Positions 1 to 64,000 of a DNA stretch of 64,000 nucleotides are shown one piece after another. The stretch lies in the NCBI GenBank assembly GCA_003327435.1, contig QOQV01000004.1, positions 65,037-129,036 on the forward strand, in the 5' to 3' direction. The stretch is from Ignavibacteriota bacterium. GTDB taxonomy: Bacteria > Bacteroidota > Ignavibacteria > UBA10030 > BY39. The position numbers and the translations under genes were made by a program. The notes below the pieces were generated by a model that searched no databases, was not told where the DNA came from, and saw only the letters and a program-made list of their open reading frames with translations. Positions within the stretch are counted from its first letter, which is position 1. Each line of letters opens with the position of its first letter.

Positions 1-1582
1 TGTCTATATCTCCAACTATATTTCTCTTAGATACAGGAAAACTAATACTTACATAACCAGACTGAATAAAAGAACCGGTTCCATCATTTTTATAAAGATA
101 GGCTCTTCCATCGTATGAACCATAATTTAATAGTGCTACAAAATCATTATCACCATCGCCGTCAAAATCACCCGGGCATGTTGCTATTGGTGCATTAACA
201 TCAATCGTTGGAAGAATCCAGCTAAAGATCCCCTGACCTGTACCTCTTAATAATCTAATTTTGTTTTGTTCGTTGGTAGAAACAATCATATCTAGATCTC
301 TATCATTATCTATATCTGTAAATGAAATCGAATATGGTTTAAAATCACCCGACATTTCTTCACCAAGTGTAAATCCACCAGAACCATTATTTAAAAGAAT
401 TGTGTATTTAGAGCTATCATAGTTACTTACGATTACATCAATCTTCCCGTCGTTGTTAAAATCTCCACTTACAATATTTTGCGGTGAAAAGTTGAGTTGA
501 AATGAATCTGCAACTGCAAACTTAACCGAACCTTTTTCCGGTTTGATATTAAATTGAAAAACAAATGGTGATAGATTATATCCGCTTACAGATCGAATTG
601 AAGAATCAAGTGTAACTGTAATTTGCTCACCGTATTTAAATGGTTCCGTCGGTTGAATTTCAAGTGTATTTGAAGATGAGTGATAAGTAAAATTTCTTTC
701 GTACTTACCTGTTAAATTACCGTGAACATTAAGATTATAATTAGAAAAAGTATTCTCATCTATAGGTTCACTAAAGTAGATTTTAATACTTTCATTTTTA
801 GTTAAGTAACTAGAATTTTGATGAGGATATACACTATCAATTAAAACAGGGAAATAAGTTGTTGAATCGTTATATAAAGCTAAAATCTCGTTATCATTTA
901 AAACGCGGTTATAAATTCTGAAATCATCAAGATAACCTTTAAAGAAATTTCCGTTATGATTTTTCCCGATGAAAAAATCAGGACCAGGAGCATAATCCAT
1001 TGCCAAATTATGATTATCTGTCTGTTTTAATTCACCGTCAACATAAATTGAAGTGGTTGAGGTGGTTTCGCTAAGTTTTTTATATGTAACAACAACATTC
1101 TTCCAAACATTTAAATCATTTAGCCCATAAATTGGGTTAAAGTACATTCCGGGCTGTGCAACATTGTATCCATTCAAGTATGATAACTGACTTCCATTAA
1201 AAAACTGCTGATATCTATGTCCGCCATCTACCCATCCTATAACAACCCTTTCTCCACCCAGAATTTCCGTAATCTTATACCACCAGGAAATTGTCAGCTC
1301 GTCAGAAAATAGATTTGGATTATCAGGGATTGATATAAAATCACCGGTCCCATTAAAGTAATATGCTTTCCCAGGTATACCAAATCTATCTTGTGTTAAT
1401 TGAGAACCATTAACAGTTCCATTATTGTTGTTTCCGCTTTCATCATTTGCGTTTCCGTTAAATGGAAAGTAAGCAACAAGCCCCGAATCAAGATTTGCAG
1501 CGCTTGTCAATTGGTTAACGGTAACATTTTGTGCTAATGCTGAGGTAACAAGCATTAAAATCGTCATAAACATTGTTTTCAT
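1..1582 (-). CDS. secreted LamG / FG-GAP repeat protein (C-terminus beyond window)
   Basis: The reading frame is open from an ATG at 1582 to the window edge, giving about 527 residues without a stop. It begins with a signal peptide (MKTMFMTILMLVTSALAQ). Residues ~30-235 look like a LamG/concanavalin-like domain: LVAYFPFNGNANDESGN, a jelly-roll core, then a typical FKGYLDDFRIYNRVLNDNEI ending. An SbsA-type Ig-like segment follows (IKIYFSEPIDENTF), then FG-GAP/VCBS units with calcium-loop motifs such as GDFNNDGKIDVIV, DIDNDRDLDMIV and GDFDGDGDNDFVAL. This is a common build for exported or surface carbohydrate/protein-binding proteins. A type IX sorting tail is plausible but would lie outside the window. 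Eighty-nine bases separate it from the upstream repeat protein. The function is inferred from domains only. Confidence 0.85.
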   Translation of the reverse strand, partial: MKTMFMTILMLVTSALAQNVTVNQLTSAANLDSGLVAYFPFNGNANDESGNNNNGTVNGSQLTQDRFGIPGKAYYFNGTGDFISIPDNPNLFSDELTISWWYKITEILGGERVVIGWVDGGHRYQQFFNGSQLSYLNGYNVAQPGMYFNPIYGLNDLNVWKNVVVTYKKLSETTSTTSIYVDGELKQTDNHNLAMDYAPGPDFFIGKNHNGNFFKGYLDDFRIYNRVLNDNEILALYNDSTTYFPVLIDSVYPHQNSSYLTKNESIKIYFSEPIDENTFSNYNLNVHGNLTGKYERNFTYHSSSNTLEIQPTEPFKYGEQITVTLDSSIRSVSGYNLSPFVFQFNIKPEKGSVKFAVADSFQLNFSPQNIVSGDFNNDGKIDVIVSNYDSSKYTILLNNGSGGFTLGEEMSGDFKPYSISFTDIDNDRDLDMIVSTNEQNKIRLLRGTGQGIFSWILPTIDVNAPIATCPGDFDGDGDNDFVALLNYGSYDGRAYLYKNDGTGSFIQSGYVSISFPVSKRNIVGDID

Positions 1583-1671
1583 AATACTGCTTTCTTTTAT
1601 TAAATTGTAAAAATGCAGAATCTATAATGTACTTACTTAAGAAATCTAAAGGTGCAGGAAAAGTTAGTTTT

Positions 1672-4137
1672 CTACTTCAGTATTAGTAATTTTAGAGTGC
1701 TGCTAGATTCACTTGACTTCAAACGATAGAGATAAATCCCACTTGCAACAGCTTGCCCATTTTCATTTTTACCATCCCAAGTAACTGAATGATAACCAGA
1801 TTCCAATGTACCACTAAAAAGTGTTATTATCTCATTACCTAAAATGTCATATATTTTTAGAACCACTTCCATTCTTTCTGGCAACTCAAAGCTTATCGTT
1901 GTTGTCGGATTAAATGGATTCGGGTAATTCTGATAAAGTACGAATTTTGATGGAACTGGATTTGCTTTCACACCAACAAAATCAGGTGTAACAAATACAA
2001 ATGTATCTTGAGAAACTGTCCATTCAGTTCCATCAGTAACATTTACAAACCATGTATATATGGAATTTTTTATAAACAATTTTTTACCATCAAAATTAAA
2101 GGTCGTATCGTATATATCAGAAATTGTTGTGTCTATGTTTACTCCCTGAATTCGAAGTATATAAAATAGCGTATCTTCATCTACATCATTTGCTGATTGC
2201 CAGACAAATTTGACTGGTTCAGTAACATTTGAAAGCGTATCTCCATTAGCCGGGTGCTCAAGCGAGAAACCACCTGGTGGTGTATTAAACGGAATAACTT
2301 CAACCTGTTCACTTGCTTCGCTATATAAATTTGCAACATCCATAGCTTTAAGTCGATAATAATAAGGTGTTCCGTTTTCTAAATTTCTATCAATGTACAC
2401 CGTATCATTTTTAGAAACGGTTGTTAATAAATTTGTACTATCAGGTGTAAAATTATCTATCAAACTTCTATACAGAATATAATTTGCAATGTCGTGATCT
2501 GGATTTTTAAACCATTTCAATATTGTCTTTCGATTCCTTCCTGTGGCAGTTAATCCACTGGGTTGAGATGGTGGTGTCACATTTGCAATTTCAATAATTG
2601 AATAAAATGGCTTACTCCAATTACCGTTCGATTCAAGGAATCGCATCCCAACCGCGTGCACATCTTCAGTTAGAGATGTTGTTTTCAATGTATCAAAAAC
2701 ATTTTCAATAAACTGGTCAAATGAACCATCGCTTGCTTTAAGTTGAATTCCATTGCTTGCACCAGGGTCAGTATCTACAAAATATTCTGCATTTGTAAGC
2801 CTGGGTGGTAAATGAACAAAAAACGCTGACTCATCTCGAACAACAAATGGTTTTGCTATTGCTTTACCCCAGTTTCCTTCGCTATTCCTAATCCTAACGA
2901 ATAAACTATGCGCTCCTTCATCCATTGTTGATGTGTTCAATGTACCAAGAACATTTTCAAATACTCCGTTAAAATCTCCATCAACTGCATTTAATGCAAC
3001 TCCATTCCCTTCACCAGGGTCAGCATTTACAAAATATTCTGCATTTGTAAGCCTGGGTGGTAAATGAACAAAAAACGCTGACTCATCTCGAACAATAAAT
3101 GGTTTTGCTATTGCTTTACCCCAGTTTCCTTCGCTATTCCTAAACCTAACGAATAAACTATGCGCTCCTTCATCCAATGTTGATGTGTTCAACGTACCAA
3201 GAACATTTTCAAATACTCCGTTAAAATCTCCATCAACTGCATTTAATGCAACTCCATTCCCTTCACCTGGATCAGTATCTACAAAATATTCTGCATTCGT
3301 AATCTTTGGTGGCAAATGAACAAAAAACGCTGACTCATCTCTAACAATAAATGGTTTTGCTATTGCTTTACCCCAGTTTCCTTCGCTATTCCTAATCCTA
3401 ACGAATAAACTATGCGCTCCTTCATCCATTGTTGATGTGTTCAATGTACCAAGAACATTTTCAAATACTCCGTTAAAATCTCCATCAACTGCATTTAATG
3501 CAACTCCATTCCCTTCACCTGGATCAGCATCTATAAAATATTCTGCATTTGTAAGCCCGGGTGGTAAATGAACAAAAAACGCTGACTCATCTCTAACAAT
3601 AAACGGTTTTGCTATTGCTTTACCCCAGTTTCCTTCGCTATTCCTAAACCTAACGAATAAACTATGCGCTCCTTCATCCATTGTTGATGTGTTCAATGTA
3701 CCAAGAACATTTTCAAATACTCCGTTAAAATCTCCATCAACTGCATTTAATGCAACTCCATTCCCTTCACCTGGATCAGCATCTACAAAATATTCTGCAT
3801 TTGTAAGCCTGGGTGGCAAATGAACAAAAAATGCCGACTCATCTCGAACAATAAATGGTTTTGCTAATACATTACCCCAGCTGTTATCTTTGTTCTTCAA
3901 TCTTACATAAAGTGTATGAACACCTTCACTTAATGAAGAAGTTGGAATTGTAATGTTAAATTCTTCAAAAAACTCATTAAAATTACCATCTGAGGATATT
4001 AGCTGAGTTCCGTTACCTAAACCTGGATCTGTATCGATAAAATATTCACCTGCATCAATTGGAGATTGGGCAGAAGCAATTTCCATTAAACCAGCTATAA
4101 ACAGGAATGCAATTAACACTCTAATAACTGTTTTCAT
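1672..4137 (-). CDS. secreted repeat protein with FN3 and type IX sorting domain
   Basis: The protein has 821 residues. A signal peptide (MKTVIRVLIAFLFIAG...ASAQ) is followed by six copies of an 84-residue module (residues ~26-535). Each module starts near AEYFVDxDPGxGNG and ends near FVVRDESAFFVHLPPRL. Copies two to five are almost identical; the first and last are diverged. Next come a fibronectin type III domain (~540-625), an Ig-like segment with FVWQSANDVDEDTLFY, and a type A C-terminal sorting domain from ~730 ([19 protein letters not shown] to the final LKLLILK). By family knowledge the tail directs export and anchoring through the type IX system; the machinery is not in the window. 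A strong ribosome site (AAGGAGAT) precedes the ATG. The modules may mediate adhesion, which is inference. Confidence 0.88.
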   Translation of the reverse strand: MKTVIRVLIAFLFIAGLMEIASAQSPIDAGEYFIDTDPGLGNGTQLISSDGNFNEFFEEFNITIPTSSLSEGVHTLYVRLKNKDNSWGNVLAKPFIVRDESAFFVHLPPRLTNAEYFVDADPGEGNGVALNAVDGDFNGVFENVLGTLNTSTMDEGAHSLFVRFRNSEGNWGKAIAKPFIVRDESAFFVHLPPGLTNAEYFIDADPGEGNGVALNAVDGDFNGVFENVLGTLNTSTMDEGAHSLFVRIRNSEGNWGKAIAKPFIVRDESAFFVHLPPKITNAEYFVDTDPGEGNGVALNAVDGDFNGVFENVLGTLNTSTLDEGAHSLFVRFRNSEGNWGKAIAKPFIVRDESAFFVHLPPRLTNAEYFVNADPGEGNGVALNAVDGDFNGVFENVLGTLNTSTMDEGAHSLFVRIRNSEGNWGKAIAKPFVVRDESAFFVHLPPRLTNAEYFVDTDPGASNGIQLKASDGSFDQFIENVFDTLKTTSLTEDVHAVGMRFLESNGNWSKPFYSIIEIANVTPPSQPSGLTATGRNRKTILKWFKNPDHDIANYILYRSLIDNFTPDSTNLLTTVSKNDTVYIDRNLENGTPYYYRLKAMDVANLYSEASEQVEVIPFNTPPGGFSLEHPANGDTLSNVTEPVKFVWQSANDVDEDTLFYILRIQGVNIDTTISDIYDTTFNFDGKKLFIKNSIYTWFVNVTDGTEWTVSQDTFVFVTPDFVGVKANPVPSKFVLYQNYPNPFNPTTTISFELPERMEVVLKIYDILGNEIITLFSGTLESGYHSVTWDGKNENGQAVASGIYLYRLKSSESSSTLKLLILK
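2796..3803 (-). repeat. four near-identical 252-bp tandem repeats inside the coding sequence
   Basis: The motif gtaagcctgggtgg and its variants recur at 2795, 3047, 3299, 3551 and 3803, exactly 252 bases (84 codons) apart. The four intervening units differ by only a few substitutions each (for example D/N, F/I and M/L codons), while the outer two modules of the protein are strongly diverged. This indicates recent duplication or gene conversion of the inner units. Confidence 0.95.
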
Positions 4138-4163
4138 TTTATCTCCTTATTCGAGTGTAAATT

Positions 4164-5405
4164 TTATTTTGATATACCGCTGCCGGTGATTATAATATCA
4201 TTTCCTTTAAGTACCTGAGTTGGAGATGTAAACAAACTGATTACTTTAGGGCCTGATAAATTTTCATAATTGCTCATTGTAAATGAACCGCCGTATATCC
4301 CCATATCGTTTCTTGTGCGATCAATATCAGAATAGATTAAGGTTGGATGACCAGCATCTATACATGGAGATCCTGTTAGCAGATGAAAATCTCCATTTGA
4401 TGGATTTACAAATAACGGATCATTTGTTATGTTGTTAATTCCAGGTGTTGGTATAGTACCAGAGTTGTAGAAACAATTATAATCCCAGACTGATGATGCA
4501 AATGAGACATTATTTGTGTTACTCGAAAATATGTTACTATAAAAATAGACCGATGATGCCCCATTTAGCCCCTGTTCGTTTAGAACTGCATAATTTGAGC
4601 TGTTGTAGACGACGTTATTTGAAACCACACCTGTAAATAGCGGACCAATCCATCCCCCTGCATTATTGATACCTATTGGACAATTAGTTAATAAATTATT
4701 AGAAACAACAAAATTTGTATTATGAGAATTGCCACTGAACACTATTCCACGTGCACAGTTACTTATTTTGTTTGCAATAATTTGATAATCGTTTGGATTG
4801 CTATGAGTAAGAATACCGTAAGCAGAATTATCTTTGATTGTGTTTGCAATTATACTTGTGTAATTACCTCCGAACTGTATTCCACAAGAATCCAATCTGT
4901 TATTAAAAATGATAATCCTTTTATGGGAAGAATCACTACCATAGACTCTAATTCCGTAATCACCGGAAGATTTAATAAAATAATTATTTGCAATGATTGA
5001 CCAGTAAGTAAAGTCGATATAAGTCCCAATAAACCTGTTATTAGCAATAACAATAGGTTCATTTTGGGCGTAATTGCGGGGATGGTAAACATTTCCTCTG
5101 AGTGTAAAACCATAGAGTAAAGAGCCGCTTGAGCCGCTATTAAAAGTAAAAGCATTTGCACCGGAAACAACATCCACAGTGCTATCTTGTGCAATGACAA
5201 AAAGTTTTTTTGGTATTACAACAGATTCAGGATAAATACCCGAAAGAACTTTAATTGTATCACCTGGATTTGCTGCTGCAACAGCAGCAGAAATTGTTGG
5301 GTAACTTCCTGGTGTTCCACCCTGATCAACAAGCCGAAGAGTTTGACCAGTGGTAGCAAAATTAATAATAAGAGAAATAATAGCGAATAAAACTATTCTC
5401 TGCAT
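4164..5405 (-). CDS. secreted right-handed beta-helix protein
   Basis: The protein has 413 residues from the chosen start. ATG 5405 is preferred over the in-frame ATG at 5423 because GGAAAGG sits just upstream of it and because it opens a clean signal peptide (MQRIVLFAIISLIINFATTGQ). The mature part has the pectate-lyase-like entry motif SYPTISAAVAAANPGDTIKVLSGIYPE and a ladder of NNxF/NNxL turns (IVIANNRF, IIANNYF, IIFNNRL, VVSNNLL), then the FVNPSNGDFHLLTGSPCIDAGHP motif common in these helices. It ends abruptly in TSPTQVLKGNDIIITGSGISK, which looks like the first strand of an Ig-like domain, and it lacks a type IX sorting tail. It may therefore be truncated. No catalytic residues can be assigned. 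Confidence 0.8.
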   Translation of the reverse strand: MQRIVLFAIISLIINFATTGQTLRLVDQGGTPGSYPTISAAVAAANPGDTIKVLSGIYPESVVIPKKLFVIAQDSTVDVVSGANAFTFNSGSSGSLLYGFTLRGNVYHPRNYAQNEPIVIANNRFIGTYIDFTYWSIIANNYFIKSSGDYGIRVYGSDSSHKRIIIFNNRLDSCGIQFGGNYTSIIANTIKDNSAYGILTHSNPNDYQIIANKISNCARGIVFSGNSHNTNFVVSNNLLTNCPIGINNAGGWIGPLFTGVVSNNVVYNSSNYAVLNEQGLNGASSVYFYSNIFSSNTNNVSFASSVWDYNCFYNSGTIPTPGINNITNDPLFVNPSNGDFHLLTGSPCIDAGHPTLIYSDIDRTRNDMGIYGGSFTMSNYENLSGPKVISLFTSPTQVLKGNDIIITGSGISK

Positions 5406-5488
5406 AATAACCTTTCCTTTCATTAAATTTATTTACCTCAGTATAACAAATATTTTTTACAAATACAATACCCTAATAATGGTATCAG

Positions 5489-7450
5489 CTAATACAACTT
5501 GTTGGAGGGCTTATAAATTTTATTGTGTTTGAGGAGATAAACGGAAGTTTGAATGTACCCCAGCACCTCCCTTCTCATCATTTCGCCGATATTTTTTTGT
5601 TCATCTAATTTATTTAAATACAGTTCATTATCATTTCCTATGTCGTACAGCCCAATATTTTTTTCATAATCTCCAATTAGTAACCATTGTTTCCTTATCC
5701 ATCCAAATAAATTACCTGTAGAGAAAAACGCAAAGCCATTATCACTTGCGAGCATTGATTTGCCAAAAGATGAATGTATTGTTTGCAGTTGCAGAATATC
5801 CAAAATTGTGGGTAAAATATCTACCTGCGAGTGAACAGAAGTATCAAAACCTGGATTAATATGAACCGGGGAATAAAATAAACAGGGTATATGGAATGAT
5901 TCATAAATATTTTTCTCTCTTGTACCTTCAGCATGATCTGCAGTTATGATAAAAACTGTATTTTCAAAATAATTCAATTTTTTAGCTTCATTAAAAAATT
6001 TTCCCAAACTCCAATCCGAATATCTTAAAGAATTTAAAAACCTGTAATTTGCTACAGTTGAATCATAATACTCAAACTCCTTTGATGGAAGGTTGTATGG
6101 TGCATGAGAAGATAAACTCATTACCACACCTAAAAATGGTTTATTAATTTTTTCAAACTCCTGATTTGCTTTTTCGAAAACATAATGGTCAAATATTCCC
6201 CATGTTCCATCATCTTGAACTATGGATAAATCAAAATCTTCTTTAGATATATATTTATCGAATCCTGCCAATTTCGAATACGCTTCAAATCCCATAGAAC
6301 CCGACCTCGCACCATGTATAAAAATCGTCTGATAACCTGATTCCTTCAAGATACTTCCAATCTGCCTTAACGAGTGTTGCTCAATTGGACTGCCAAGTAT
6401 ATCATCATATGCTACATTTGGTATTGAACCAATTATTGCCTGTATCCCCTGAATTGTCCTCTGACCCGATGCAAAAAATCTTTTAAAATATCTACCATCA
6501 TTTGCTAACCGATTAAAAAATGGAGCAACTGAGTTTTTTTCAATTTCCAGTATATCCCCAGGCCAACTTTCCATTATCAAGATAACAACATTCAACTTTA
6601 TGTTTTTATCTTTCTCAAAATATTTAGCTCTCATTAAAGGAAACTCGTTATTAACAAACTCTTCATTTTTATCTTTGAGTAAAGATTTCACAATATTTAT
6701 ACTTTCATCTTCGTTCATAAATTTGTACTCTTTTAAATCTCCTCTATTAAGTGTTCGAATTACAGTAAACACCGGGTTTAAAGTTAGATGTCCTAATACC
6801 AAATTTTCATTTCTAAATGCATAACTTTCGCGCAATGGCTTTAACTGAAATCCTCCTCGGATAAAAACTAATATCATACCAATCGTTACAACAAAATAAA
6901 GAATATCATTGGGCAAATTATATTTGAATTTAATTTTGGATTTTGGTAAATATCTAAACCAAATGTATCCAAGCAAGATTACTAATCCCACAAATCCTAC
7001 CAAAGCAATAAGATATGTATTCAATATAATTTTAATTAATTCAGGTATGGTTTTAAACAGGTTAAAGATTTCATAAGACAATCTTCTTTTAACGAAATCA
7101 TAGTAAAATATGTCACCAGCAAAGATTAAAATTCCTATAACAACGAAAACAAAATATAATGATAGAATAAAAACAACATAGAAATTAGAAAATTTGAACT
7201 TGCCAGGAAAATTTAAAAACACCAAAAATACACCTGATAACATCATTATTGCTGAAAGGTCAAATCGGATACCAATTAAAAAAGATTTAAGAACCTCTGA
7301 ACCTTGAATTAGACTAAAATGATCAAAATAATAAACAAAAAATAAGAATCTGAAAACAATAAAAATTAAAAGCAGTGCAATTAGTGCTTTTAATGTTATA
7401 ATAAAATTTTTATGAGGTTTAATATAATCTATAAATCGCAATTTATTCAT
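5489..7450 (-). CDS. LtaS-like sulfatase-fold transferase (membrane)
   Basis: The protein has 653 residues. The first ~200 carry five or six membrane helices. The extracytoplasmic part from ~285 has the alkaline-phosphatase/LTA-synthase fold: metal ligand E294 in ILIMESW, probable nucleophile T332 in SGQRTIQG, H449 in SSHAPY, and D505-H506 in TADHAEG. By family knowledge such enzymes move phosphoglycerol or phosphoethanolamine groups from lipid donors to envelope glycans or lipids; in a Gram-negative host this would be an OpgB- or EptA-like role rather than teichoic acid synthesis. Its ATG overlaps the stop of the upstream glycosyltransferase, so the two are probably translationally coupled. 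The exact substrate cannot be told from sequence. Confidence 0.85.
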   Translation of the reverse strand: MNKLRFIDYIKPHKNFIITLKALIALLLIFIVFRFLFFVYYFDHFSLIQGSEVLKSFLIGIRFDLSAIMMLSGVFLVFLNFPGKFKFSNFYVVFILSLYFVFVVIGILIFAGDIFYYDFVKRRLSYEIFNLFKTIPELIKIILNTYLIALVGFVGLVILLGYIWFRYLPKSKIKFKYNLPNDILYFVVTIGMILVFIRGGFQLKPLRESYAFRNENLVLGHLTLNPVFTVIRTLNRGDLKEYKFMNEDESINIVKSLLKDKNEEFVNNEFPLMRAKYFEKDKNIKLNVVILIMESWPGDILEIEKNSVAPFFNRLANDGRYFKRFFASGQRTIQGIQAIIGSIPNVAYDDILGSPIEQHSLRQIGSILKESGYQTIFIHGARSGSMGFEAYSKLAGFDKYISKEDFDLSIVQDDGTWGIFDHYVFEKANQEFEKINKPFLGVVMSLSSHAPYNLPSKEFEYYDSTVANYRFLNSLRYSDWSLGKFFNEAKKLNYFENTVFIITADHAEGTREKNIYESFHIPCLFYSPVHINPGFDTSVHSQVDILPTILDILQLQTIHSSFGKSMLASDNGFAFFSTGNLFGWIRKQWLLIGDYEKNIGLYDIGNDNELYLNKLDEQKNIGEMMRREVLGYIQTSVYLLKHNKIYKPSNKLY

Positions 7451-8345
7451 AAAATAGAAATTTCTCTTTGAAAATTTGATAGTATTTTAGGTAATTTTTC
7501 GCCATAATTACATCTGTAAAATGATGCATTACTCTGTCTCTACAGGCAGCCGGTTTTATTGAATTAATATTTTCCACAGCCTTCACCAATTCATCTTCCG
7601 TATCACAGAGAAAACCAACATCAGGTGTAACAATTTCGGGTACAGCACCCATCTTTGTTGCAATCACTGGTGTACCGCTTACAAGCGCTTCGATAAGTAC
7701 CAGTCCAAATGGTTCTTCCCATCGAATAGGAAACAACAAAGCTTTTGCACCGGCAATTAACTCTGCTTTAACTCTACCACCAACTTCTCCATAATACTTT
7801 ATATTTTTTCGGAAAGAAAATCCATATCCTCCTGCTATTTTCAAATTAATGTTCATCTTTTTAGCGATTCTTATTGCCGTATCTAATCCTTTCTCCCTTC
7901 TACTTGTTTTAGAGAGAAATAAAAAATAATTCTCTTTATGTTCATTATAGATATATTCTTCTGGGTCCAAACCATTATAAACATAGAAATCTGAATTATG
8001 ACGCATTGCATGGTTTTTACTCAGAAAAACAGTATTAGGTAAAAATTTTTCACCTTCTTTCTTGTTCCCATGAATGGTCACAACAAATGGTTTGGGAATT
8101 GAAAAATCAGGAGTGTAATGAATGTGAACAATATCTGCATTAGCTGGAATGACCTGTAAATTATCTTTCAATTTACCTTTATATGAGATCACCTCAACAC
8201 CATCAACCACAGTACCTTTAGGTGCAATCAAATATACAGTGTGGCCTAATTTCTTCAATGCACGCGACAACCAGTAAATAATTCGCTCCGTTCCACCATA
8301 CTTCTTCGCTGGAAGAATATAATGAGACAATTGAACAATGTTCAT
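7443..8345 (-). CDS. glycosyltransferase family 4 (group 1)
   Basis: The protein has 300 residues from ATG 8345 (MNIVQLSHYILPAKKYGG). This start is chosen because it opens the first Rossmann strand and loop. A longer in-frame start at 8483 would overlap the divergent gene and adds unrelated sequence. The N-terminal domain has the GGTERI motif. The C-terminal donor domain has FLSKTSRREKGLDTAI and FPIRWEEPFGLVLIEALVSGTPVIA, the E-x7-E region typical of retaining GT-B enzymes. The protein is somewhat short for the family. It is cytoplasmic and probably builds an envelope or capsular glycan together with the adjacent GT2 and the LtaS-like transferase. The sugar specificity is unknown. Confidence 0.88.
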   Translation of the reverse strand: MNIVQLSHYILPAKKYGGTERIIYWLSRALKKLGHTVYLIAPKGTVVDGVEVISYKGKLKDNLQVIPANADIVHIHYTPDFSIPKPFVVTIHGNKKEGEKFLPNTVFLSKNHAMRHNSDFYVYNGLDPEEYIYNEHKENYFLFLSKTSRREKGLDTAIRIAKKMNINLKIAGGYGFSFRKNIKYYGEVGGRVKAELIAGAKALLFPIRWEEPFGLVLIEALVSGTPVIATKMGAVPEIVTPDVGFLCDTEDELVKAVENINSIKPAACRDRVMHHFTDVIMAKNYLKYYQIFKEKFLFYE

Positions 8346-8397
8346 AGATATGTATTTTTTTTGTATATTTAAATAAAAATTTGAATTACTTCCAAAT

Positions 8398-9261
8398 ATG
8401 AAAATAAGCGGATTTACTTTTGTACGAAATGGTGTAAAATTTGAGTACCCATTTATAGAATCTATCAAATCCATTATGCCCATCTGCGATGAACTTATTG
8501 TTGTGGTTGGTAATTCTGACGATGATACTCTACAACAAATAATGAATTTAAAAGAAGAAAAGATAAAAATAATTCAAACCATATGGGATGAAAAATTAAG
8601 AGAAGGCGGGAAGATATTAGCACAACAAACAAATATCGCATTATCTCATATAACAGGGGACTGGGGATTATATCTTCAGGCTGATGAGGTAATACACGAA
8701 AAATATCTTGATAACATTTTAAAAGCAATGAGACAATATTTACATAATTATAAAGTAGAGGGATTATTATTTAAGTATATACATTTTTATGGAAGTTACG
8801 ATTACTATGCTGATTCAAGAAACTGGTACAGAAAGGAAATTAGAGTTGTTAGGAATAACATCGGAGTTAAATCCTGGAAAGATGCTCAGGGATTTCGAAT
8901 AGATAACAGGAAAATGAATGTAATAGAAATTGACGCATATATTTATCATTATGGTTGGGTAAAGCATCCCAGAGCGATGATGGAAAAAATTAAAACCTTC
9001 AACAAATTCTGGCATGATGATGAATGGATAGAAAAAAATATTCAGATGAAAGAGGAATTTGATTATTCAATAATTGAAAAACTCAGAAAATTTGAGGGAA
9101 CACATCCAGAAGTTATGAAAAATAGAATTGAAAACTTCAATTGGAAATTTGTCCCTCCAGAAAAATTGAAAACTAACTTAAAATTTAAAATTTTGGATTC
9201 AATAGAAAGGAGTACAGGTATAAGATTAGGTGAGTACAAAAATTATAAAATATTAAAGTAA
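8398..9261 (+). CDS. glycosyltransferase family 2-like protein
   Basis: The protein has 287 residues. It begins with MKISGFTFVRNGVKFEYPF, a GT-A start seen in small family 2 enzymes, then CDELIVVVGNSDDDT (nucleotide-binding loop) and GDWGLYLQADEVIHE, where QADEV replaces the usual DxD metal site. It is the only plus-strand gene in its neighbourhood. It diverges from the GT4 gene across 52 bases and ends three bases from the convergent ABC transporter. It probably adds a sugar to the same envelope polymer as its neighbours, which is inference from context. An alternative is a lipopolysaccharide core glycosyltransferase. Confidence 0.8.
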   Translation: MKISGFTFVRNGVKFEYPFIESIKSIMPICDELIVVVGNSDDDTLQQIMNLKEEKIKIIQTIWDEKLREGGKILAQQTNIALSHITGDWGLYLQADEVIHEKYLDNILKAMRQYLHNYKVEGLLFKYIHFYGSYDYYADSRNWYRKEIRVVRNNIGVKSWKDAQGFRIDNRKMNVIEIDAYIYHYGWVKHPRAMMEKIKTFNKFWHDDEWIEKNIQMKEEFDYSIIEKLRKFEGTHPEVMKNRIENFNWKFVPPEKLKTNLKFKILDSIERSTGIRLGEYKNYKILK

Positions 9262-9264
9262 GAA

Positions 9265-11091
9265 TCAGAGCATTCTGAACTGAAGCTCATATAATCTCTT
9301 AAACAACCCTTCCTGGCTAAGTAAAGTATTAAATGTTCCAATCTGAACAATTTCTCCTTTTTCCATCACAACAATTTTATTTGCATTCTGGATTGTAGAA
9401 AAGCGATGCGCAATTACAATACTTGTACGTTTTTGCATTAATCTTTCAAGTGCTTCCTGCACAAGCATTTCCGACTCTGGGTCAAGTGCAGATGTTGCTT
9501 CATCTAAAATCAATATTGGTGGATTCTTTAACACGGCTCGAGCAATAGCAATTCTTTGTCTTTCTCCACCAGATAATTTCACACCTCGATCACCAATAAT
9601 TGTAAAATACCCGTGTTCTAAGTTTTCTATAAAATTATGTGCATTTGCAATTTTTGCCGCTTCGATTATTTTTTCCATTTGAGCATTCACCATACCAAAT
9701 CCTATATTAGCAGCAACTGTATCATTAAATAATATTGTTTCCTGTGTTACTATTCCCATTAAATCTCGCAATGACTCTTGTTTAACCTTTCTAAGATCAA
9801 TATTATCAATTTTTATACTTCCCTCAACTGGATCATAAAATCTGGGAACTAAATCCACAAGTGTAGATTTTCCTGAGCCACTTGGTCCAACAATTGCAAC
9901 AATTTCACCTTTATTAATTTTTAAATTTATATTTTTGAGGACCAAATCCGTTGTATCATACTTAAAGGAAACATTTTCAAAGACTATCGAATTACTAAAA
10001 TCTTTAATTTCAATTGCATCTGGCGTATCCAGAACTCTGGGTTTGATATCAAGAATTGCAAACACCCTCTCACCAGCAGCAATACCTTCCTTTACAGTAT
10101 TAAAAACCTGCGTAATCATCTTAATAGGTTGAAGCATTGAAACTAAAATTGTAAGATAAAAAATAAATTGTCCAGCGGACATTGGACTTGTTTTGTTAAT
10201 AATTCCCATTCCTCCAAACCATAATACAACGACTGCAATGAGAATTCCAAAGTATTCACTTAATGGACTTGAGATACTCCGAATTCTGAGCAACTTTACG
10301 AAGATTTTGTAAAGTTTGTTCGTTTGATTTTCAAATTTCTCTATCTCATGTTTTTCCATCTTAAACGCTTTTATAACCCTAACGCCACTTATACTCTCAT
10401 CTACAAGTGATGTAATTTCAGACATTTTTTCTTGAAATCGTGTGCTGTATTTTTTCAATTTATCAGCAATTTTTCCTATTATAAAACCCATCGCTGGAGT
10501 TATCAATAAAATGGTGAGTGTAAGTTTCCAGTTAAAAACAAACAATATAATCGTACTTACTATTACTGTCGGTGGATCACGAAAGAACATTCCAAGCAAT
10601 GCCATAACTGATTCAGTAATTAATCGCACATCATTCATCATCAAGCTTATAAGATGTCCCTTCTTGCGAGCCATAAAAAAGTGTAACGAGAGTTGATGAA
10701 GATGCCTGTGGATTTGGTTTCTTAAATCTCTCAACATTCCCTGCTCAAGTGCAGCATTCAAATACATTTGCCAATAACTTGTTAGGTTTTTTAATAAAAA
10801 TCCTACAGCAATGAACAAACAAACATATAAAAGAGCATCTTGCTTTGGATATTTTGAAAGAGTGTGATAAAGCCATCCCATCAATTGATCTTTCAAATTG
10901 CCTTTCTTCAAATCAAATTCGCCGGTTGAAGGAGCAGCTGATATATCAGTAAAAATTACATCTACAAGAGGTACAATAAGTGCAATTGAAAAAATGTTTA
11001 ACACTACATACAAAAGCATCGAAAAAATTAAGATCAATACAATTCTGCGGTAAGGTAAAAGGTATTTTAGAATTCTAAGGTAGGTTTTCAT
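9265..11091 (-). CDS. MsbA-like ABC exporter, fused permease and ATPase
   Basis: The protein has 608 residues. Six membrane helices (~15-335) are fused to an ATPase with Walker A GPSGSGKST (402-410), signature LSGGE (506-510), and Walker B ILILDE with catalytic E531. The architecture and length match the MsbA/lipid exporter half-transporter group, which works as a homodimer in the inner membrane. The ATG shares one base with the stop of aspartate kinase (TAATG), indicating translational coupling. With glycosyltransferases and an LtaS-like enzyme nearby, lipid A or lipid-linked glycan export is the likely role. A drug or peptide exporter cannot be excluded. Confidence 0.85.
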   Translation of the reverse strand: MKTYLRILKYLLPYRRIVLILIFSMLLYVVLNIFSIALIVPLVDVIFTDISAAPSTGEFDLKKGNLKDQLMGWLYHTLSKYPKQDALLYVCLFIAVGFLLKNLTSYWQMYLNAALEQGMLRDLRNQIHRHLHQLSLHFFMARKKGHLISLMMNDVRLITESVMALLGMFFRDPPTVIVSTIILFVFNWKLTLTILLITPAMGFIIGKIADKLKKYSTRFQEKMSEITSLVDESISGVRVIKAFKMEKHEIEKFENQTNKLYKIFVKLLRIRSISSPLSEYFGILIAVVVLWFGGMGIINKTSPMSAGQFIFYLTILVSMLQPIKMITQVFNTVKEGIAAGERVFAILDIKPRVLDTPDAIEIKDFSNSIVFENVSFKYDTTDLVLKNINLKINKGEIVAIVGPSGSGKSTLVDLVPRFYDPVEGSIKIDNIDLRKVKQESLRDLMGIVTQETILFNDTVAANIGFGMVNAQMEKIIEAAKIANAHNFIENLEHGYFTIIGDRGVKLSGGERQRIAIARAVLKNPPILILDEATSALDPESEMLVQEALERLMQKRTSIVIAHRFSTIQNANKIVVMEKGEIVQIGTFNTLLSQEGLFKRLYELQFRML

Positions 11092-12485
11092 TATATTGTT
11101 TCAAAGTAAGTTGAATCAATTTGTAAATTGAAAAACAGATTATGTAACTTACGAATGGCTTCATACATATCCGATTCATTTACAACAATACTAAAACAAT
11201 AATTTGATGATCCATAATTAGAATGCAGAATTCTAATATTTGCAATGTTTGTAATAACCCGTGGAAGCAAAGTATAATCTTTGTTTAAATTCTGACCAAT
11301 TATACTGAGCAATGCTAATTGGTTTTTTATTTCTAACTCTCCAATTGTTTCTAATTCATTGATCACCGAATCGCAAAGATTTTTCGATTCAAACGCTACT
11401 GAGAAAACATATTCAAGCGTAGAGCAGGTTAACGGAGTAATTTTATACTTATTCAAAATACTAAATATTTGTTCCCAAAAAATATATGGACTGAATCTTG
11501 ATTTTGGTTGAACTGTTAAAAGTGAAATTTTGGGTTTATAAGTAACAGATTTAATTACAGTATTATCGCCATAATTCAGATTACTATTCTCTGTTACAAG
11601 TGTACCACTTGAATTTGGTCTTTTTGAATTAAATACATGAATTGGGATATTTTTTTCTTGAGCTGGTATCATTGTATTTGGATGAAGAACTTTAGCACCA
11701 AAGAAAGAAAGCTGGTAAGCTTCTTCAAATGAAAGTTGCTTAATTTTCTTAGGAGCTTGAACGACATTGGGATCTCCTGTCAAAACTCCATCAACATCCG
11801 TCCAGATTTGAATATCTTCAGCATTAAGTACTGAACCAATTACTGAGGCTGAATAATCGGAGCTTTCGCGCCCCATCGAAGTTCTCTCTCCATTTAGTGT
11901 TACCCCAATAAAACCCTGAGTAACGGGTACCCTGGATTCACTCAACAAACGTGATACTATTGGTTTTAATTTCTCTGTAACAATATGCATAATAGGTTGT
12001 GCGCGATTAAAATTGCTGTCAGTAACCATAAAATCTTTTGTATCCAACCAAATCGCATTTACATTGGTTTCAGTTAGGATATGAGAAATAATTAACGATG
12101 ACATTAATTCACCATATGAATAAAATCTATCAAGCGACTTCGGAGTCAACTCCTTTAAAATAGCAACACCGTTTATTAATTCCTCTATCTCCTTCTTGAA
12201 TTCTGATATCTTGGAATTTAGTATCGCTAATGTAGTTTGACTATGAATAGTGTTTTGAATTATTTTTAGATGTCTTAAAATTAGCTCTTCTAAAACTTTG
12301 GAAGCATTTTCACGATCCCCTTCTTTAGAATAGGTAGCTATAGCTTCAAGCATATTTGTTGCTTGTGCAATTGCTGATATAACAACTATAGGTTTTCGAT
12401 GTAGATGAGCTTTTATAATGCTTGCAACATTTAACATTGCACTGGCATCCTGAGTAGAGGTGCCACCAAATTTCATAACAATCAT
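11091..12485 (-). CDS. lysC: aspartate kinase
   Basis: The protein has 464 residues, a usual length for a monofunctional aspartokinase. The signature MKFGGTS lies at residues 4-10. The kinase core has GRESSDYSASVIG and the aspartate/ATP loop TDVDGVLTGDP; tandem ACT regulatory domains cover roughly the last 160 residues. It phosphorylates aspartate in the first step toward lysine, threonine, methionine and diaminopimelate. AAGGAGAT lies about eleven bases before the first ATG, which favours that start over the internal Met4. The ACT domains imply feedback inhibition by an end-product amino acid, probably lysine or threonine. The symbol lysC is by family; a thrA/metL-type homoserine dehydrogenase fusion is absent. 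Confidence 0.93.
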   Translation of the reverse strand: MIVMKFGGTSTQDASAMLNVASIIKAHLHRKPIVVISAIAQATNMLEAIATYSKEGDRENASKVLEELILRHLKIIQNTIHSQTTLAILNSKISEFKKEIEELINGVAILKELTPKSLDRFYSYGELMSSLIISHILTETNVNAIWLDTKDFMVTDSNFNRAQPIMHIVTEKLKPIVSRLLSESRVPVTQGFIGVTLNGERTSMGRESSDYSASVIGSVLNAEDIQIWTDVDGVLTGDPNVVQAPKKIKQLSFEEAYQLSFFGAKVLHPNTMIPAQEKNIPIHVFNSKRPNSSGTLVTENSNLNYGDNTVIKSVTYKPKISLLTVQPKSRFSPYIFWEQIFSILNKYKITPLTCSTLEYVFSVAFESKNLCDSVINELETIGELEIKNQLALLSIIGQNLNKDYTLLPRVITNIANIRILHSNYGSSNYCFSIVVNESDMYEAIRKLHNLFFNLQIDSTYFETI

Positions 12486-12566
12486 CTAAATATTATCTCC
12501 TTGTCAGTTAAGATGTAAAAAAATATAATAAAGAAAGGTTTAACAAACAAAAACTATTAGAGGGGT

Positions 12567-12722
12567 TTATTTTTTTTTTGATTTAGAAAATTTTTCCCTT
12601 AGATAATGTAAAAACCTGCCAAGTTTTCTATTCTTTATCTGAAAAGCCAATATTATTAATAAAAGTAATCCAATAAGGCCAACGAATATGATATTTATAT
12701 TTGTGAAGAAAAAAGATTCCAT
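12567..12722 (-). CDS. 51-residue single-span membrane protein (small ORF)
   Basis: This short frame runs from ATG 12722 to TAA 12567. It encodes MESFFFTNIN, then a hydrophobic stretch of about 17 residues (IIFVGLIGLLLLIILAF), then a strongly basic tail (QIKNRKLGRFLHYLREKF, ending SKSKKK). The clear N-out, one-span, positive-inside layout is unlikely by chance. It fills what is otherwise an empty gap between aspartate kinase and a receiver gene, on the same strand. No strong ribosome site is visible, which is common in this phylum. No family is recognised. It could assist the neighbouring signalling or envelope proteins, which is speculation. Confidence 0.6.
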   Translation of the reverse strand: MESFFFTNINIIFVGLIGLLLLIILAFQIKNRKLGRFLHYLREKFSKSKKK

Positions 12723-12814
12723 ATTATTAAATTTGTTTTTAATATATACGAAATATTTTACTCTTGAGCAACAAATTTTTGCACAATTAAAAAATTATGT
12801 TATTAGTAATTTTT

Positions 12815-13216
12815 TTACTTTACAATTTGTGCAGAAAGGAGAGTCGACATAACCTGAGGGAGTTCAGTTGAAAGGTTTTTCTTCAATATAAATGCATCAG
12901 CCATAACACGTTTTGCTTCAAGTCGGTATTCGTTTTCATTGTAATTGGTTATAATGATAATCGGAATAAAAGGATATTCTTTCTTAACCATACTAACCAC
13001 CTGAAAACCAGATAATACAGGCATATTAATGTCAAGTATGATAATATCAGGCATTTGGCTAAATGCTAAATCAACTGCCTCTTTGCCATTATTTGTATAT
13101 AATACTTTTGAATTTTTAAACCTACTTTTTATAAAATGAATTATTGTCTGGCTGAAAGATTCATTATCATCAGCTAATAAAATTAAATAATCTGATTTAT
13201 GTAGTGTTTTCTTCAT
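12815..13216 (-). CDS. single-domain response regulator (CheY-like receiver)
   Basis: The protein has 133 residues and is only a receiver domain. Acidic pocket ADD (15-17), phosphorylation site D62 in IILDINMP, the switch threonine in IIITNYN, and lysine in FILKKN. There is no output domain, so it probably acts by protein contact or phosphorelay. It is the last of four receivers in a minus-strand signalling block and lies 28 bases after the preceding one. The hybrid-like PAS kinase at 15524-18673 is the nearest possible partner, by context only. Confidence 0.85.
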   Translation of the reverse strand: MKKTLHKSDYLILLADDNESFSQTIIHFIKSRFKNSKVLYTNNGKEAVDLAFSQMPDIIILDINMPVLSGFQVVSMVKKEYPFIPIIIITNYNENEYRLEAKRVMADAFILKKNLSTELPQVMSTLLSAQIVK

Positions 13217-13244
13217 TAAAATACTTTATCCAAATAAAGGTGAT

Positions 13245-13712
13245 TTATAATTTTGTTTGATTACGGGTAAATTGTTCAATCTGGTTTTTGAGAATAGCTA
13301 ATTCCAGAAGCAAATTATAGTTTTCTCGTTTCAAATGTTGTTTCTCAAGCGTTTTTACACTCATCAATATTAATTGCTCAGGATCAATTGGCTTTTGTAC
13401 AAACACACTTGCCCCACTCAATAACGCATGATTTAATAGTTCCGGATTTCTAAAATCTGTCATAATGATTATCTCCATATCAGGTGATACAGCTTTAATA
13501 TGACTGATTAAAGAAATCTTATCTGACGAGTAGGCTAAAGATAAGTCAATGAGAGCTAAATCTACATTTCTTTCAACTAATGCCTCAAAAATGGAATCAC
13601 AATCTTGTACCCATCCTACATTAAATTTATTTTTTTGAAAAATTGATACAAGAAGTTGTGCAGTATTTTGATCTTCTTCTGCAATAAGTATAGTTTTTAT
13701 ATAATTGTTCAT
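13245..13712 (-). CDS. single-domain response regulator with C-terminal helix
   Basis: The protein has 155 residues. Receiver fold with acidic pair EED (12-14), phospho-site D56 in ALIDLSLA, threonine in IIMTDFRN, and lysine in VFVQKPIDP. A predicted helix (ILMSVKTLEKQHLKRENYNLLLELAILKNQIEQF, shown here only as the segment from residue ~118 to ~150) may form a coiled coil. There is no DNA-binding domain. The gene is preceded by a 417-base untranslated stretch holding a structured RNA with an intrinsic terminator, which may control its expression. Confidence 0.83.
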   Translation of the reverse strand: MNNYIKTILIAEEDQNTAQLLVSIFQKNKFNVGWVQDCDSIFEALVERNVDLALIDLSLAYSSDKISLISHIKAVSPDMEIIIMTDFRNPELLNHALLSGASVFVQKPIDPEQLILMSVKTLEKQHLKRENYNLLLELAILKNQIEQFTRNQTKL

Positions 13713-13818
13713 TTATTAATATCCTTAATTAAAATTTAAAAAAAATAGAACTACGAATCAATGAGTGGAAATACTTGATTTTAAACTTGGTAACAATGCG
13801 AGGTATAAGTAGGTATAT

Positions 13819-13842
13819 AAAAAAAGCGGGCCGAAGCTCCGC
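13819..13842 (-). terminator. intrinsic terminator with UUCG loop and seven-U tail
   Basis: Minus strand: GCGGAGC, loop UUCG, GCCCGC (six pairs with one bulged A), then UUUUUUU. The left arm is shared with the larger hairpin upstream. The tail direction fixes the transcription direction as minus. Confidence 0.75.
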
Positions 13843-13920
13843 TCTCACGTTAAGGGGGTAGGACCGTAAGAGCGGGCTTCATTTAAAGTATCACGGGAGG
13901 AATGATACTTACCCTGAGAT
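13819..13920 (-). ncRNA. structured leader or sRNA with alternative hairpins
   Basis: Read on the minus strand. First is a 7-bp hairpin (13886-13892 with 13904-13910) with loop AUUCCUCCCGU. Then comes a 16-bp stem with a single bulged A (arms 13865-13880 and 13833-13849, including one G-U pair) and loop GUCCUACCCCCUUAA. Its 3' arm overlaps the 5' arm of an intrinsic terminator at 13819-13842, so long hairpin and terminator are mutually exclusive. GGGUA at 13910-13914 could pair with UACCC in the long loop, a possible pseudoknot. The element may be an attenuator or riboswitch for the receiver gene starting at 13712, or a free sRNA. No known RNA family was recognised. Confidence 0.6.
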
Positions 13921-14129
13921 ATAAGCTTTAAAAAAACTTTACTAGATTTAAGTAATCTTGGTTAAAATTATTCTTATTAATTTTCCTAATCCTAATAAAC
14001 TCTAACCTAATAACACACACTTTATTATATTAGTTCATTTTTAAACCAAAATAATTTAATATATTTATTAATAAAAAACAATTAGAAAAAATACCGGATT
14101 TTAAACCTCGTGTTAATACTAGTATATAA

Positions 14130-14513
14130 TTAGTTTTTCCTTATCGATTTAAATATCATAGGCATTAATTCCCGCATGATATTTAGCTTACTTATATACC
14201 CATTTAAATTTAATTTCTTAACCATTTCATCTGCATCTGTTATCTCGTTACCTGAGAGTACAATAATTGGAATTAATGGATGCTCTTTACGAATAATTTC
14301 AGATGTCTCAAATCCATTTAAACCTGGCATTACTATATCCATTAAAATAACGTTAGGTAAAAATTTTTTTAATAACTCGATTGCTTCATTACCCGATTTA
14401 GCTGTAAGAACTTCGCCTACTTCGTTTTGTTCTTTCAAAAACTCTGTAATGATTTCTCTAAAGCTTTGAGAGTCATCTACAACTAGTATATTCAATTTCT
14501 CCATATAAATCAT
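14130..14513 (-). CDS. single-domain response regulator (CheY-like receiver)
   Basis: The protein has 127 residues. Receiver with acidic pair DD (13-14), phospho-site D59 in ILMDIVMPGLNG, switch serine in IVLSGNE, lysine in GYISKLN. The ATG at 14513 overlaps the stop of the lipoprotein gene (ATGA). An alternative start is Met4 (MEKLNILVVDD), which is closer to the usual receiver start. No output domain is present. It is co-transcribed with the NarL-type regulator and the PAS kinase, so it likely belongs to the same signalling pathway, which is inference. Confidence 0.87.
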   Translation of the reverse strand: MIYMEKLNILVVDDSQSFREIITEFLKEQNEVGEVLTAKSGNEAIELLKKFLPNVILMDIVMPGLNGFETSEIIRKEHPLIPIIVLSGNEITDADEMVKKLNLNGYISKLNIMRELMPMIFKSIRKN

Positions 14514-14836
14514 TCTTTAATTCTAATTGCAGGAATTTGTTTATCAGTCATATAAAGTTCAATTGTATATTTTTTATTTTTGTCTGCCTGAAAACCAACC
14601 TCATTAGAGACATCTGAACTAGATACGATGTAATATCCGCTTGGAATTTTAACATACTCTGTTGTTTGATGAGCATCTATATCTTCAAATACCTTAGTAT
14701 ATCCATCAGTTCTTTTCAATTCCACATCTGAGTAAAAATCAAAATTATTTTCTACCCTCACCAATGGATCCTCTTTTTTTTCACAACCTATTAGTGAAAT
14801 TAAAGTTACTATAGAAATAAAAATTAATTTTTTCAT
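14510..14836 (-). CDS. small lipoprotein of unknown function
   Basis: The protein has 108 residues. It has a lipoprotein signal (MKKLIFISIVTLISLIGC) with Cys18 as the acylation site, then a short mature domain rich in beta-strand patterns (VRVENNFDFYSDVELKRTD, KYTIELYMTD). No family was recognised. It overlaps by four bases both the NarL-type regulator upstream and the receiver downstream, so it is fixed in the signalling operon. It may be a periplasmic or outer-membrane sensor or accessory factor for the kinase, which is inference from position only. Confidence 0.75.
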   Translation of the reverse strand: MKKLIFISIVTLISLIGCEKKEDPLVRVENNFDFYSDVELKRTDGYTKVFEDIDAHQTTEYVKIPSGYYIVSSSDVSNEVGFQADKNKKYTIELYMTDKQIPAIRIKE

Positions 14837-15516
14837 ATCTTTTCCTCTATATTCTCAATATCAATTATTCCTTTTTGAATTGCATATTTTACCAAAGCGG
14901 CAAAATCTTTTAAATTAAGTTTATGCATTATATTAGCACGGTGGAATTCAACAGTACGGATACTAATAAATAATTTATCAGCCACTTCCTGATTTGTATA
15001 TCCTTCTGCAATTAATTTTAATACTTCATATTCTCTATTAGTCAATTCAGATTTTGGTTTATCCGACTTTAAGCCCTGAGCCCTTTTAATAAAGTCGTCT
15101 AACATCATTCTTGATATAGAAGCACTAAAAAATTTTTCACCATTTGCTACATCTTTAATGCCTTTTATTAATTCATCTGCGATGGATGTTTTAAGTACAT
15201 AGCCACTAACACCTGCTTTTAACATTTGAATTATATATTCTTCATTCTCATGTTGGGTTAAAACTATCACTTTTACTTGAGGATAATTAGATCTCAATTT
15301 TGCTGTAGTTTCTAATCCATTCAGTACTGGCATACTCAGATCAATTAAAACCACATCAGGAGATTTTTTATGAATTAACTCAAGTACTTCAACTCCATTT
15401 GAAGCTTCCCCTACTACCTCAATATCGCCAGATTGGTTCAATAGTGCAACTATACCTTCTCGTACAATATTGTGGTCATCACAGACAACGACTTTTATTT
15501 TTTTCTTTGGTTTCAA
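14833..15516 (-). CDS. NarL/FixJ-family response regulator
   Basis: The protein has 227 residues. Receiver with acidic pair D13-D14, phospho-site D59 in VVLIDLSMP, switch threonine in VIVLTQHEN, lysine in GYVLKTS. A LuxR-type helix-turn-helix lies at ~155-215 (LTNREYEVLKLIAEGYTN, RTVEFHRANIMHKL). It is the cognate regulator of the adjacent kinase by position (seven bases apart) and by class: HisKA_3 kinases usually pair with NarL-type regulators. It acts as a phosphorylation-dependent transcription factor. Targets are unknown. Confidence 0.92.
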   Translation of the reverse strand: MKPKKKIKVVVCDDHNIVREGIVALLNQSGDIEVVGEASNGVEVLELIHKKSPDVVLIDLSMPVLNGLETTAKLRSNYPQVKVIVLTQHENEEYIIQMLKAGVSGYVLKTSIADELIKGIKDVANGEKFFSASISRMMLDDFIKRAQGLKSDKPKSELTNREYEVLKLIAEGYTNQEVADKLFISIRTVEFHRANIMHKLNLKDFAALVKYAIQKGIIDIENIEEKI

Positions 15517-15523
15517 TGTAAAT

Positions 15524-18500
15524 TTATGTTTTTAGTTCAATTTCTATAGAAATCTCAGTACCATAGTCAATTCTTGAATCAATATATAGTTTTCCACCCA
15601 AAAATTCAACCCGCTCACGAATATTTTTCAAACCAAAGTGTAATTCATCCCCTAATGTCCTTGAAACTTTATCAATGTCAAAACCAATACCATCATCAGA
15701 AATTGTTAAAGCTAATACATTATCTCGTTTAATAAATTGTATTGATGCATTTGTAGCTTTTGAATGTTTAGCAATATTTGCCAGACATTCCTGAGTTATT
15801 CGATATAATGCTGTTTCAATAATCGGTTCATACCTTTGATTTTCGCTTTCTAAATTTAATCCTATAAAAATCCCTGTACGTTTCTGAAACTGATTTGCGA
15901 GCAGTCTTAATGCTGCATTCAATCCAAAATCATCAAGTACTGAAGGGCGCAAATCATAAGATAATTGCTTTACTTCCTTTATAGCTTCACTTACTAAATC
16001 CTGGCTGACTTTTAAATATCTTTCCACTCCATTACTTTTAGATTGGAGAGAAAAATTCGCAAGGTCTAAATTGAGTTTTAAATTTGATAATACTTGTCCG
16101 AGGCTATCGTGAAGTTCACGTGAAAACCTTTTTCTTTCTCTCTCTTCAGTGAATATCAAATCCTTAGATAATTTTTCAAGGGCATTCTTCTTTTCAGTAA
16201 CTTCATTTAATAACTTTGAAATTTCTTTTTGGGATAATTCAAGATCTTTAATTTTCTGATTAAGCATTTTATTAATTTCAATGACCTCGCTTTCATACAA
16301 TTTTCTTTCAGTAACATCCCTACCTGTTCCAACCACGGCGACAATTTCATTTTTTTCATTCAATTCGGCTTTGAAAGACCACCCAAGCCATCTCCAACCG
16401 TATTTTGTTTTTACTCTTATTTCAAATTTCGCTGTATGGGGTGGATAAAAAAGTTTCTTTAACTCGTTATTCATTAGTTCATTATCTTCTTCATGTACAG
16501 ATGGCATAAAAATTTCACCAACAATTTGAGAACGCTCTTTATCAAAAAGTCCGCAAAAAGTATTACTTGCATAGAGCAATCTCCCTTCCAAATCATACTT
16601 AACAATGTAATCAGTTTGATTTTCTAATAATAAGCGGTACAATTCTTCCCGGGTTCTAAGTTCTTTCTGAGCTTCTTTAAGATCAGTTATATCTCTCATA
16701 ATAGTGGAGTAATACTCTATTTCTCCATTTGAATTTTTATGAGAAATTATTACTTGCGAAGTTGGGATTATTTTTCCATCAAGCGTTTTAATGGCAGTTT
16801 CTCCAACCCAAAAGCCATCTTTTATTGCTTTTGGAAAGCCCTCTTCAAATATTTTCTTTGTTGCCCAATCAGGATGGAAGTCCGATATTTTCATTTTCGA
16901 ATAATCAAAATTCTCATCTATACCAACCATCCTTTTCCCATTTTTATTTATATACATAACATTATAATTACAATCCGCGGTTGAAACAAAATCAGATGTT
17001 GCTTCTAAAATTGCCACCAACCTTAAACGAATTTCTTCATTTTTTTTCTTATCAGTAACATCACGTCCGATACATATAAAATGTGTTATTTTTCCATTTT
17101 TATCAATCATCGGAGTAATATTGCTTTCCTGATTGAATATTTCTCCGTTTTTTCTCTTATTTAAAAATTCTGCTTCAAATGTTTTCCCACTGGTTATTGT
17201 ATTCCATAACTGTCTATAAAATTTCTCATTATGTTTGCCCGATTTTAATATTCTTGGTGTTTTTCCAATTACTTCCGACTTTTTATAACCTGTAAGTTTT
17301 TCAAATGCGGGATTGACATACTCGATTACGCCATCAACATTAGTAATCATTACACTTTCATGAATTTGCCATATAGCATTGTAAAGTTTTGAAAGCTCAC
17401 TTTCAGCTTTTCTTCGTGCAATAGCATTGGAGAATATTTCACCTAACATTTTAAGTGCAGATGCTGAATTGTCATTCCAATCTCTTTTTCTAAGTACTGA
17501 GTCAAAGCCAATAAAACCAATTAATTTACCAGTGTAATACATTGGCACTATGATTAGTGATTTAATGTCTTGAGCTAAAAGTATTTCTTTTTCATTTATA
17601 GCTTCAGTTGGAAGTTCTTCTACATCGGGTATTTTTAACACATCATAACCGTGCAACATTTGGATAGTCCAAGAATATTCCTCCGTCGGGAGGTTTTGAA
17701 GGTTTTCTATTTGCGAACTTATGTTTTTAGCACACCACTCATGCGTATTGTGCATCAATTTCAAATCTTCTGAAAATTGAAAAACATAACTTCTATCAAC
17801 ATCCATAAATTGGCCAATTTCCTTTAATGCTAAATTTATACATTCATCAATATCTTCGAATGTTAATTCAACAAAACGTGTAGATATCCGATAAAGCAGC
17901 TTTTCTAATTCAAGATGGTAATATAATGTTTCAGTGGTATGGTTTATTTCTGTAACATCAATAACTGTTCCGATTAACGAATTTTTACCTTCATACTCAG
18001 TAATTGAAGAACTAACTTCTATATCGATCAATGAACCATCTTTTTTTACACCTTTAAATTTATACTTTTTAACCTCAAAATTATTAGACAATCTTTCAAA
18101 CAACTCGCCATATTTTATATTAAAACTTGATTTATCCAACAAATCATATAAACTTTTTCTACCGATAATTTCTTCTTTATTATATCCAAAAATTCTGGCA
18201 AATTCATCATTAACATATATGAATTTACTATCCCGAATAATATATATTCCAAACAGAGACCTTTCAACAAGGGTATTAAACTTGCTTTGACTTTCTATTA
18301 ATTTTCTTTCGATTAATTTTCTTTCAGAGACATCATATGCTGTGATTAATATGCAATTTACTTTGTTAAATTCTATTGGGTGTAACCAGATTTTTACATA
18401 TATTATAGAGCCATCCTTTTTCTTGTGTCGCCAAATTTCTTTTTCTTCTGTCTCTGGTCTTGGCTGTTTGAGATGTTTTAGTAACAGTGGGATATCTTCA

Positions 18501-18673
18501 GCAGGTCTAATATCAAGAATGGTCATATTTAAAAATTCATCTCTTGAGTAGCCATAATTTTGAATCGCAGCATTATTAACAGCAATAATTTTTAAACTAT
18601 CCTCCTCAAATATCCACATAGGCACAGGATGCTCAAGGAAAAAATATCTGAAAAATTCGTTTTTACTAATCAT
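15524..18673 (-). CDS. multi-PAS/GAF sensor histidine kinase (HisKA_3 type)
   Basis: The protein has 1049 residues and no clear membrane segment, so it is probably a cytoplasmic sensor. The order is PAS (~10-120), PAS (~125-245), GAF (~260-420), PAS (~430-550), PAS (~555-675), PAS (~680-800), a coiled coil (~800-845), the dimerisation domain with phospho-acceptor H855 in SRELHDSLGQ, and an ATPase domain with ITQECLANIAKHSKA (N box) and ISDDGIGFDID (G1 box). The build matches the NarX/DesK group. Repeated PAS-PAC modules suggest binding of small ligands, haem or flavin, but none of these can be assigned. It heads an operon with the NarL-type regulator. Confidence 0.93.
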   Translation of the reverse strand: MISKNEFFRYFFLEHPVPMWIFEEDSLKIIAVNNAAIQNYGYSRDEFLNMTILDIRPAEDIPLLLKHLKQPRPETEEKEIWRHKKKDGSIIYVKIWLHPIEFNKVNCILITAYDVSERKLIERKLIESQSKFNTLVERSLFGIYIIRDSKFIYVNDEFARIFGYNKEEIIGRKSLYDLLDKSSFNIKYGELFERLSNNFEVKKYKFKGVKKDGSLIDIEVSSSITEYEGKNSLIGTVIDVTEINHTTETLYYHLELEKLLYRISTRFVELTFEDIDECINLALKEIGQFMDVDRSYVFQFSEDLKLMHNTHEWCAKNISSQIENLQNLPTEEYSWTIQMLHGYDVLKIPDVEELPTEAINEKEILLAQDIKSLIIVPMYYTGKLIGFIGFDSVLRKRDWNDNSASALKMLGEIFSNAIARRKAESELSKLYNAIWQIHESVMITNVDGVIEYVNPAFEKLTGYKKSEVIGKTPRILKSGKHNEKFYRQLWNTITSGKTFEAEFLNKRKNGEIFNQESNITPMIDKNGKITHFICIGRDVTDKKKNEEIRLRLVAILEATSDFVSTADCNYNVMYINKNGKRMVGIDENFDYSKMKISDFHPDWATKKIFEEGFPKAIKDGFWVGETAIKTLDGKIIPTSQVIISHKNSNGEIEYYSTIMRDITDLKEAQKELRTREELYRLLLENQTDYIVKYDLEGRLLYASNTFCGLFDKERSQIVGEIFMPSVHEEDNELMNNELKKLFYPPHTAKFEIRVKTKYGWRWLGWSFKAELNEKNEIVAVVGTGRDVTERKLYESEVIEINKMLNQKIKDLELSQKEISKLLNEVTEKKNALEKLSKDLIFTEERERKRFSRELHDSLGQVLSNLKLNLDLANFSLQSKSNGVERYLKVSQDLVSEAIKEVKQLSYDLRPSVLDDFGLNAALRLLANQFQKRTGIFIGLNLESENQRYEPIIETALYRITQECLANIAKHSKATNASIQFIKRDNVLALTISDDGIGFDIDKVSRTLGDELHFGLKNIRERVEFLGGKLYIDSRIDYGTEISIEIELKT

Positions 18674-18681
18674 ATTTGTAT

Positions 18682-19338
18682 TTATTTTACAAATTCTATT
18701 TTTTTCACTTGATCTAAAGATACTCTGAAGTAAGTAAATTTATCAGTCACTCCAGTTATTACGCCTGGGAGATCTCCATTTTGTATTCTTCTTCTTATCA
18801 CAAATTGATAATTCTGGGATTTACCATCTAAAAAAACAACTGATGAAACAGCAGTTTTTGGATCAAATTCTATTGAACGAAGATTTACAAATTTTAATTC
18901 AGTTCCATCACGCAGTAAAAGGGCAGGTTTATGCCATTGTAATTCTGGTTTATCCTTTAAACTTGATGCCAAAGGATATTTTATAGCAATACAGTTTACC
19001 ATTTCTTCTCTGCCGTCATATAAAGTAATTTTTGCATTTGAACCTTGTTTCTTCCAGCTTTCGATTATTTTTCTTCTCTCTTCATCTGAAGACTTTTTTA
19101 TAGTAGCACATTGTTCATCCCCACCTTCTGTCTTATTGGCAAGGCGAGGTTCCGGGGATTTAAAATCTTTGTTAAAAATTAGATATCTCACACAATTTGG
19201 AGTTTCCTCTACAACAATAACATCTTTGAGCATCACTTTCTGATATTTTTTCCCAACCTTACGCTCAAGTGTTATTTCATCAGCTAAAGTTACAAACATA
19301 AATGCCGAGAAAAGTAATAAAATAGTTACTTTTTTCAT
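18682..19338 (-). CDS. exported protein of unknown function
   Basis: The protein has 218 residues with a signal peptide (MKKVTILLLFSAFMFVTLAD) and no lipobox. No family is recognised. The mature part is mixed alpha/beta with a charged helix (SSDEERRKIIESWKKQGSN) and several short strands that resemble small barrel (Sm/SH3-like) repeats: VMLKDVIVVEETPN, LLLRDGTELKFVNLRSIEFD, FRVSLDQVKKIEFVK. A clear GGAGGAAAG ribosome site precedes the ATG. It lies eight bases before the PAS kinase, so it is probably co-transcribed with it. Confidence 0.75.
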   Translation of the reverse strand: MKKVTILLLFSAFMFVTLADEITLERKVGKKYQKVMLKDVIVVEETPNCVRYLIFNKDFKSPEPRLANKTEGGDEQCATIKKSSDEERRKIIESWKKQGSNAKITLYDGREEMVNCIAIKYPLASSLKDKPELQWHKPALLLRDGTELKFVNLRSIEFDPKTAVSSVVFLDGKSQNYQFVIRRRIQNGDLPGVITGVTDKFTYFRVSLDQVKKIEFVK

Positions 19339-19379
19339 AATACTTTCCTCCTTTCAATTTAATATTTATCCTGGACATC

Positions 19380-20900
19380 CTAAAATTTTCTCAACTGAAA
19401 ACTCATAATCATTGCAAGTAACACAACAATTAATGCTAAAAGAAAAACATTTTGCAAGCTACCTGTGAATACACTTAAAACGATGTTTAATTCATCTGGC
19501 AACATCTGCGAGCGCATTTTAGAACTAAGCAATATTTGAGGATTATCCAAATTACTCTTCAAAATTTCAGATGCAGAAACCACTGTTCCACTCCTGAGTA
19601 AAATATCAAAGTTTCTTTGCATTGAGTTACTCAAAATACTTCCCATAATACTGACACCAATAGTACCGCCTAAAGTTCTGGCAAGCATCTGGGATGAAGT
19701 AGCAACTCCTAAATTCTTTTTTTCTACACTATTTTGAACTGTAACAAGAATTGCAGGAGTTACAAAACCCATACCTGCTCCAATTAAGATAATAAATAAA
19801 ATTATAAAAATAAAAGTAGAATCGTAATTCAAGAACATTGATAATGTAAATCCAATAATCATTAGTAAAAAACCGATTCTAATCATCTTAAGATTACCAT
19901 AATGAGGAATAATTTGGCCACTTGAAAAACTTGAAAACGACCAAGCAAGCGACATTGGCATCAAGGCTAGTCCAGCCATAATTGGACTTTTCCCTTGAAT
20001 AGATTGTACAAATAAAGGTACGAAAGAAATAACTCCATATATCGCAAATCCACTCAAAAAAGCCAGTAAGTTTCCAACCCCAAAACTTTTTATTCGATAA
20101 TTCTCAAGGCTAACGATCGGATTCCCGAACCTACCTTCCATCTTAATAAAAACCAAAAATAAAATTATCGATATTAATAAAAATGATATTACTTCGGAAG
20201 AATAAAATACAGCTCCTTTACCAAACTGTAAAAAAGCTAATAGAAAAGACAAAATAGAAATAACAAATATTATAGCACCAAAATAATCTATCTTTTGCTT
20301 ATCTTTTTTTATTAGTTCACTATAATATTGTTTAATTAACAACACTGATAAAATTCCAATTGGGACATTGATTAAAAAAGCCAATCTCCATGAAAAATGA
20401 GTCACGATTATACTTCCTGTAATCGGACCCAGAATACTAGCGATACCCCAAGTTGCACTCAATGCGCCAGCACCTTTCGATCTTTTTTCTGGAGTAAAAA
20501 TTGATCCAATGATTGTAAATGGCACAGCTGATAATCCACCAGCGCCAATTCCCTGAACAGCCCTGAAAATTATAAGTTGAATCATTGATTGAGAAAATCC
20601 CGATAATACTGAACCAATAAGAAAAAACAAAATCGCAAAATAAAAAATCTTTTTCTTACTATAAATATCAGAAAGTTTTCCCCAGATCGGCATTGAAACA
20701 GCAGTTGTTAACATATAAGCAGAGAAGACCCAACTATAAAGTGCCATTCCTCCTAAATTAGATATCACTGTTGGCATTACAGTACCAACTACAGTAGCAT
20801 CAAGACCAGCGAGTAAAACAGCAAACATTATTCCAACTATTATCTTACCCCGCTTACCCTCATTAAGGATTATTTCATTAACATCTTGGTCGTTTTTCAA
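19380..20900 (-). CDS. MFS drug exporter, DHA2 (EmrB/QacA-like) family
   Basis: The protein has 506 residues and about 14 membrane helices, the layout of the DHA2 proton-antiport group. Motifs: LDATVVGTVMPTV in helix 1 (motif D1), WGKLSDIYSKKKIF (motif A between helices 2 and 3), FRAVQGIGAGGL (motif B), and GPITGSIIV in helix 5 (antiporter motif C region). It exports hydrophobic or cationic compounds across the inner membrane. It lies two bases after endonuclease III. The substrate is unknown. No EmrA-type adaptor is adjacent. Confidence 0.9.
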   Translation of the reverse strand: MKNDQDVNEIILNEGKRGKIIVGIMFAVLLAGLDATVVGTVMPTVISNLGGMALYSWVFSAYMLTTAVSMPIWGKLSDIYSKKKIFYFAILFFLIGSVLSGFSQSMIQLIIFRAVQGIGAGGLSAVPFTIIGSIFTPEKRSKGAGALSATWGIASILGPITGSIIVTHFSWRLAFLINVPIGILSVLLIKQYYSELIKKDKQKIDYFGAIIFVISILSFLLAFLQFGKGAVFYSSEVISFLLISIILFLVFIKMEGRFGNPIVSLENYRIKSFGVGNLLAFLSGFAIYGVISFVPLFVQSIQGKSPIMAGLALMPMSLAWSFSSFSSGQIIPHYGNLKMIRIGFLLMIIGFTLSMFLNYDSTFIFIILFIILIGAGMGFVTPAILVTVQNSVEKKNLGVATSSQMLARTLGGTIGVSIMGSILSNSMQRNFDILLRSGTVVSASEILKSNLDNPQILLSSKMRSQMLPDELNIVLSVFTGSLQNVFLLALIVVLLAMIMSFQLRKF

Positions 20901-20902
20901 TT

Positions 20903-21568
20903 TCAGGTAAATTTTTTATATGATGGACAATAATTATTTATTGAACACTCCAAACATTTCGGTTTTTTTGCCTTGCAAACTCTTCTACCATGCCAGATCA
21001 ACATATCAGAAAAGCTGATCCAGTCCTTTTCAGGAACGATTTCCATTAAATCTTCTTCAATTTTATCTGGATTACTATTATTTGATAAACCAAGTCTTTC
21101 AGCGAGCCGTTTGACATGTGTATCCACAACAATTCCAGAAGCAATTCCAAATGCTCCTCCCAGAACAACATTAGCAGTTTTTCTGCCAACACCTGGTAAG
21201 TTTACCAAATCTTCAATTCTTTCGGGGATTTTACCGGAATGTTTTTCTACAAGTACTTTACAACAATTTATTATATTTTTAGCTTTTGCATGATAAAAAC
21301 CAGTTGATTTTATCATACTTTCCAATTCAAATATATTGGCTTCTGCAAAAGCTTTTGCATTTGGATAACGTTTGAAAAGTGCAGGTGTTACCATATTCAC
21401 GCGTTCATCAGTACATTGTGCTGATAAAATAGTCGCAATTAACAGCTCAAATGGATTTTTATGTACAAGAGCTGTCTTTGCATCAGGGTATTCTTCCTCA
21501 AGAATTTGAATTATTGCTTTTACTCTTTTTCTTAAAGCTTCCAGATTGTGCTTTTTTAGTTTACTCAT
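20903..21568 (-). CDS. nth: endonuclease III
   Basis: The protein has 221 residues, a typical length. The helix-hairpin-helix LPGVGRKTANVV carries catalytic K130; catalytic D149 is in VVDTHVKR. The [4Fe-4S] cluster ligands are C198, C205, C208 and C214 (C-x6-C-x2-C-x5-C). It is a bifunctional DNA glycosylase/AP lyase that removes oxidised pyrimidines in base excision repair. Its ATG shares one base with the stop of the upstream unknown gene (TAATG). Confidence 0.96.
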   Translation of the reverse strand: MSKLKKHNLEALRKRVKAIIQILEEEYPDAKTALVHKNPFELLIATILSAQCTDERVNMVTPALFKRYPNAKAFAEANIFELESMIKSTGFYHAKAKNIINCCKVLVEKHSGKIPERIEDLVNLPGVGRKTANVVLGGAFGIASGIVVDTHVKRLAERLGLSNNSNPDKIEEDLMEIVPEKDWISFSDMLIWHGRRVCKAKKPKCLECSINNYCPSYKKFT

Positions 21569-22521
21569 TATTTTATAATCTTTTTATTTATTAATTTGCC
21601 ATCATCAATTAGAGCCTGGCGGACAAAACCTACTTCTTTATACATTGATAACCAGCGTAGAGTTTCCGTTAGTTGTTCCTGTTCTTCAGGAAAGAAAATT
21701 CTTACCATCATATTATCGCCACGACTTAATCCCAACTTCTTTTTCATCAGAGTAATGTATGGGATTCTGAAACTAACCCACAGTTTATCTAAAGCTTCAG
21801 TAACAGCTCCCAAGAATTGGTCTTCTTCAATATCCGAAGGTCTGGAAAAAAGAAGTGTTGTTTCAAAAACTTCTTTTTCAAAAAGTTTCATAACAGAAGC
21901 ACCCGAAGAATAAACAATGTTGTAAAGTCCATTAAACGCTTTATCTTCATTTGAGTTTGCTAATCCAAGAATATGCAACTGTGAGTTAAATTTTTTCTTG
22001 CCTAAAATAAACTCGATCAAATCCAGATTAACACTCCCTTCAAAAATAAAAACTGATTCTATAATCTTTTGATTTTCTTTCCCAGCTTCAAAACCCAAGA
22101 ACTTTAAGTAATCCATACCTGCCTTTTCGAGTCGTTTTAATAATGCATACTGCGTTGGAACAAAAACAATTTCAGAGATATAGGACATTTCTATTCCATA
22201 CCTAATATTTAGTGAAAACTCCTGAACAATTTTCTCAAGATTTTCTCTCAATACTTTTCTTATTTCTTCTTCATCCTTTCTAAGTGGTGTTTGTAGATAT
22301 TCTCCCAAAATTGTTACAAGCATTTCAGTATTCTTATTAAGGAATTTATCATTAAATTTTTGGAAGTTTTTTTCCAACTTATCAGTTTCTTTGTCAAAAT
22401 ACTGTAATAAGCTATTTAGTGCTTTAATATATCCTTCGTTTGATTCAAGTTCTCCGACCTGATAAAAGCAGGAACAGCACAACATTTTGGGTTCTAAAGA
22501 AATTGCTTTGTAAATGTTCAT
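21568..22521 (-). CDS. protein of unknown function
   Basis: The protein has 317 residues and no signal peptide or membrane segment. The N-terminus has a cysteine cluster (MLCCSCFYQVGELES). The middle is helical and charged (DKETDKLEKNFQKFNDKF, RKDEEEIRKVLRENLEKI). The C-terminus contains NMMVRIFFPEEQEQLTETLRWL. No family is recognised. It is coupled to endonuclease III by a one-base overlap and follows the LiaF-like gene by nine bases. The size and cytoplasmic character are all that can be stated with confidence. Confidence 0.7.
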   Translation of the reverse strand: MNIYKAISLEPKMLCCSCFYQVGELESNEGYIKALNSLLQYFDKETDKLEKNFQKFNDKFLNKNTEMLVTILGEYLQTPLRKDEEEIRKVLRENLEKIVQEFSLNIRYGIEMSYISEIVFVPTQYALLKRLEKAGMDYLKFLGFEAGKENQKIIESVFIFEGSVNLDLIEFILGKKKFNSQLHILGLANSNEDKAFNGLYNIVYSSGASVMKLFEKEVFETTLLFSRPSDIEEDQFLGAVTEALDKLWVSFRIPYITLMKKKLGLSRGDNMMVRIFFPEEQEQLTETLRWLSMYKEVGFVRQALIDDGKLINKKIIK

Positions 22522-22530
22522 AATTGCTCT

Positions 22531-23082
22531 TCAGTTAATTTTCAAATCGCCAATTATTTGAGATGTAATTATATGAAATTTATGATTAAGATTTTGAGCC
22601 ACATGTGTTTCAAGTTTTAGATTTCTAAAAACTCCATTTAAATTGTTATCAAAAACCTGTAAACTGCCAATAATTGTAGAATTATCATACTTAATATTAT
22701 ACTGATCAGGTACTTTAATAATAATATCTCCAATAGCAGCATTTATCTTCAAAATATGCTCACCTTCTGCAAATTCTACCTGAGATATATCCAGTATGAT
22801 ATCCCCAAATAGTGTTGAGAGTGAACCACCTTTAAAATTTTTAGAATTAACATTTAACTGAATATCTTCAAACACAGAAGAACGATGAATTAAATCAGCC
22901 GATTTCTCTTTTTTCTCCTCATTTCTTTGAGGACTTTTGAAAACATAATAAATTCCAATTATTATCAGCAAAATTGGCCAGTATGTGAGTATTACTTCAA
23001 AGAAATCTAAAACTCCAAGATTATCTAAGATTAGAAGACAGCCCAGAAGGACAAGTATTAATCCAAAAATGATGTTCTTCAT
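22531..23082 (-). CDS. LiaF-like membrane protein
   Basis: The protein has 183 residues. Two close membrane helices at the N-terminus (MKNIIFGLILVLLGCLLILDNLG and YWPILLIIIGIYYVFKSP, residues 1-50) match the LiaI/LiaF-type toast-rack membrane module. The soluble part (~75-183) has repeated glycine-anchored strands (TLFGDIILDISQVEF, INAAIGDIIIKVP, IIGSLQVFDNNLNG) typical of the LiaF C-terminal / DUF2154-like beta-helix domain. In Firmicutes LiaF tempers a cell-envelope stress kinase; here the role is unknown and no LiaS or LiaR partner is next to it. Confidence 0.78.
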   Translation of the reverse strand: MKNIIFGLILVLLGCLLILDNLGVLDFFEVILTYWPILLIIIGIYYVFKSPQRNEEKKEKSADLIHRSSVFEDIQLNVNSKNFKGGSLSTLFGDIILDISQVEFAEGEHILKINAAIGDIIIKVPDQYNIKYDNSTIIGSLQVFDNNLNGVFRNLKLETHVAQNLNHKFHIITSQIIGDLKIN

Positions 23083-23086
23083 AAAT

Positions 23087-24820
23087 TTATTTTTTGTTCA
23101 GGTATTTTACAACTTCTTTAAGATGTAAAGTATTAATAACATCTGTGCGTTCGAGCCAACCTTTACGAGCAATTCCTACACCATAATAAACATCGGTTAA
23201 ACTTTTTACATTATGGGCATCAGGATTAATCGAAATTTTAATGCCCAATTCCTTTGCAAATTTACACCATCTCCAATCCAAATCCAGACGGAGTGGGTGT
23301 GCATTAATTTCAACTATTTTCCCCATATCTGCTGCGGCTTTCAAAATTTCTTTCATATTGACAGGATAAGCTTCACGTTCTAACAATAATCTACCTGTTG
23401 GGTGAGCAAGCATTGTTACATATTTATTTTTCATTCCGGTAATAATCCTCCGAGTCATATCTTTCTCGGACATATTAAATTTGCTATGCACAGCACAAAT
23501 TACAAAATCAAACATACTCAAAATTTTATCAGAAAAATCCAGTCGTCCATCTGGAAAGATATCCACCTCTATCCCTTTGAATATACGAAAATTTTTAAAA
23601 TTTTTATTGAGTTCATCAATTTCAGCAATTTGTTGTTTTACTGAATCATCATCCAGACCACCTGCATATCCTGCCGATTTACTGTGTTCAGCAATCCCAA
23701 TATATTCCCATTTCAAGTTCTGTGCTGCTTCTGCCATTTCAGCAATTGTGTTTACTCCATCGCTATAATTTGTGTGACAATGAAAAGTGCCTTTAATATC
23801 TTTTTCCTCAATTAAAAACGGAAGTTTTCCTGATGCTGCAGCTTCTATTTCCCCCTGATTTTCTCTTAATTCGGGTGGTATGTATTCTAACTTAAGTGAT
23901 TTATAAATATCAGTTTCATCTTTGCATTCAAGTTTTTTGATTTTTTTCCCAGTATTAATTTCCGTGAAACCATATTCATTCAAACTCAAACCAAATTTTT
24001 TTGCAAGTGAACGCATTTCGACATTATGTTCTTTACTACCAGTAAAGTAAGCAAGTGCAAAAGGAAATTCCTCTTCTTTCACAACCCTTAAATCACAATT
24101 AATACCGCTTTTTAAAACAACACTTGACTTGGTATCACCATGAGCGGTTACACTAACAACATCCGGATGATTAACGAATGTATCCATTACACTTTTAGTA
24201 TCTTTCTTTTTTATACTTACCAGAATATCAATATCACCGATAATTTCTTTTTTTCTCCTCAAGCTTCCAGCAATCTCTATTCTTTTGATATCTTTATTTT
24301 TCTTAAGGTGTTCAACGATTCTATCTGCTGATTCTTTCGCTACTGGAAATAAAAATTTCTCGGAGTGTTTTTTGAGAATCTCAATACCTTTTAAAATGTT
24401 CTCTGCGATCTTTGTACCAAAGCCATCGAGTTTTTCAAGCTTTTTTGTTTCAGCTGCTTCTTTTAACTTTTCAATAGTATCTATCTTAAGCTTATCATAT
24501 AAAAACTTAACCCTTTTAGGACCCAAACCCGGAATTTTCAATATATCCAGCAAACCAGAAGGTAATGATTTTTTCAAACTCTCATAATATTCAAGTTTGC
24601 CGGTTTCCACAAGCTCTTTCAATTTTTCTGCTATTCCCTCACCAATACCTTTAACATTTTTTATTTCTCCGGATTTGATCAACTCTTCGACTTCTGTAGT
24701 CAGTCCAGCTACGATTCTCGAAGCGTTATGATAGGCACGACATTTAAATGGGTTCTCACCGGTTAATTCTAAAAATGTTCCAATATCATCTAATATTTCA
24801 GCAATGGTTTTATTATCCAT
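23087..24820 (-). CDS. polX: family X DNA polymerase with PHP exonuclease domain
   Basis: The protein has 577 residues. The N-terminal 8-kDa and helix-hairpin-helix region (1-150) has VKGIGEGIAEKL and IPGLGPKRVKFL. The nucleotidyltransferase has AGSLRRKKEIIGDIDILV with metal ligands D196 and D198. A PHP domain follows from ~340 (GTFHCHTNYSDG, EHSKS, HPTGRLL, NPDAH). This is the bacterial PolX arrangement: gap-filling synthesis with Mn-dependent 3'-5' exonuclease, active in base excision and end-joining repair. The length is standard. It sits four bases before the LiaF-like gene. Confidence 0.95.
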   Translation of the reverse strand: MDNKTIAEILDDIGTFLELTGENPFKCRAYHNASRIVAGLTTEVEELIKSGEIKNVKGIGEGIAEKLKELVETGKLEYYESLKKSLPSGLLDILKIPGLGPKRVKFLYDKLKIDTIEKLKEAAETKKLEKLDGFGTKIAENILKGIEILKKHSEKFLFPVAKESADRIVEHLKKNKDIKRIEIAGSLRRKKEIIGDIDILVSIKKKDTKSVMDTFVNHPDVVSVTAHGDTKSSVVLKSGINCDLRVVKEEEFPFALAYFTGSKEHNVEMRSLAKKFGLSLNEYGFTEINTGKKIKKLECKDETDIYKSLKLEYIPPELRENQGEIEAAASGKLPFLIEEKDIKGTFHCHTNYSDGVNTIAEMAEAAQNLKWEYIGIAEHSKSAGYAGGLDDDSVKQQIAEIDELNKNFKNFRIFKGIEVDIFPDGRLDFSDKILSMFDFVICAVHSKFNMSEKDMTRRIITGMKNKYVTMLAHPTGRLLLEREAYPVNMKEILKAAADMGKIVEINAHPLRLDLDWRWCKFAKELGIKISINPDAHNVKSLTDVYYGVGIARKGWLERTDVINTLHLKEVVKYLNKK

Positions 24821-24881
24821 AAAATTCAGGGTAAAGATTTGCGGGGATCGTTTATGAAAATTTAATAATTATTTAAAAAAA

Positions 24882-25868
24882 TCACAACTTTATTGAAATC
24901 TCTGCTTCATCGCTGTGAAGCAATTTATCTAAATTATCCAAAATTGGTTCTAATTCTGTGAATTTCATAAGTTCACTTCTTATACGAGCTGCATTTGGAA
25001 ACGAATGAAGATATCCAGAATAATGCTTTCTAAATTCTATAACTCCTCTTTTTTCTCCTTTATGTATAACTGAGAGTTTAAGATGTTTCTTCATTACTTC
25101 AATCTTTTCATTCAAAGAAATTGGTTGTGGTAATTCACCATTCTGCATATAATATTTTGTTTCTCTAAATATGAAGGGATTGTTAATTGCGCCCTGTCCA
25201 ATCATTATTCCATCGCAACCTGTTGATTCAAAAACACGAGCTGCTATCTCAGGAGTTGTTATGCCACCATTTACTATTATTGGTATTTTCACCTTTTCTT
25301 TAATTTTTGGAATCCAGCTATAATCTACATCGCCTTTATGAGCCTGAACTCTTGTGCGACAATGAACAGTTAAAGCTGCAACACCAATTGTTTCCAACAT
25401 TTTTGCCACTTCGACTATTTTAATATTATCGGTATCCCAACCCAGGCGAGTTTTTACAGTAACAGGTAGTTGAACAGATAGCACAACACCAGAAATCAGT
25501 TTCTCCATTAATAGAATATCTTTGAGTAGAGCTGCACCAGCATTTTGTTTTACGACATTCTTCACCCAGCAGCCTGCATTAATATCAATAAAATCTGGGG
25601 AAAGTTCCTGAGAAATTTTTGCTGCTGTAATCATCGAACTCTCTATGCCGCCATAAATCTGAATCCCTATTGGTCGCTCTTCTTCTAAAAACTGCATCTT
25701 TCTTAAAGCTTTATCTGATTTCCTTATAAGTCCTTCAGAACTTACAAATTCTGAATAAACAATATCAGCCCCTAATTGTTTACAGATTAATCTGAAGGAT
25801 AAATCTGTAACACTTTCCATCGGTGCAAGTGCAATAGGTCTATCAAGATTTAATTTACCAATTTTCAC
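24882..25868 (-). CDS. dusB: tRNA-dihydrouridine synthase
   Basis: The protein has 328 residues. FMN TIM barrel with LAPMESVTDLSFR, IGIQIYGG, the active-site cysteine region FIDINAGCWVKNVVKQNAGAAL, TVHCRTRVQAHKGD, and VNGGITTP / GCDGIMIGQGAINNP. It reduces uridine in tRNA D-loops. The motif around the catalytic cysteine is GCW rather than the more usual GCP, but the cysteine and flanking lysine remain. It is most similar in layout to the DusB branch. It lies between the M1 peptidase and polX on the same strand. Confidence 0.9.
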   Translation of the reverse strand: MKIGKLNLDRPIALAPMESVTDLSFRLICKQLGADIVYSEFVSSEGLIRKSDKALRKMQFLEEERPIGIQIYGGIESSMITAAKISQELSPDFIDINAGCWVKNVVKQNAGAALLKDILLMEKLISGVVLSVQLPVTVKTRLGWDTDNIKIVEVAKMLETIGVAALTVHCRTRVQAHKGDVDYSWIPKIKEKVKIPIIVNGGITTPEIAARVFESTGCDGIMIGQGAINNPFIFRETKYYMQNGELPQPISLNEKIEVMKKHLKLSVIHKGEKRGVIEFRKHYSGYLHSFPNAARIRSELMKFTELEPILDNLDKLLHSDEAEISIKL

Positions 25869-25880
25869 ATCAATAAATTC

Positions 25881-27911
25881 TTATTTAATTAAAATCATTT
25901 TACGAATTTGAACTGAATTATCTTTCAATTCGACTGGAAGTTTTTTTGAATTCTTTGGAAATGTTAGAAGGCGATAATAATACACACCGCTTGGTAAATT
26001 TTCCGCATTAAACTTTATGTTATAAGTTCCTGCAACTTTATACTCATTTAAAAGAGTCTGAACTTCATTTCCAAGTAAATCATAAACTTTAAGTTTAACA
26101 TAACTGTCGCTAATCAAATCGAATTTAATTTCTGTAATCGAATTAAATGGATTAGGATAATTTTGATATAAGTAAAAATTCTGTATTCCATCATTTTGAA
26201 CCAGAACAGGTTGAGATATAATTTGTTTCAAAACTTTATTATCAGGATCAATCTTTATACTATCTGGCTGAGTTAAGAAACTAAATACGAAATTCTGGAC
26301 TCTCAAACTATCCCAGATTGTAACAACTGTATCCTTATCTGGAAAGTAGAATTTTATATCGATGGGAGTTTTGTAAGTTGGCCAGGAATTATCCTGGACC
26401 TGAGCAATCGAGAGAACGAAATTTTTTGTATTTTCATCATAACTTGTTTCATAGGCAATTTTCAGCCAACCTTTTCCGTAAATCCATTGATTAAAAAACC
26501 ATCGATAATCACTTTGGGTAGTAAAATTAACTACATCAATGAAATCTTCCGTTGTCGCAGTCGCATAAGCATGCAGATTTCTATAATTCATCAAAATATT
26601 AAAGAACAACGAGTCGCCGACAAGATTTCTTAACATATGCAAAACCCAGCCAGCTTTTTGGTAAACATTGCTTGTAAAAAGATAAACTCCCTGTGATTCT
26701 GGATCATAAATTGCAAATTGCCAGGAGTAGTCGTTAAATCTGGTGTAACGGGTTAGTAATTCATTTCGACTTTGAATACCAAAAGCTTTTTCCCTCCAGA
26801 GCATTTCAGAATATGTAGCGAAACCTTCATTTAACCAGATATCTTTAAATGTGTGGCAGGTTACAAGGTCTCCCCACCACTGGTGAGCAAGTTCGTGAGC
26901 AATGTAATCATCATAAAAAGGATAGGCATTTACACTGAGCCACCCCCGATGAACTGTTGTAAGTGTTTGATGTTCCATACCTCCATAATAGAATGGATAT
27001 GCAACAGCATGGCCATATTTAACAAATGGGTACTCACCAAAAATTGTAGAAAATATTTCCATCATCCAGGGAACTTTTGAGAAAGCTTGAACAGCATTCC
27101 AGGTTGGTCCAGCTGAATCAACCTGCCAGATATAATTTATTATTTCAATACTATCAGCAGGATTACTGACCCTTCGATAATATTGTTTAAAAATTGAATA
27201 TTTAGATGCTGATATTACCATAAGGTATGTGGTAATTGGCAAATCTTCTTTCCATTTAAAAGTTACTGTATGATCAGGATTCTGAATTACATCAATCAAT
27301 AAACCGTTCGAACCAGCTTGATAACCACTTGGGACAGTAATATTAATTTCGCAGGTTGCTTTATCGGATGGATCATCGAAACAGGGCATCCATAAGCGTG
27401 CATCATACGGCTCACTCATTGTATAACCAATATTTTCTTCAATCTTTGAATCCAGATTTTTCCTGAACCAATAGTACCCTTTCCTATTATATGAGAGATT
27501 CAGTGTACTAACATCACGGTAATAAGAGATTTTTGTATTGATAGTTTCATTTGCGGTATAAGTTCTCGGCAATATTATTGTAAAAGTTTCGCTTGATGGA
27601 TACAGATGGAAAGTTGCATCTGTATCATTGACTTTTAATGAAGTAAAAACTAAACCAAGTGCATTTAATTTAATAGAATCGGATTGTTGGGTAATAAGTA
27701 TTTTGATATCCATATCACCGAAAAAACTGCTATCTTCCATTGGTAGATAGGCATTTAACCTGTAGTGTAGTACATCAAAATTTTTATTTACTAAATTATT
27801 ATGTTCAATAATTCCATTTCTGGGGAAATTATACTTTTCAAAAAAATCTTGAGAAAGAACAATTGTTGAAATTAAAATAGATAAGATTATTATTAATTTT
27901 TTTTTATTCAT
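25881..27911 (-). CDS. secreted M1-family metallopeptidase with type IX sorting domain
   Basis: The protein has 676 residues from ATG 27911, chosen because it opens a signal peptide ([21 protein letters not shown]) and starts four bases after the EamA gene ends. A longer start at 27986 would run into that gene. The zinc site is [10 protein letters not shown] (339-348), with the third ligand E362 in WLNEGFATY. The substrate-binding GxMEN motif appears as YGGMEHQTL. The last ~95 residues form a type A C-terminal sorting domain ([19 protein letters not shown] to KMILIK), so export through the type IX system is expected. It is an aminopeptidase for peptides outside the cell. Confidence 0.92.
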
Positions 27912-27915
27912 AACT

Positions 27916-28818
27916 TTACTTTTTATAAATTTGTTTGAGAATATATTTTCCATTTGAAGTAAGAATTCCAACAAGAACGAGTGCACCGCCTTGAATTATA
28001 TGTGTGCCTAATTTTTCATTCAGAATAATAGCACCCAATATAACTGCGAGTATAGGAGTAATAAAAGCGAGAAGAGAAAGATAAACGGCTTCGACACGTT
28101 TTAGCATCCAGAAATAAGTTGAAAATGTAACAACAGAACCGATTATCCCAAGGTACAAAACAGATCCAACACCAGCAATATTGAAATGTACATCATTAAA
28201 ATCTTCGAACAAAAAAGCAAACAAAAACAAAATTATTACACTTAATCCCATACCACCAGTATTCAGATGAAAGGCATCTACATTTTCACCGTACTTTTTA
28301 ATTAAAACAAGTGATAAAGCTTGAATAATACAGCTTGTTATTACTGCAATCATACCATAGAGCGAAAAAGTTCCACTCCATGAGATATCTTGTGAAAATA
28401 TTATAAAAATTCCAATAAAACCCAAAATTATACCAGCTACTTTAAATATATTCAGACGCTCATTAGGAAGCAAAAAATGGGAAAAAATGCCGACCATAAA
28501 TGGATACAGGGCAAAAAGTAGCGAAGATAGTCCTGAAGGTATAAATTGCTGACCCCAGTACACCATAGCAAAAGGTACACTAAACGACATTAATGCAGCG
28601 ATAGTATACAACTTAATCGATGGAATATCCAGCGGAAGTGGCATACCACGTAATGTTATGATTAAAAACAACACTACAACAGCTACAGAAAATCTGAAAG
28701 CTGCAGCGTAAAATGGTGGAATGCTTTCCAAGCCGATTTTAATTGCCAGCCATGTCGAACCCCATATTAAAGATGCTAAAATAAAACCGAGAGTAATTTT
28801 AAATTTTTCGCTCAACAT
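27916..28818 (-). CDS. EamA/DMT-family transporter
   Basis: The protein has 300 residues with ten membrane helices in two five-helix EamA repeats. Characteristic strings: [20 protein letters not shown] in helix 1-2, [10 protein letters not shown], and in the second half [21 protein letters not shown] and [14 protein letters not shown]. It is an inner-membrane metabolite or drug exporter of the RhaT/PecM type; the substrate is unknown. It lies two bases after era and four bases before the M1 peptidase. Confidence 0.9.
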
Positions 28819-28820
28819 AT

Positions 28821-29756
28821 TTAATTAGTTTTGTATCCCAATCTTCTAAGCCAAGCTTCGCTATCACGCCATTTTTCTCTAACTTTTACATGCAGTTCAA
28901 GAAATACCTTTCGTCCGAGAAATTGTTCGATATCCTTCCTTGCTTCCTCACCAATCTTTTTCAGTGCTGTACCATTCTTTCCAATCAATATTGCTTTTTG
29001 AGTCGACTTCTCAACATAAATCTCTGCACTTATGAAATCCTTTTTCCCATTACCTTCTCTGAATTCGATAATCTCCACAGTTGTCGAATAAGGAATTTCC
29101 TGTTTGTAATTCTGGAAAATCTTTTCTCTTATAATTTCGCTAACAAAAAACCTTTCATTCGCATCACTAACAGCATCCAACGGATAAAATGGTGGATGTT
29201 CAGGTAAATTATCCACGATGCTCTTAAGCAACTCGACAGTACCAAGTGCATTGAGTGCTGAGATAGGAAATATTTCAACAAACGGAAAAATTTTTGAATA
29301 AGCATCTATAATTGGTAAGAGTGAAGGTTTATTCACAAGATCAACTTTATTAATAATCAAAAATGTTGGTTTATTTGCTTTTTTAATGTGTTCAAATGCA
29401 ATGTCGTCCTTAAGTTTATCACTCAATTTGGGATTTTGTGCATCAACCATAAATAAAATTAAATCGGCATCGTAAATCGCTGAATTAGCTGTCTCAACCA
29501 TATAATCGTGTAAAAGATATTTAGGTCTTAACAATCCAGGTGTATCTAAAAATATTATTTGGAATTTATTTGTAGAAAGTATGCCAAGGATTTTATGACG
29601 GGTTGTTTGGGGTTTATTTGCAACTATGGAAATTTTTTGCCCGACAAGGGTATTCATCAGTGTGGATTTTCCAACATTAGGTTCGCCAACAATTGCAACA
29701 TACCCACATTTAAAAACTTTATATTCATCTTTTGTTTGAATTAAATTATTTTCCAT
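28821..29756 (-). CDS. era: GTPase Era
   Basis: The protein has 311 residues from ATG 29756. The first 23 codons of the longer frame (from 29822) lie inside secA and are not Era-like. G1 GEPNVGKST, G2 PQTTRHK, G3 DTPG, G4 NKVD, and G5 SAL are all present. The KH domain at the end has YVEKSTQKAILIGKNGTALKKIG. Era binds the 3' end of 16S rRNA and assists 30S assembly. The start codon lies eleven bases inside the end of secA, so the two are translationally coupled. Confidence 0.96.
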   Translation of the reverse strand: MENNLIQTKDEYKVFKCGYVAIVGEPNVGKSTLMNTLVGQKISIVANKPQTTRHKILGILSTNKFQIIFLDTPGLLRPKYLLHDYMVETANSAIYDADLILFMVDAQNPKLSDKLKDDIAFEHIKKANKPTFLIINKVDLVNKPSLLPIIDAYSKIFPFVEIFPISALNALGTVELLKSIVDNLPEHPPFYPLDAVSDANERFFVSEIIREKIFQNYKQEIPYSTTVEIIEFREGNGKKDFISAEIYVEKSTQKAILIGKNGTALKKIGEEARKDIEQFLGRKVFLELHVKVREKWRDSEAWLRRLGYKTN

Positions 29757-32700
29757 GGCAATGCTTATATTTTTTCCCGCTACCACAAGGACAGGGGTCA
29801 TTTCTTCCAATTTTTTCACCAACTTTAATTGGTTGTCTTTTACGCGGAAGATTTTCTGTTTGAGCAGATTGCTCAGGACCTACAGGTGGACGGTTTGCCG
29901 CCAAACCCAGTCCCACAGTTTCTTGGTGCATAAGTTGCATTTCTTCCTGCCGTGGTTGACGAACTCTACGAAGCGGAATTGTTTCCTGAGCTGGGAACAA
30001 TTTAAATACTAATGTAATGGTTTCCGTTGTTATCATATTTAATAGTTCCTGGAACATCCTGAAGGATTCATGTTTATATTCAATCAGAGGATCCTTCTGT
30101 CCATAAGCTCGCAGATGTATACCTTCTTTAAGGTCATCCATTTCTCTCAGATGATCTTTCCATTTTTCATCAATCACCTGCAGGGTAACCATTTTTTCAA
30201 GCATAGCCATATTTTCGGGTCCAATGCGTTCTTCTTTTCGTTTGTAAAAATCGATAGCAGCTTTATATACATCTTCCTTCACACCATCTTTACCGAGTAA
30301 TTGCCATCTTTCAGGATCAATCTTATAATCTACAAGTATATTGGTTCTCAATTCATTTTTTAGACCCTCAATATCACCTTCGTCATAATATTTTTCGACC
30401 ATTTGGTCAACAAAATCTTTTAACATTAAAAAGATATCGTCACGCAATCTTTCTCCGAGTAGTGCATGTCGGCGGCGTGAATAGATAACTTCTCTTTGCT
30501 GATTCATCACATTATCATACTCAAGCAATCTTTTACGAATCGCAAAGTTATTTTCTTCAACTTTCTTTTGAGCACGTTCAACAGAGCGGGTTATCATAGG
30601 ATGTTGAATTACTTCTCCTTCTTTCAAACCCAATCTTTGCATAATACTTGAAATCCTATCGCTTCCAAATAGTCGCATTAAGTCATCTTCAAGTGAGAGA
30701 TAAAAGCGTGACGAGCCAGGATCTCCCTGACGACCAGCTCTTCCACGCAATTGTCTATCAATTCTTCGAGCTTCGTGGCGTTCAGTGCCTATAATATGCA
30801 AACCGCCCGCCTCTCTCACACCAGGACCAAGTTTGATGTCGGTTCCACGACCTGCCATATTCGTAGCAATTGTAACATTACCTGCAAGACCTGCATTTGC
30901 AACAATTTCAGCTTCACGCTGGTGGTGTTTGGCATTTAAAACATTATGAGGAATTCCTTTTCGCTTCAACATTCTACTTAATGTTTCCGATACATCCACA
31001 CTTGTTGTACCTACAAGAACAGGTCTACCAATCTTACGCATCTGCTCTATTTCTTCTATGACAGCATTATATTTCTCTCTAATAGTTCGATAAACCACAT
31101 CGTCATAATCAACTCGAATCATAGGTTTGTTAGTTGGGATGACTACAACATCGAGCTTATATATATCGTAAAATTCCGCTGATTCAGTTTCAGCGGTACC
31201 TGTCATACCTGCAAGTTTCTTATATAGTCTGAAGTAATTCTGAAGTGTGATGGTTGCGAGTGTTTGCATATCCCTCTCAACCTTTACACCTTCTTTAGCT
31301 TCAATTGCCTGGTGCAAACCATCTGAATATCTCCTACCGGGAAGTAATCTTCCAGTGAACTCATCAACAATTGCGACTTTACCATCTTCTGTAACTACAT
31401 ATTCTTCATCTCTTTCATAAAGTGAGTAAGCTCGAATTAATTGATTAACAATGTGAATGCGTTCACTTCTTTCAGCAAAAAGCAAATTTAATTCGTCTTT
31501 CTTTTTAATTTTTTCGCTTTCGCTTAAATTTGGATCGTTTTCAATTATACTGACTTCCGTTCCAACATCAGGGATAACAAAGAAATCCTTATCTCTTGTT
31601 GTAGAAGTTAAAAGTTCACGACCTTTTTCCGTAAGGTTAATGGAATGATTTTTTTCGTCTATAGCATAATAAAGTTCATCATCGATTTCGTGCATACGGC
31701 GAGCTTGATCCCTCAAATATTCCATTTCTGTTGTCTGGACAAGTCGTTTTATTGACGGGTCTGATAACAATTTCATTAATTTTTTATGTTTTGGTAAACC
31801 GCGACTTGCCCTCAGTAACAGAACACCTGCTTCTTCAGTTTTACCTTCCTGCAGAAGTTGTTCAGCATCTGCGGTAATTTTATTAATCAAATTTCTTTGA
31901 GCGGTGATAAGTTTTTCAACACGCGGTTTCATTTCCATAAACTTGTTATCTTCACCGCGAACTGGTCCACTAATTATAAGCGGAGTTCTTGCCTCATCAA
32001 TCAATACAGAATCGACCTCGTCAACAATCGCATAATTATGTCCACGCTGCACAAGATCCTCTGGATTTATTACCATATTATCGCGCAGGTAATCAAAACC
32101 GAATTCGTTGTTAGTTCCATAAGTAATATCGCAGGCATATTGCTTTCGTCTCTGTTGTGAGTCCATATTTGCCTGAATACAACCAACAGTTAAGCCGTGG
32201 AACTCGAAGATTTTTCCCATCCACTGACTGTCACGCAAAGCAAGGTAGTCGTTAACTGTAACAAGATGAACCCCTCGGCCTGGAAGCGCATTCAGATAGA
32301 GTGGTAATGTGGCAACCAGAGTTTTCCCTTCACCAGTTGCCATTTCTGCAATTTTACCTTCGTGAAGGACAACACCACCGATAAGCTGTACATCAAATGG
32401 TATCATATCCCAGACGATCTTATGTCCGGTTACCTCCCATGATTGGCCAACAAGTCGGCGACAGGTATCTTTTACAACAGCAAATGCTTCGGGTAGAATT
32501 TGATTCAGAACTTCCTCAATAGTTTCATCAAGTTCTTTTTCATATTCTTCCAGTTCGTTATATAATTCCTCACTTTGTTCAAGATTGAGCTCACCTTTTA
32601 ATTGCTCTTTTATCTCGTTGATTTTTTCTTCGATACCTTTTGTGGCTTCTTTGATACGCTGCTTAAACTCCTGAGTTTTTGATCTTAATTCATCATCTGT

Positions 32701-32811
32701 TAGCTTTTGATATTCTTCATAATACTTGTTAATTTGCTCGACAATCGGAAGAATTCTTTTTATATCTTTTGTATGTTTATCACCAAATATTTTCTTAAAT
32801 AATTTTAACAT
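29746..32811 (-). CDS. secA: preprotein translocase ATPase SecA
   Basis: The protein has 1021 residues. Walker A is in ATGEGKT (158-164), DEVD follows in IVDEVDSVLIDEARTPLIISG, and the translocation cross-link domain and helicase motif QLRGRAGRQGDPGSS are present. A zinc-binding SEC-C tail ends the protein (CPCGSGKKYKHCHGK). An insertion of about 50 residues before Walker A, rich in E and K, is visible and is typical of SecA in this phylum. It drives protein export through SecYEG. A Bacteroidota-type promoter lies upstream (32849-32880), making it a probable first gene of the long minus-strand run. Confidence 0.97.
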   Translation of the reverse strand: MLKLFKKIFGDKHTKDIKRILPIVEQINKYYEEYQKLTDDELRSKTQEFKQRIKEATKGIEEKINEIKEQLKGELNLEQSEELYNELEEYEKELDETIEEVLNQILPEAFAVVKDTCRRLVGQSWEVTGHKIVWDMIPFDVQLIGGVVLHEGKIAEMATGEGKTLVATLPLYLNALPGRGVHLVTVNDYLALRDSQWMGKIFEFHGLTVGCIQANMDSQQRRKQYACDITYGTNNEFGFDYLRDNMVINPEDLVQRGHNYAIVDEVDSVLIDEARTPLIISGPVRGEDNKFMEMKPRVEKLITAQRNLINKITADAEQLLQEGKTEEAGVLLLRASRGLPKHKKLMKLLSDPSIKRLVQTTEMEYLRDQARRMHEIDDELYYAIDEKNHSINLTEKGRELLTSTTRDKDFFVIPDVGTEVSIIENDPNLSESEKIKKKDELNLLFAERSERIHIVNQLIRAYSLYERDEEYVVTEDGKVAIVDEFTGRLLPGRRYSDGLHQAIEAKEGVKVERDMQTLATITLQNYFRLYKKLAGMTGTAETESAEFYDIYKLDVVVIPTNKPMIRVDYDDVVYRTIREKYNAVIEEIEQMRKIGRPVLVGTTSVDVSETLSRMLKRKGIPHNVLNAKHHQREAEIVANAGLAGNVTIATNMAGRGTDIKLGPGVREAGGLHIIGTERHEARRIDRQLRGRAGRQGDPGSSRFYLSLEDDLMRLFGSDRISSIMQRLGLKEGEVIQHPMITRSVERAQKKVEENNFAIRKRLLEYDNVMNQQREVIYSRRRHALLGERLRDDIFLMLKDFVDQMVEKYYDEGDIEGLKNELRTNILVDYKIDPERWQLLGKDGVKEDVYKAAIDFYKRKEERIGPENMAMLEKMVTLQVIDEKWKDHLREMDDLKEGIHLRAYGQKDPLIEYKHESFRMFQELLNMITTETITLVFKLFPAQETIPLRRVRQPRQEEMQLMHQETVGLGLAANRPPVGPEQSAQTENLPRKRQPIKVGEKIGRNDPCPCGSGKKYKHCHGK

Positions 32812-32848
32812 TTTTGATATTTTTCGATTTATTTATTGTTAGATTGAT

Positions 32849-32880
32849 AAAATATAGAGAATAAATGGGATTTAAACAAA
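32849..32880 (-). promoter_or_regulatory. candidate secA promoter (Bacteroidota type)
   Basis: Minus strand: TTTG (32877-32880), 20 bases, then TATATTTT (32849-32856), one mismatch from TAnnTTTG. Predicted transcription start is about 30 bases before the secA ATG at 32811. This is a pattern match only. Confidence 0.5.
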
Positions 32881-33170
32881 AGATGTGTAAAGAGTTGAAA
32901 ATAAATCAGGATAGATAACTAATGTAAGAATCATTGTATTATAATATCCAACAATGAATGCAAACAAACATTTATCAGAACCAAATTATGGGTAATTACA
33001 GTAACTATTGTTTGCTTATTAAATTTAAGAAAAGGGAAGGTGGAATTCAAGTTATGGTTAGATGTTTCGCTTCGCTTGTGGTTTATAGTCAGATCCTTCT
33101 CCGCCAGAGGCGGATCAGGATGACAGTGACCGTGTTGTCAGATGCTTCGCTGGTGCTCACGAATTTTAGT

Positions 33171-33437
33171 CAGATGCTTCGCTGGCGCTCAGGAGTTAAT
33201 GTCAGATGCTTCTCCGCCAGAGGCGGATCAGCATGACCTGCCGACTGTCTTTCTGAGTGAGTCCGTTGGTAAACGGACGAACGAAGAATCTGACTGAGAG
33301 TAGTCAGATCCTTCTCCGCCGGAGGCGGATCAGGATGACAGTTCGACTTTGTCATTCTGAACGAGTCCGTCAGTAGGCGGACGAGTGAAGAATCTGACTG
33401 AAGCACTGTCAGATGTTTCGCTGGCTCTCAACATGAC
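33171..33437 (+). repeat. direct repeat copy A (~267 bp)
   Basis: This copy matches 33500-33765 at a constant offset of 329 bases with only a handful of differences (GGC/AAC near the start, T/C in AATCTG, and TGGCTCT/TTCGCT near the end). Confidence 0.92.
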
Positions 33438-33499
33438 AGTAAAACTGATTCGCTTCATGTTTTTCTCGCAAAGAGCGCAAAGGAAATCAACAAATATAT

Positions 33500-33765
33500 C
33501 AGATGCTTCGCTAACGCTCAGGAGTTAATGTCAGATGCTTCTCCGCCAGAGGCGGATCAGCATGACCTGCCGACTGTCTTTCTGAGTGAGTCCGTTGGTA
33601 AACGGACGAACGAAGAATCTGACTGAGAGTAGTCAGATCCTTCTCCGCCGGAGGCGGATCAGGATGACAGTTCGACTTTGTCATTCTGAACGAGTCCGTC
33701 AGTAGGCGGACGAGTGAAGAATCCGACTGAAGCACTGTCAGATGTTTCGCTTCGCTCAACATGAC
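33500..33765 (+). repeat. direct repeat copy B (~266 bp)
   Basis: Second copy of the unit at 33171-33437. The 62 bases between the copies include TCTCGCAAAGAGCGCAAAG, a fragment resembling the other repeat family seen at 58361-59026. Confidence 0.92.
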
Positions 33766-33840
33766 TGGAAACAAAAAGCCGATTCCTTCCGGCGGGAAAG
33801 AATAGGCTTAACAAAAATCAATAAATCTTCAAATCGAAAA

Positions 33841-34179
33841 TTACTTCATCAGCAACATCTTCTTCACCGATGTGAAGCATCCTGCCTGTAACTTGTAGAA
33901 ATAAACTCCGCTTGGTTGTGAACTCGCATCCCAGCTGACTTCGTAATAGCCGGCTTCTCTGTATTCATCCAGCAATGTTGATACTTCACGGCTTAAAACA
34001 TCATAAATTTTAATCTTTATATTACCGCTAATAAGCAATTGAAAACAAATACTCGTAATTGAATCACGATAAAACCACATAATAGATTCACGTGTCTTGG
34101 ACTTTGTACCTCTCAAAATTGATGGACTATGTTTATATAAAAATTGAAGAGTATCTCCAGCAATTACATTCAGAATCAT
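33841..34179 (-). pseudogene. orphan type IX sorting-domain remnant
   Basis: The last ~65 codons encode a good type A C-terminal sorting domain (IKIYDVLSREVSTLLDEY, AGYYEVSWDASSQPSGVYFY, and final KKMLLMK), but the expected [19 protein letters not shown] entry is decayed to FYRDSITSICFQLLISGN. The preceding ~45 codons (from ATG 34179) match no signal peptide or passenger domain. It is best read as the 3' remnant of a lost secreted-protein gene next to the repeat array. A very short expressed peptide is possible but unlikely. Bases 34180-34260 show nothing further. Confidence 0.7.
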
Positions 34180-34260
34180 TATTCCATTGAGTATATGTAT
34201 ATTAAATTAAATAATCACAATTCTTTAGACTTTTTATAAATATTCAAATCCTATCCACTT

Positions 34261-37200
34261 TTACTTCAAAAGAAGTTTTCCTGGCTGATTTACCTTTATC
34301 CAATAAGCTTTACCCGATTTGAGTGTATCAGTTCCAATATAACTATTATCATACTCATAAAATTTAGATGTAAGGATGTTTTCTGGCTGTGTAATAATCG
34401 ATTGAACACTACAATTATTCGAAATCGAACCTATCAAATTCCAACCAGCAGCAACATATATTGTATCAAAAGGTATTAAACCTCCACTAATAGAAATTAT
34501 CTCATCATCACCAAATTTTAACCAGTAGCCTCTGCCAATTTTCAAAGTATCTTCTTTCACATAACCATCATTATACTTATAAGCATTTGATATACTTGTG
34601 GGAAAAAGAACTTCTTTCCTCATATTAAAATTTTTAAGAGGTACTGAAACCATATTCCAACCTTTTTTCACAAATATATTAATTGTAATTCGCTGAATTA
34701 TCCTGAATTTCTTAACATCAGAAAAATTGCTGCTACCCGAATTATTTATAGCTTTAACTCTCCAAAAATAACTTTTATCAAAACTTAATCCAGATTTTGT
34801 GATGGAATTGGTTGATATTGTATCATTAATGATTAAACCCGAAAAATTGGAATCTTCTGAAACCTGAATATTATATCGAAGAGCATAGTTTGATAATGAC
34901 CACATAAATGTAATTGTGTTGATCGAATCAAGAACATCTCCAATGGGAAAGATTAAACTTGGAGTTGTTGGTAATATTGTAAACTCGTATATATAAAACT
35001 CTGAAGAATCAATATTTGCATCATTATTACCTGCAGGAACTTGATTTATAAGTAACCCGCCATCATTAGTTTGATATTTACCAACCGAAACAAAAACTTT
35101 ATCAGGTAAATAACCAAATTCAGATATCAGGTTTATTGTTCCTTCAAGATAAGAAGCTGATGCATATTTTTGTGTGGTTCCTGAATTATCGAACCAGCCA
35201 CACCAATTATTTGTGCTTTCGTTACCTAAATATGCAGACCAGCCAGCAACTTTTCCAGCTTTTGCCCAGGGTGAATTTATTAAAGTTCGTTGCGAATCAG
35301 AAACAAAAATAAAAATATCTCCATTCTGACTTTGTGCCGATTGCGATGCAACATATAGCTCGCTCCCATTCCATCCCAGATAAAGATTCAACCCCTGATT
35401 AGAGTTAACAAGCTGAACTGATGAATCGATTAATCCATCCATAACAAAAACAATTCCTCCACCAGTCGTACTTATGTTTATGTGATAATCACTTCCATTG
35501 TTGTTATCCCAGGAATTATCAGCATAGTGAATTACAAAAGATATTTTATTTACTGACTGGATTGGTTTGTTGAACGGTCCAAGTTTTATTTTAAGTTTAT
35601 TTTCCGAATCAGGACCAGCAAAAGGCGACTCAACAGCTGGACCGGTTCCATTGAAAAGAAAGCTTCCATCAGGCCAGTATATTGAGTTTGGAGTTTGCCA
35701 GCCATTTACACCCCAATGTAAATTTGCACTCTGATATGCAATTGTAACAGTAATTGTAATCGTATCATTGCTTGTAGGGTTTAATGGAAACCAGCTAACA
35801 GATGATGAGCCACCTGAATTATTTTGTCCCACCCAGACATGTTGTATCGGTGATTTTGAAATGTTGTTATTACTATCGATTGCTTCTACATAATAGTCGA
35901 TAAGCGAATTTTCTAAACCATTGATTTCAGCATAAAATTCTTTCGCTTTAAATAATGGCTGGGGATCTGTTTGTGAAGGTAAAATTTGTGAACTCATCGG
36001 AAGTTCAATCCAGTTTGTAACTTCACTTCCACCTGCGTAAGTTTCGTTATCCGTTGAATTCCAGGAATTAACTCCATCTAAATCAAGTCGGTATTTTAGC
36101 TTTACAGATTTTAATCCATTCACATCAAAGACATAAGTCCAGATTTTAAAATTGGATGGTTGAAGAATTCCCCATTCAGTGCCACCAGGATTGTAAGGTT
36201 CTCTTTGAGGCAGGAAAATAGTGGGTGGAGTTAAATCAGTTCCTGAAGTAATGACATTTTGTGCATATAAAATTGCCTGGTTACAAGCTCGAGTCGGATG
36301 CGAGTCCCAGACTCCATTCTGTGCACCATCCCAGTACCAGTAGTCACTCGATTGAGCATTTAATAAAAATTTCCACGCATTTGCAGTATTTTGATTTGTT
36401 GGATTTATTTGATTTGCTGTCAGGACAAAATTTTTTGCAGCTGTTACAACTGCCCAACTATTGCGGTCAGGACTGTAACCAGATGGGTCTGGATCACCAA
36501 GCCATTTTTTAAATTCCGGATCACCATTATCTGCACCACTCCAGCTTCCTGGTTCAATATGTATAATATCATTTGAATCAGGTGGAAACATTTCAAGATA
36601 ATCTTCAATTGTGGTGCATACAAAGCGATTGGGATTTGCAAGCAACCAATTTACGAAGCTTTGAAAATTATTATTATAATAAGATTCACTTCCTCCACCG
36701 TAATTATCACCATCGTGTGCCAGCACAATTAGAATTGGATGTGCTGGATCCGTGTTGTAACTCTCGAGTTGACTCATTACTCCTTCATAATTCAATGCAC
36801 CGAAGCCGCCTCTGCCATCTTCATTGCCAAGGTATCGATCAGCAGGTACAGCAATCATTTTATATTTCTGTCCGGTGGTTGGATCAACATATTCTATAAA
36901 ATGAGGTTGGCGAGACCACCGAGCAGATACTCTGGTTGGTGCCCAGAGTCCATTAAGTTGAACCCAATCATTCGGGTTTGGATTGCGCACATCCGATTTA
37001 TTCGGTTCATAAATGTTTCCAGCAGTGCTGAATGGATAACCCTCACAAGCTCTTTCAAAATGTATATTATCAACAAGCACCCATTTTATATTTTCTTCGA
37101 CAAGTGGTTTTATCATGCGAATCGAAAATGCATTCTCAGGTGGAAAAATTCCATTAGAATAATTTCCGGAAAAATTTATTGAAAACATCTGCTTATGATA

Positions 37201-37692
37201 TTGTATTTGCTTTCTACTATCTAACTCATCTAACAATCCCATCAACGGATGGTGATACCCAAAAGCTACCATATCAATTCTTGGATTACCTAATGAAGTT
37301 GTTTGTGTTTTAATATAGTTCCAGTGTGATTTCCAGTTTTGAAAATTTGGATTACCAGCTGTTTCAAGATTGTTGAGATTTTCAATTAGCGAACCACTAA
37401 AACTAACTTGCGCTCCGAAATGTTGAAAATTCGCATTAATACCCATCATTACAGCATTTTTAGGCCAACTCGTATAAGGTCCAACCCGCTGATTGTGAAT
37501 ATCAATGACAGAATATGGGTAACGATTATTGGCTTCTGTTTGTAAAATTGATTCATAAGGCCAATAAATTGGCTGATGCATATGCCAGAGGAAAGCAATA
37601 TAAATTGGAGGATTTGTTTTTTCATTACCATCCTTCGCAGCAAGCCCGTTTATAAAAAACAACAAAATAAGTGGTATAAAAAATCGTTTCAT
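34261..37692 (-). CDS. secreted glycoside hydrolase family 57 (amylase-like) with binding modules
   Basis: The protein has 1143 residues with a signal peptide (MKRFFIPLILLFFINGLAA). GH57 motifs appear in order: WHMHQP (36-41), FGYHHPLMG (144-152), GIFPPE with nucleophile E186, and LAHDGD with acid/base D327. A module at ~640-740 has NLHWGVNGW, as in starch-binding CBM25-type domains; a second carbohydrate-binding-like domain follows (~750-910), then an FN3-like segment and a C-terminal region with paired GWNMVSVP / GYWLKF and GWNLIGS / AYWIKV motifs. It probably degrades alpha-glucans outside the cytoplasm. It has no type IX tail. It diverges from the DacB-like gene over 45 bases. Confidence 0.88.
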   Translation of the reverse strand: MKRFFIPLILLFFINGLAAKDGNEKTNPPIYIAFLWHMHQPIYWPYESILQTEANNRYPYSVIDIHNQRVGPYTSWPKNAVMMGINANFQHFGAQVSFSGSLIENLNNLETAGNPNFQNWKSHWNYIKTQTTSLGNPRIDMVAFGYHHPLMGLLDELDSRKQIQYHKQMFSINFSGNYSNGIFPPENAFSIRMIKPLVEENIKWVLVDNIHFERACEGYPFSTAGNIYEPNKSDVRNPNPNDWVQLNGLWAPTRVSARWSRQPHFIEYVDPTTGQKYKMIAVPADRYLGNEDGRGGFGALNYEGVMSQLESYNTDPAHPILIVLAHDGDNYGGGSESYYNNNFQSFVNWLLANPNRFVCTTIEDYLEMFPPDSNDIIHIEPGSWSGADNGDPEFKKWLGDPDPSGYSPDRNSWAVVTAAKNFVLTANQINPTNQNTANAWKFLLNAQSSDYWYWDGAQNGVWDSHPTRACNQAILYAQNVITSGTDLTPPTIFLPQREPYNPGGTEWGILQPSNFKIWTYVFDVNGLKSVKLKYRLDLDGVNSWNSTDNETYAGGSEVTNWIELPMSSQILPSQTDPQPLFKAKEFYAEINGLENSLIDYYVEAIDSNNNISKSPIQHVWVGQNNSGGSSSVSWFPLNPTSNDTITITVTIAYQSANLHWGVNGWQTPNSIYWPDGSFLFNGTGPAVESPFAGPDSENKLKIKLGPFNKPIQSVNKISFVIHYADNSWDNNNGSDYHINISTTGGGIVFVMDGLIDSSVQLVNSNQGLNLYLGWNGSELYVASQSAQSQNGDIFIFVSDSQRTLINSPWAKAGKVAGWSAYLGNESTNNWCGWFDNSGTTQKYASASYLEGTINLISEFGYLPDKVFVSVGKYQTNDGGLLINQVPAGNNDANIDSSEFYIYEFTILPTTPSLIFPIGDVLDSINTITFMWSLSNYALRYNIQVSEDSNFSGLIINDTISTNSITKSGLSFDKSYFWRVKAINNSGSSNFSDVKKFRIIQRITINIFVKKGWNMVSVPLKNFNMRKEVLFPTSISNAYKYNDGYVKEDTLKIGRGYWLKFGDDEIISISGGLIPFDTIYVAAGWNLIGSISNNCSVQSIITQPENILTSKFYEYDNSYIGTDTLKSGKAYWIKVNQPGKLLLK

Positions 37693-37737
37693 GATTTTTC
37701 TTTCACATTTATTTTTCTTAAAATAAACAAAAAAACT

Positions 37738-39198
37738 ATGAATAGGAAATCATGGAAATATTTACTTTGGGTTCTTTTTTTAATCATCTTACCATCTACC
37801 ATCTATTCTAGCGAACAATCCCAAAAGAAAAAAATTTCTACTAATTCGCTAATAAAAAGGAAATTAGACTCTCTCATAAATTCTGAACTGAAGGATGTTT
37901 TTGTGGGAATAAAGATTGAAAATTTAAAAACAAACAAAGATATATATCAATTCAACGCTAACAAACTTTTCAGGCCTGCCTCCAATCAGAAATTAATAAC
38001 CTCTGCAGCAGCCATTGAATTTCTTCCAGATAATTTTAATTTTAAAACACAACTTTACTTGAACGGAAATATCCAAGATACAGTGCTCAATGGAAATCTC
38101 TATATTAAAGGATACGGTGATCCTCTGTTTAAGTCATCTGATATGGATTCACTTATAAATTTTTTAGTGCAAAAACAGATAAAGATAATAAATGGAAATA
38201 TAGTTGGCGATATTTCATACTTCGACCAGCAATATTGGGGCAAAGGATGGATGTGGGATGATGAACCTGAAGCATTCGTACCTTATATAACACCACTCTC
38301 AATTAATTCGAATATAATAAACATTACGGTAAGTCCATCGAGTAATATTGGTGAGAAAGCATTATTAAAAATTTTCCCGGAAAATAATTTCATAGGAATA
38401 ATCAGTAATGCAATCACCGTTTCAGAAAAAGAAACATCCGACATTCATATAACACGAAATAGATTTGAAAATTTGTTCATCATATCAGGCAAAATACCAA
38501 TTACTGAAAATACAAAAGAATTTTCATTGAGTATTTACAGGCCAGAAGAGTTTTTTATTAAACTGTTTAATGAGAGATTAGAAAAATCTGGAATCAGAAC
38601 ACTGGGACAAACTTATATCGATACAACAAGTTCTGGTGATTTAGTTTGTGAAATTACTCATAATATTGATAATGTTTTAAATCTTGTTAACAAAAATAGT
38701 GATAATTTATGTGCCGAAAATTTATTTAAAACGCTTTCGGCAGAAATATTTAGAACAAAAGGAACAAATTCTGGGAGTGCACTGATTATAAAAAGATTTC
38801 TATCAATAATAGGTGTTGATACCAACAAGATTGTTATTGCAGATGGCTCTGGTGTATCCAGATATAATTTAGCCTCACCTGAAACATTTACTAATGTTAT
38901 AAAATATTTTTATCAAACTGATAGTGTCAAATTTAGACGATTAATTAACTCGCTCTCTATAGGCGGTGTAGATGGGACTTTAAAAAACCGGTTTAAAAAT
39001 TTAGAGCAGAAAATAAAAGGCAAGACAGGCACTCATTCAGATGCTACTTCCCTGTCGGGGATTTACATAGGAAAATCAGGAAACATAGTTGTATTTTCGA
39101 TTCTAATAAACAATTATCCCAACAAAAATTCACTTAATTCTAAAAAATATAAAGATATAGAAGAAAAAATTGTAAATATCCTTGCAAAGTATTACTGA
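37738..39198 (+). CDS. dacB: D-alanyl-D-alanine carboxypeptidase/endopeptidase (PBP4, S13 family)
   Basis: The protein has 486 residues from ATG 37738, chosen because it opens a signal peptide (MNRKSWKYLLWVLFLIILPS). An upstream in-frame start at 37576 lies inside the opposing gene. Penicillin-binding motifs: SxxK as S82-N-Q-K85, SDN in NKNSDNLCAENL, and KTG in IKGKTGTHSDA. This class trims or cleaves peptidoglycan cross-links in the periplasm. It is the first gene of a plus-strand run ending at 43893. Confidence 0.93.
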   Translation: MNRKSWKYLLWVLFLIILPSTIYSSEQSQKKKISTNSLIKRKLDSLINSELKDVFVGIKIENLKTNKDIYQFNANKLFRPASNQKLITSAAAIEFLPDNFNFKTQLYLNGNIQDTVLNGNLYIKGYGDPLFKSSDMDSLINFLVQKQIKIINGNIVGDISYFDQQYWGKGWMWDDEPEAFVPYITPLSINSNIINITVSPSSNIGEKALLKIFPENNFIGIISNAITVSEKETSDIHITRNRFENLFIISGKIPITENTKEFSLSIYRPEEFFIKLFNERLEKSGIRTLGQTYIDTTSSGDLVCEITHNIDNVLNLVNKNSDNLCAENLFKTLSAEIFRTKGTNSGSALIIKRFLSIIGVDTNKIVIADGSGVSRYNLASPETFTNVIKYFYQTDSVKFRRLINSLSIGGVDGTLKNRFKNLEQKIKGKTGTHSDATSLSGIYIGKSGNIVVFSILINNYPNKNSLNSKKYKDIEEKIVNILAKYY

Positions 39199-39244
39199 TA
39201 AGGCTTGCACCTTTGAAAATATTTTTGTAAGTTTCAATTAAATT

Positions 39245-40189
39245 ATGAGGTTTTTAATTACCATATTGTTAACCTCAATGCTTTGCGGATGCGGTGAACA
39301 ATCAGATAAAAAAAGTACTCAAATTGTAAAAAAACAGATTGTCATCCCTGCATTTGATGGTGAAAATGCATTTAAATATTTAAATGCACAGGTCAATTTT
39401 GGTCCTCGTGTACCAAACACTCCACAACATTTAGCTTGTAGAGATTTTCTTTTCAACGAACTCTTAAAATATGCTGATGAGGTAAAATTACAGAATTTTA
39501 CCGATAATGCTTATGGTAAAATTTTATCTCTTTCCAACATAATTGTAACATTCAATAAAGGTGCACAGAAAAGAATTTTACTATGTGCTCACTGGGATAC
39601 ACACCCCTGGGCAGATCAGGATCCGAACCCAACCAAAAGAGAGCAACCAATCCCAGGTGCAAATGATGGTGCAAGTGGTGTTGCCGTACTACTTGAAATT
39701 GCAAGAATTTTAAAATCTCATCCACCTGAAATAGGTGTTGATATTGTACTTTTTGATGGTGAAGATTATGCAAAACCTAACGATATATCAGGATACCTTA
39801 GAGGTTCAAAATATTTCGCAAAAAATAAACCAGCTGATTACAATCCAATGTTTGGAATATTACTTGATATGATTGGAGATGCACAGCTAGAAATACCAAA
39901 GGAAGGATATTCTATTCGCTATGCACCTGATGTTCTCCAACTTGTCTGGAGTATTGCTGCAGAATTGAACTACATTGAATTTTCAAACAGAGAAAGTATC
40001 GAAATTTTCGATGATCATATTCCACTGAATGAAATTGGGATCAAAACTATTAATCTTATCGACTTCAATTACCCGGACGAAACAAACAGATACTGGCATA
40101 CACTTGAAGATACTCCAGATAAATGCTCACCTAATAGTCTCAAAGTTGTCGGAACTGTTTTACTACACCTAATCTATCGTAACTATTAA
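39245..40189 (+). CDS. M28-family lipoprotein, glutaminyl-peptide cyclotransferase-like
   Basis: The protein has 314 residues. A lipoprotein signal (MRFLITILLTSMLCGC) gives acylated Cys16. Zinc-site motifs of the glutaminyl cyclase branch of M28: LLCAHWDTHPWADQDP, PGANDGASGVAVLLEIARIL, FDGEDYAKPN, LLDMIGD and DDHIPLNEIGI. Such enzymes turn N-terminal glutamine into pyroglutamate on exported proteins, which in this phylum often follows signal-peptide cleavage before Gln. This would be consistent with several exported proteins here having Q right after the signal peptide. A plain aminopeptidase is the alternative. Confidence 0.85.
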   Translation: MRFLITILLTSMLCGCGEQSDKKSTQIVKKQIVIPAFDGENAFKYLNAQVNFGPRVPNTPQHLACRDFLFNELLKYADEVKLQNFTDNAYGKILSLSNIIVTFNKGAQKRILLCAHWDTHPWADQDPNPTKREQPIPGANDGASGVAVLLEIARILKSHPPEIGVDIVLFDGEDYAKPNDISGYLRGSKYFAKNKPADYNPMFGILLDMIGDAQLEIPKEGYSIRYAPDVLQLVWSIAAELNYIEFSNRESIEIFDDHIPLNEIGIKTINLIDFNYPDETNRYWHTLEDTPDKCSPNSLKVVGTVLLHLIYRNY

Positions 40190-40204
40190 AATTAAAACAA
40201 AAAA

Positions 40205-41056
40205 ATGAAAACTTATATTGAAATATCTATAAGTGCGAACAAAACGCAACAGGAGCTACTGATTCCGACAATGATTGAAATTGGTTGTCATGGTTTTGAA
40301 GAAAGAGATAATGAATTACTTTGCTATATCGATAAATCTTTATGGACTGACGAAAAATATGACAGATTAAAATCTGACCTGAAAAAACTTTTACAAACTA
40401 TTTCATCAAATTCAATAATTAAAATCAGTGAAATACAGGAAACAAATTGGAATGCGGAATGGGAAAAAACCATCACCCCAATCGAAGTTGGTAAGAAACT
40501 CGTGATCAAACCCTCCTGGCGGGAATACGATAAAAAAGAAGAAAAAATTCTAATCCAGATAGATCCAAAAATGTCGTTCGGTACCGGTTATCACGAAACC
40601 ACCCGTCTAACCTTACAACTTCTTGAAAAATATATAAAAAATGGAGATAAAGTATTGGATATTGGAACCGGAACAGGCATACTCGCAATTGCAGCAATAA
40701 AATTAGGTGCAAATAGCGCACTTGGAATTGATAACGATGAATGGGCACTGGAAAACGCTAATGAAAATATTCAGGCAAACCATTTACTAAACAAAATTAA
40801 AATATCCAATCAGGCACTAAACGAAATAAATGAAAAATTCGATCTGATTACTGCAAACATAATGCTTACAACAATTGTGGATATGCTTCCTGAAATAGAA
40901 AGGAAGTTAAAAGATAAGGGTATAGTTTTGTTTTCCGGATTACTATTGGAAGATGAAGAAAAATTTAAAGAGGCAATTAAAAAACATAGTATAAAAATTT
41001 TAGAAAAGGTTTCAGAAAACGAGTGGCTTGCTTTTGCCACACAAAAACTTAATTAA
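40205..41056 (+). CDS. prmA: ribosomal protein L11 methyltransferase
   Basis: The protein has 283 residues. PrmA layout: N-terminal substrate-recognition domain, linker with NWNAEWEKTITPIEVGKKLVI, then KMSFGTGYHETTRL and the SAM-binding VLDIGTGTGILAIAAIKLG (motif I), with DLITANIM as the NPPY-like loop. It trimethylates ribosomal protein L11. The length and motif order are standard. It lies fifteen bases after the M28 gene and twelve before ppx. Confidence 0.94.
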   Translation: MKTYIEISISANKTQQELLIPTMIEIGCHGFEERDNELLCYIDKSLWTDEKYDRLKSDLKKLLQTISSNSIIKISEIQETNWNAEWEKTITPIEVGKKLVIKPSWREYDKKEEKILIQIDPKMSFGTGYHETTRLTLQLLEKYIKNGDKVLDIGTGTGILAIAAIKLGANSALGIDNDEWALENANENIQANHLLNKIKISNQALNEINEKFDLITANIMLTTIVDMLPEIERKLKDKGIVLFSGLLLEDEEKFKEAIKKHSIKILEKVSENEWLAFATQKLN

Positions 41057-41068
41057 AAAGAGGTTTTT

Positions 41069-41986
41069 ATGAAGATAGCAGTTATTGATATTGGTACAAA
41101 CACAGTATTGTTGTTGATCGCTAAAATTACCAACGGTGTTATTGAAACATTAGCATACGAACAACGCACTCCCAGATTAGGTAAAAACATTGATGCTGAA
41201 GGTGTTATAGGAAAACCAGCATTTACTCGCGTTCTGGAAGTTTTAAAAGAATACAAAAAATTAATTGAAGAACACAATCCTGATAAAATTGTAGCTTTTG
41301 GTACGAGCGTTTTAAGAGAAGTTGCAAATAAAGAAGAATTTTTAGCATTTATTAAGAATGAAATTGGATTTGATATAGAAATCCTAACAAGCGACGAAGA
41401 AGCTTATTGGAGTTATCGTGGTGCTGTAAGCGGTATAAGAGAAAATGGCAACATTGTCGTTATAGACATTGGCGGTGGTAGCACAGAAATATCACAGGGG
41501 AGTTTAACAGAAGTTAAATGTACAAATTCAATTAATGTAGGAGCTGTAAGAATTACAGAAAGATTTTTTAAAAACAACCCACCAACTCAGGCAGAAATAA
41601 ATTTGGCATCTGAGTTCATAAAAACAGCTATAGAAAAGTTAGGAGAATGTAAGTTCACAGATGAAAAACTAATAGGTGTAGCGGGCACACCTACAACACT
41701 GGCTTCTATAGATTTAGGATTAAAAGATTTTGATGTTACCAAAATAAGTGGTCATCGTATGAGTTTTGAAAGAATCCAGGAAATTTTCAAAAAATTATGT
41801 AAGATGAAATCAGAAGAAATTCGGGAGCTATCCAATGCAACAGAAGGAAGGGCTGATATTATTACAGCAGGAACACTTATTTTAATTGAGTTTATGAAAT
41901 ATGGTAACTTCAAAGAAATTATTGTAAGCGAAAGAGGCGTAAGGTATGGTGTCGCAATTAGAGAATGGGAAAAAAACAATAGCTGA
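41069..41986 (+). CDS. Ppx/GppA-family phosphatase
   Basis: The protein has 305 residues. Actin-like ATPase fold with DIGTNTVLLLIAKI (phosphate 1), VIDIGGGSTEISQG (phosphate 2) and GVAGTPTTLASIDLG. It ends where short Ppx/GppA proteins do, without an HD domain. The family hydrolyses polyphosphate or pppGpp; short versions may do either. A good AAAAGAGGTT ribosome site precedes the ATG. Confidence 0.9.
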   Translation: MKIAVIDIGTNTVLLLIAKITNGVIETLAYEQRTPRLGKNIDAEGVIGKPAFTRVLEVLKEYKKLIEEHNPDKIVAFGTSVLREVANKEEFLAFIKNEIGFDIEILTSDEEAYWSYRGAVSGIRENGNIVVIDIGGGSTEISQGSLTEVKCTNSINVGAVRITERFFKNNPPTQAEINLASEFIKTAIEKLGECKFTDEKLIGVAGTPTTLASIDLGLKDFDVTKISGHRMSFERIQEIFKKLCKMKSEEIRELSNATEGRADIITAGTLILIEFMKYGNFKEIIVSERGVRYGVAIREWEKNNS

Positions 41987-42046
41987 AGACTCTTATGAAA
42001 ATCAACTTTATAACATAAACTATGTTTATAACAATCCAAGCAAAAT

Positions 42047-43171
42047 ATGGCTATCACTATTAAAGAAGTACAAACAAAGAAGGATTTAAAAAATTTTGTT
42101 TTGTTCCCTTTCACTTTATATAAGAACAACAAATACTGGGTACCACCTTTAATTAGCGATGAACTTGAAACTTTTGATCCTGATAAAAATCCAGCATATG
42201 AATATTGTGAATCTAAATTGTGGCTGGCTTATAAAGATGATGAAATCGTTGGAAGGATAGCTGGAATAATTAATAATAAATATATTGAAATCTGGAAAAA
42301 TAAATATGCACGATTTGGTTGGGTAGATTTTATTGATGATATTGAAGTATCCAAAAAATTATTTGAAGCATTCGAAAATTGGGCGAGGTCAAAAAATTTA
42401 ATCGGCTCACACGGTCCACTTGGCTTCACAGATATGGATCATGAAGGAATGCTTGTTGAGGGATTTAATGAATTAGGTACACTTGCAACTATTTATAATT
42501 ATCCATATTATCCAATTCACTTAGAGAAATTAGGTTACGAAAAGGATGTTGATTGGCTGGAATTCCAAATTAAAGTTCCTGAGTCAATTCCAGATAAAGC
42601 ACTTAAAGTGGCAAATTTAGTTTTAGAAAGAAAAGGTATTAGAGTTTTACAGGTCAAAAAATCTAAAGACCTTCTGCCTTATGCTGAGGAACTATTTCAT
42701 GTATTGAACCAGGCATTCGTAAATCTTTATGCTTTCGTTCCGCTAACTGAAAAACAAATTCAATTATATGTGAAAAAATATTTTTCATTCATTATTCCTG
42801 ATTATGTTAAAATTCTTCTTGATAAAGAAAACAAAGTAGCGGGATTTGTCATTGGTATGCCTTCACTATCGTTAGCAATGCAAAAATCAAAAGGTAAATT
42901 GTTCCCATTTGGATTTATTCATCTTTTAAAAGCACTAAAAAAACATAAATATCTTGATTTATATTTAGGTGCAATTAGACCTGATCTTCAGGGTAAGGGT
43001 GCTGATGCTCTTCTGATAACAGAACTTGCCAAAACAGCAATCGAAAAGGGGATAATTTCAGCAGAGTCGAATCCAGAACTTGAAGAGAATTACAAAGTTC
43101 AAGCACACTGGAAGTATTTTGATGCACGCCAGCATAAGCGACGCAGATGCTATAAAAAATTATTTGATTAA
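42047..43171 (+). CDS. GNAT-like acetyltransferase family protein
   Basis: The protein has 374 residues and is cytoplasmic. The N-terminus (TLYKNNKYWVPPLISDELE, WLAYKDDEIVGRIAGIIN) and the C-terminal part (YLGAIRPDLQGKGADALLITELAKTAIEKG) have GNAT strand and acetyl-CoA-loop features (Q-G-K-G-A resembles R/Q-x-x-G-x-G/A). This is a recurrent but poorly characterised family in the phylum. The substrate is unknown. The next gene begins two bases after its stop. Confidence 0.72.
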   Translation: MAITIKEVQTKKDLKNFVLFPFTLYKNNKYWVPPLISDELETFDPDKNPAYEYCESKLWLAYKDDEIVGRIAGIINNKYIEIWKNKYARFGWVDFIDDIEVSKKLFEAFENWARSKNLIGSHGPLGFTDMDHEGMLVEGFNELGTLATIYNYPYYPIHLEKLGYEKDVDWLEFQIKVPESIPDKALKVANLVLERKGIRVLQVKKSKDLLPYAEELFHVLNQAFVNLYAFVPLTEKQIQLYVKKYFSFIIPDYVKILLDKENKVAGFVIGMPSLSLAMQKSKGKLFPFGFIHLLKALKKHKYLDLYLGAIRPDLQGKGADALLITELAKTAIEKGIISAESNPELEENYKVQAHWKYFDARQHKRRRCYKKLFD

Positions 43172-43173
43172 AA

Positions 43174-43893
43174 ATGGATAATGTAAAAAAGTATAACAAA
43201 TTAATTTTTGTTACCATTTTTGCAGTCGGATTTGCATTGATCGAATCAGCTGTTGTTGTTTATTTAAGAGAATTATATTTCCCTGAAGGCTTCGGATTTC
43301 CCTTAAAATTTTTCAAACCATCACTTTATATAGTAGAAATATTAAGAGAAATCGCAACTATTATTGTTCTTGCCGCTGTTGCGCATTTATCAGGGATTAA
43401 TTTTTATAACCGATTTGCCTACTTCCTAATTTCTTTTGGAGTCTGGGATATATTTTATTATGTGTGGTTAAAAATTTTTCTAAATTGGCCAGAAAGTTTC
43501 TTAACCTGGGATGTACTTTTTTTAATACCGATAACCTGGATTGGTCCGGTACTTGCACCAATCCTTTGCTCGATTCTAATGATAAAAATTGGAGTGCTAA
43601 TAATTGAATTACAAAGCAGAAATTATCGGGTAAAACTTAAAATTTATGAATGGTTGTTGCTATTTACTGGATCTTTAATAATCTTTATTACATTTACTTA
43701 CGACTATGCAAGTTTAATAATCAAAAACAACCTTTTAACAAGATTGTCAGAAATCAGATACAACCCAGAATTACAGGAAATATTTTTGAGCTTTGCTCCA
43801 ACACGTTTTAGCTGGGAATATTTTATTTTGGGTTATATTCTTTTGGTATTGGCTACTATTTCATTTGGTTTCAATTCTCTAAAAGAAAAATAG
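43174..43893 (+). CDS. multi-span membrane protein of unknown function
   Basis: The protein has 239 residues and six likely membrane helices (starting near residues 10, 55, 80, 110, 165 and 215). No signal peptide or known motif is seen. It has conserved-looking tryptophan/proline turns (VWDIFYYVWLKIFLNWPESFL split here by eye into two helices; PITWIGPVLAPI). It is coupled to the GNAT-like gene by a two-base spacer and ends two bases from the convergent peptidase gene. No function is assigned. Confidence 0.72.
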   Translation: MDNVKKYNKLIFVTIFAVGFALIESAVVVYLRELYFPEGFGFPLKFFKPSLYIVEILREIATIIVLAAVAHLSGINFYNRFAYFLISFGVWDIFYYVWLKIFLNWPESFLTWDVLFLIPITWIGPVLAPILCSILMIKIGVLIIELQSRNYRVKLKIYEWLLLFTGSLIIFITFTYDYASLIIKNNLLTRLSEIRYNPELQEIFLSFAPTRFSWEYFILGYILLVLATISFGFNSLKEK

Positions 43894-43895
43894 AG

Positions 43896-45200
43896 CTAAT
43901 TTTTCCTCATTAAATTTTCAATCTCACTTATTTCTTTCGGTATTTTTTCAGATAAAACTTTATGTCCATCTTCAGTAACCAGAACATCGTCTTCTATCCT
44001 TATTCCAAAACCTCGATATTCAGGTGGCAAATCTTCAGCATCTTTTGGAATATAAATTCCAGGTTCAATTGTTATTATCATTCCTGCTTTTAGAGTATCA
44101 CTTGACCAGGCATCGTGCACATCAAGCCCAATGCTATGCGAAACTGAATGCTTTATAAAATTCCCGTAACCAGCTTCTTCTATGATTGAACTGGCTTTCT
44201 TATTTAATTCACTCATTGTAACACCAGGCTTAATGATATTTATTGTTTCCTTTTGTGCTTTAAGAACAACAGAATAAATCCTTTTTTGTGCTTCTGTAAA
44301 TTTTCCTGAAACAGGAATTGTGCGGGTTATATCAGCGGAATACCAGTTGTACTCAGCACCAACATCCATCAATAGAACATCCCCTCTTTGCATTCTTCTA
44401 TTATTCCTGTCATAGTGCAAAATAAGAGAATTTTCTCCTGAAGCAATGATTGAGGGAAATCCTGTACCAGTAGCGCCCTGCCTTTTAAATTCATATTCAA
44501 TTTCTGCCTGAATTTCGTACTCGTACATATCCGGACGACATTTTTGTATTGCACGAATTAACCCATCTCCAGTTATATTAATAGCTTCTTGTATATAAGC
44601 AATTTCCTTTTCGGATTTTATTTCTCTTAAAGGTGAAGTTAGAGTTGTGATATTCTTAACCTGAAGCTCAGGGAATTTTTCCCGAAGTGTATTCTTAGCG
44701 ACTTTTTCAGATATGTAAATTTTATTATTTAACCAGTCATTAATAGTTTTATATTCAGGCGCAGAAATATAAATTGTCTTCGAGTTTTTCAGCAAATCAC
44801 CAAACACCTCGTAAAATTTGCTCTTATTTAAAACAACTTCTTCTCCACTGATGTACATTGTATCCTTACCTCTCATAGGTGCAAAAAGTAATGAGAAAAA
44901 GTTTCTGTTGTTAAACTCAACTTTTTTAGATGAAATTACTAAAAAATAATCCGGTTCATCTATACCCGAAAGATAGAAGAAATTACACTCCTGTTTAAAC
45001 GGATAATACACATCATTAGATCTGAGCTTTGGTTCTGCTGTTCTCAATATTGCAGCAGAATTTGAATCCATAAGTTGTATTAATTTACTGCGCCTTAGTT
45101 TGTATTCAGGATCAAAAAACTTTTTACCAATATTCTCACTATCCTGTGCGTAAGCATAGAAGCAAAAATATAATAAAAATACGAATCTACCCTTATTCAT
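43896..45200 (-). CDS. exported Xaa-Pro aminopeptidase (M24B)
   Basis: The protein has 434 residues with a signal peptide (MNKGRFVFLLYFCFYAYA). The creatinase/prolidase fold has metal ligands in LLMDVGAEYNWYSADITRT (two Asp), HSVSHSIGLDVHD (His), ITIEPGIYIP (Glu) and GIRIEDDVLV (Glu). It removes an N-terminal residue before proline. The signal peptide puts it in the periplasm or outside, unlike E. coli PepP. It lies 26 bases after the DUF6263-like gene. Confidence 0.9.
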   Translation of the reverse strand: MNKGRFVFLLYFCFYAYAQDSENIGKKFFDPEYKLRRSKLIQLMDSNSAAILRTAEPKLRSNDVYYPFKQECNFFYLSGIDEPDYFLVISSKKVEFNNRNFFSLLFAPMRGKDTMYISGEEVVLNKSKFYEVFGDLLKNSKTIYISAPEYKTINDWLNNKIYISEKVAKNTLREKFPELQVKNITTLTSPLREIKSEKEIAYIQEAINITGDGLIRAIQKCRPDMYEYEIQAEIEYEFKRQGATGTGFPSIIASGENSLILHYDRNNRRMQRGDVLLMDVGAEYNWYSADITRTIPVSGKFTEAQKRIYSVVLKAQKETINIIKPGVTMSELNKKASSIIEEAGYGNFIKHSVSHSIGLDVHDAWSSDTLKAGMIITIEPGIYIPKDAEDLPPEYRGFGIRIEDDVLVTEDGHKVLSEKIPKEISEIENLMRKN

Positions 45201-45226
45201 TTTATAAAAATATTTTCAGAACATTT

Positions 45227-46066
45227 TTACTTTACGAGTGTACGCTTTGATACAATTTTTTGAGTTATAGGTATAGTCATAGGATTTTCACCAACTGATG
45301 CGTATGTCATTTCACTTTCTGTTTCGCTTTCAGATTCAATTACCATTCCAATTTTAGTGGCAAAATAAAATGATCCTTTTACTTTACCGCTACCTTCAAT
45401 ATAAAATTCCATTCCCTGCATATTAAACTTACCTTCTGTTGAACTTGTGCCAGTGAAAGTTACTTTAAAACAATCGTAATTATTTTTTTTCTCTTTGCCA
45501 GCCAGTGTATATTCAATATCTCTGGTTACAATCAATTGTCCACTATTATCAGGGCTTGTGGTGTCGACTTCAGTACTTTTCCATTTTTCTCCTACTGCTA
45601 TAGCATTTTCTGGAAATTGCGGAAAACTTATAGCTTCTCTATTTGCCATTGCTGACATTCGTCCGCTGACTTTTATAGAATCAATTGTTTCCCTTCCGAA
45701 TATTTTTCCAAGTTTTGACACTACAATCTTTGTACGTTTGCCCTCAATTTCTTTTACTGAAATTGTGGTATCGCGCATAGGTGTTTTGCTGTGCACTGTC
45801 ACAGAATCGGAAGATACAATTAATGTAGCTTTATTATCTTTGTCCACATTATCCACAACTAAACGAACTAAGCTTTTACTTTCGTTTTTCATTTTCATTT
45901 CTCTGCCCATCATCTCCTGAGTCATATCCCCAACGGTTTCATCCTTATAGAGATAAGTTTTTCCTTTTTCGAATTTATACTCAAGCTTAATTTTGTCCTG
46001 TCCGTAAATCGAGCTCGAAAGTAATGTTAAAACAGTTGTTATTACGATAAAAATATTTTTTTTCAT
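45227..46066 (-). CDS. exported protein, DUF6263-like
   Basis: The protein has 279 residues with a signal peptide (MKKNIFIVITTVLTLLSSSIYGQ). The mature part is a beta-rich protein with KGKTYLYKDETVGDMTQEM, AVGEKWKS and GSGKVKGSFYFATKIGMV, as seen in DUF6263-type lipid-binding or barrel-like periplasmic proteins. Signal-peptide cleavage would expose Gln. The function is unknown. It sits in a run of exported peptidases. Confidence 0.72.
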   Translation of the reverse strand: MKKNIFIVITTVLTLLSSSIYGQDKIKLEYKFEKGKTYLYKDETVGDMTQEMMGREMKMKNESKSLVRLVVDNVDKDNKATLIVSSDSVTVHSKTPMRDTTISVKEIEGKRTKIVVSKLGKIFGRETIDSIKVSGRMSAMANREAISFPQFPENAIAVGEKWKSTEVDTTSPDNSGQLIVTRDIEYTLAGKEKKNNYDCFKVTFTGTSSTEGKFNMQGMEFYIEGSGKVKGSFYFATKIGMVIESESETESEMTYASVGENPMTIPITQKIVSKRTLVK

Positions 46067-46086
46067 TTTTTCTCCTTTATTTTTTT

Positions 46087-47658
46087 TTATTTAATTAATT
46101 TGTAATGTTTATTTTCGTTTGCAATTCGCCATGCAGTTCTGAATGCCAATCTCGATACCCTTGCGAGTTTTTTAGTATTAATAAATTCAGCATGGTCTGT
46201 AACTTTATGATAATCCTGATGTTCGCCTGTAAAGAAAAATAGTACTGGTACATCACGACGGTAGAAACTTGCATGATCACTCCCACCAACAAAGTATTCA
46301 TTTGAAGTAACCAGAGTAAAATTAATATTTTTATTTTCCTCCTCAACAATTCTTAACAGGTCAGGTGAATGTGAGGCACCAATTACAAAAAGTGAATCTT
46401 CATTATTTCTACCAATCATATCCAGATTTAACATAACTACAGTTTTTTCAATTGGGAATAGTGGAAAATTCACATAATATTTTGAACCCAACAAACCTTT
46501 TTCTTCACCTGCAAAAGCTAAAAATAAGACAGTCCGCTTAGGTTTGGTATTTAACTCTGAAAATGCTTTTGCAATTGCGAGCACGCCGGTTGTTCCTGAA
46601 GCATTATCATCAGCACCATTATAAATTGAATCTGTTCCAGGTTCTGAATTTCGCCTGTAGCCAACATGATCATAATGCGCACCAATAACAACAACCTCAT
46701 TCTTCAGTTCTTGATCCGCACCTTCAATATAAGCTGCAACATTTTTTGTTGCTTTTTCAGTAACTATTGTACTTGTTTTTAAATTCACTTCAATATCAGA
46801 AAATTCGAAAGATACAGGTTGAAGAGTTGAATCTATTCTAGCTTGAATATTTTTCAGTGAGTCAATGCTACCAAATAGCAACTCGATTACGCTTTCCCCC
46901 ACCTGTACAACGGGTACTTTTGGTTCATTTAAATTCAAGGTCATCGGCAAAGCATCAGGTGGGATTGTCTTAGAAAGAGAAGGCCAGGGGAAACCACGCG
47001 GTGTCAAATTAGAATGGTTCAGCGGATCGGTAACGACAAGAACTCCAATAGCCCCTTCTTCAATTGCTATTTTTACTTTTTGCGAAACATTCGAATACTC
47101 AGTCGACTTTTTTCCATCGAAAATTGAAGTAGAATCTTCCTCACCTGGTTCATGCCTGAGAACAAGTACAATCTTACCTTTTACATCTATATTCTGGTAA
47201 TCGTTATAATTATGTGCTTTAGATTTAATACCGTAACCAGCAAAAACTAACGGAGCTTTTACTTCGGCATTGGCGGTCATCTCAAACGGTGTAAAATCCT
47301 GCTTAATTTGAAAATCATTTATATTCCCATTCTTCAATATCTTTAAATGATTCTCGCTTCCAAGATTTGTTATTACCAGATTAAAATTCTGGAAATAATT
47401 TTCGCCAGCTGGTTTTAGACCAAATTTTTTGAAGTTGCTGGCAATATATTCCGCTGCTATATCAAGTCCTTCACTCGGAGTATTCCTTCCCTTAAGTGAA
47501 TCTGAAGCAAGAAAGAACAAATACTTCGATATGGAATCAGGAACAATCAGTGTAGCATCATTAAAATTTCGCGTATGCAAATTTAAAATTCCGCAACCGT
47601 TGATTAAAACAATCGCAAAAAGAACCAGTATTATCTTGAAATAGGTTTTCATCATCAT
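46087..47658 (-). CDS. M28-family metallopeptidase lipoprotein with PA domain
   Basis: The protein has 523 residues. A lipoprotein signal (MMMKTYFKIILVLFAIVLINGC) gives acylated Cys22. A PA (protease-associated) insert lies at ~120-260 (GKIVLVLRHEPGEE, GAIGVLVVTDP). The zinc site is VIGAHYDHVG, YNGADDNASG, FAGEEKGLLGS, NLDMIGRN and GGSDHASF. This is an aminopeptidase of the S/YwaD type on the outer surface or periplasm. Its ATG overlaps the HflX stop. Which of the first three ATGs is used cannot be told. Confidence 0.92.
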   Translation of the reverse strand: MMMKTYFKIILVLFAIVLINGCGILNLHTRNFNDATLIVPDSISKYLFFLASDSLKGRNTPSEGLDIAAEYIASNFKKFGLKPAGENYFQNFNLVITNLGSENHLKILKNGNINDFQIKQDFTPFEMTANAEVKAPLVFAGYGIKSKAHNYNDYQNIDVKGKIVLVLRHEPGEEDSTSIFDGKKSTEYSNVSQKVKIAIEEGAIGVLVVTDPLNHSNLTPRGFPWPSLSKTIPPDALPMTLNLNEPKVPVVQVGESVIELLFGSIDSLKNIQARIDSTLQPVSFEFSDIEVNLKTSTIVTEKATKNVAAYIEGADQELKNEVVVIGAHYDHVGYRRNSEPGTDSIYNGADDNASGTTGVLAIAKAFSELNTKPKRTVLFLAFAGEEKGLLGSKYYVNFPLFPIEKTVVMLNLDMIGRNNEDSLFVIGASHSPDLLRIVEEENKNINFTLVTSNEYFVGGSDHASFYRRDVPVLFFFTGEHQDYHKVTDHAEFINTKKLARVSRLAFRTAWRIANENKHYKLIK

Positions 47659-48908
47659 TTTCCGATAGTTGATAAAATTTTGGAAAAATTACCCAATTGT
47701 TTTTTGTTGAATCTTATTTTCAGGTAAATTTTCTGATTTCTAAATTTTCTTTCTAATATCTCACCAATTTGATATAGTTTAGAAATCACATCGTAATTTT
47801 TATGATCAGTTTCAACAATCTTCTCAATAAAATCATCGGATATCAAGTTTAATATCTTATTTTTCAAATTTGATATATTAATGTTTCTCTTCGCTGAAAT
47901 TGCAACTGAATCTTTATATTTTTTAGATAATTCAGTTAACAGGGTTCTATCTTTTAGAAGGTCAATTTTATTAAATACAAGAATTGTTTGTTTCGATTCA
48001 GCACCAAGTTCCCGAATTGTATCATTAACAACCTGAATATGCTCTTCAAACAGTGGGTGACTTACATCCACGACATGGATTAAAAGATCAGATTCAACAA
48101 CTTCAGCAAGTGTGCTTTTGAAGGATGCAATCAAATTTGGTGGTAGTTTTCTTATGAATCCAACTGTATCAGAAATTAAAATTTTCTGTGCATTGGAAAG
48201 CTTCATTAATCGAACAGTAGTATCAAGAGTTGCGAACAAGCGATCCTCAACAAAAACATCTGAACCAACAAGTGTATTCATAAGAGTTGATTTACCGGCA
48301 TTTGTGTAACCTACTAAAGCGGCTCTTAAAAAATCCTGCCGACTTTTTCTTTGAATGTATCGTTCCTGTTCGATATCTTTTAACTTCTCCTTTAAAATTT
48401 TTATCCTTCTACGGATTGCACGGCGATCTGTTTCAATCTGCGTTTCACCAGGCCCTTTTGTGCCAATTCCACCATATTGCTTGGAAAGGTGAGTCCACAT
48501 CTTTGTAAGTCGTGGCAACATATATTGAAGCTGTGCAAGTTCAACCTGCGTCATTGCTTCTTTGGTTTTTGCCCTTTTCGCAAATATATCAAGAATTAAA
48601 CCGCTTCGATCAACAATTTTGCATTTTATAATTCTTTCAAGGTTACGAACCTGTACAGCCGATAAATCGTCATCAAAAATTACAACTTGAATTCCTTTTT
48701 CCTCAACAATTTTTGCAATTTCTTCTGCTTTTCCTTTTCCGATAAAAGTTGCTGCCTCTATTCTCTGACGTTCCTGTACAACGCGTTGCAGCACTTCACA
48801 TCCTGCAGTATCTGCAAGCAATTCCAGCTCATCAAGGTAATCTCCAATTTGCTCACCGCTGATTTGTGGTAATTTTAAACCGACTACTATAGATTTTTCT
48901 TTTTCCAT
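47655..48908 (-). CDS. hflX: GTPase HflX
   Basis: The protein has 417 residues. The N-terminal HflX domain has ETIGKGKAEEI-type sequence (ATFIGKGKAEEIAKI) and GLILDIFAKRAKTKEAMTQ; the glycine-rich linker has YGGIGTKGPGETQIETDRR. The G domain has G1 GYTNAGKST, G3 DTVGF, and G4 NKIDLL. HflX binds 50S or 70S ribosomes and helps split stalled ribosomes. Length and motif order are standard. Confidence 0.95.
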   Translation of the reverse strand: MEKEKSIVVGLKLPQISGEQIGDYLDELELLADTAGCEVLQRVVQERQRIEAATFIGKGKAEEIAKIVEEKGIQVVIFDDDLSAVQVRNLERIIKCKIVDRSGLILDIFAKRAKTKEAMTQVELAQLQYMLPRLTKMWTHLSKQYGGIGTKGPGETQIETDRRAIRRRIKILKEKLKDIEQERYIQRKSRQDFLRAALVGYTNAGKSTLMNTLVGSDVFVEDRLFATLDTTVRLMKLSNAQKILISDTVGFIRKLPPNLIASFKSTLAEVVESDLLIHVVDVSHPLFEEHIQVVNDTIRELGAESKQTILVFNKIDLLKDRTLLTELSKKYKDSVAISAKRNINISNLKNKILNLISDDFIEKIVETDHKNYDVISKLYQIGEILERKFRNQKIYLKIRFNKKQLGNFSKILSTIGK

Positions 48909-48910
48909 AA

Positions 48911-51010
48911 TTATGCCTTTTTCCGATCAGCAGCGATAAACATTTCAAGCAAAGCTAAGAGCAAAACAATTATCAGAGCAATTTTCCATAGTTCCGTTCC
49001 GTAACGGGATGTAAGTATCGTTGCTTTAATATCAGCTCCTGAACTAATTAATTCTAACATATCCTTCTTTACACCCAATTTATCGAAATATTCATATAAA
49101 TCATCAACAAGAATTTTTCTAAGATCCGATTCTAAATTGTTTGTATTAACACTAATTAGATTCAGGGTATTTTTTTCATCCTTCAATTCATAAATACCAG
49201 ATAAATTTAACCTTCCAAGTTTCAAAATATTTAAATTTTCTTCTTTTCTTTCATTGATGTTCAGGATCTCTTCATTACCATCTGGATAGATAAGTTTTAG
49301 ACGAGGTTGTGTTAAGGATCTTTTCAATAATTTTATTTGAACATTTTCTCCTGTTAATTTTGATTCATTTTGCAAATTACTTGCAGCCGAATAACTTATA
49401 GATTTGTAAATCAATGGAGCGAATATTCCTTTGATTGGAAAATCAGACCAATTTAAATTGGCTGCAACCGAATAAGTAAGCACTTTACCATCACCTATTT
49501 TGGTCTCAATTAAAAAAGGATAACCGCCACTCAGAGTTATAATTTGAGTTTCTTTTTCTGTTGGTTTAAGTTTTAAAGATAAATTAATTTGTGGAGAGCT
49601 TATTGTTCTTTCACCTTTCCTGTTTTCTTCAACAAAAATACCGGTAAAGATTGGATGATCAAAGTCGATTTTGTTAAAAGAAAAACTTGTAGCGGGTGCA
49701 GTCCGTAAAATTCCATCTGCTGGCCTTAGGCCAAGTTCTGAAATAAAATTGTTAAAGCTACTTAAATCCGAGTCTTTATCTGGGAAAATAATTAAACCGC
49801 CTCCTGCTTCTACAAAATTTTTTATTCTCGAAATTCTTTCTCCAGTGATCCTATCAAACTCAAAAATCATTATTACATCGTAATTCACCAAGTTTTCTGA
49901 GAGAATTTTATCAGCCACCACTTCTTTATATTGAAATATGTTGTTGGTACTTAAAGCAAGTTTGATATATTTTGAATTATCTTCTTTTGACGAAACAATC
50001 AGTATAGAAATTTTTTCCGGTACATAGAACGAGAAATATCTACGATTATCAAGTTCAATTGCATCGCTTTCAAGTTCAACATATCCTCTATTAAAGCCGG
50101 TGTTTTTTGGTACAACCATAAATTCTACTGATGTACCAGACCAGGAATTTACATCAATACTCCTCTGAGATGAACGTACACCATTTAAATATAAACTTGC
50201 AACGAGATTTGTCTGGCCGATATTACTATAATTTTTTATATTGGCATTAATAATAACCGGTTTATTCACTTCAAAAATCTTTGTTTTTATTTCTACACTA
50301 TCCACACAGGTATTTGGAAATTCCTTTTCACCAATATTCACAATAAAGAATTTCACATCATTGCTGAATATCTGTGTTTTATTTTTATTCAGCAAGTCAA
50401 AACAATTTTTTTGAAAATCACTTATCAGGTAAACTTCTTTGTTAGCATTTTTCGAATTGCTCATTATGCGGGCAGTAATTCCTATTGCATTATCTATTGG
50501 ATAAAATACTTCTGAAATTTTACTCTCGATTATTGCCTGCTTTAAAATATGTTTATCACTAACCGGGTGGAATTCAGAATTTTCAAGCTCTGAAAGTTTT
50601 ATTAAGTAAAGTTCATCTCCGACATTGGCAAGTTCTATTATTGAGAGGGCAAAATCTTTTGCCTGTTTGAAGTATTCGCCGTTTTCATCCCGTACGCTCA
50701 TACTAAACGAGTCGTCAAAAATGAGAACGATTGTTGATGCTGCGTGCTGAGCGATTTTACAGGGAATTGTACCTTTTAGTGCTGGTCGAGAAAATGCAAG
50801 CACAATGAAAATGATTATAAGAGTTCGAATAATTAGCAATAGCAACTGTCGAAGTTTTAATCTACGAATTTGGGATTGTTGTAATTCCTTTAAAAAATTT
50901 AAAGTACTGAATTCGATGGTTTTTAATTTCCTCAAATTCAGAAGATGAATTATCACGGGTACAACAGCTGCAATCAAACCTAAGAGTGCTAATGGATTTA
51001 AAAAAGTCAT
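48911..51010 (-). CDS. BatA/VWA-domain membrane protein
   Basis: The protein has 699 residues. The N-terminus is a BatA-type membrane entry (MTFLNPLALLGLIAAVVPVI then HLLNLRKLKTIEFSTLNFL) with a second helix near 60. A von Willebrand A domain starts at ~90 with the metal-site motif IFDDSFSMS. A type-1 glutamine-amidotransferase-like segment lies further on (FVEAGGGLIIFPDKD), and a last membrane helix ends the protein. Similar proteins form Bat/aerotolerance-type complexes of uncertain function. Neighbours are HflX and the patatin-Omp85 gene. Confidence 0.83.
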   Translation of the reverse strand: MTFLNPLALLGLIAAVVPVIIHLLNLRKLKTIEFSTLNFLKELQQSQIRRLKLRQLLLLIIRTLIIIFIVLAFSRPALKGTIPCKIAQHAASTIVLIFDDSFSMSVRDENGEYFKQAKDFALSIIELANVGDELYLIKLSELENSEFHPVSDKHILKQAIIESKISEVFYPIDNAIGITARIMSNSKNANKEVYLISDFQKNCFDLLNKNKTQIFSNDVKFFIVNIGEKEFPNTCVDSVEIKTKIFEVNKPVIINANIKNYSNIGQTNLVASLYLNGVRSSQRSIDVNSWSGTSVEFMVVPKNTGFNRGYVELESDAIELDNRRYFSFYVPEKISILIVSSKEDNSKYIKLALSTNNIFQYKEVVADKILSENLVNYDVIMIFEFDRITGERISRIKNFVEAGGGLIIFPDKDSDLSSFNNFISELGLRPADGILRTAPATSFSFNKIDFDHPIFTGIFVEENRKGERTISSPQINLSLKLKPTEKETQIITLSGGYPFLIETKIGDGKVLTYSVAANLNWSDFPIKGIFAPLIYKSISYSAASNLQNESKLTGENVQIKLLKRSLTQPRLKLIYPDGNEEILNINERKEENLNILKLGRLNLSGIYELKDEKNTLNLISVNTNNLESDLRKILVDDLYEYFDKLGVKKDMLELISSGADIKATILTSRYGTELWKIALIIVLLLALLEMFIAADRKKA

Positions 51011-51034
51011 ATCTTTCTGGTGAAAATTAAGAAA

Positions 51035-53737
51035 TTAATAATCAATATCATAACCAATTGAGAAATAAAACAGCCATGGTCCTACTGAAGGAGGTGTTTT
51101 AACTTTTTTGGGGAGGAAAAAACTTCGCCCAACTGCAGCATTCACAGCACCTATCGGTGAATCGATACCAATTTGGAAACCGAATCCATGTCGCATATCG
51201 ATTAGTTTTAATTCCTGCGGTATGCTCGAAATCATACCTAAATTATATTTAAATGATGCAAAGGTTGGATAAATAATGCTAAATGGTAGTCGCATTCGAT
51301 ATTCCCCACCAAGTTGTAAAGTTTGCCTGCCACGGCTATCATACTGTCGCAAACCAAAAAACGAATTTAGTCCGCCAATTGAAAATTGTTCAGCCAATGG
51401 CAATGTAGCATCAGCAGCACCGAAATTTATCTTTATGCCTAAAGTATGCTGAAAGAACACTGTCAAATAATTCTCATAAGAAATACTTAACTTTGTGAAT
51501 GATATATTACTACCTAAACTTTTAATTCCGTTCTCATACATAATCGACAAAAACATACCTGAAGTTGGAAAGTTTGCGGAATTTTTTGTATCGATAATGC
51601 TGCCGATTTTCAAAATTGCAATGGGATATTTTTCTGGAAAATATCCACCCTCAATAAGTTTTCTTATTTCCTGCTGCTCGTATCGGTACTCAATCATAAT
51701 ATTTCCAAGGCGTTCCATTTGAGTTCCAAAACCCAGCAACCCACCATATCTAATTAATCGATATTCTCCATCCTGAACTCTTTTCCAGTACCTTTCTGAA
51801 GTTGAAACCTCATTTTTGTATGTATATATGTTGTGTGTTCGATAATATCCCATCAAGTTTAATGTAAAGTAAGTATTGAAAATCCTTCTTATTCTGTAGT
51901 CAAGTATAGCTCCTTTATCTCTATTGCCAGCGAAAGCAGATAATCCTAATTCTTCACCGTGACCACGGAAGTTAGCATCCCTTAATTCAACATTCATAAT
52001 AAATCCGCGTTCATTGTTTGCACCGAGTCCCAATCGTAATATATCTGTTGATCTTTCTTTCATTCTTACAACAATGTTAGGATTAGATTTTTCATCGCTT
52101 TGAATTTCAAGGAGAACATATTCAAACAAACCCAAACTTTTAATATTTGAAATTCCCTTTTGTGCTTTATGAATTTGAAAAACATCTCCTTTTCGTAATG
52201 GAAATTCCCTCCTAACAACATACTCAGCAGTTCTATGATTTCCTTCAAATCTTACAGTATTTATAATCCCTTCATCAATTTCGATTAATAACTCTCTAAC
52301 TGATGGATCCAGCTTAACTGACTTTACACGAGCAAGGCTATATCCTCTTTTACGATAAATTGAAATGATATCTTCTGTAACATCTACAACTTTATTAACA
52401 TTGAATTTGTGATCGACCAGTGTATAAACAATATTTTCTATTTCCGAAGTTTGCACCACAAAATTTCCGGTAATCTTTACATTTCTTATGATTGGATAAA
52501 GTTTAAAATGAAAATTTAAAATAGTATCCGACAATTCCACATAAATATCTTCAAAATCTCCACCTGAATAAATATTATTTATTAGATGTTTAAGTTTTGA
52601 AATTGAGGTAGTATTAGAACTTATAGAATTCAGAATTGAGTTTTTTAATTCCGTAGATATAGAGTCACCTAAAAAGTTGATTCTTGAAAATTGTAATAAA
52701 GAATCTGGCGCCGAGGTTTCCTTGTTATTTATTTCAGAAATTAATGACATTATAAAATTAACTTTTTCAAGAGCGGATTTTTCACCTGCTTTAATTAATG
52801 CTTCAATTTTTGAGAAATCGGATGCCAGATGATTATTTACATCTGGTTTTATAACAACATCTGCAAGTGAAAGCTGATATGCATTGGGTTGCTGCATCAT
52901 TATTGTCATCAGTTGATCAGCGATTTCCCATGGTGCAGCGTTTTCGGGTAGTTTATTTATCTCACTTGTTGAATTTACAACAATGATAATATCACATTTT
53001 TCTTTTTTTGCAACATCTACTGGAATATTGGAAATAATTCCACCATCAATTAAAGATGCTGAATCTTTTTCTACCGGAGTAAAGAGAAGAGGTATTCCAG
53101 AACTGGCTCGAAGAGCTTCAGCTAATGAACCACGATCAAATATGTATCTCTTACCGGTTGATACATCGGCGGCAACAGCTCTAAATGGAATTTTTAATTC
53201 ATCAAAACTTGTAAATGGATGATAAAGTGCCTGAAGGGTCAGGTTGTTTAAGAAATTTAAAACTTCCTGACCACTTGATATTGAAGATGGGATTATAGGA
53301 TTCAAACCGGCAAAACGAATTAATAAAAAGCCTCTTTCGCGTGCTTGTTTTTGATCAACAAAAAGATCTGTGCGTTTTGTCTCGTCTCGTAAAGAAAGCA
53401 AATCATCCCAATTTGTATTCACTGCAATGCTTTCAAGTTGTGTTGCACTGTAACCTGAACTATAGAGTCCACCTATTATTGCACCGATGCTATTACCGAC
53501 AATCAAATCGGGAATTATATTATATTTTTCAAAAACTTTTAATACCCCGATTTGAGCAAACCCTCTGGCTCCACCACCACTGAGTACAAGTCCAATTTTA
53601 GGTTTCTTGTTCAAATTTTTTTTATATATATTCTCAAAATCCAGATTATACTTATCTGCATTTATAATATATTTATTTTGAGAATGTAGCGGACAAGAAA
53701 AGAAAACAATCAAAAAAAGATATAATAACTTTTTCAC
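51035..53737 (-). CDS. patatin-like phospholipase fused to POTRA and Omp85 barrel
   Basis: The protein has 900 residues with a signal peptide (MKKLLYLFLIVFFSCPLHSQ). The patatin domain (~45-330) has the oxyanion loop SGGGARG (53-59), nucleophile S83 in GNSIG, and catalytic D231 in IDGGI. POTRA-like repeats follow (~420-590; VRFEGNHRTAEYVVRREFPLR is typical and is cited here as the stretch around residue 500). A 16-strand Omp85-type barrel forms the C-terminus, with FSIGGLNSFFGLR-like and RGRQTLQLGGEYR motifs. This is the PlpD / type Vd build, in which the phospholipase is displayed or released outside. The catalytic dyad is intact. Confidence 0.92.
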   Translation of the reverse strand: MKKLLYLFLIVFFSCPLHSQNKYIINADKYNLDFENIYKKNLNKKPKIGLVLSGGGARGFAQIGVLKVFEKYNIIPDLIVGNSIGAIIGGLYSSGYSATQLESIAVNTNWDDLLSLRDETKRTDLFVDQKQARERGFLLIRFAGLNPIIPSSISSGQEVLNFLNNLTLQALYHPFTSFDELKIPFRAVAADVSTGKRYIFDRGSLAEALRASSGIPLLFTPVEKDSASLIDGGIISNIPVDVAKKEKCDIIIVVNSTSEINKLPENAAPWEIADQLMTIMMQQPNAYQLSLADVVIKPDVNNHLASDFSKIEALIKAGEKSALEKVNFIMSLISEINNKETSAPDSLLQFSRINFLGDSISTELKNSILNSISSNTTSISKLKHLINNIYSGGDFEDIYVELSDTILNFHFKLYPIIRNVKITGNFVVQTSEIENIVYTLVDHKFNVNKVVDVTEDIISIYRKRGYSLARVKSVKLDPSVRELLIEIDEGIINTVRFEGNHRTAEYVVRREFPLRKGDVFQIHKAQKGISNIKSLGLFEYVLLEIQSDEKSNPNIVVRMKERSTDILRLGLGANNERGFIMNVELRDANFRGHGEELGLSAFAGNRDKGAILDYRIRRIFNTYFTLNLMGYYRTHNIYTYKNEVSTSERYWKRVQDGEYRLIRYGGLLGFGTQMERLGNIMIEYRYEQQEIRKLIEGGYFPEKYPIAILKIGSIIDTKNSANFPTSGMFLSIMYENGIKSLGSNISFTKLSISYENYLTVFFQHTLGIKINFGAADATLPLAEQFSIGGLNSFFGLRQYDSRGRQTLQLGGEYRMRLPFSIIYPTFASFKYNLGMISSIPQELKLIDMRHGFGFQIGIDSPIGAVNAAVGRSFFLPKKVKTPPSVGPWLFYFSIGYDIDY

Positions 53738-53759
53738 TTTCCCTTTAATAAGTATAATT

Positions 53760-54302
53760 TTATTTTTTTGTTTCCTGAAAATGAGGATTGGTTTCTTCTA
53801 AGAGTTTTTGTGTTTCATACAGTTGTATATCTCTGATAGTGTTATGAATTTTTTTCATAGCTGATTCAATTCTATCAAGCCATGCAATAATTTCAGGATC
53901 CGCTTCAAATTTTTTTCTTATCTCTTTTGTACCAAGGGAAATAACTGCCAGCGGATTATTGACACTATCCTGAAGTAACTCTGTAATCTCGTTTATAACT
54001 TTAGCGTGAATTTTTTGAACTTCAAGTTGTTTTTCAACTTCGATTCGCTTAATAGCTTCATTAACATGATCTTTTCTAATTTTTCTGAGCTGGAAGTATG
54101 CAGCAATTGCAAGCCAGAGAAAAATGAGTGAATCAAACTGCATTATGTAATCAAGGAATGACTGCTTCTCTTTGTAATGAGCGAAAAAATTATAAGAAGT
54201 TAGGAGATAATAAAGGTAAATGATCAATGCAGCAAAAACGATTGGATATTTTTCAAAGATATTTTTTATTATAGAGAAAACGCTTTTTAGAATTGAACTC
54301 AT
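53760..54302 (-). CDS. degenerate membrane kinase-like protein (DHp without His or ATPase)
   Basis: The protein has 180 residues. Two membrane helices (~20-40 and ~57-72) are followed by a long coiled helix with ITELLQDSVNNPLAVISLG. This matches the dimerisation region of histidine kinases of the (H)E(I)NNPLAVI type, but the phospho-acceptor position is D112 instead of His, and no ATPase domain follows before the stop. It therefore cannot be a normal kinase; it may be a receiver-binding scaffold or a pseudokinase. Its ATG overlaps the stop of the receiver gene by four bases. Confidence 0.7.
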   Translation of the reverse strand: MSSILKSVFSIIKNIFEKYPIVFAALIIYLYYLLTSYNFFAHYKEKQSFLDYIMQFDSLIFLWLAIAAYFQLRKIRKDHVNEAIKRIEVEKQLEVQKIHAKVINEITELLQDSVNNPLAVISLGTKEIRKKFEADPEIIAWLDRIESAMKKIHNTIRDIQLYETQKLLEETNPHFQETKK

Positions 54303-54670
54303 AGGTTTAGATTGGATTTAATTATTAGTGCAAGTTTATCAACATCTATTGGTTTGGTTACATAGGAATTAACGCCTAATTCTTTGCTATATTTCTCTGC
54401 TAAAAAATCATTAATAGCGGTAAGAAAGATAAAAGGTATATTTTCAAATTCAGAATTTTTCTTAACTATTTGATAGAAGTCGAAACCGTTCATTGGTTCC
54501 ATTCTAAGATCAGTGATTATGATATCTGGTTTAAAAGTTTTTAGGATATTCAGAGCAACTGGACCGCTTTCTGCTGGAATTACATTAAAGCCATTTTCTT
54601 TTAAACCGTCTGTAATAGCTCTTCTAAGCTCATCATCATCATCAACGAATAAAACGGAGATATTTTTCAT
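54299..54670 (-). CDS. single-domain response regulator (CheY-like receiver)
   Basis: The protein has 123 residues. Receiver with acidic cluster DDDD (10-13), phospho-site D54 in IIITDLRMEPMNG, threonine in IFLTAIND, lysine in YVTKPID. No output domain. It is paired with the histidine-lacking kinase-like protein by a four-base overlap. A TAAATTTG box lies 63 bases upstream on the same strand. Confidence 0.87.
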   Translation of the reverse strand: MKNISVLFVDDDDELRRAITDGLKENGFNVIPAESGPVALNILKTFKPDIIITDLRMEPMNGFDFYQIVKKNSEFENIPFIFLTAINDFLAEKYSKELGVNSYVTKPIDVDKLALIIKSNLNL

Positions 54671-54728
54671 AAGTTTAAATAATTTAAATTGGATAAATTG
54701 CTTATAAAATTAAAGTTATTTTGGACAA

Positions 54729-54760
54729 ATTGCAAATTTAGGTTAAGTTTTGTATATTTG
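54729..54760 (+). promoter_or_regulatory. candidate tRNA-Pro promoter (Bacteroidota type)
   Basis: ATTG (54729-54732), 20 bases, then a perfect TATATTTG (54753-54760). The predicted transcription start is about 10 bases before the tRNA 5' end. Confidence 0.6.
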
Positions 54761-54763
54761 AAA
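54733..54763 (-). promoter_or_regulatory. candidate promoter of the receiver/pseudokinase operon
   Basis: Minus strand: TTTC (54760-54763), 19 bases, then a perfect TAAATTTG (54733-54740). It overlaps the tRNA promoter on the opposite strand, so the two may compete for RNA polymerase. Pattern match only. Confidence 0.4.
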
Positions 54764-54777
54764 TCGAAGTGTTAAAA

Positions 54778-54852
54778 CGGGGTGTAGCTCAGCCCGGCTA
54801 GAGCGCTTGGTTTGGGACCAAGAAGTCGGAGGTTCGAATCCTCTCACCCCGA
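54778..54852 (+). tRNA. tRNA-Pro (anticodon UGG)
   Basis: The cloverleaf is complete: acceptor CGGGGTG pairs with CACCCCG; the D arm is GCTC/GAGC; the anticodon stem CTTGG/CCAAG holds loop TTTGGGA with anticodon TGG; a five-base variable loop; T arm GGAGG/CCTCT (one G-T pair) with loop TTCGAAT; discriminator A. The terminal CCA is not encoded. The first pair C1-G72 is typical of proline tRNAs. The rest of 54671-54972 holds only the promoters noted and AT-rich sequence. Confidence 0.97.
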
Positions 54853-54972
54853 CAAAGAAAATAAATAGAGATATAAGCACCAAGGCAAAATTTTGATGGA
54901 GGAGATTTGAAATTTAGGAAATATTTGGTATTATTCACATTGGTTTAAATTATTAATCGGAATAACAATATT

Positions 54973-57900
54973 ATGCCAAACTTCATAACCAACTCACAAA
55001 CAAAACAACTTAAAAAACGATTACTTGAACTCATTTCAAAAAGCAACGAGCTAAAATTTTTAGTTGGATTTTTCTACTTTTCAGGATTAAGGGAGTTATA
55101 TGAGGGAATCCGAGGCAACAAAAATATTAATTTAAAAGTGCTGGTTGGTTTAAATGTCAATCGCGAAATTTATGGATTAGTTGAATATGGAGAAGAAGAA
55201 AATTTATCTGATGATGAAAAAATATCAAACTATCTCTCATCATTAAAAAACTCTATTAACAGCGATTTGTTTGATACAAAAGAGTTTTACGAACAGGCAA
55301 AATTCTTTATTCAACTTATTGAAGAGAATAAATTAGTTATACGAAAAACATATTCACCTAACCACTCAAAACTTTATATTTTCAAGCTTGAAGAAGAACA
55401 AATTGGTAGGAATAAACTATTTATCACAGGCAGCAGCAATCTTACAAAAGCCGGTTTAACCCTGCAAAACGAATTTAATGTTGAAATATCAGATTACGGC
55501 TTTGAAGAAGCTGAAAAGTATTTTGACGATCTCTGGGAACAGGCTATTAAAATTACCGAAATGGATGATGTAAAAAGAAACTTAATTTTATTGCTTAATA
55601 ATGAAACATTAATAAAAGAGATAACACCATTCGAAGCTTTCTGCCTTGTTATAAAACACTACATTGAATCATATAAACAAAAGGATATAAAAAATTACTT
55701 ATTACAATTACTGAATAAACATAATTACAAAACCTACCAGTATCAACTTGATGCTGTCAAGCAAGCACTTTCAATAATCGAAGAACATAATGGAGTTTTA
55801 ATCGCAGATGTTGTTGGTCTTGGTAAAACTATCATTGCTTGTGCTGTGGCTAAACATTTGAATAAAAGAGGAGTAGTAATCTGCCCTCCCGGTTTAATCG
55901 GAGATGATAATAAGACGGAGGGTTGGAAAAAATACCTTGACCAATTTGAGCTTTCTGATTGGGATGTTAGATCTCTTGGCGATTTAGAAAAGACTCTTGA
56001 ATATGTAAATAATAAAAACGATATCGAAGTAATAATTGTTGACGAAGCACATCGTTTCAGGAATCAGGACACTCAAGGTTATGAGTATTTAAAAAACATA
56101 TGCAGGAATAGAATGGTAATACTTCTGACTGCGACACCTTTTAATAACAAACCTGAGGATGTATTATCTCTTTTAAACTTATTTATTACTCCAAAGAAAT
56201 CTACAATAACTCTCGATAACGATTTAATTTTCAAATTTAGATATTTAAACAGATTATTTGATAATTTAGCATATATAAAAAAATACCATAATTCTTCGGA
56301 TAGAAAAAAAAGGCAACGAGTTCAGACTATCTATAAAAATATCTTTGAAGAAAACGAAATTGATTTATCCAAAGTAAAAAGGAAAACCACAACTCTTGCA
56401 AAACAAATCAGAAGTGTAATTGAACCAGTTACCATAAGAAGAAATCGACTTGATTTAATAAAAAATCCGTTTTATAAAAACGAGGTAAAGGAGTTATCTA
56501 AAGTCGAAAACCCAATCGAATGGTTTTATGAACTTACATCAGAACAGTCAAAATTTTATGATGAAATTATCACAAAATATTTTGCCGATCCAGACGATGG
56601 TGGAAAATTCAATGGTGCTATCTATCGCCCTTTTGAGTATGAAGAAGGTATTGAACAAAATCTATTTGATTACGATAAAAAAAGAGACAGAGAAAAAAAT
56701 CTCGAGTACATACAACAGCGTAACTTGTTTGATATTATGCGTCGTTTGATTGTAAAAAGGTTTGAAAGTTCTTTTGGTGCATTCGAACAAAGCATAAATA
56801 ATTTTAAGAGGATAACTGAAACTGTAGTAAAATTCATTGAAAAAACCGGCAACGACAACCCACTTAATGGAGAATACATACTCGACAGAGATTTACTTGA
56901 AAGTATTGTCGAGCTGGATTCAGATGAAATCGAGAAACATTTAGTTGAGTACGAAAAACAAATCCAAGATGGGGTTTATCCCAAAAAACATAAGCGTTAT
57001 AAAATTAATAAGTTTAAGAATGGTAAAGAGTTTTTGCAAGATATTAATAGTGATATAAAACTTTTTGATGAAATCCTTGAAAAACTCAATGAATTAAATT
57101 TATTAGAAAACGATCCCAAGACACTTTGTTTGTTACAGAACATTGAGAAAAAACTTGCTGAGCCACAACAACCAGATGAACCAAAAAGAAAAATTGTAAT
57201 CTTCTCCGAATACGCAGACACTGTAAATTATGTAAGCAATAAACTGAAACAATATAAACCTGAAATATTCAAAAGGACATTAACTATTACAGGTTCTTTA
57301 CCTGAATCAAAAATTTCCATAATAAGTCATAATTTTGATGCATCATCTGAAAACCAAGCAAATGATTATGATATACTTTTAAGCACAGACAAATTAAGCG
57401 AAGGATTTAACTTAAATCGGGCTGGAATGGTAATTAATTACGATATTCCCTGGAATCCTGTACGGGTTATCCAGCGACTTGGAAGAATTAATCGGATAAG
57501 TAAAAAAGTTTTTGAAAAGCTTTACATCGTGAATTTCTTTCCCACTGAAAAAGGTGCTGAGCTTGTTCGTTCAAGAGAGATTGCACAAAATAAAATGTTC
57601 TTAATTCACAATACACTTGGTGAGGATTCAAAAATATTTGATATTGATGAAGAACCATCTCCTGCCAAATTATACAACAAAATTATGCAAAATCCAGAGG
57701 AAATTGAAGGCGAAAGTTTTGATACAAAAATGTTTCAACTGTATTACGAGTTAAAAGAAAAATATCCAGAAATTATCAAAAAACTCGATAAGCTACCAAA
57801 ACGAATTAAAGTGTGTAAACAATATCCAGAAGAAGAACTAATTGTATTTTTTAAAAAAGGAAAATTATTTGTAAAAACTGCCAGAAAAGTGGATAATAAA

Positions 57901-58362
57901 ATCGAGGTGAGCGAATCATCGCTTGAATTAGTATTTGATAAAATTAAGTGTGAAGTTGATACAAAAAATATCATAATAGATGAAGATTTCTGGAAAATGT
58001 ATGAAGAAGTTAAGGCATCAAAATCAACTTCAAATATTCCAAAATCTGAATTAAGCATAGAAAAGAAAGCACTAAACAATCTTAATTTTTTGTTGAGAGA
58101 TAATTCTAATCAAAAACTTACAGAAGTTAAGAAATTTATACGCACATTACGAGAAGATATTCTTGATTATGGTACATTACCCGATTTTACATTGAGGAGA
58201 ATAGCAAATATTAAATTAAATGGAAATGATTTAAAAGAAGCAATTGATGAAATTAATAAAATTAAAACAGAATTAGGTGAAGATTATCTTGAAAAAGAAA
58301 AGAAAAGGTTGAGTAAAGAAGACAAAGAAATAATTATTGCAATTATGAATAAAAACACTTAG
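54973..58362 (+). CDS. PLD-family nuclease / SNF2-type helicase fusion
   Basis: The protein has 1129 residues. The N-terminal domain has a single PLD motif: H131-S-K133-LYIF and then GSSN (153-156); single-motif enzymes of this family work as dimers. A superfamily 2 helicase follows: Q-motif-like YQLDAVKQAL, Walker A ADVVGLGKT (278-286), DEAH (357-360), LTATPFNN, and motif VI VIQRLGRINRI (~832). The last ~250 residues are charged and uncharacterised. It probably couples DNA translocation to cutting. The next genes, GxxExxY and an Eco57I-class methylase, suggest a restriction or defence system. The stop codon TAG is the first bases of a repeat unit. Confidence 0.88.
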   Translation: MPNFITNSQTKQLKKRLLELISKSNELKFLVGFFYFSGLRELYEGIRGNKNINLKVLVGLNVNREIYGLVEYGEEENLSDDEKISNYLSSLKNSINSDLFDTKEFYEQAKFFIQLIEENKLVIRKTYSPNHSKLYIFKLEEEQIGRNKLFITGSSNLTKAGLTLQNEFNVEISDYGFEEAEKYFDDLWEQAIKITEMDDVKRNLILLLNNETLIKEITPFEAFCLVIKHYIESYKQKDIKNYLLQLLNKHNYKTYQYQLDAVKQALSIIEEHNGVLIADVVGLGKTIIACAVAKHLNKRGVVICPPGLIGDDNKTEGWKKYLDQFELSDWDVRSLGDLEKTLEYVNNKNDIEVIIVDEAHRFRNQDTQGYEYLKNICRNRMVILLTATPFNNKPEDVLSLLNLFITPKKSTITLDNDLIFKFRYLNRLFDNLAYIKKYHNSSDRKKRQRVQTIYKNIFEENEIDLSKVKRKTTTLAKQIRSVIEPVTIRRNRLDLIKNPFYKNEVKELSKVENPIEWFYELTSEQSKFYDEIITKYFADPDDGGKFNGAIYRPFEYEEGIEQNLFDYDKKRDREKNLEYIQQRNLFDIMRRLIVKRFESSFGAFEQSINNFKRITETVVKFIEKTGNDNPLNGEYILDRDLLESIVELDSDEIEKHLVEYEKQIQDGVYPKKHKRYKINKFKNGKEFLQDINSDIKLFDEILEKLNELNLLENDPKTLCLLQNIEKKLAEPQQPDEPKRKIVIFSEYADTVNYVSNKLKQYKPEIFKRTLTITGSLPESKISIISHNFDASSENQANDYDILLSTDKLSEGFNLNRAGMVINYDIPWNPVRVIQRLGRINRISKKVFEKLYIVNFFPTEKGAELVRSREIAQNKMFLIHNTLGEDSKIFDIDEEPSPAKLYNKIMQNPEEIEGESFDTKMFQLYYELKEKYPEIIKKLDKLPKRIKVCKQYPEEELIVFFKKGKLFVKTARKVDNKIEVSESSLELVFDKIKCEVDTKNIIIDEDFWKMYEEVKASKSTSNIPKSELSIEKKALNNLNFLLRDNSNQKLTEVKKFIRTLREDILDYGTLPDFTLRRIANIKLNGNDLKEAIDEINKIKTELGEDYLEKEKKRLSKEDKEIIIAIMNKNT

Positions 58363-58552
58363 CGTCTTTGCGTCTTGGCGAGAAACTTATTTCACGCTAA
58401 GCCGCAAAGTCGCAAAGAAAAAAAAACAGCGTCTTGGCGTCTTAGCGAGAAACAAATATTCCACGCAAAGGTGCAGAGTCGCAAAGAATAAACCCAGCGT
58501 CTTTGCGTCTTAGCGAGAAACTCATTCCACGCAAAGGCGCGAAGTCGCAAAG
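58361..58552 (+). repeat. three tandem copies of a ~57-bp imperfect palindrome
   Basis: Units at 58361-58417, 58428-58486 and 58496-58552 are separated by 9-10 bases. Each starts AGCGTCTTxGCGTCTTxGCG and ends CGCAAAGxxGCxxAGTCGCAAAG (19 or fewer defined bases per arm); the arms are roughly complementary, so each unit can fold as a hairpin. All copies are in one orientation. The remaining bases to 58586 are AT-rich and end at the GxxExxY start. Reading frames across the units are artefacts. Confidence 0.92.
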
Positions 58553-58586
58553 ATAAAATGGCTCGAATATAAGTCAAGTTTGAATT

Positions 58587-58964
58587 ATGAGAGAAAATGA
58601 AATTGCAAAAATAATAGTTGATACTTGTTACAAAATTCATTCAGAACTTGGGCCTGGACTTTTTGAATCCGTTTATGAAGAAATATTAGCGTATGAATTA
58701 TCAAATCTGGGTTTAAAGATTGAGAGACAAAAACCTATTCCCGTCATCTGGAAGGATTTGAAGATGGAAGTAGGTTTTAGAGCGGATCTTATAGTAGAAG
58801 ATTTAGTGGTGATTGAGATTAAATCTGTTGAATTAATTGCCCCGGTACATAAAAAGCAACTTTTAACTTATTTACGATTAACTAATAAAAAGCTCGGACT
58901 CTTGGTAAACTTTAATGAAGCTTTAATTAAAGACGGAATAACAAGAATAGTAAATAACTTATAA
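58587..58964 (+). CDS. GxxExxY protein (PD-(D/E)XK-like)
   Basis: The protein has 125 residues. The family name motif is present as G-P-G-L-F-E-S-V-Y (residues ~24-32), and a likely nuclease-fold core follows: FRADLIVEDLVVIEIKSVE, with D and E-I-K positioned as in PD-(D/E)XK folds, then LLTYLRL and LGLLVNFN. The family is small, widespread and without a proven function. Repeat units of one family lie immediately before (58496-58552) and after (58970-59026) the gene, so it appears as a cassette inserted between the helicase and the methylase. Confidence 0.88.
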   Translation: MRENEIAKIIVDTCYKIHSELGPGLFESVYEEILAYELSNLGLKIERQKPIPVIWKDLKMEVGFRADLIVEDLVVIEIKSVELIAPVHKKQLLTYLRLTNKKLGLLVNFNEALIKDGITRIVNNL

Positions 58965-58969
58965 ACCTT

Positions 58970-59026
58970 AGCGTCTTTGCGTCTTAGCGAGAAACTCATT
59001 CCACGCAAAGCCGCAGAGTCGCAAAG
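58970..59026 (+). repeat. fourth copy of the 57-bp imperfect palindrome
   Basis: This copy matches 58496-58552 at 54 of 57 positions by eye and has the same orientation. It begins six bases after the GxxExxY stop and ends 20 bases before the methylase ATG. Confidence 0.92.
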
Positions 59027-59046
59027 AAAAAAAATAAAAATGAACT

Positions 59047-62000
59047 ATGAAAGAATTAGATAACCTTATCAACCAATTCAACAGTGATAACCTGAATTCA
59101 CTTTTAAGAGCAAAGTCCAGATCTTTCCGAAAACTGGATGAATCACTATCACATCTTAACGATGAGCAGTTTAATGATTGCACATTGTTCGGTGAATTCA
59201 AAGTAAATGATGAAGATAAAATGGTTGTGTTTACTGCTAAAGTAAATAAACCACTTTCAGAGCGTTCAGGTAAAAAGGCGCAATACACACTTGGCAAAAA
59301 ATTTTTGAGAGATGCTCAAAAATATATCGGGGGCTTTTTTATTTTTTACGATTATAAAGATGATTTCAGATTCTCACTTATCTACGACATTCCACTTGCA
59401 ACCGGTAGAAGAGATTGGAGCAATTTCAGAAGATATACTTACTTTGTAAGCAAAGACCAGACAAACAAGACCTTTATAAAACAAATTGAGGAAGCAGATT
59501 TTTCCTCACTCGAAAAAATTATTGAAGCATTCAGTGTTGAAAAGGTTACCAAACAATTCTATCAGGAAATTGCAAACTGGTATTTCTGGGCAATGGATAA
59601 GGTTGAGTTCCCGGATGATGAAGAGAAAGACAGAGAAAAACGAAATGCAAAAAACCTTATAAGATTAATTACTCGCATTATCTTTATCTGGTTTATGAAG
59701 GAAAAGAATCTGGTGCCGTCTGCTTTGTTCGATAAATCATTTATTGATAAGATAATTAACTACAAGGACAAAACCGGCAGTACTTACTACAAAGCAATTC
59801 TTCAAAATCTGTTCTTTGCTACACTAAATACACAAATGAAAAAAGATGATAAAGAAAGTAGAATTTTTGTAGAAGAAGCTGAAAGAAAAGGTTATCTGAA
59901 CGACGCTTATTTACAGCAAGGATATTACCGTTATAGCAGATTTATAAAAGATAAAAAATTATTTCTCGAACAATTTGAAAATGTTCCGTTCCTCAACGGT
60001 GGATTGTTTGAATGTCTTGATAAGAAAATTGATGGAAAAGAAATAAGAATTGATTGCTTCTCTGATAATCCTAAAAATGAAACAAGATTAAAAGTGCCCG
60101 ATGAACTTTTCTTTCTTGAAGAAGAAACAGAAACAGATTTATCCAACTATCTTGAAAAAGGAAAGAACAAAAAAGTAACCGGACTTCTCACTATTCTTAA
60201 ACGATATAATTTCACAATTGACGAAAACACACCGATTGATCAGGATGTTGCACTTGATCCTGAATTACTTGGTAAAGTGTTTGAAAATCTTTTGGCATCT
60301 TACAATCCAGAAACTGCTACCACTGCCCGTAAAGCAACAGGAAGCTATTATACTCCAAGAGAAATTGTTGAGTATATGGTTAATGAATCACTGGTAGCTC
60401 ATCTAAAGACAGTATTGAATAATGATAATCAGGAAGTTGAGCAAAAATTAAGAATGCTTTTTGATTATGCATCTGATGAAAATCCTTTTGATGAGCAGAC
60501 AACTTTGAAATTAATTGATGCAATTGAAAAGATAAAAATTCTGGATCCGGCGTGTGGTAGTGGTGCTTTCCCAATGGGAGTTTTACATAAGCTTGTGCTT
60601 GCTCTGCATAAACTTGATCCGGAAAATAAAATCTGGAAACAAAGATTACTCAACAGAGTGCCGGCAGAAATTCGTAGTGAAACCGAACAATCACTACAGA
60701 ATAAATCAATTGATTACATCAGGAAATTAGGATTGATTGAGAATTGTATTTACGGTGTTGATATACAGGAAATAGCAATTCAAATAAGCAAGTTGAGATT
60801 TTTCATTTCACTTCTGGTTGAACAACAAATTGATGACACAAAACCAAATCGTGATATTCGTGCTTTGCCAAATCTTGAAACGAAATTTGTTGCAGCAAAT
60901 ACTTTAATTGGATTAAACCGACCGGTACAGATGAGTCTGGTTGCAGGTGATATTGAAGAACTTGAAAAGAAATTGTTTGAAGTAAGAGAAGAAATATTTT
61001 ACACAAACAGCCGCAAAGAAAAATTAGAATTACAGAGAAAGGAAAAGCAATTAAGAGAAAAACTAAAAATTGCATTAAAGCAAAATGGCTTTCAGAATGA
61101 TGTTGCAGAAAAAATTACAAGCTGGGATCCATTTGACCAGAACACTCACGCAGAATGGTTTGACCCGGAATGGATGTTTGGAGTAAAAGTAAATGAATCC
61201 TCCGGATTTGATATTGTAATTGGAAATCCTCCTTACATTCAATTGCAGAAAGCAATTAGTGAAAAAAGTAAATTGAAATATGCTGACCTTTACAAAGATC
61301 AGAATTATAAAACATTTGAAAGAACAGGAGATATTTATTGTCTCTTTTATGAAAAAGGGATTAATCTGTTGAGGAAATTCGGTCATCTCTGTTACATCAC
61401 ATCAAATAAGTGGATGCGTGCCGGATATGGAGAAACTCTAAGAGAATTTTTCTCTAAGTATAATCCAAAAATATTAGTTGATTTAGGACCAGGTATTTTT
61501 GAAAGTGCAACAGTTGATACAAATATTTTACTTATTCAAAAATCCAATTCAAAGGTGAATCGTCATTCTGGAACTAATTTATCAGATGAAAAATCTATTT
61601 TCAATTTGCGTGCGTTAACATTAACCAAAGAAAATAATATTGATTTTAATAAACAGTTAAATGAAAAAGGAGTTACAATTACAAAACTAACTAAAGATGC
61701 CTGGTTTATTGGCAATAATGCTGAACAAAAACTCAAGGAAAAAATAGAACGCATTGGCAAACCGCTCAAGGATTGGGATGTGAAAATTTATCGTGGCGTA
61801 TTAACAGGTTTGAACGAAGCATTTATAATCACGACGGAAAAACGAAATGAAATATTGAATAATTGCAGTGTAGCCGAATCGTCCCGATTCGGTGGACTGA
61901 CTGAACGACAGCGCACCGAAGCAATAATAAAACCAATACTGCGAGGACGGGATATAAAAAGATATTATTACGAATGGGCGGGTTTGTGGGTGATTGGAAC

Positions 62001-62613
62001 TTTTCCAGCACTACATTTAAATATTGAAAAGTTTCCAGCTCTAAAGAAATACTTTTTAGATAATTTCGATATCCGACAGCTTGAGCAATCTGGTAAGAAA
62101 TATCCAAATTTAGGCTTTAATGCACGCAAAAAAACTGGCAATAAATGGTTTGAAACACAAGACCAAATTGCCTACTACTCCGAGTTTGAGAAGGAGAAGG
62201 TGGTTTATTCGGAAATTGTTAGAAAACCTCAATTTTATTTTGACATTGACAATTTTTATGTTGAAGCAACATCATTTTTAATGACAGGTAAAAACTTAAA
62301 ATACATATGTGGATTGCTAAATTCTAATCCAATCACATTCTTTTTTAAGAAATGGTATGCTGGAGGAGGATTAGGTGAAGAGGGTTATAGGTATAAAAAA
62401 GCATTTATTGAAGATCTTCCATTTCCCACAATCACTCCAGGCAACCAGTCCATTGTAGAGAAAATAGAAGCATTTGTAGATAAAATCCTTTCTGCGAAAA
62501 AACAAAACCCGCAGTCAGATACGAGTGCTTGGGAAAAAGAAATAGACCATTTAGTTTACCAGCTCTACGAATTAACTCCGGAAGAAATAGAAATAATAGA
62601 AGGAGGGAAGTGA
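59047..62613 (+). CDS. Eco57I-class DNA adenine methylase/restriction protein
   Basis: The protein has 1188 residues. The N-terminal ~170 residues (LFGEFKVNDEDKMVVFTAKVN, then FRFSLIYD and RRYTYFVS) form a domain common to large class I methylases and possibly nuclease-derived; no certain PD-(D/E)XK triad is visible. The methylase has GSYYTPREIVEYMV, SAM motif I ILDPACGSGAFPMG (~498-511), and catalytic NPPY (727-730) in IVIGNPPYIQLQ, the N6-adenine type. A target-recognition region follows. Residues ~941-956 derive from a palindromic insert. With the PLD-helicase it could make a restriction-modification pair; whether it also cuts is unknown. Confidence 0.9.
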   Translation: MKELDNLINQFNSDNLNSLLRAKSRSFRKLDESLSHLNDEQFNDCTLFGEFKVNDEDKMVVFTAKVNKPLSERSGKKAQYTLGKKFLRDAQKYIGGFFIFYDYKDDFRFSLIYDIPLATGRRDWSNFRRYTYFVSKDQTNKTFIKQIEEADFSSLEKIIEAFSVEKVTKQFYQEIANWYFWAMDKVEFPDDEEKDREKRNAKNLIRLITRIIFIWFMKEKNLVPSALFDKSFIDKIINYKDKTGSTYYKAILQNLFFATLNTQMKKDDKESRIFVEEAERKGYLNDAYLQQGYYRYSRFIKDKKLFLEQFENVPFLNGGLFECLDKKIDGKEIRIDCFSDNPKNETRLKVPDELFFLEEETETDLSNYLEKGKNKKVTGLLTILKRYNFTIDENTPIDQDVALDPELLGKVFENLLASYNPETATTARKATGSYYTPREIVEYMVNESLVAHLKTVLNNDNQEVEQKLRMLFDYASDENPFDEQTTLKLIDAIEKIKILDPACGSGAFPMGVLHKLVLALHKLDPENKIWKQRLLNRVPAEIRSETEQSLQNKSIDYIRKLGLIENCIYGVDIQEIAIQISKLRFFISLLVEQQIDDTKPNRDIRALPNLETKFVAANTLIGLNRPVQMSLVAGDIEELEKKLFEVREEIFYTNSRKEKLELQRKEKQLREKLKIALKQNGFQNDVAEKITSWDPFDQNTHAEWFDPEWMFGVKVNESSGFDIVIGNPPYIQLQKAISEKSKLKYADLYKDQNYKTFERTGDIYCLFYEKGINLLRKFGHLCYITSNKWMRAGYGETLREFFSKYNPKILVDLGPGIFESATVDTNILLIQKSNSKVNRHSGTNLSDEKSIFNLRALTLTKENNIDFNKQLNEKGVTITKLTKDAWFIGNNAEQKLKEKIERIGKPLKDWDVKIYRGVLTGLNEAFIITTEKRNEILNNCSVAESSRFGGLTERQRTEAIIKPILRGRDIKRYYYEWAGLWVIGTFPALHLNIEKFPALKKYFLDNFDIRQLEQSGKKYPNLGFNARKKTGNKWFETQDQIAYYSEFEKEKVVYSEIVRKPQFYFDIDNFYVEATSFLMTGKNLKYICGLLNSNPITFFFKKWYAGGGLGEEGYRYKKAFIEDLPFPTITPGNQSIVEKIEAFVDKILSAKKQNPQSDTSAWEKEIDHLVYQLYELTPEEIEIIEGGK
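61868..61920 (+). repeat. in-frame palindromic insert inside the methylase gene
   Basis: A perfect stem CCGAATCG-TCC-CGATTCGG at 61874-61892 is followed by a second possible stem TTCGGTG (61888-61894) with CACCGAA (61914-61920). The insert encodes SVAESSRFGGLTERQR and falls between NEILNNC and TEAIIKPILRGRDIKRY, where related proteins usually have a short acidic linker (recalled, not checked). Its G+C-rich, hairpin-forming character differs from the surrounding gene. The reading frame is kept. Confidence 0.7.
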
Positions 62614-62672
62614 AAGCAGGTAAAAAAAAATTTTTTGAAAAAAAGAGTTTGAAAAGTTAGAAATAAACAATA

Positions 62673-62757
62673 GCCATGAGTTTTAACTCGTGGCTTTGAT
62701 TAAATAAAAAAATTAAATCGGCTTTAGCCGAAGAAAAATAGATTCTGGCTAAAGCTA
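62673..62757. repeat. palindromic repeats between convergent genes
   Basis: GCCATGAGTT-TT-AACTCGTGGC (62673-62694, one G-T pair), then TCGGCTTTAGCCGA (62718-62731), then TGGCTAAAGCTA (62746-62757), which can pair alternatively with the second element. Position between convergent stop codons suggests interspersed repeats that may also stop transcription from either side, though no proper U-tract follows. Nothing else is visible in 62614-62780. Confidence 0.75.
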
Positions 62758-62780
62758 AATAATTTATTATCTGCATTATT

Positions 62781-63512
62781 CTATCCCAACTCAACTATCA
62801 TCTGAAATGCGAACTCACCATCCGATTTCACTCCATCAAGATAAAAAATATTCTCGCTCAATTTACTTCTATATATACTCAACTCCTCATTATATTTCGT
62901 CTCGTTCAAAAAATTTATCTGAACCCTTCGAGCTTTACTATATCTTATCCTCTCCAATTCAAAACCATCAAACGCATACTCAATATATTTAACATTATTC
63001 ACATGCTGGTTAACATCAATATCACTATACAGAACCTTCTTTTTAGTAATATATTCCTTCAATTCAGGTTCAACTATCTTTTTAGGCACTTCTTTTGTAA
63101 CATGAGCTAATTCAGGAAATTTTATATCTTTAAAATACTCATCCGGTTTAACAGGCTTTTTTCGGTTAGCATCCATTAATAACCACATTGTAATAGCATA
63201 ACCAATCAGTTTGTTTTGGGAATTAAAGATTTTAAAATCCCTGAATGCAAAAAATTTTTCTATACCTGATGGCCAGGTTTCAATCACGATTTCATCAGAA
63301 AATTTTGGGTATTCCTTCATCACAAGCAAAGCACGAGATAAAACCCAATAAAGATTATTCTTTACCAGCTCATCGTAACCAAAATGCAATTCCTGAGCAT
63401 TATTGGATGCAGCTTCCTGCATATAATTAAATATCGAGCTAACTTTTACAGCATTATTGAAGTCTGTTTCATAAGTTTTAATTTTAAAAACTTCTCTTCT
63501 AATCAAGTTCAT
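62781..63512 (-). CDS. acyl-ACP thioesterase
   Basis: The protein has 243 residues with two hotdog folds of the FatA/FatB type. The N-terminal half has YETDFNNAVKVSSIFNYMQEAA and NLYWVLSRALLVM; the C-terminal half has VLYSDIDVNQHVNNVKYIEY, where D-x-N-x-H-V-N carries the catalytic Asp/Asn-His region of this family. It releases fatty acids from acyl carrier protein in the cytoplasm. Length fits bacterial members. It is convergent to the methylase gene, separated by palindromic repeats. Confidence 0.92.
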   Translation of the reverse strand: MNLIRREVFKIKTYETDFNNAVKVSSIFNYMQEAASNNAQELHFGYDELVKNNLYWVLSRALLVMKEYPKFSDEIVIETWPSGIEKFFAFRDFKIFNSQNKLIGYAITMWLLMDANRKKPVKPDEYFKDIKFPELAHVTKEVPKKIVEPELKEYITKKKVLYSDIDVNQHVNNVKYIEYAFDGFELERIRYSKARRVQINFLNETKYNEELSIYRSKLSENIFYLDGVKSDGEFAFQMIVELG

Positions 63513-63629
63513 AGTTTTTTTAGATTAATGGAGTAATTTAACAAATTGCGTGGTAATTACAAACAATTGGTTTGATTTTCTGCTATTTTTTTTTCATATT
63601 CATATCAACAAATTAAAGGAGTAGTAAAG

Positions 63630-64000
63630 ATGAATCAGCCATCGCCAGATAATTTAATAAGTTTAAAAAAAATCCTTGTTCCGATTGATTTTTCGGATTA
63701 TTCCAAGAACGCCTTGAAATATGCAGTACCCTTTGCAAAGCAGTTTGGAGCTGAAATTTTACTCCTGTATGTGGTCGAGCCAACAATCTATCCTGCCGAC
63801 TTCAGCTTTGGTCAGGTTGGTTTCCCAAGTATGGAAGCAGAAATGTACAAACGTGGTAGCGAAGAGTTAATAAAACTTGCTGAAAAAGAAATTAAAGATA
63901 CATTAAAATGGCAAACTCGTGTTGAGACAGGTAAAGCATTTGCAGAAATAAACCGTGTAGCAGCTGAGGAGAACGTTGATTTAATCATTATCGCTACGCA
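63630..64000 (+). CDS. universal stress protein (3' end beyond window)
   Basis: The frame from ATG 63630 is open to the window edge (about 123 residues). It begins LKKILVPIDFSDYSKNALKYAVPFA, the first USP strand and helix, then AEILLLYVVEPTIYP, and reaches the second Rossmann-type strand VDLIIIAT. AAAGGAG lies about nine bases upstream of the ATG. The nucleotide-binding G-2x-G-9x-G(S/T) motif would follow outside the window. Bases 63513-63629 show no gene. Confidence 0.93.
   Translation, partial: MNQPSPDNLISLKKILVPIDFSDYSKNALKYAVPFAKQFGAEILLLYVVEPTIYPADFSFGQVGFPSMEAEMYKRGSEELIKLAEKEIKDTLKWQTRVETGKAFAEINRVAAEENVDLIIIAT

Follow-up and report, generated by a model that had tools for sequence, protein, structure and literature searches.

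What does the DNA upstream of two receiver genes on the minus strand encode, in a 64,000-nucleotide stretch of an Ignavibacteriota bacterium genome (hereafter the window)? A first-pass annotation of the letters alone had proposed a transcription-attenuation switch at this site, in which a bulged hairpin and an intrinsic terminator compete for one arm at the head of a two-receiver operon. We compared the element in the window genome (G000) with its counterparts in the other genomes of the family (G001–G004), one of which carries two copies (G004a and G004b).

Fold of the element in the window genome

The minus strand from 13914 to 13819 reads GGGUAAGUAUCAUUCCUCCCGUGAUACUUUAAAUGAAGCCCGCUCUUACGGUCCUACCCCCUUAACGUGAGAGCGGAGCUUCGGCCCGCUUUUUUU, and both proposed hairpins, with one arm in common, are present there (13819–13914). 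In the 16-bp hairpin, here called P2, the 5' arm GAAGCCCGCUCUUACG (13865–13880) pairs with the 3' arm CGUGAGAGCGG-A-GCUUC (13833–13849), so that 13880–13865 faces 13849–13833 with A13838 bulged; this bulged A is conserved. The arms enclose the C-rich loop GUCCUACCCCCUUAA (13850–13864). The second structure is a cUUCGg-capped hairpin, AGCGGaGC-UUCG-GCCCGCU, followed by U7 (13843–13819), which a simple terminator scan missed, presumably on account of its bulge. P2 and the UUCG-capped hairpin are mutually exclusive because positions 13843–13836 are used by both, and this exclusion is real in G000.

The annotated match between GGGUA (13914–13910) and UACCC (13860–13856) in the P2 loop was also found as described. 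The 5' GGGU (13911–13914), probably the 5' end of the RNA, can alternatively pair with the 3' GCCC (13831–13828), forming a helix, P0, that the annotation had not included. A further hairpin, P1, is formed by the 5' arm AAGUAUCAU (13902–13910) and the 3' arm GUGAUACUU (13894–13886) around the anti-Shine-Dalgarno-like loop UCCUCCC (13895–13901). In the MFE fold these helices make a three-way junction, P0-P1-P2, closed by P0, and P0 is paired in the MFE structure of 6/6 copies. Formation of P0 excludes the GGGUA/UACCC pseudoknot. The MFE of a 114-nt piece of the minus strand is −40.1 kcal/mol, compared with −22.1 ± 3.0 kcal/mol for shuffled sequences (z −6.0, 0/200). The conserved 5' end lies at 13914, a few bases downstream of the annotated border at 13920.

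Distribution and conservation

DNA searches detected the element in all five family genomes searched, which represent three genera, as six copies with 83–97% identity over ~90–100 nt. Its borders (GGGUAAG...CUUCGGCCC) are sharp: DNA matches stop there even in congeneric species. A covariance model of the element, R1, scored the conserved core GGGUAAGUAUCAUUCCUCCCGUGAUACUUUAAAUGAAGCC...GAGCUUCGGCCC (13828–13914, minus strand) at 104–118 bits, and a search of 98 genomes of the order with R1 returned the six family copies only. Among 396 genomes of the phylum, R1 found the window's own copy and one 24-bit match in genome G254 (L064:1510-1577), from another family of the class, which consists of a P1-like hairpin only, AAATATCATTGCTTCCGTGATATTTTAAT. 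A pattern built on this match gave no further credible copy in 391 genomes of the class, and we regard it as probably a chance match. The exact P1 18-mer occurs, among 84,980 species, in family members and two others; both of the latter score at noise level with R1 and were set aside as chance. Viral contigs, phages and plasmids that were searched contained no match to the element. Rfam 15 likewise returned no match at the gathering score, the best weak matches (E ≤ 10) reaching 10.7–14.4 bits, far under the cut-offs, in agreement with the annotation, which had recognised no known class.

Among the syntenic copies the P0-P1-linker segment is identical over 40 nt while the neighbouring proteins are down to 45–67% identity. 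The P2 loop and the tail are also identical, a 16-nt stretch at the P2 loop being unchanged across genera, and the P2 arms, in their variable parts, share ~60% identity. The second copy in G004 (G004b; L007:1501-1600, G004:C135:3733-3832) lies outside this synteny; its P2 loop is changed to GUCCCUUCCCAAAAUAU, still C/U-rich, and its stem is fully compensated. The element is a real, strongly conserved structured RNA restricted, among the genomes searched, to one small family of uncultured bacteria.

Covariation and strand

The structure was tested on six distinct rows from five genomes, in which P0, P1 and P2 were paired in 100% of cells. Compensatory changes on both sides were found at 6 of the 16 pairs of P2, and none of 500 shuffles reached the observed count of covarying cells, in support of the structured RNA annotated on this strand. 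Among the six copies P1 and P0 change too little for covariation to be informative about either helix. P1 is paired in 6/6 copies with a loop that is invariant in all of them and one U-A to U-G change in the 3' arm of G004b, and the 3' strand of P0 is invariant. The helices contain 16 G-U cells and no A-C cells, which identifies the minus strand as the functional RNA; a plus-strand RNA, which would carry a CsrA-like GGA in both loops, is ruled out by the same count. Overall, the stems drift with compensation, and the loops and the junction are fixed.

P2 also contains a mini-ORF at 13880–13848, AUG AAG CCC GCU CUU ACG GUC CUA CCC CCU UAA (MKPALTVLPP*). Leader-peptide attenuation, in which a ribosome stalled at Pro-Pro-stop would open P2, would fit the five syntenic copies, all of which retain the AUG, the frame and CUA-CCC-CCU-UAA; these bases, however, are invariant at the RNA level anyway. 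Moreover, the codons that do change (4 to 6) change nonsynonymously and track stem pairing, the frame is lost in G004b, and no Shine-Dalgarno sequence precedes the AUG. Because the codon changes follow the stem, we rejected this explanation, which we consider highly improbable.

The terminator and the downstream genes in relatives

In the window, the minus-strand gene order is a PAS/GAF histidine kinase, a NarL-type regulator, a small lipoprotein-like protein, the CheY-like receiver RR127 (127 aa, 14130–14513), the element, the stand-alone receiver RR155 (155 aa, Pfam Response_reg, 13245–13712), a second receiver, RR133 (133 aa, 12815–13216), and an aspartokinase. For an attenuation leader of RR155 and RR133, P2 would act as antiterminator against the UUCG-capped terminator, with a ligand, a protein or translation deciding between them. 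The window genome offers good reason for this proposal: both structures are well formed, share one arm and are followed by a U7 tract, and the receivers lie ~107 nt downstream of the element, with similar spacing in G001, G003 and G004a.

The relatives tell otherwise. The annotated register of the terminator is paired in 76% of cells and displays no covariation, whereas P2 is retained throughout; the annotation had named conservation of only one of the two stems as an observation that would refute the switch, and this is largely what the family presents. In G002, G003 and G004a a 3' hairpin forms in another register, GGG(u)CCGA-GCU-UCGGCCC, with energies of −10 to −13.6 kcal/mol. When random P2 stems were joined in simulation to the fixed tail GAGCUUCGGCCCG, they matched the hairpin strength of the five syntenic copies in 5–54% of cases. 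Since random stems yield equally strong hairpins, those of the relatives are within chance. G004b has no 3' terminator-type hairpin. Furthermore, in every copy the P2 state is better by ~16–22 kcal/mol than the best structure formed without the P2 5' arm, and P2 is transcribed before the alternative hairpin. T-rich sequence follows every copy on its 3' side; a clean intrinsic terminator is found in G000 only and is possibly peculiar to that genome.

The downstream genes are no more constant. In 4/5 syntenic loci the element lies 100–140 nt ahead of receiver genes, where a leader role is possible. In G002, however, it is situated between RR127 and the aspartokinase, and neither downstream receiver was found there. 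G004b follows a tRNA-Met gene at a distance of 137 nt, and the next ~500 nt downstream hold no ORF on the same strand; a hairpin followed by a T-run occurs ~140 nt further downstream of this copy. These two contexts indicate that the element is not tied to the receiver pair, and the annotated position at the head of a two-receiver operon does not extend to the family. The RNA resembles transcription-attenuation riboswitches in the mutually exclusive antiterminator and terminator of G000 and in its possible pseudoknot, but differs in that the terminator is unconserved, the downstream gene is not constant and no Rfam class matches. With neither both stems nor the same downstream gene conserved, attenuation of the receiver pair appears rather unlikely. 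A convincing single-genome 'terminator switch' can, as here, vanish upon comparison with relatives.

The upstream genes and the 5' end

RR127 adjoins the element on its upstream side at 5/5 syntenic loci, including that of G002, which lacks the downstream receivers. This constancy makes an origin in the 3'-UTR a serious rival, in which a structured or processed RNA would end, protect or be cut from the transcript of the HK-NarL-lipoprotein-RR127 operon, the genes of which overlap by 4 nt in an operon-like manner. Opposed to it are the location of G004b, past a tRNA gene, and the −10-like hexamers immediately before GGG. Randomly chosen upstream positions give poorer hexamers (P about 0.01, for six AT-rich sequences), which weakly suggests a transcription start at GGG. 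On balance we consider the 3'-UTR origin unlikely. Orthologs of RR127 (E ≤ 1e-20) were found, among 98 genomes of the order, only in the five that bear the RNA.

Alternative pairing of the 5' GGGU(A) and response-regulator binding

Conservation of both partners of GGGU(A) in the five syntenic copies raises the possibility of a riboswitch-like element acting in cis, in which the 5' end exchanges P0 GCCC for UACCC of the P2 loop and controls downstream processing or translation instead of termination. The loop stretch shared unchanged between genera is suggestive of a binding site. On the other hand, these pairs never vary and so provide no covariation, the pseudoknot would carry a U-U mismatch in G004b, and no downstream gene is consistent; we consider control of this kind very unlikely. 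A further proposal, that the same toggle between P0 and the pseudoknot defines a new class of regulatory RNA, with a ligand or one of the receiver proteins from the surrounding two-component locus as the signal, seems to us quite unlikely.

We also considered antitermination at an ANTAR-type site to which a response regulator binds, given tandem hairpins, the second of which overlaps the terminator, in a receiver-rich locus where RR155 has a weak AmiR_N match, under cut-off. ANTAR target RNAs, which share this arrangement among response regulators, consist of two hairpins bearing hexaloops with A1 and G4 (PMC3369931). In contrast, the loops of the element have 7 nt (UCCUCCC) and 15 nt and are not A1/G4 hexaloops (PMC3369931). 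The neighbouring proteins contain no ANTAR domain, and the sole match in the genome is a MurQ-like protein. This scarcely credible candidate was rejected, as its defining features, the hexaloops and an ANTAR protein, are absent.

A candidate free-standing small RNA

The reading that we prefer, at about even chances of being right as judged from sequence comparison, is a family-specific free-standing small RNA of ~92 nt with C-rich loops that is not mainly an attenuator of the receiver pair. Established here, and incorporated in this reading, are the P2 fold, the functional strand, the sequence constraint, the sharply defined borders and the lack of dependence on downstream genes; the reading adds action in trans, which we infer from the anatomy and the independence of context. 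Such an RNA would start at GGG (13914) and end in the U-run at 13825–13819 of the minus strand. It would fold into the three-way junction of P0 (GGGU/GCCC), P1 and the long P2, presenting the UCCUCCC and GUCCUACCCCCUUAA loops. Without the help of Hfq, these loops could pair near start codons, at sites that are G-rich or resemble a Shine-Dalgarno sequence, and the RNA would presumably belong to a two-component locus.

Several observations bear on this small-RNA proposal. In its favour are the fixed loops on varying stems, the −10-like hexamers and the T-rich sequence behind every copy, and a search of the five family genomes for Hfq, with a positive control, that returned nothing. The 16S 3' end in the window genome is GGAUCACCUCCUUUC, and the P1 loop resembles the 16S tail CCUCC. 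Against the proposal, a Shine-Dalgarno core is present in only 6/36 rough ORFs of the window, and the target tests gave no support. Complements of the P1 loop near ATG slightly exceeded the control (33 vs 21), and those of the P2 loop fell below it (17 vs 24). Target searches yielded no conserved target, the single recurring ortholog pair among the candidates being a PHP-domain-like protein confined to genus g1, and operon start regions contained no convincing duplexes with the loops.

The anatomy is that of known C-rich-loop small RNAs, and the element may work as they do; we claim no membership in a named family. The small RNA sX13 does not need Hfq and targets G-rich motifs close to start codons (PMC3771888). 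Like sX13, the element is short and structured, with C-rich loops at the tips of stable stems, and the sX13 loop motif UCCCCCU resembles CCUACCCCCUU of the element; sX13 differs in its three stem-loops and in a 5' region that is unstructured (PMC3771888). The P2 loop motif CCUACCCCC is similar to the sX13 loops. The hallmark of alpha-r14 RNAs is hairpins with variable stems and constant anti-Shine-Dalgarno loops (PMC10746234). In these cuckoo sRNAs, for example NfeR1, the hairpins share the loop motif CCUCCUCCC on differing stems, which is reminiscent of the UCCUCCC loop of P1 and of the differing P2 stems in the element (PMC10746234). However, alpha-r14 RNAs are known from alpha-proteobacteria and have three hairpins with an identical motif (PMC10746234). 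The element matches no Rfam family and has only two hairpins, whose C-rich loops differ; CCUCCUCCC is not repeated in these loops, which hold UCCUCCC and CCUACCCCC.

The RNA is undescribed and strongly constrained, in a lineage without detectable Hfq and with a Shine-Dalgarno core seldom seen in its genes. Should the C-rich loops act as proposed, structure-driven, Hfq-independent loop pairing would extend to this Bacteroidota-related group and be tied to a two-component locus.

Repeats elsewhere in the window

Two tandem arrays lie elsewhere in the window. The first (2749–3880) comprises 4.5 copies of a 252-bp unit that are 95% identical; the unit length is divisible by 3, and the array perhaps encodes a repeat protein. 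The second (58361–58558) contains ~3 copies of a 68-bp unit with inverted GCGTCTTTGCG / CGCAAAGGCGC-like motifs.
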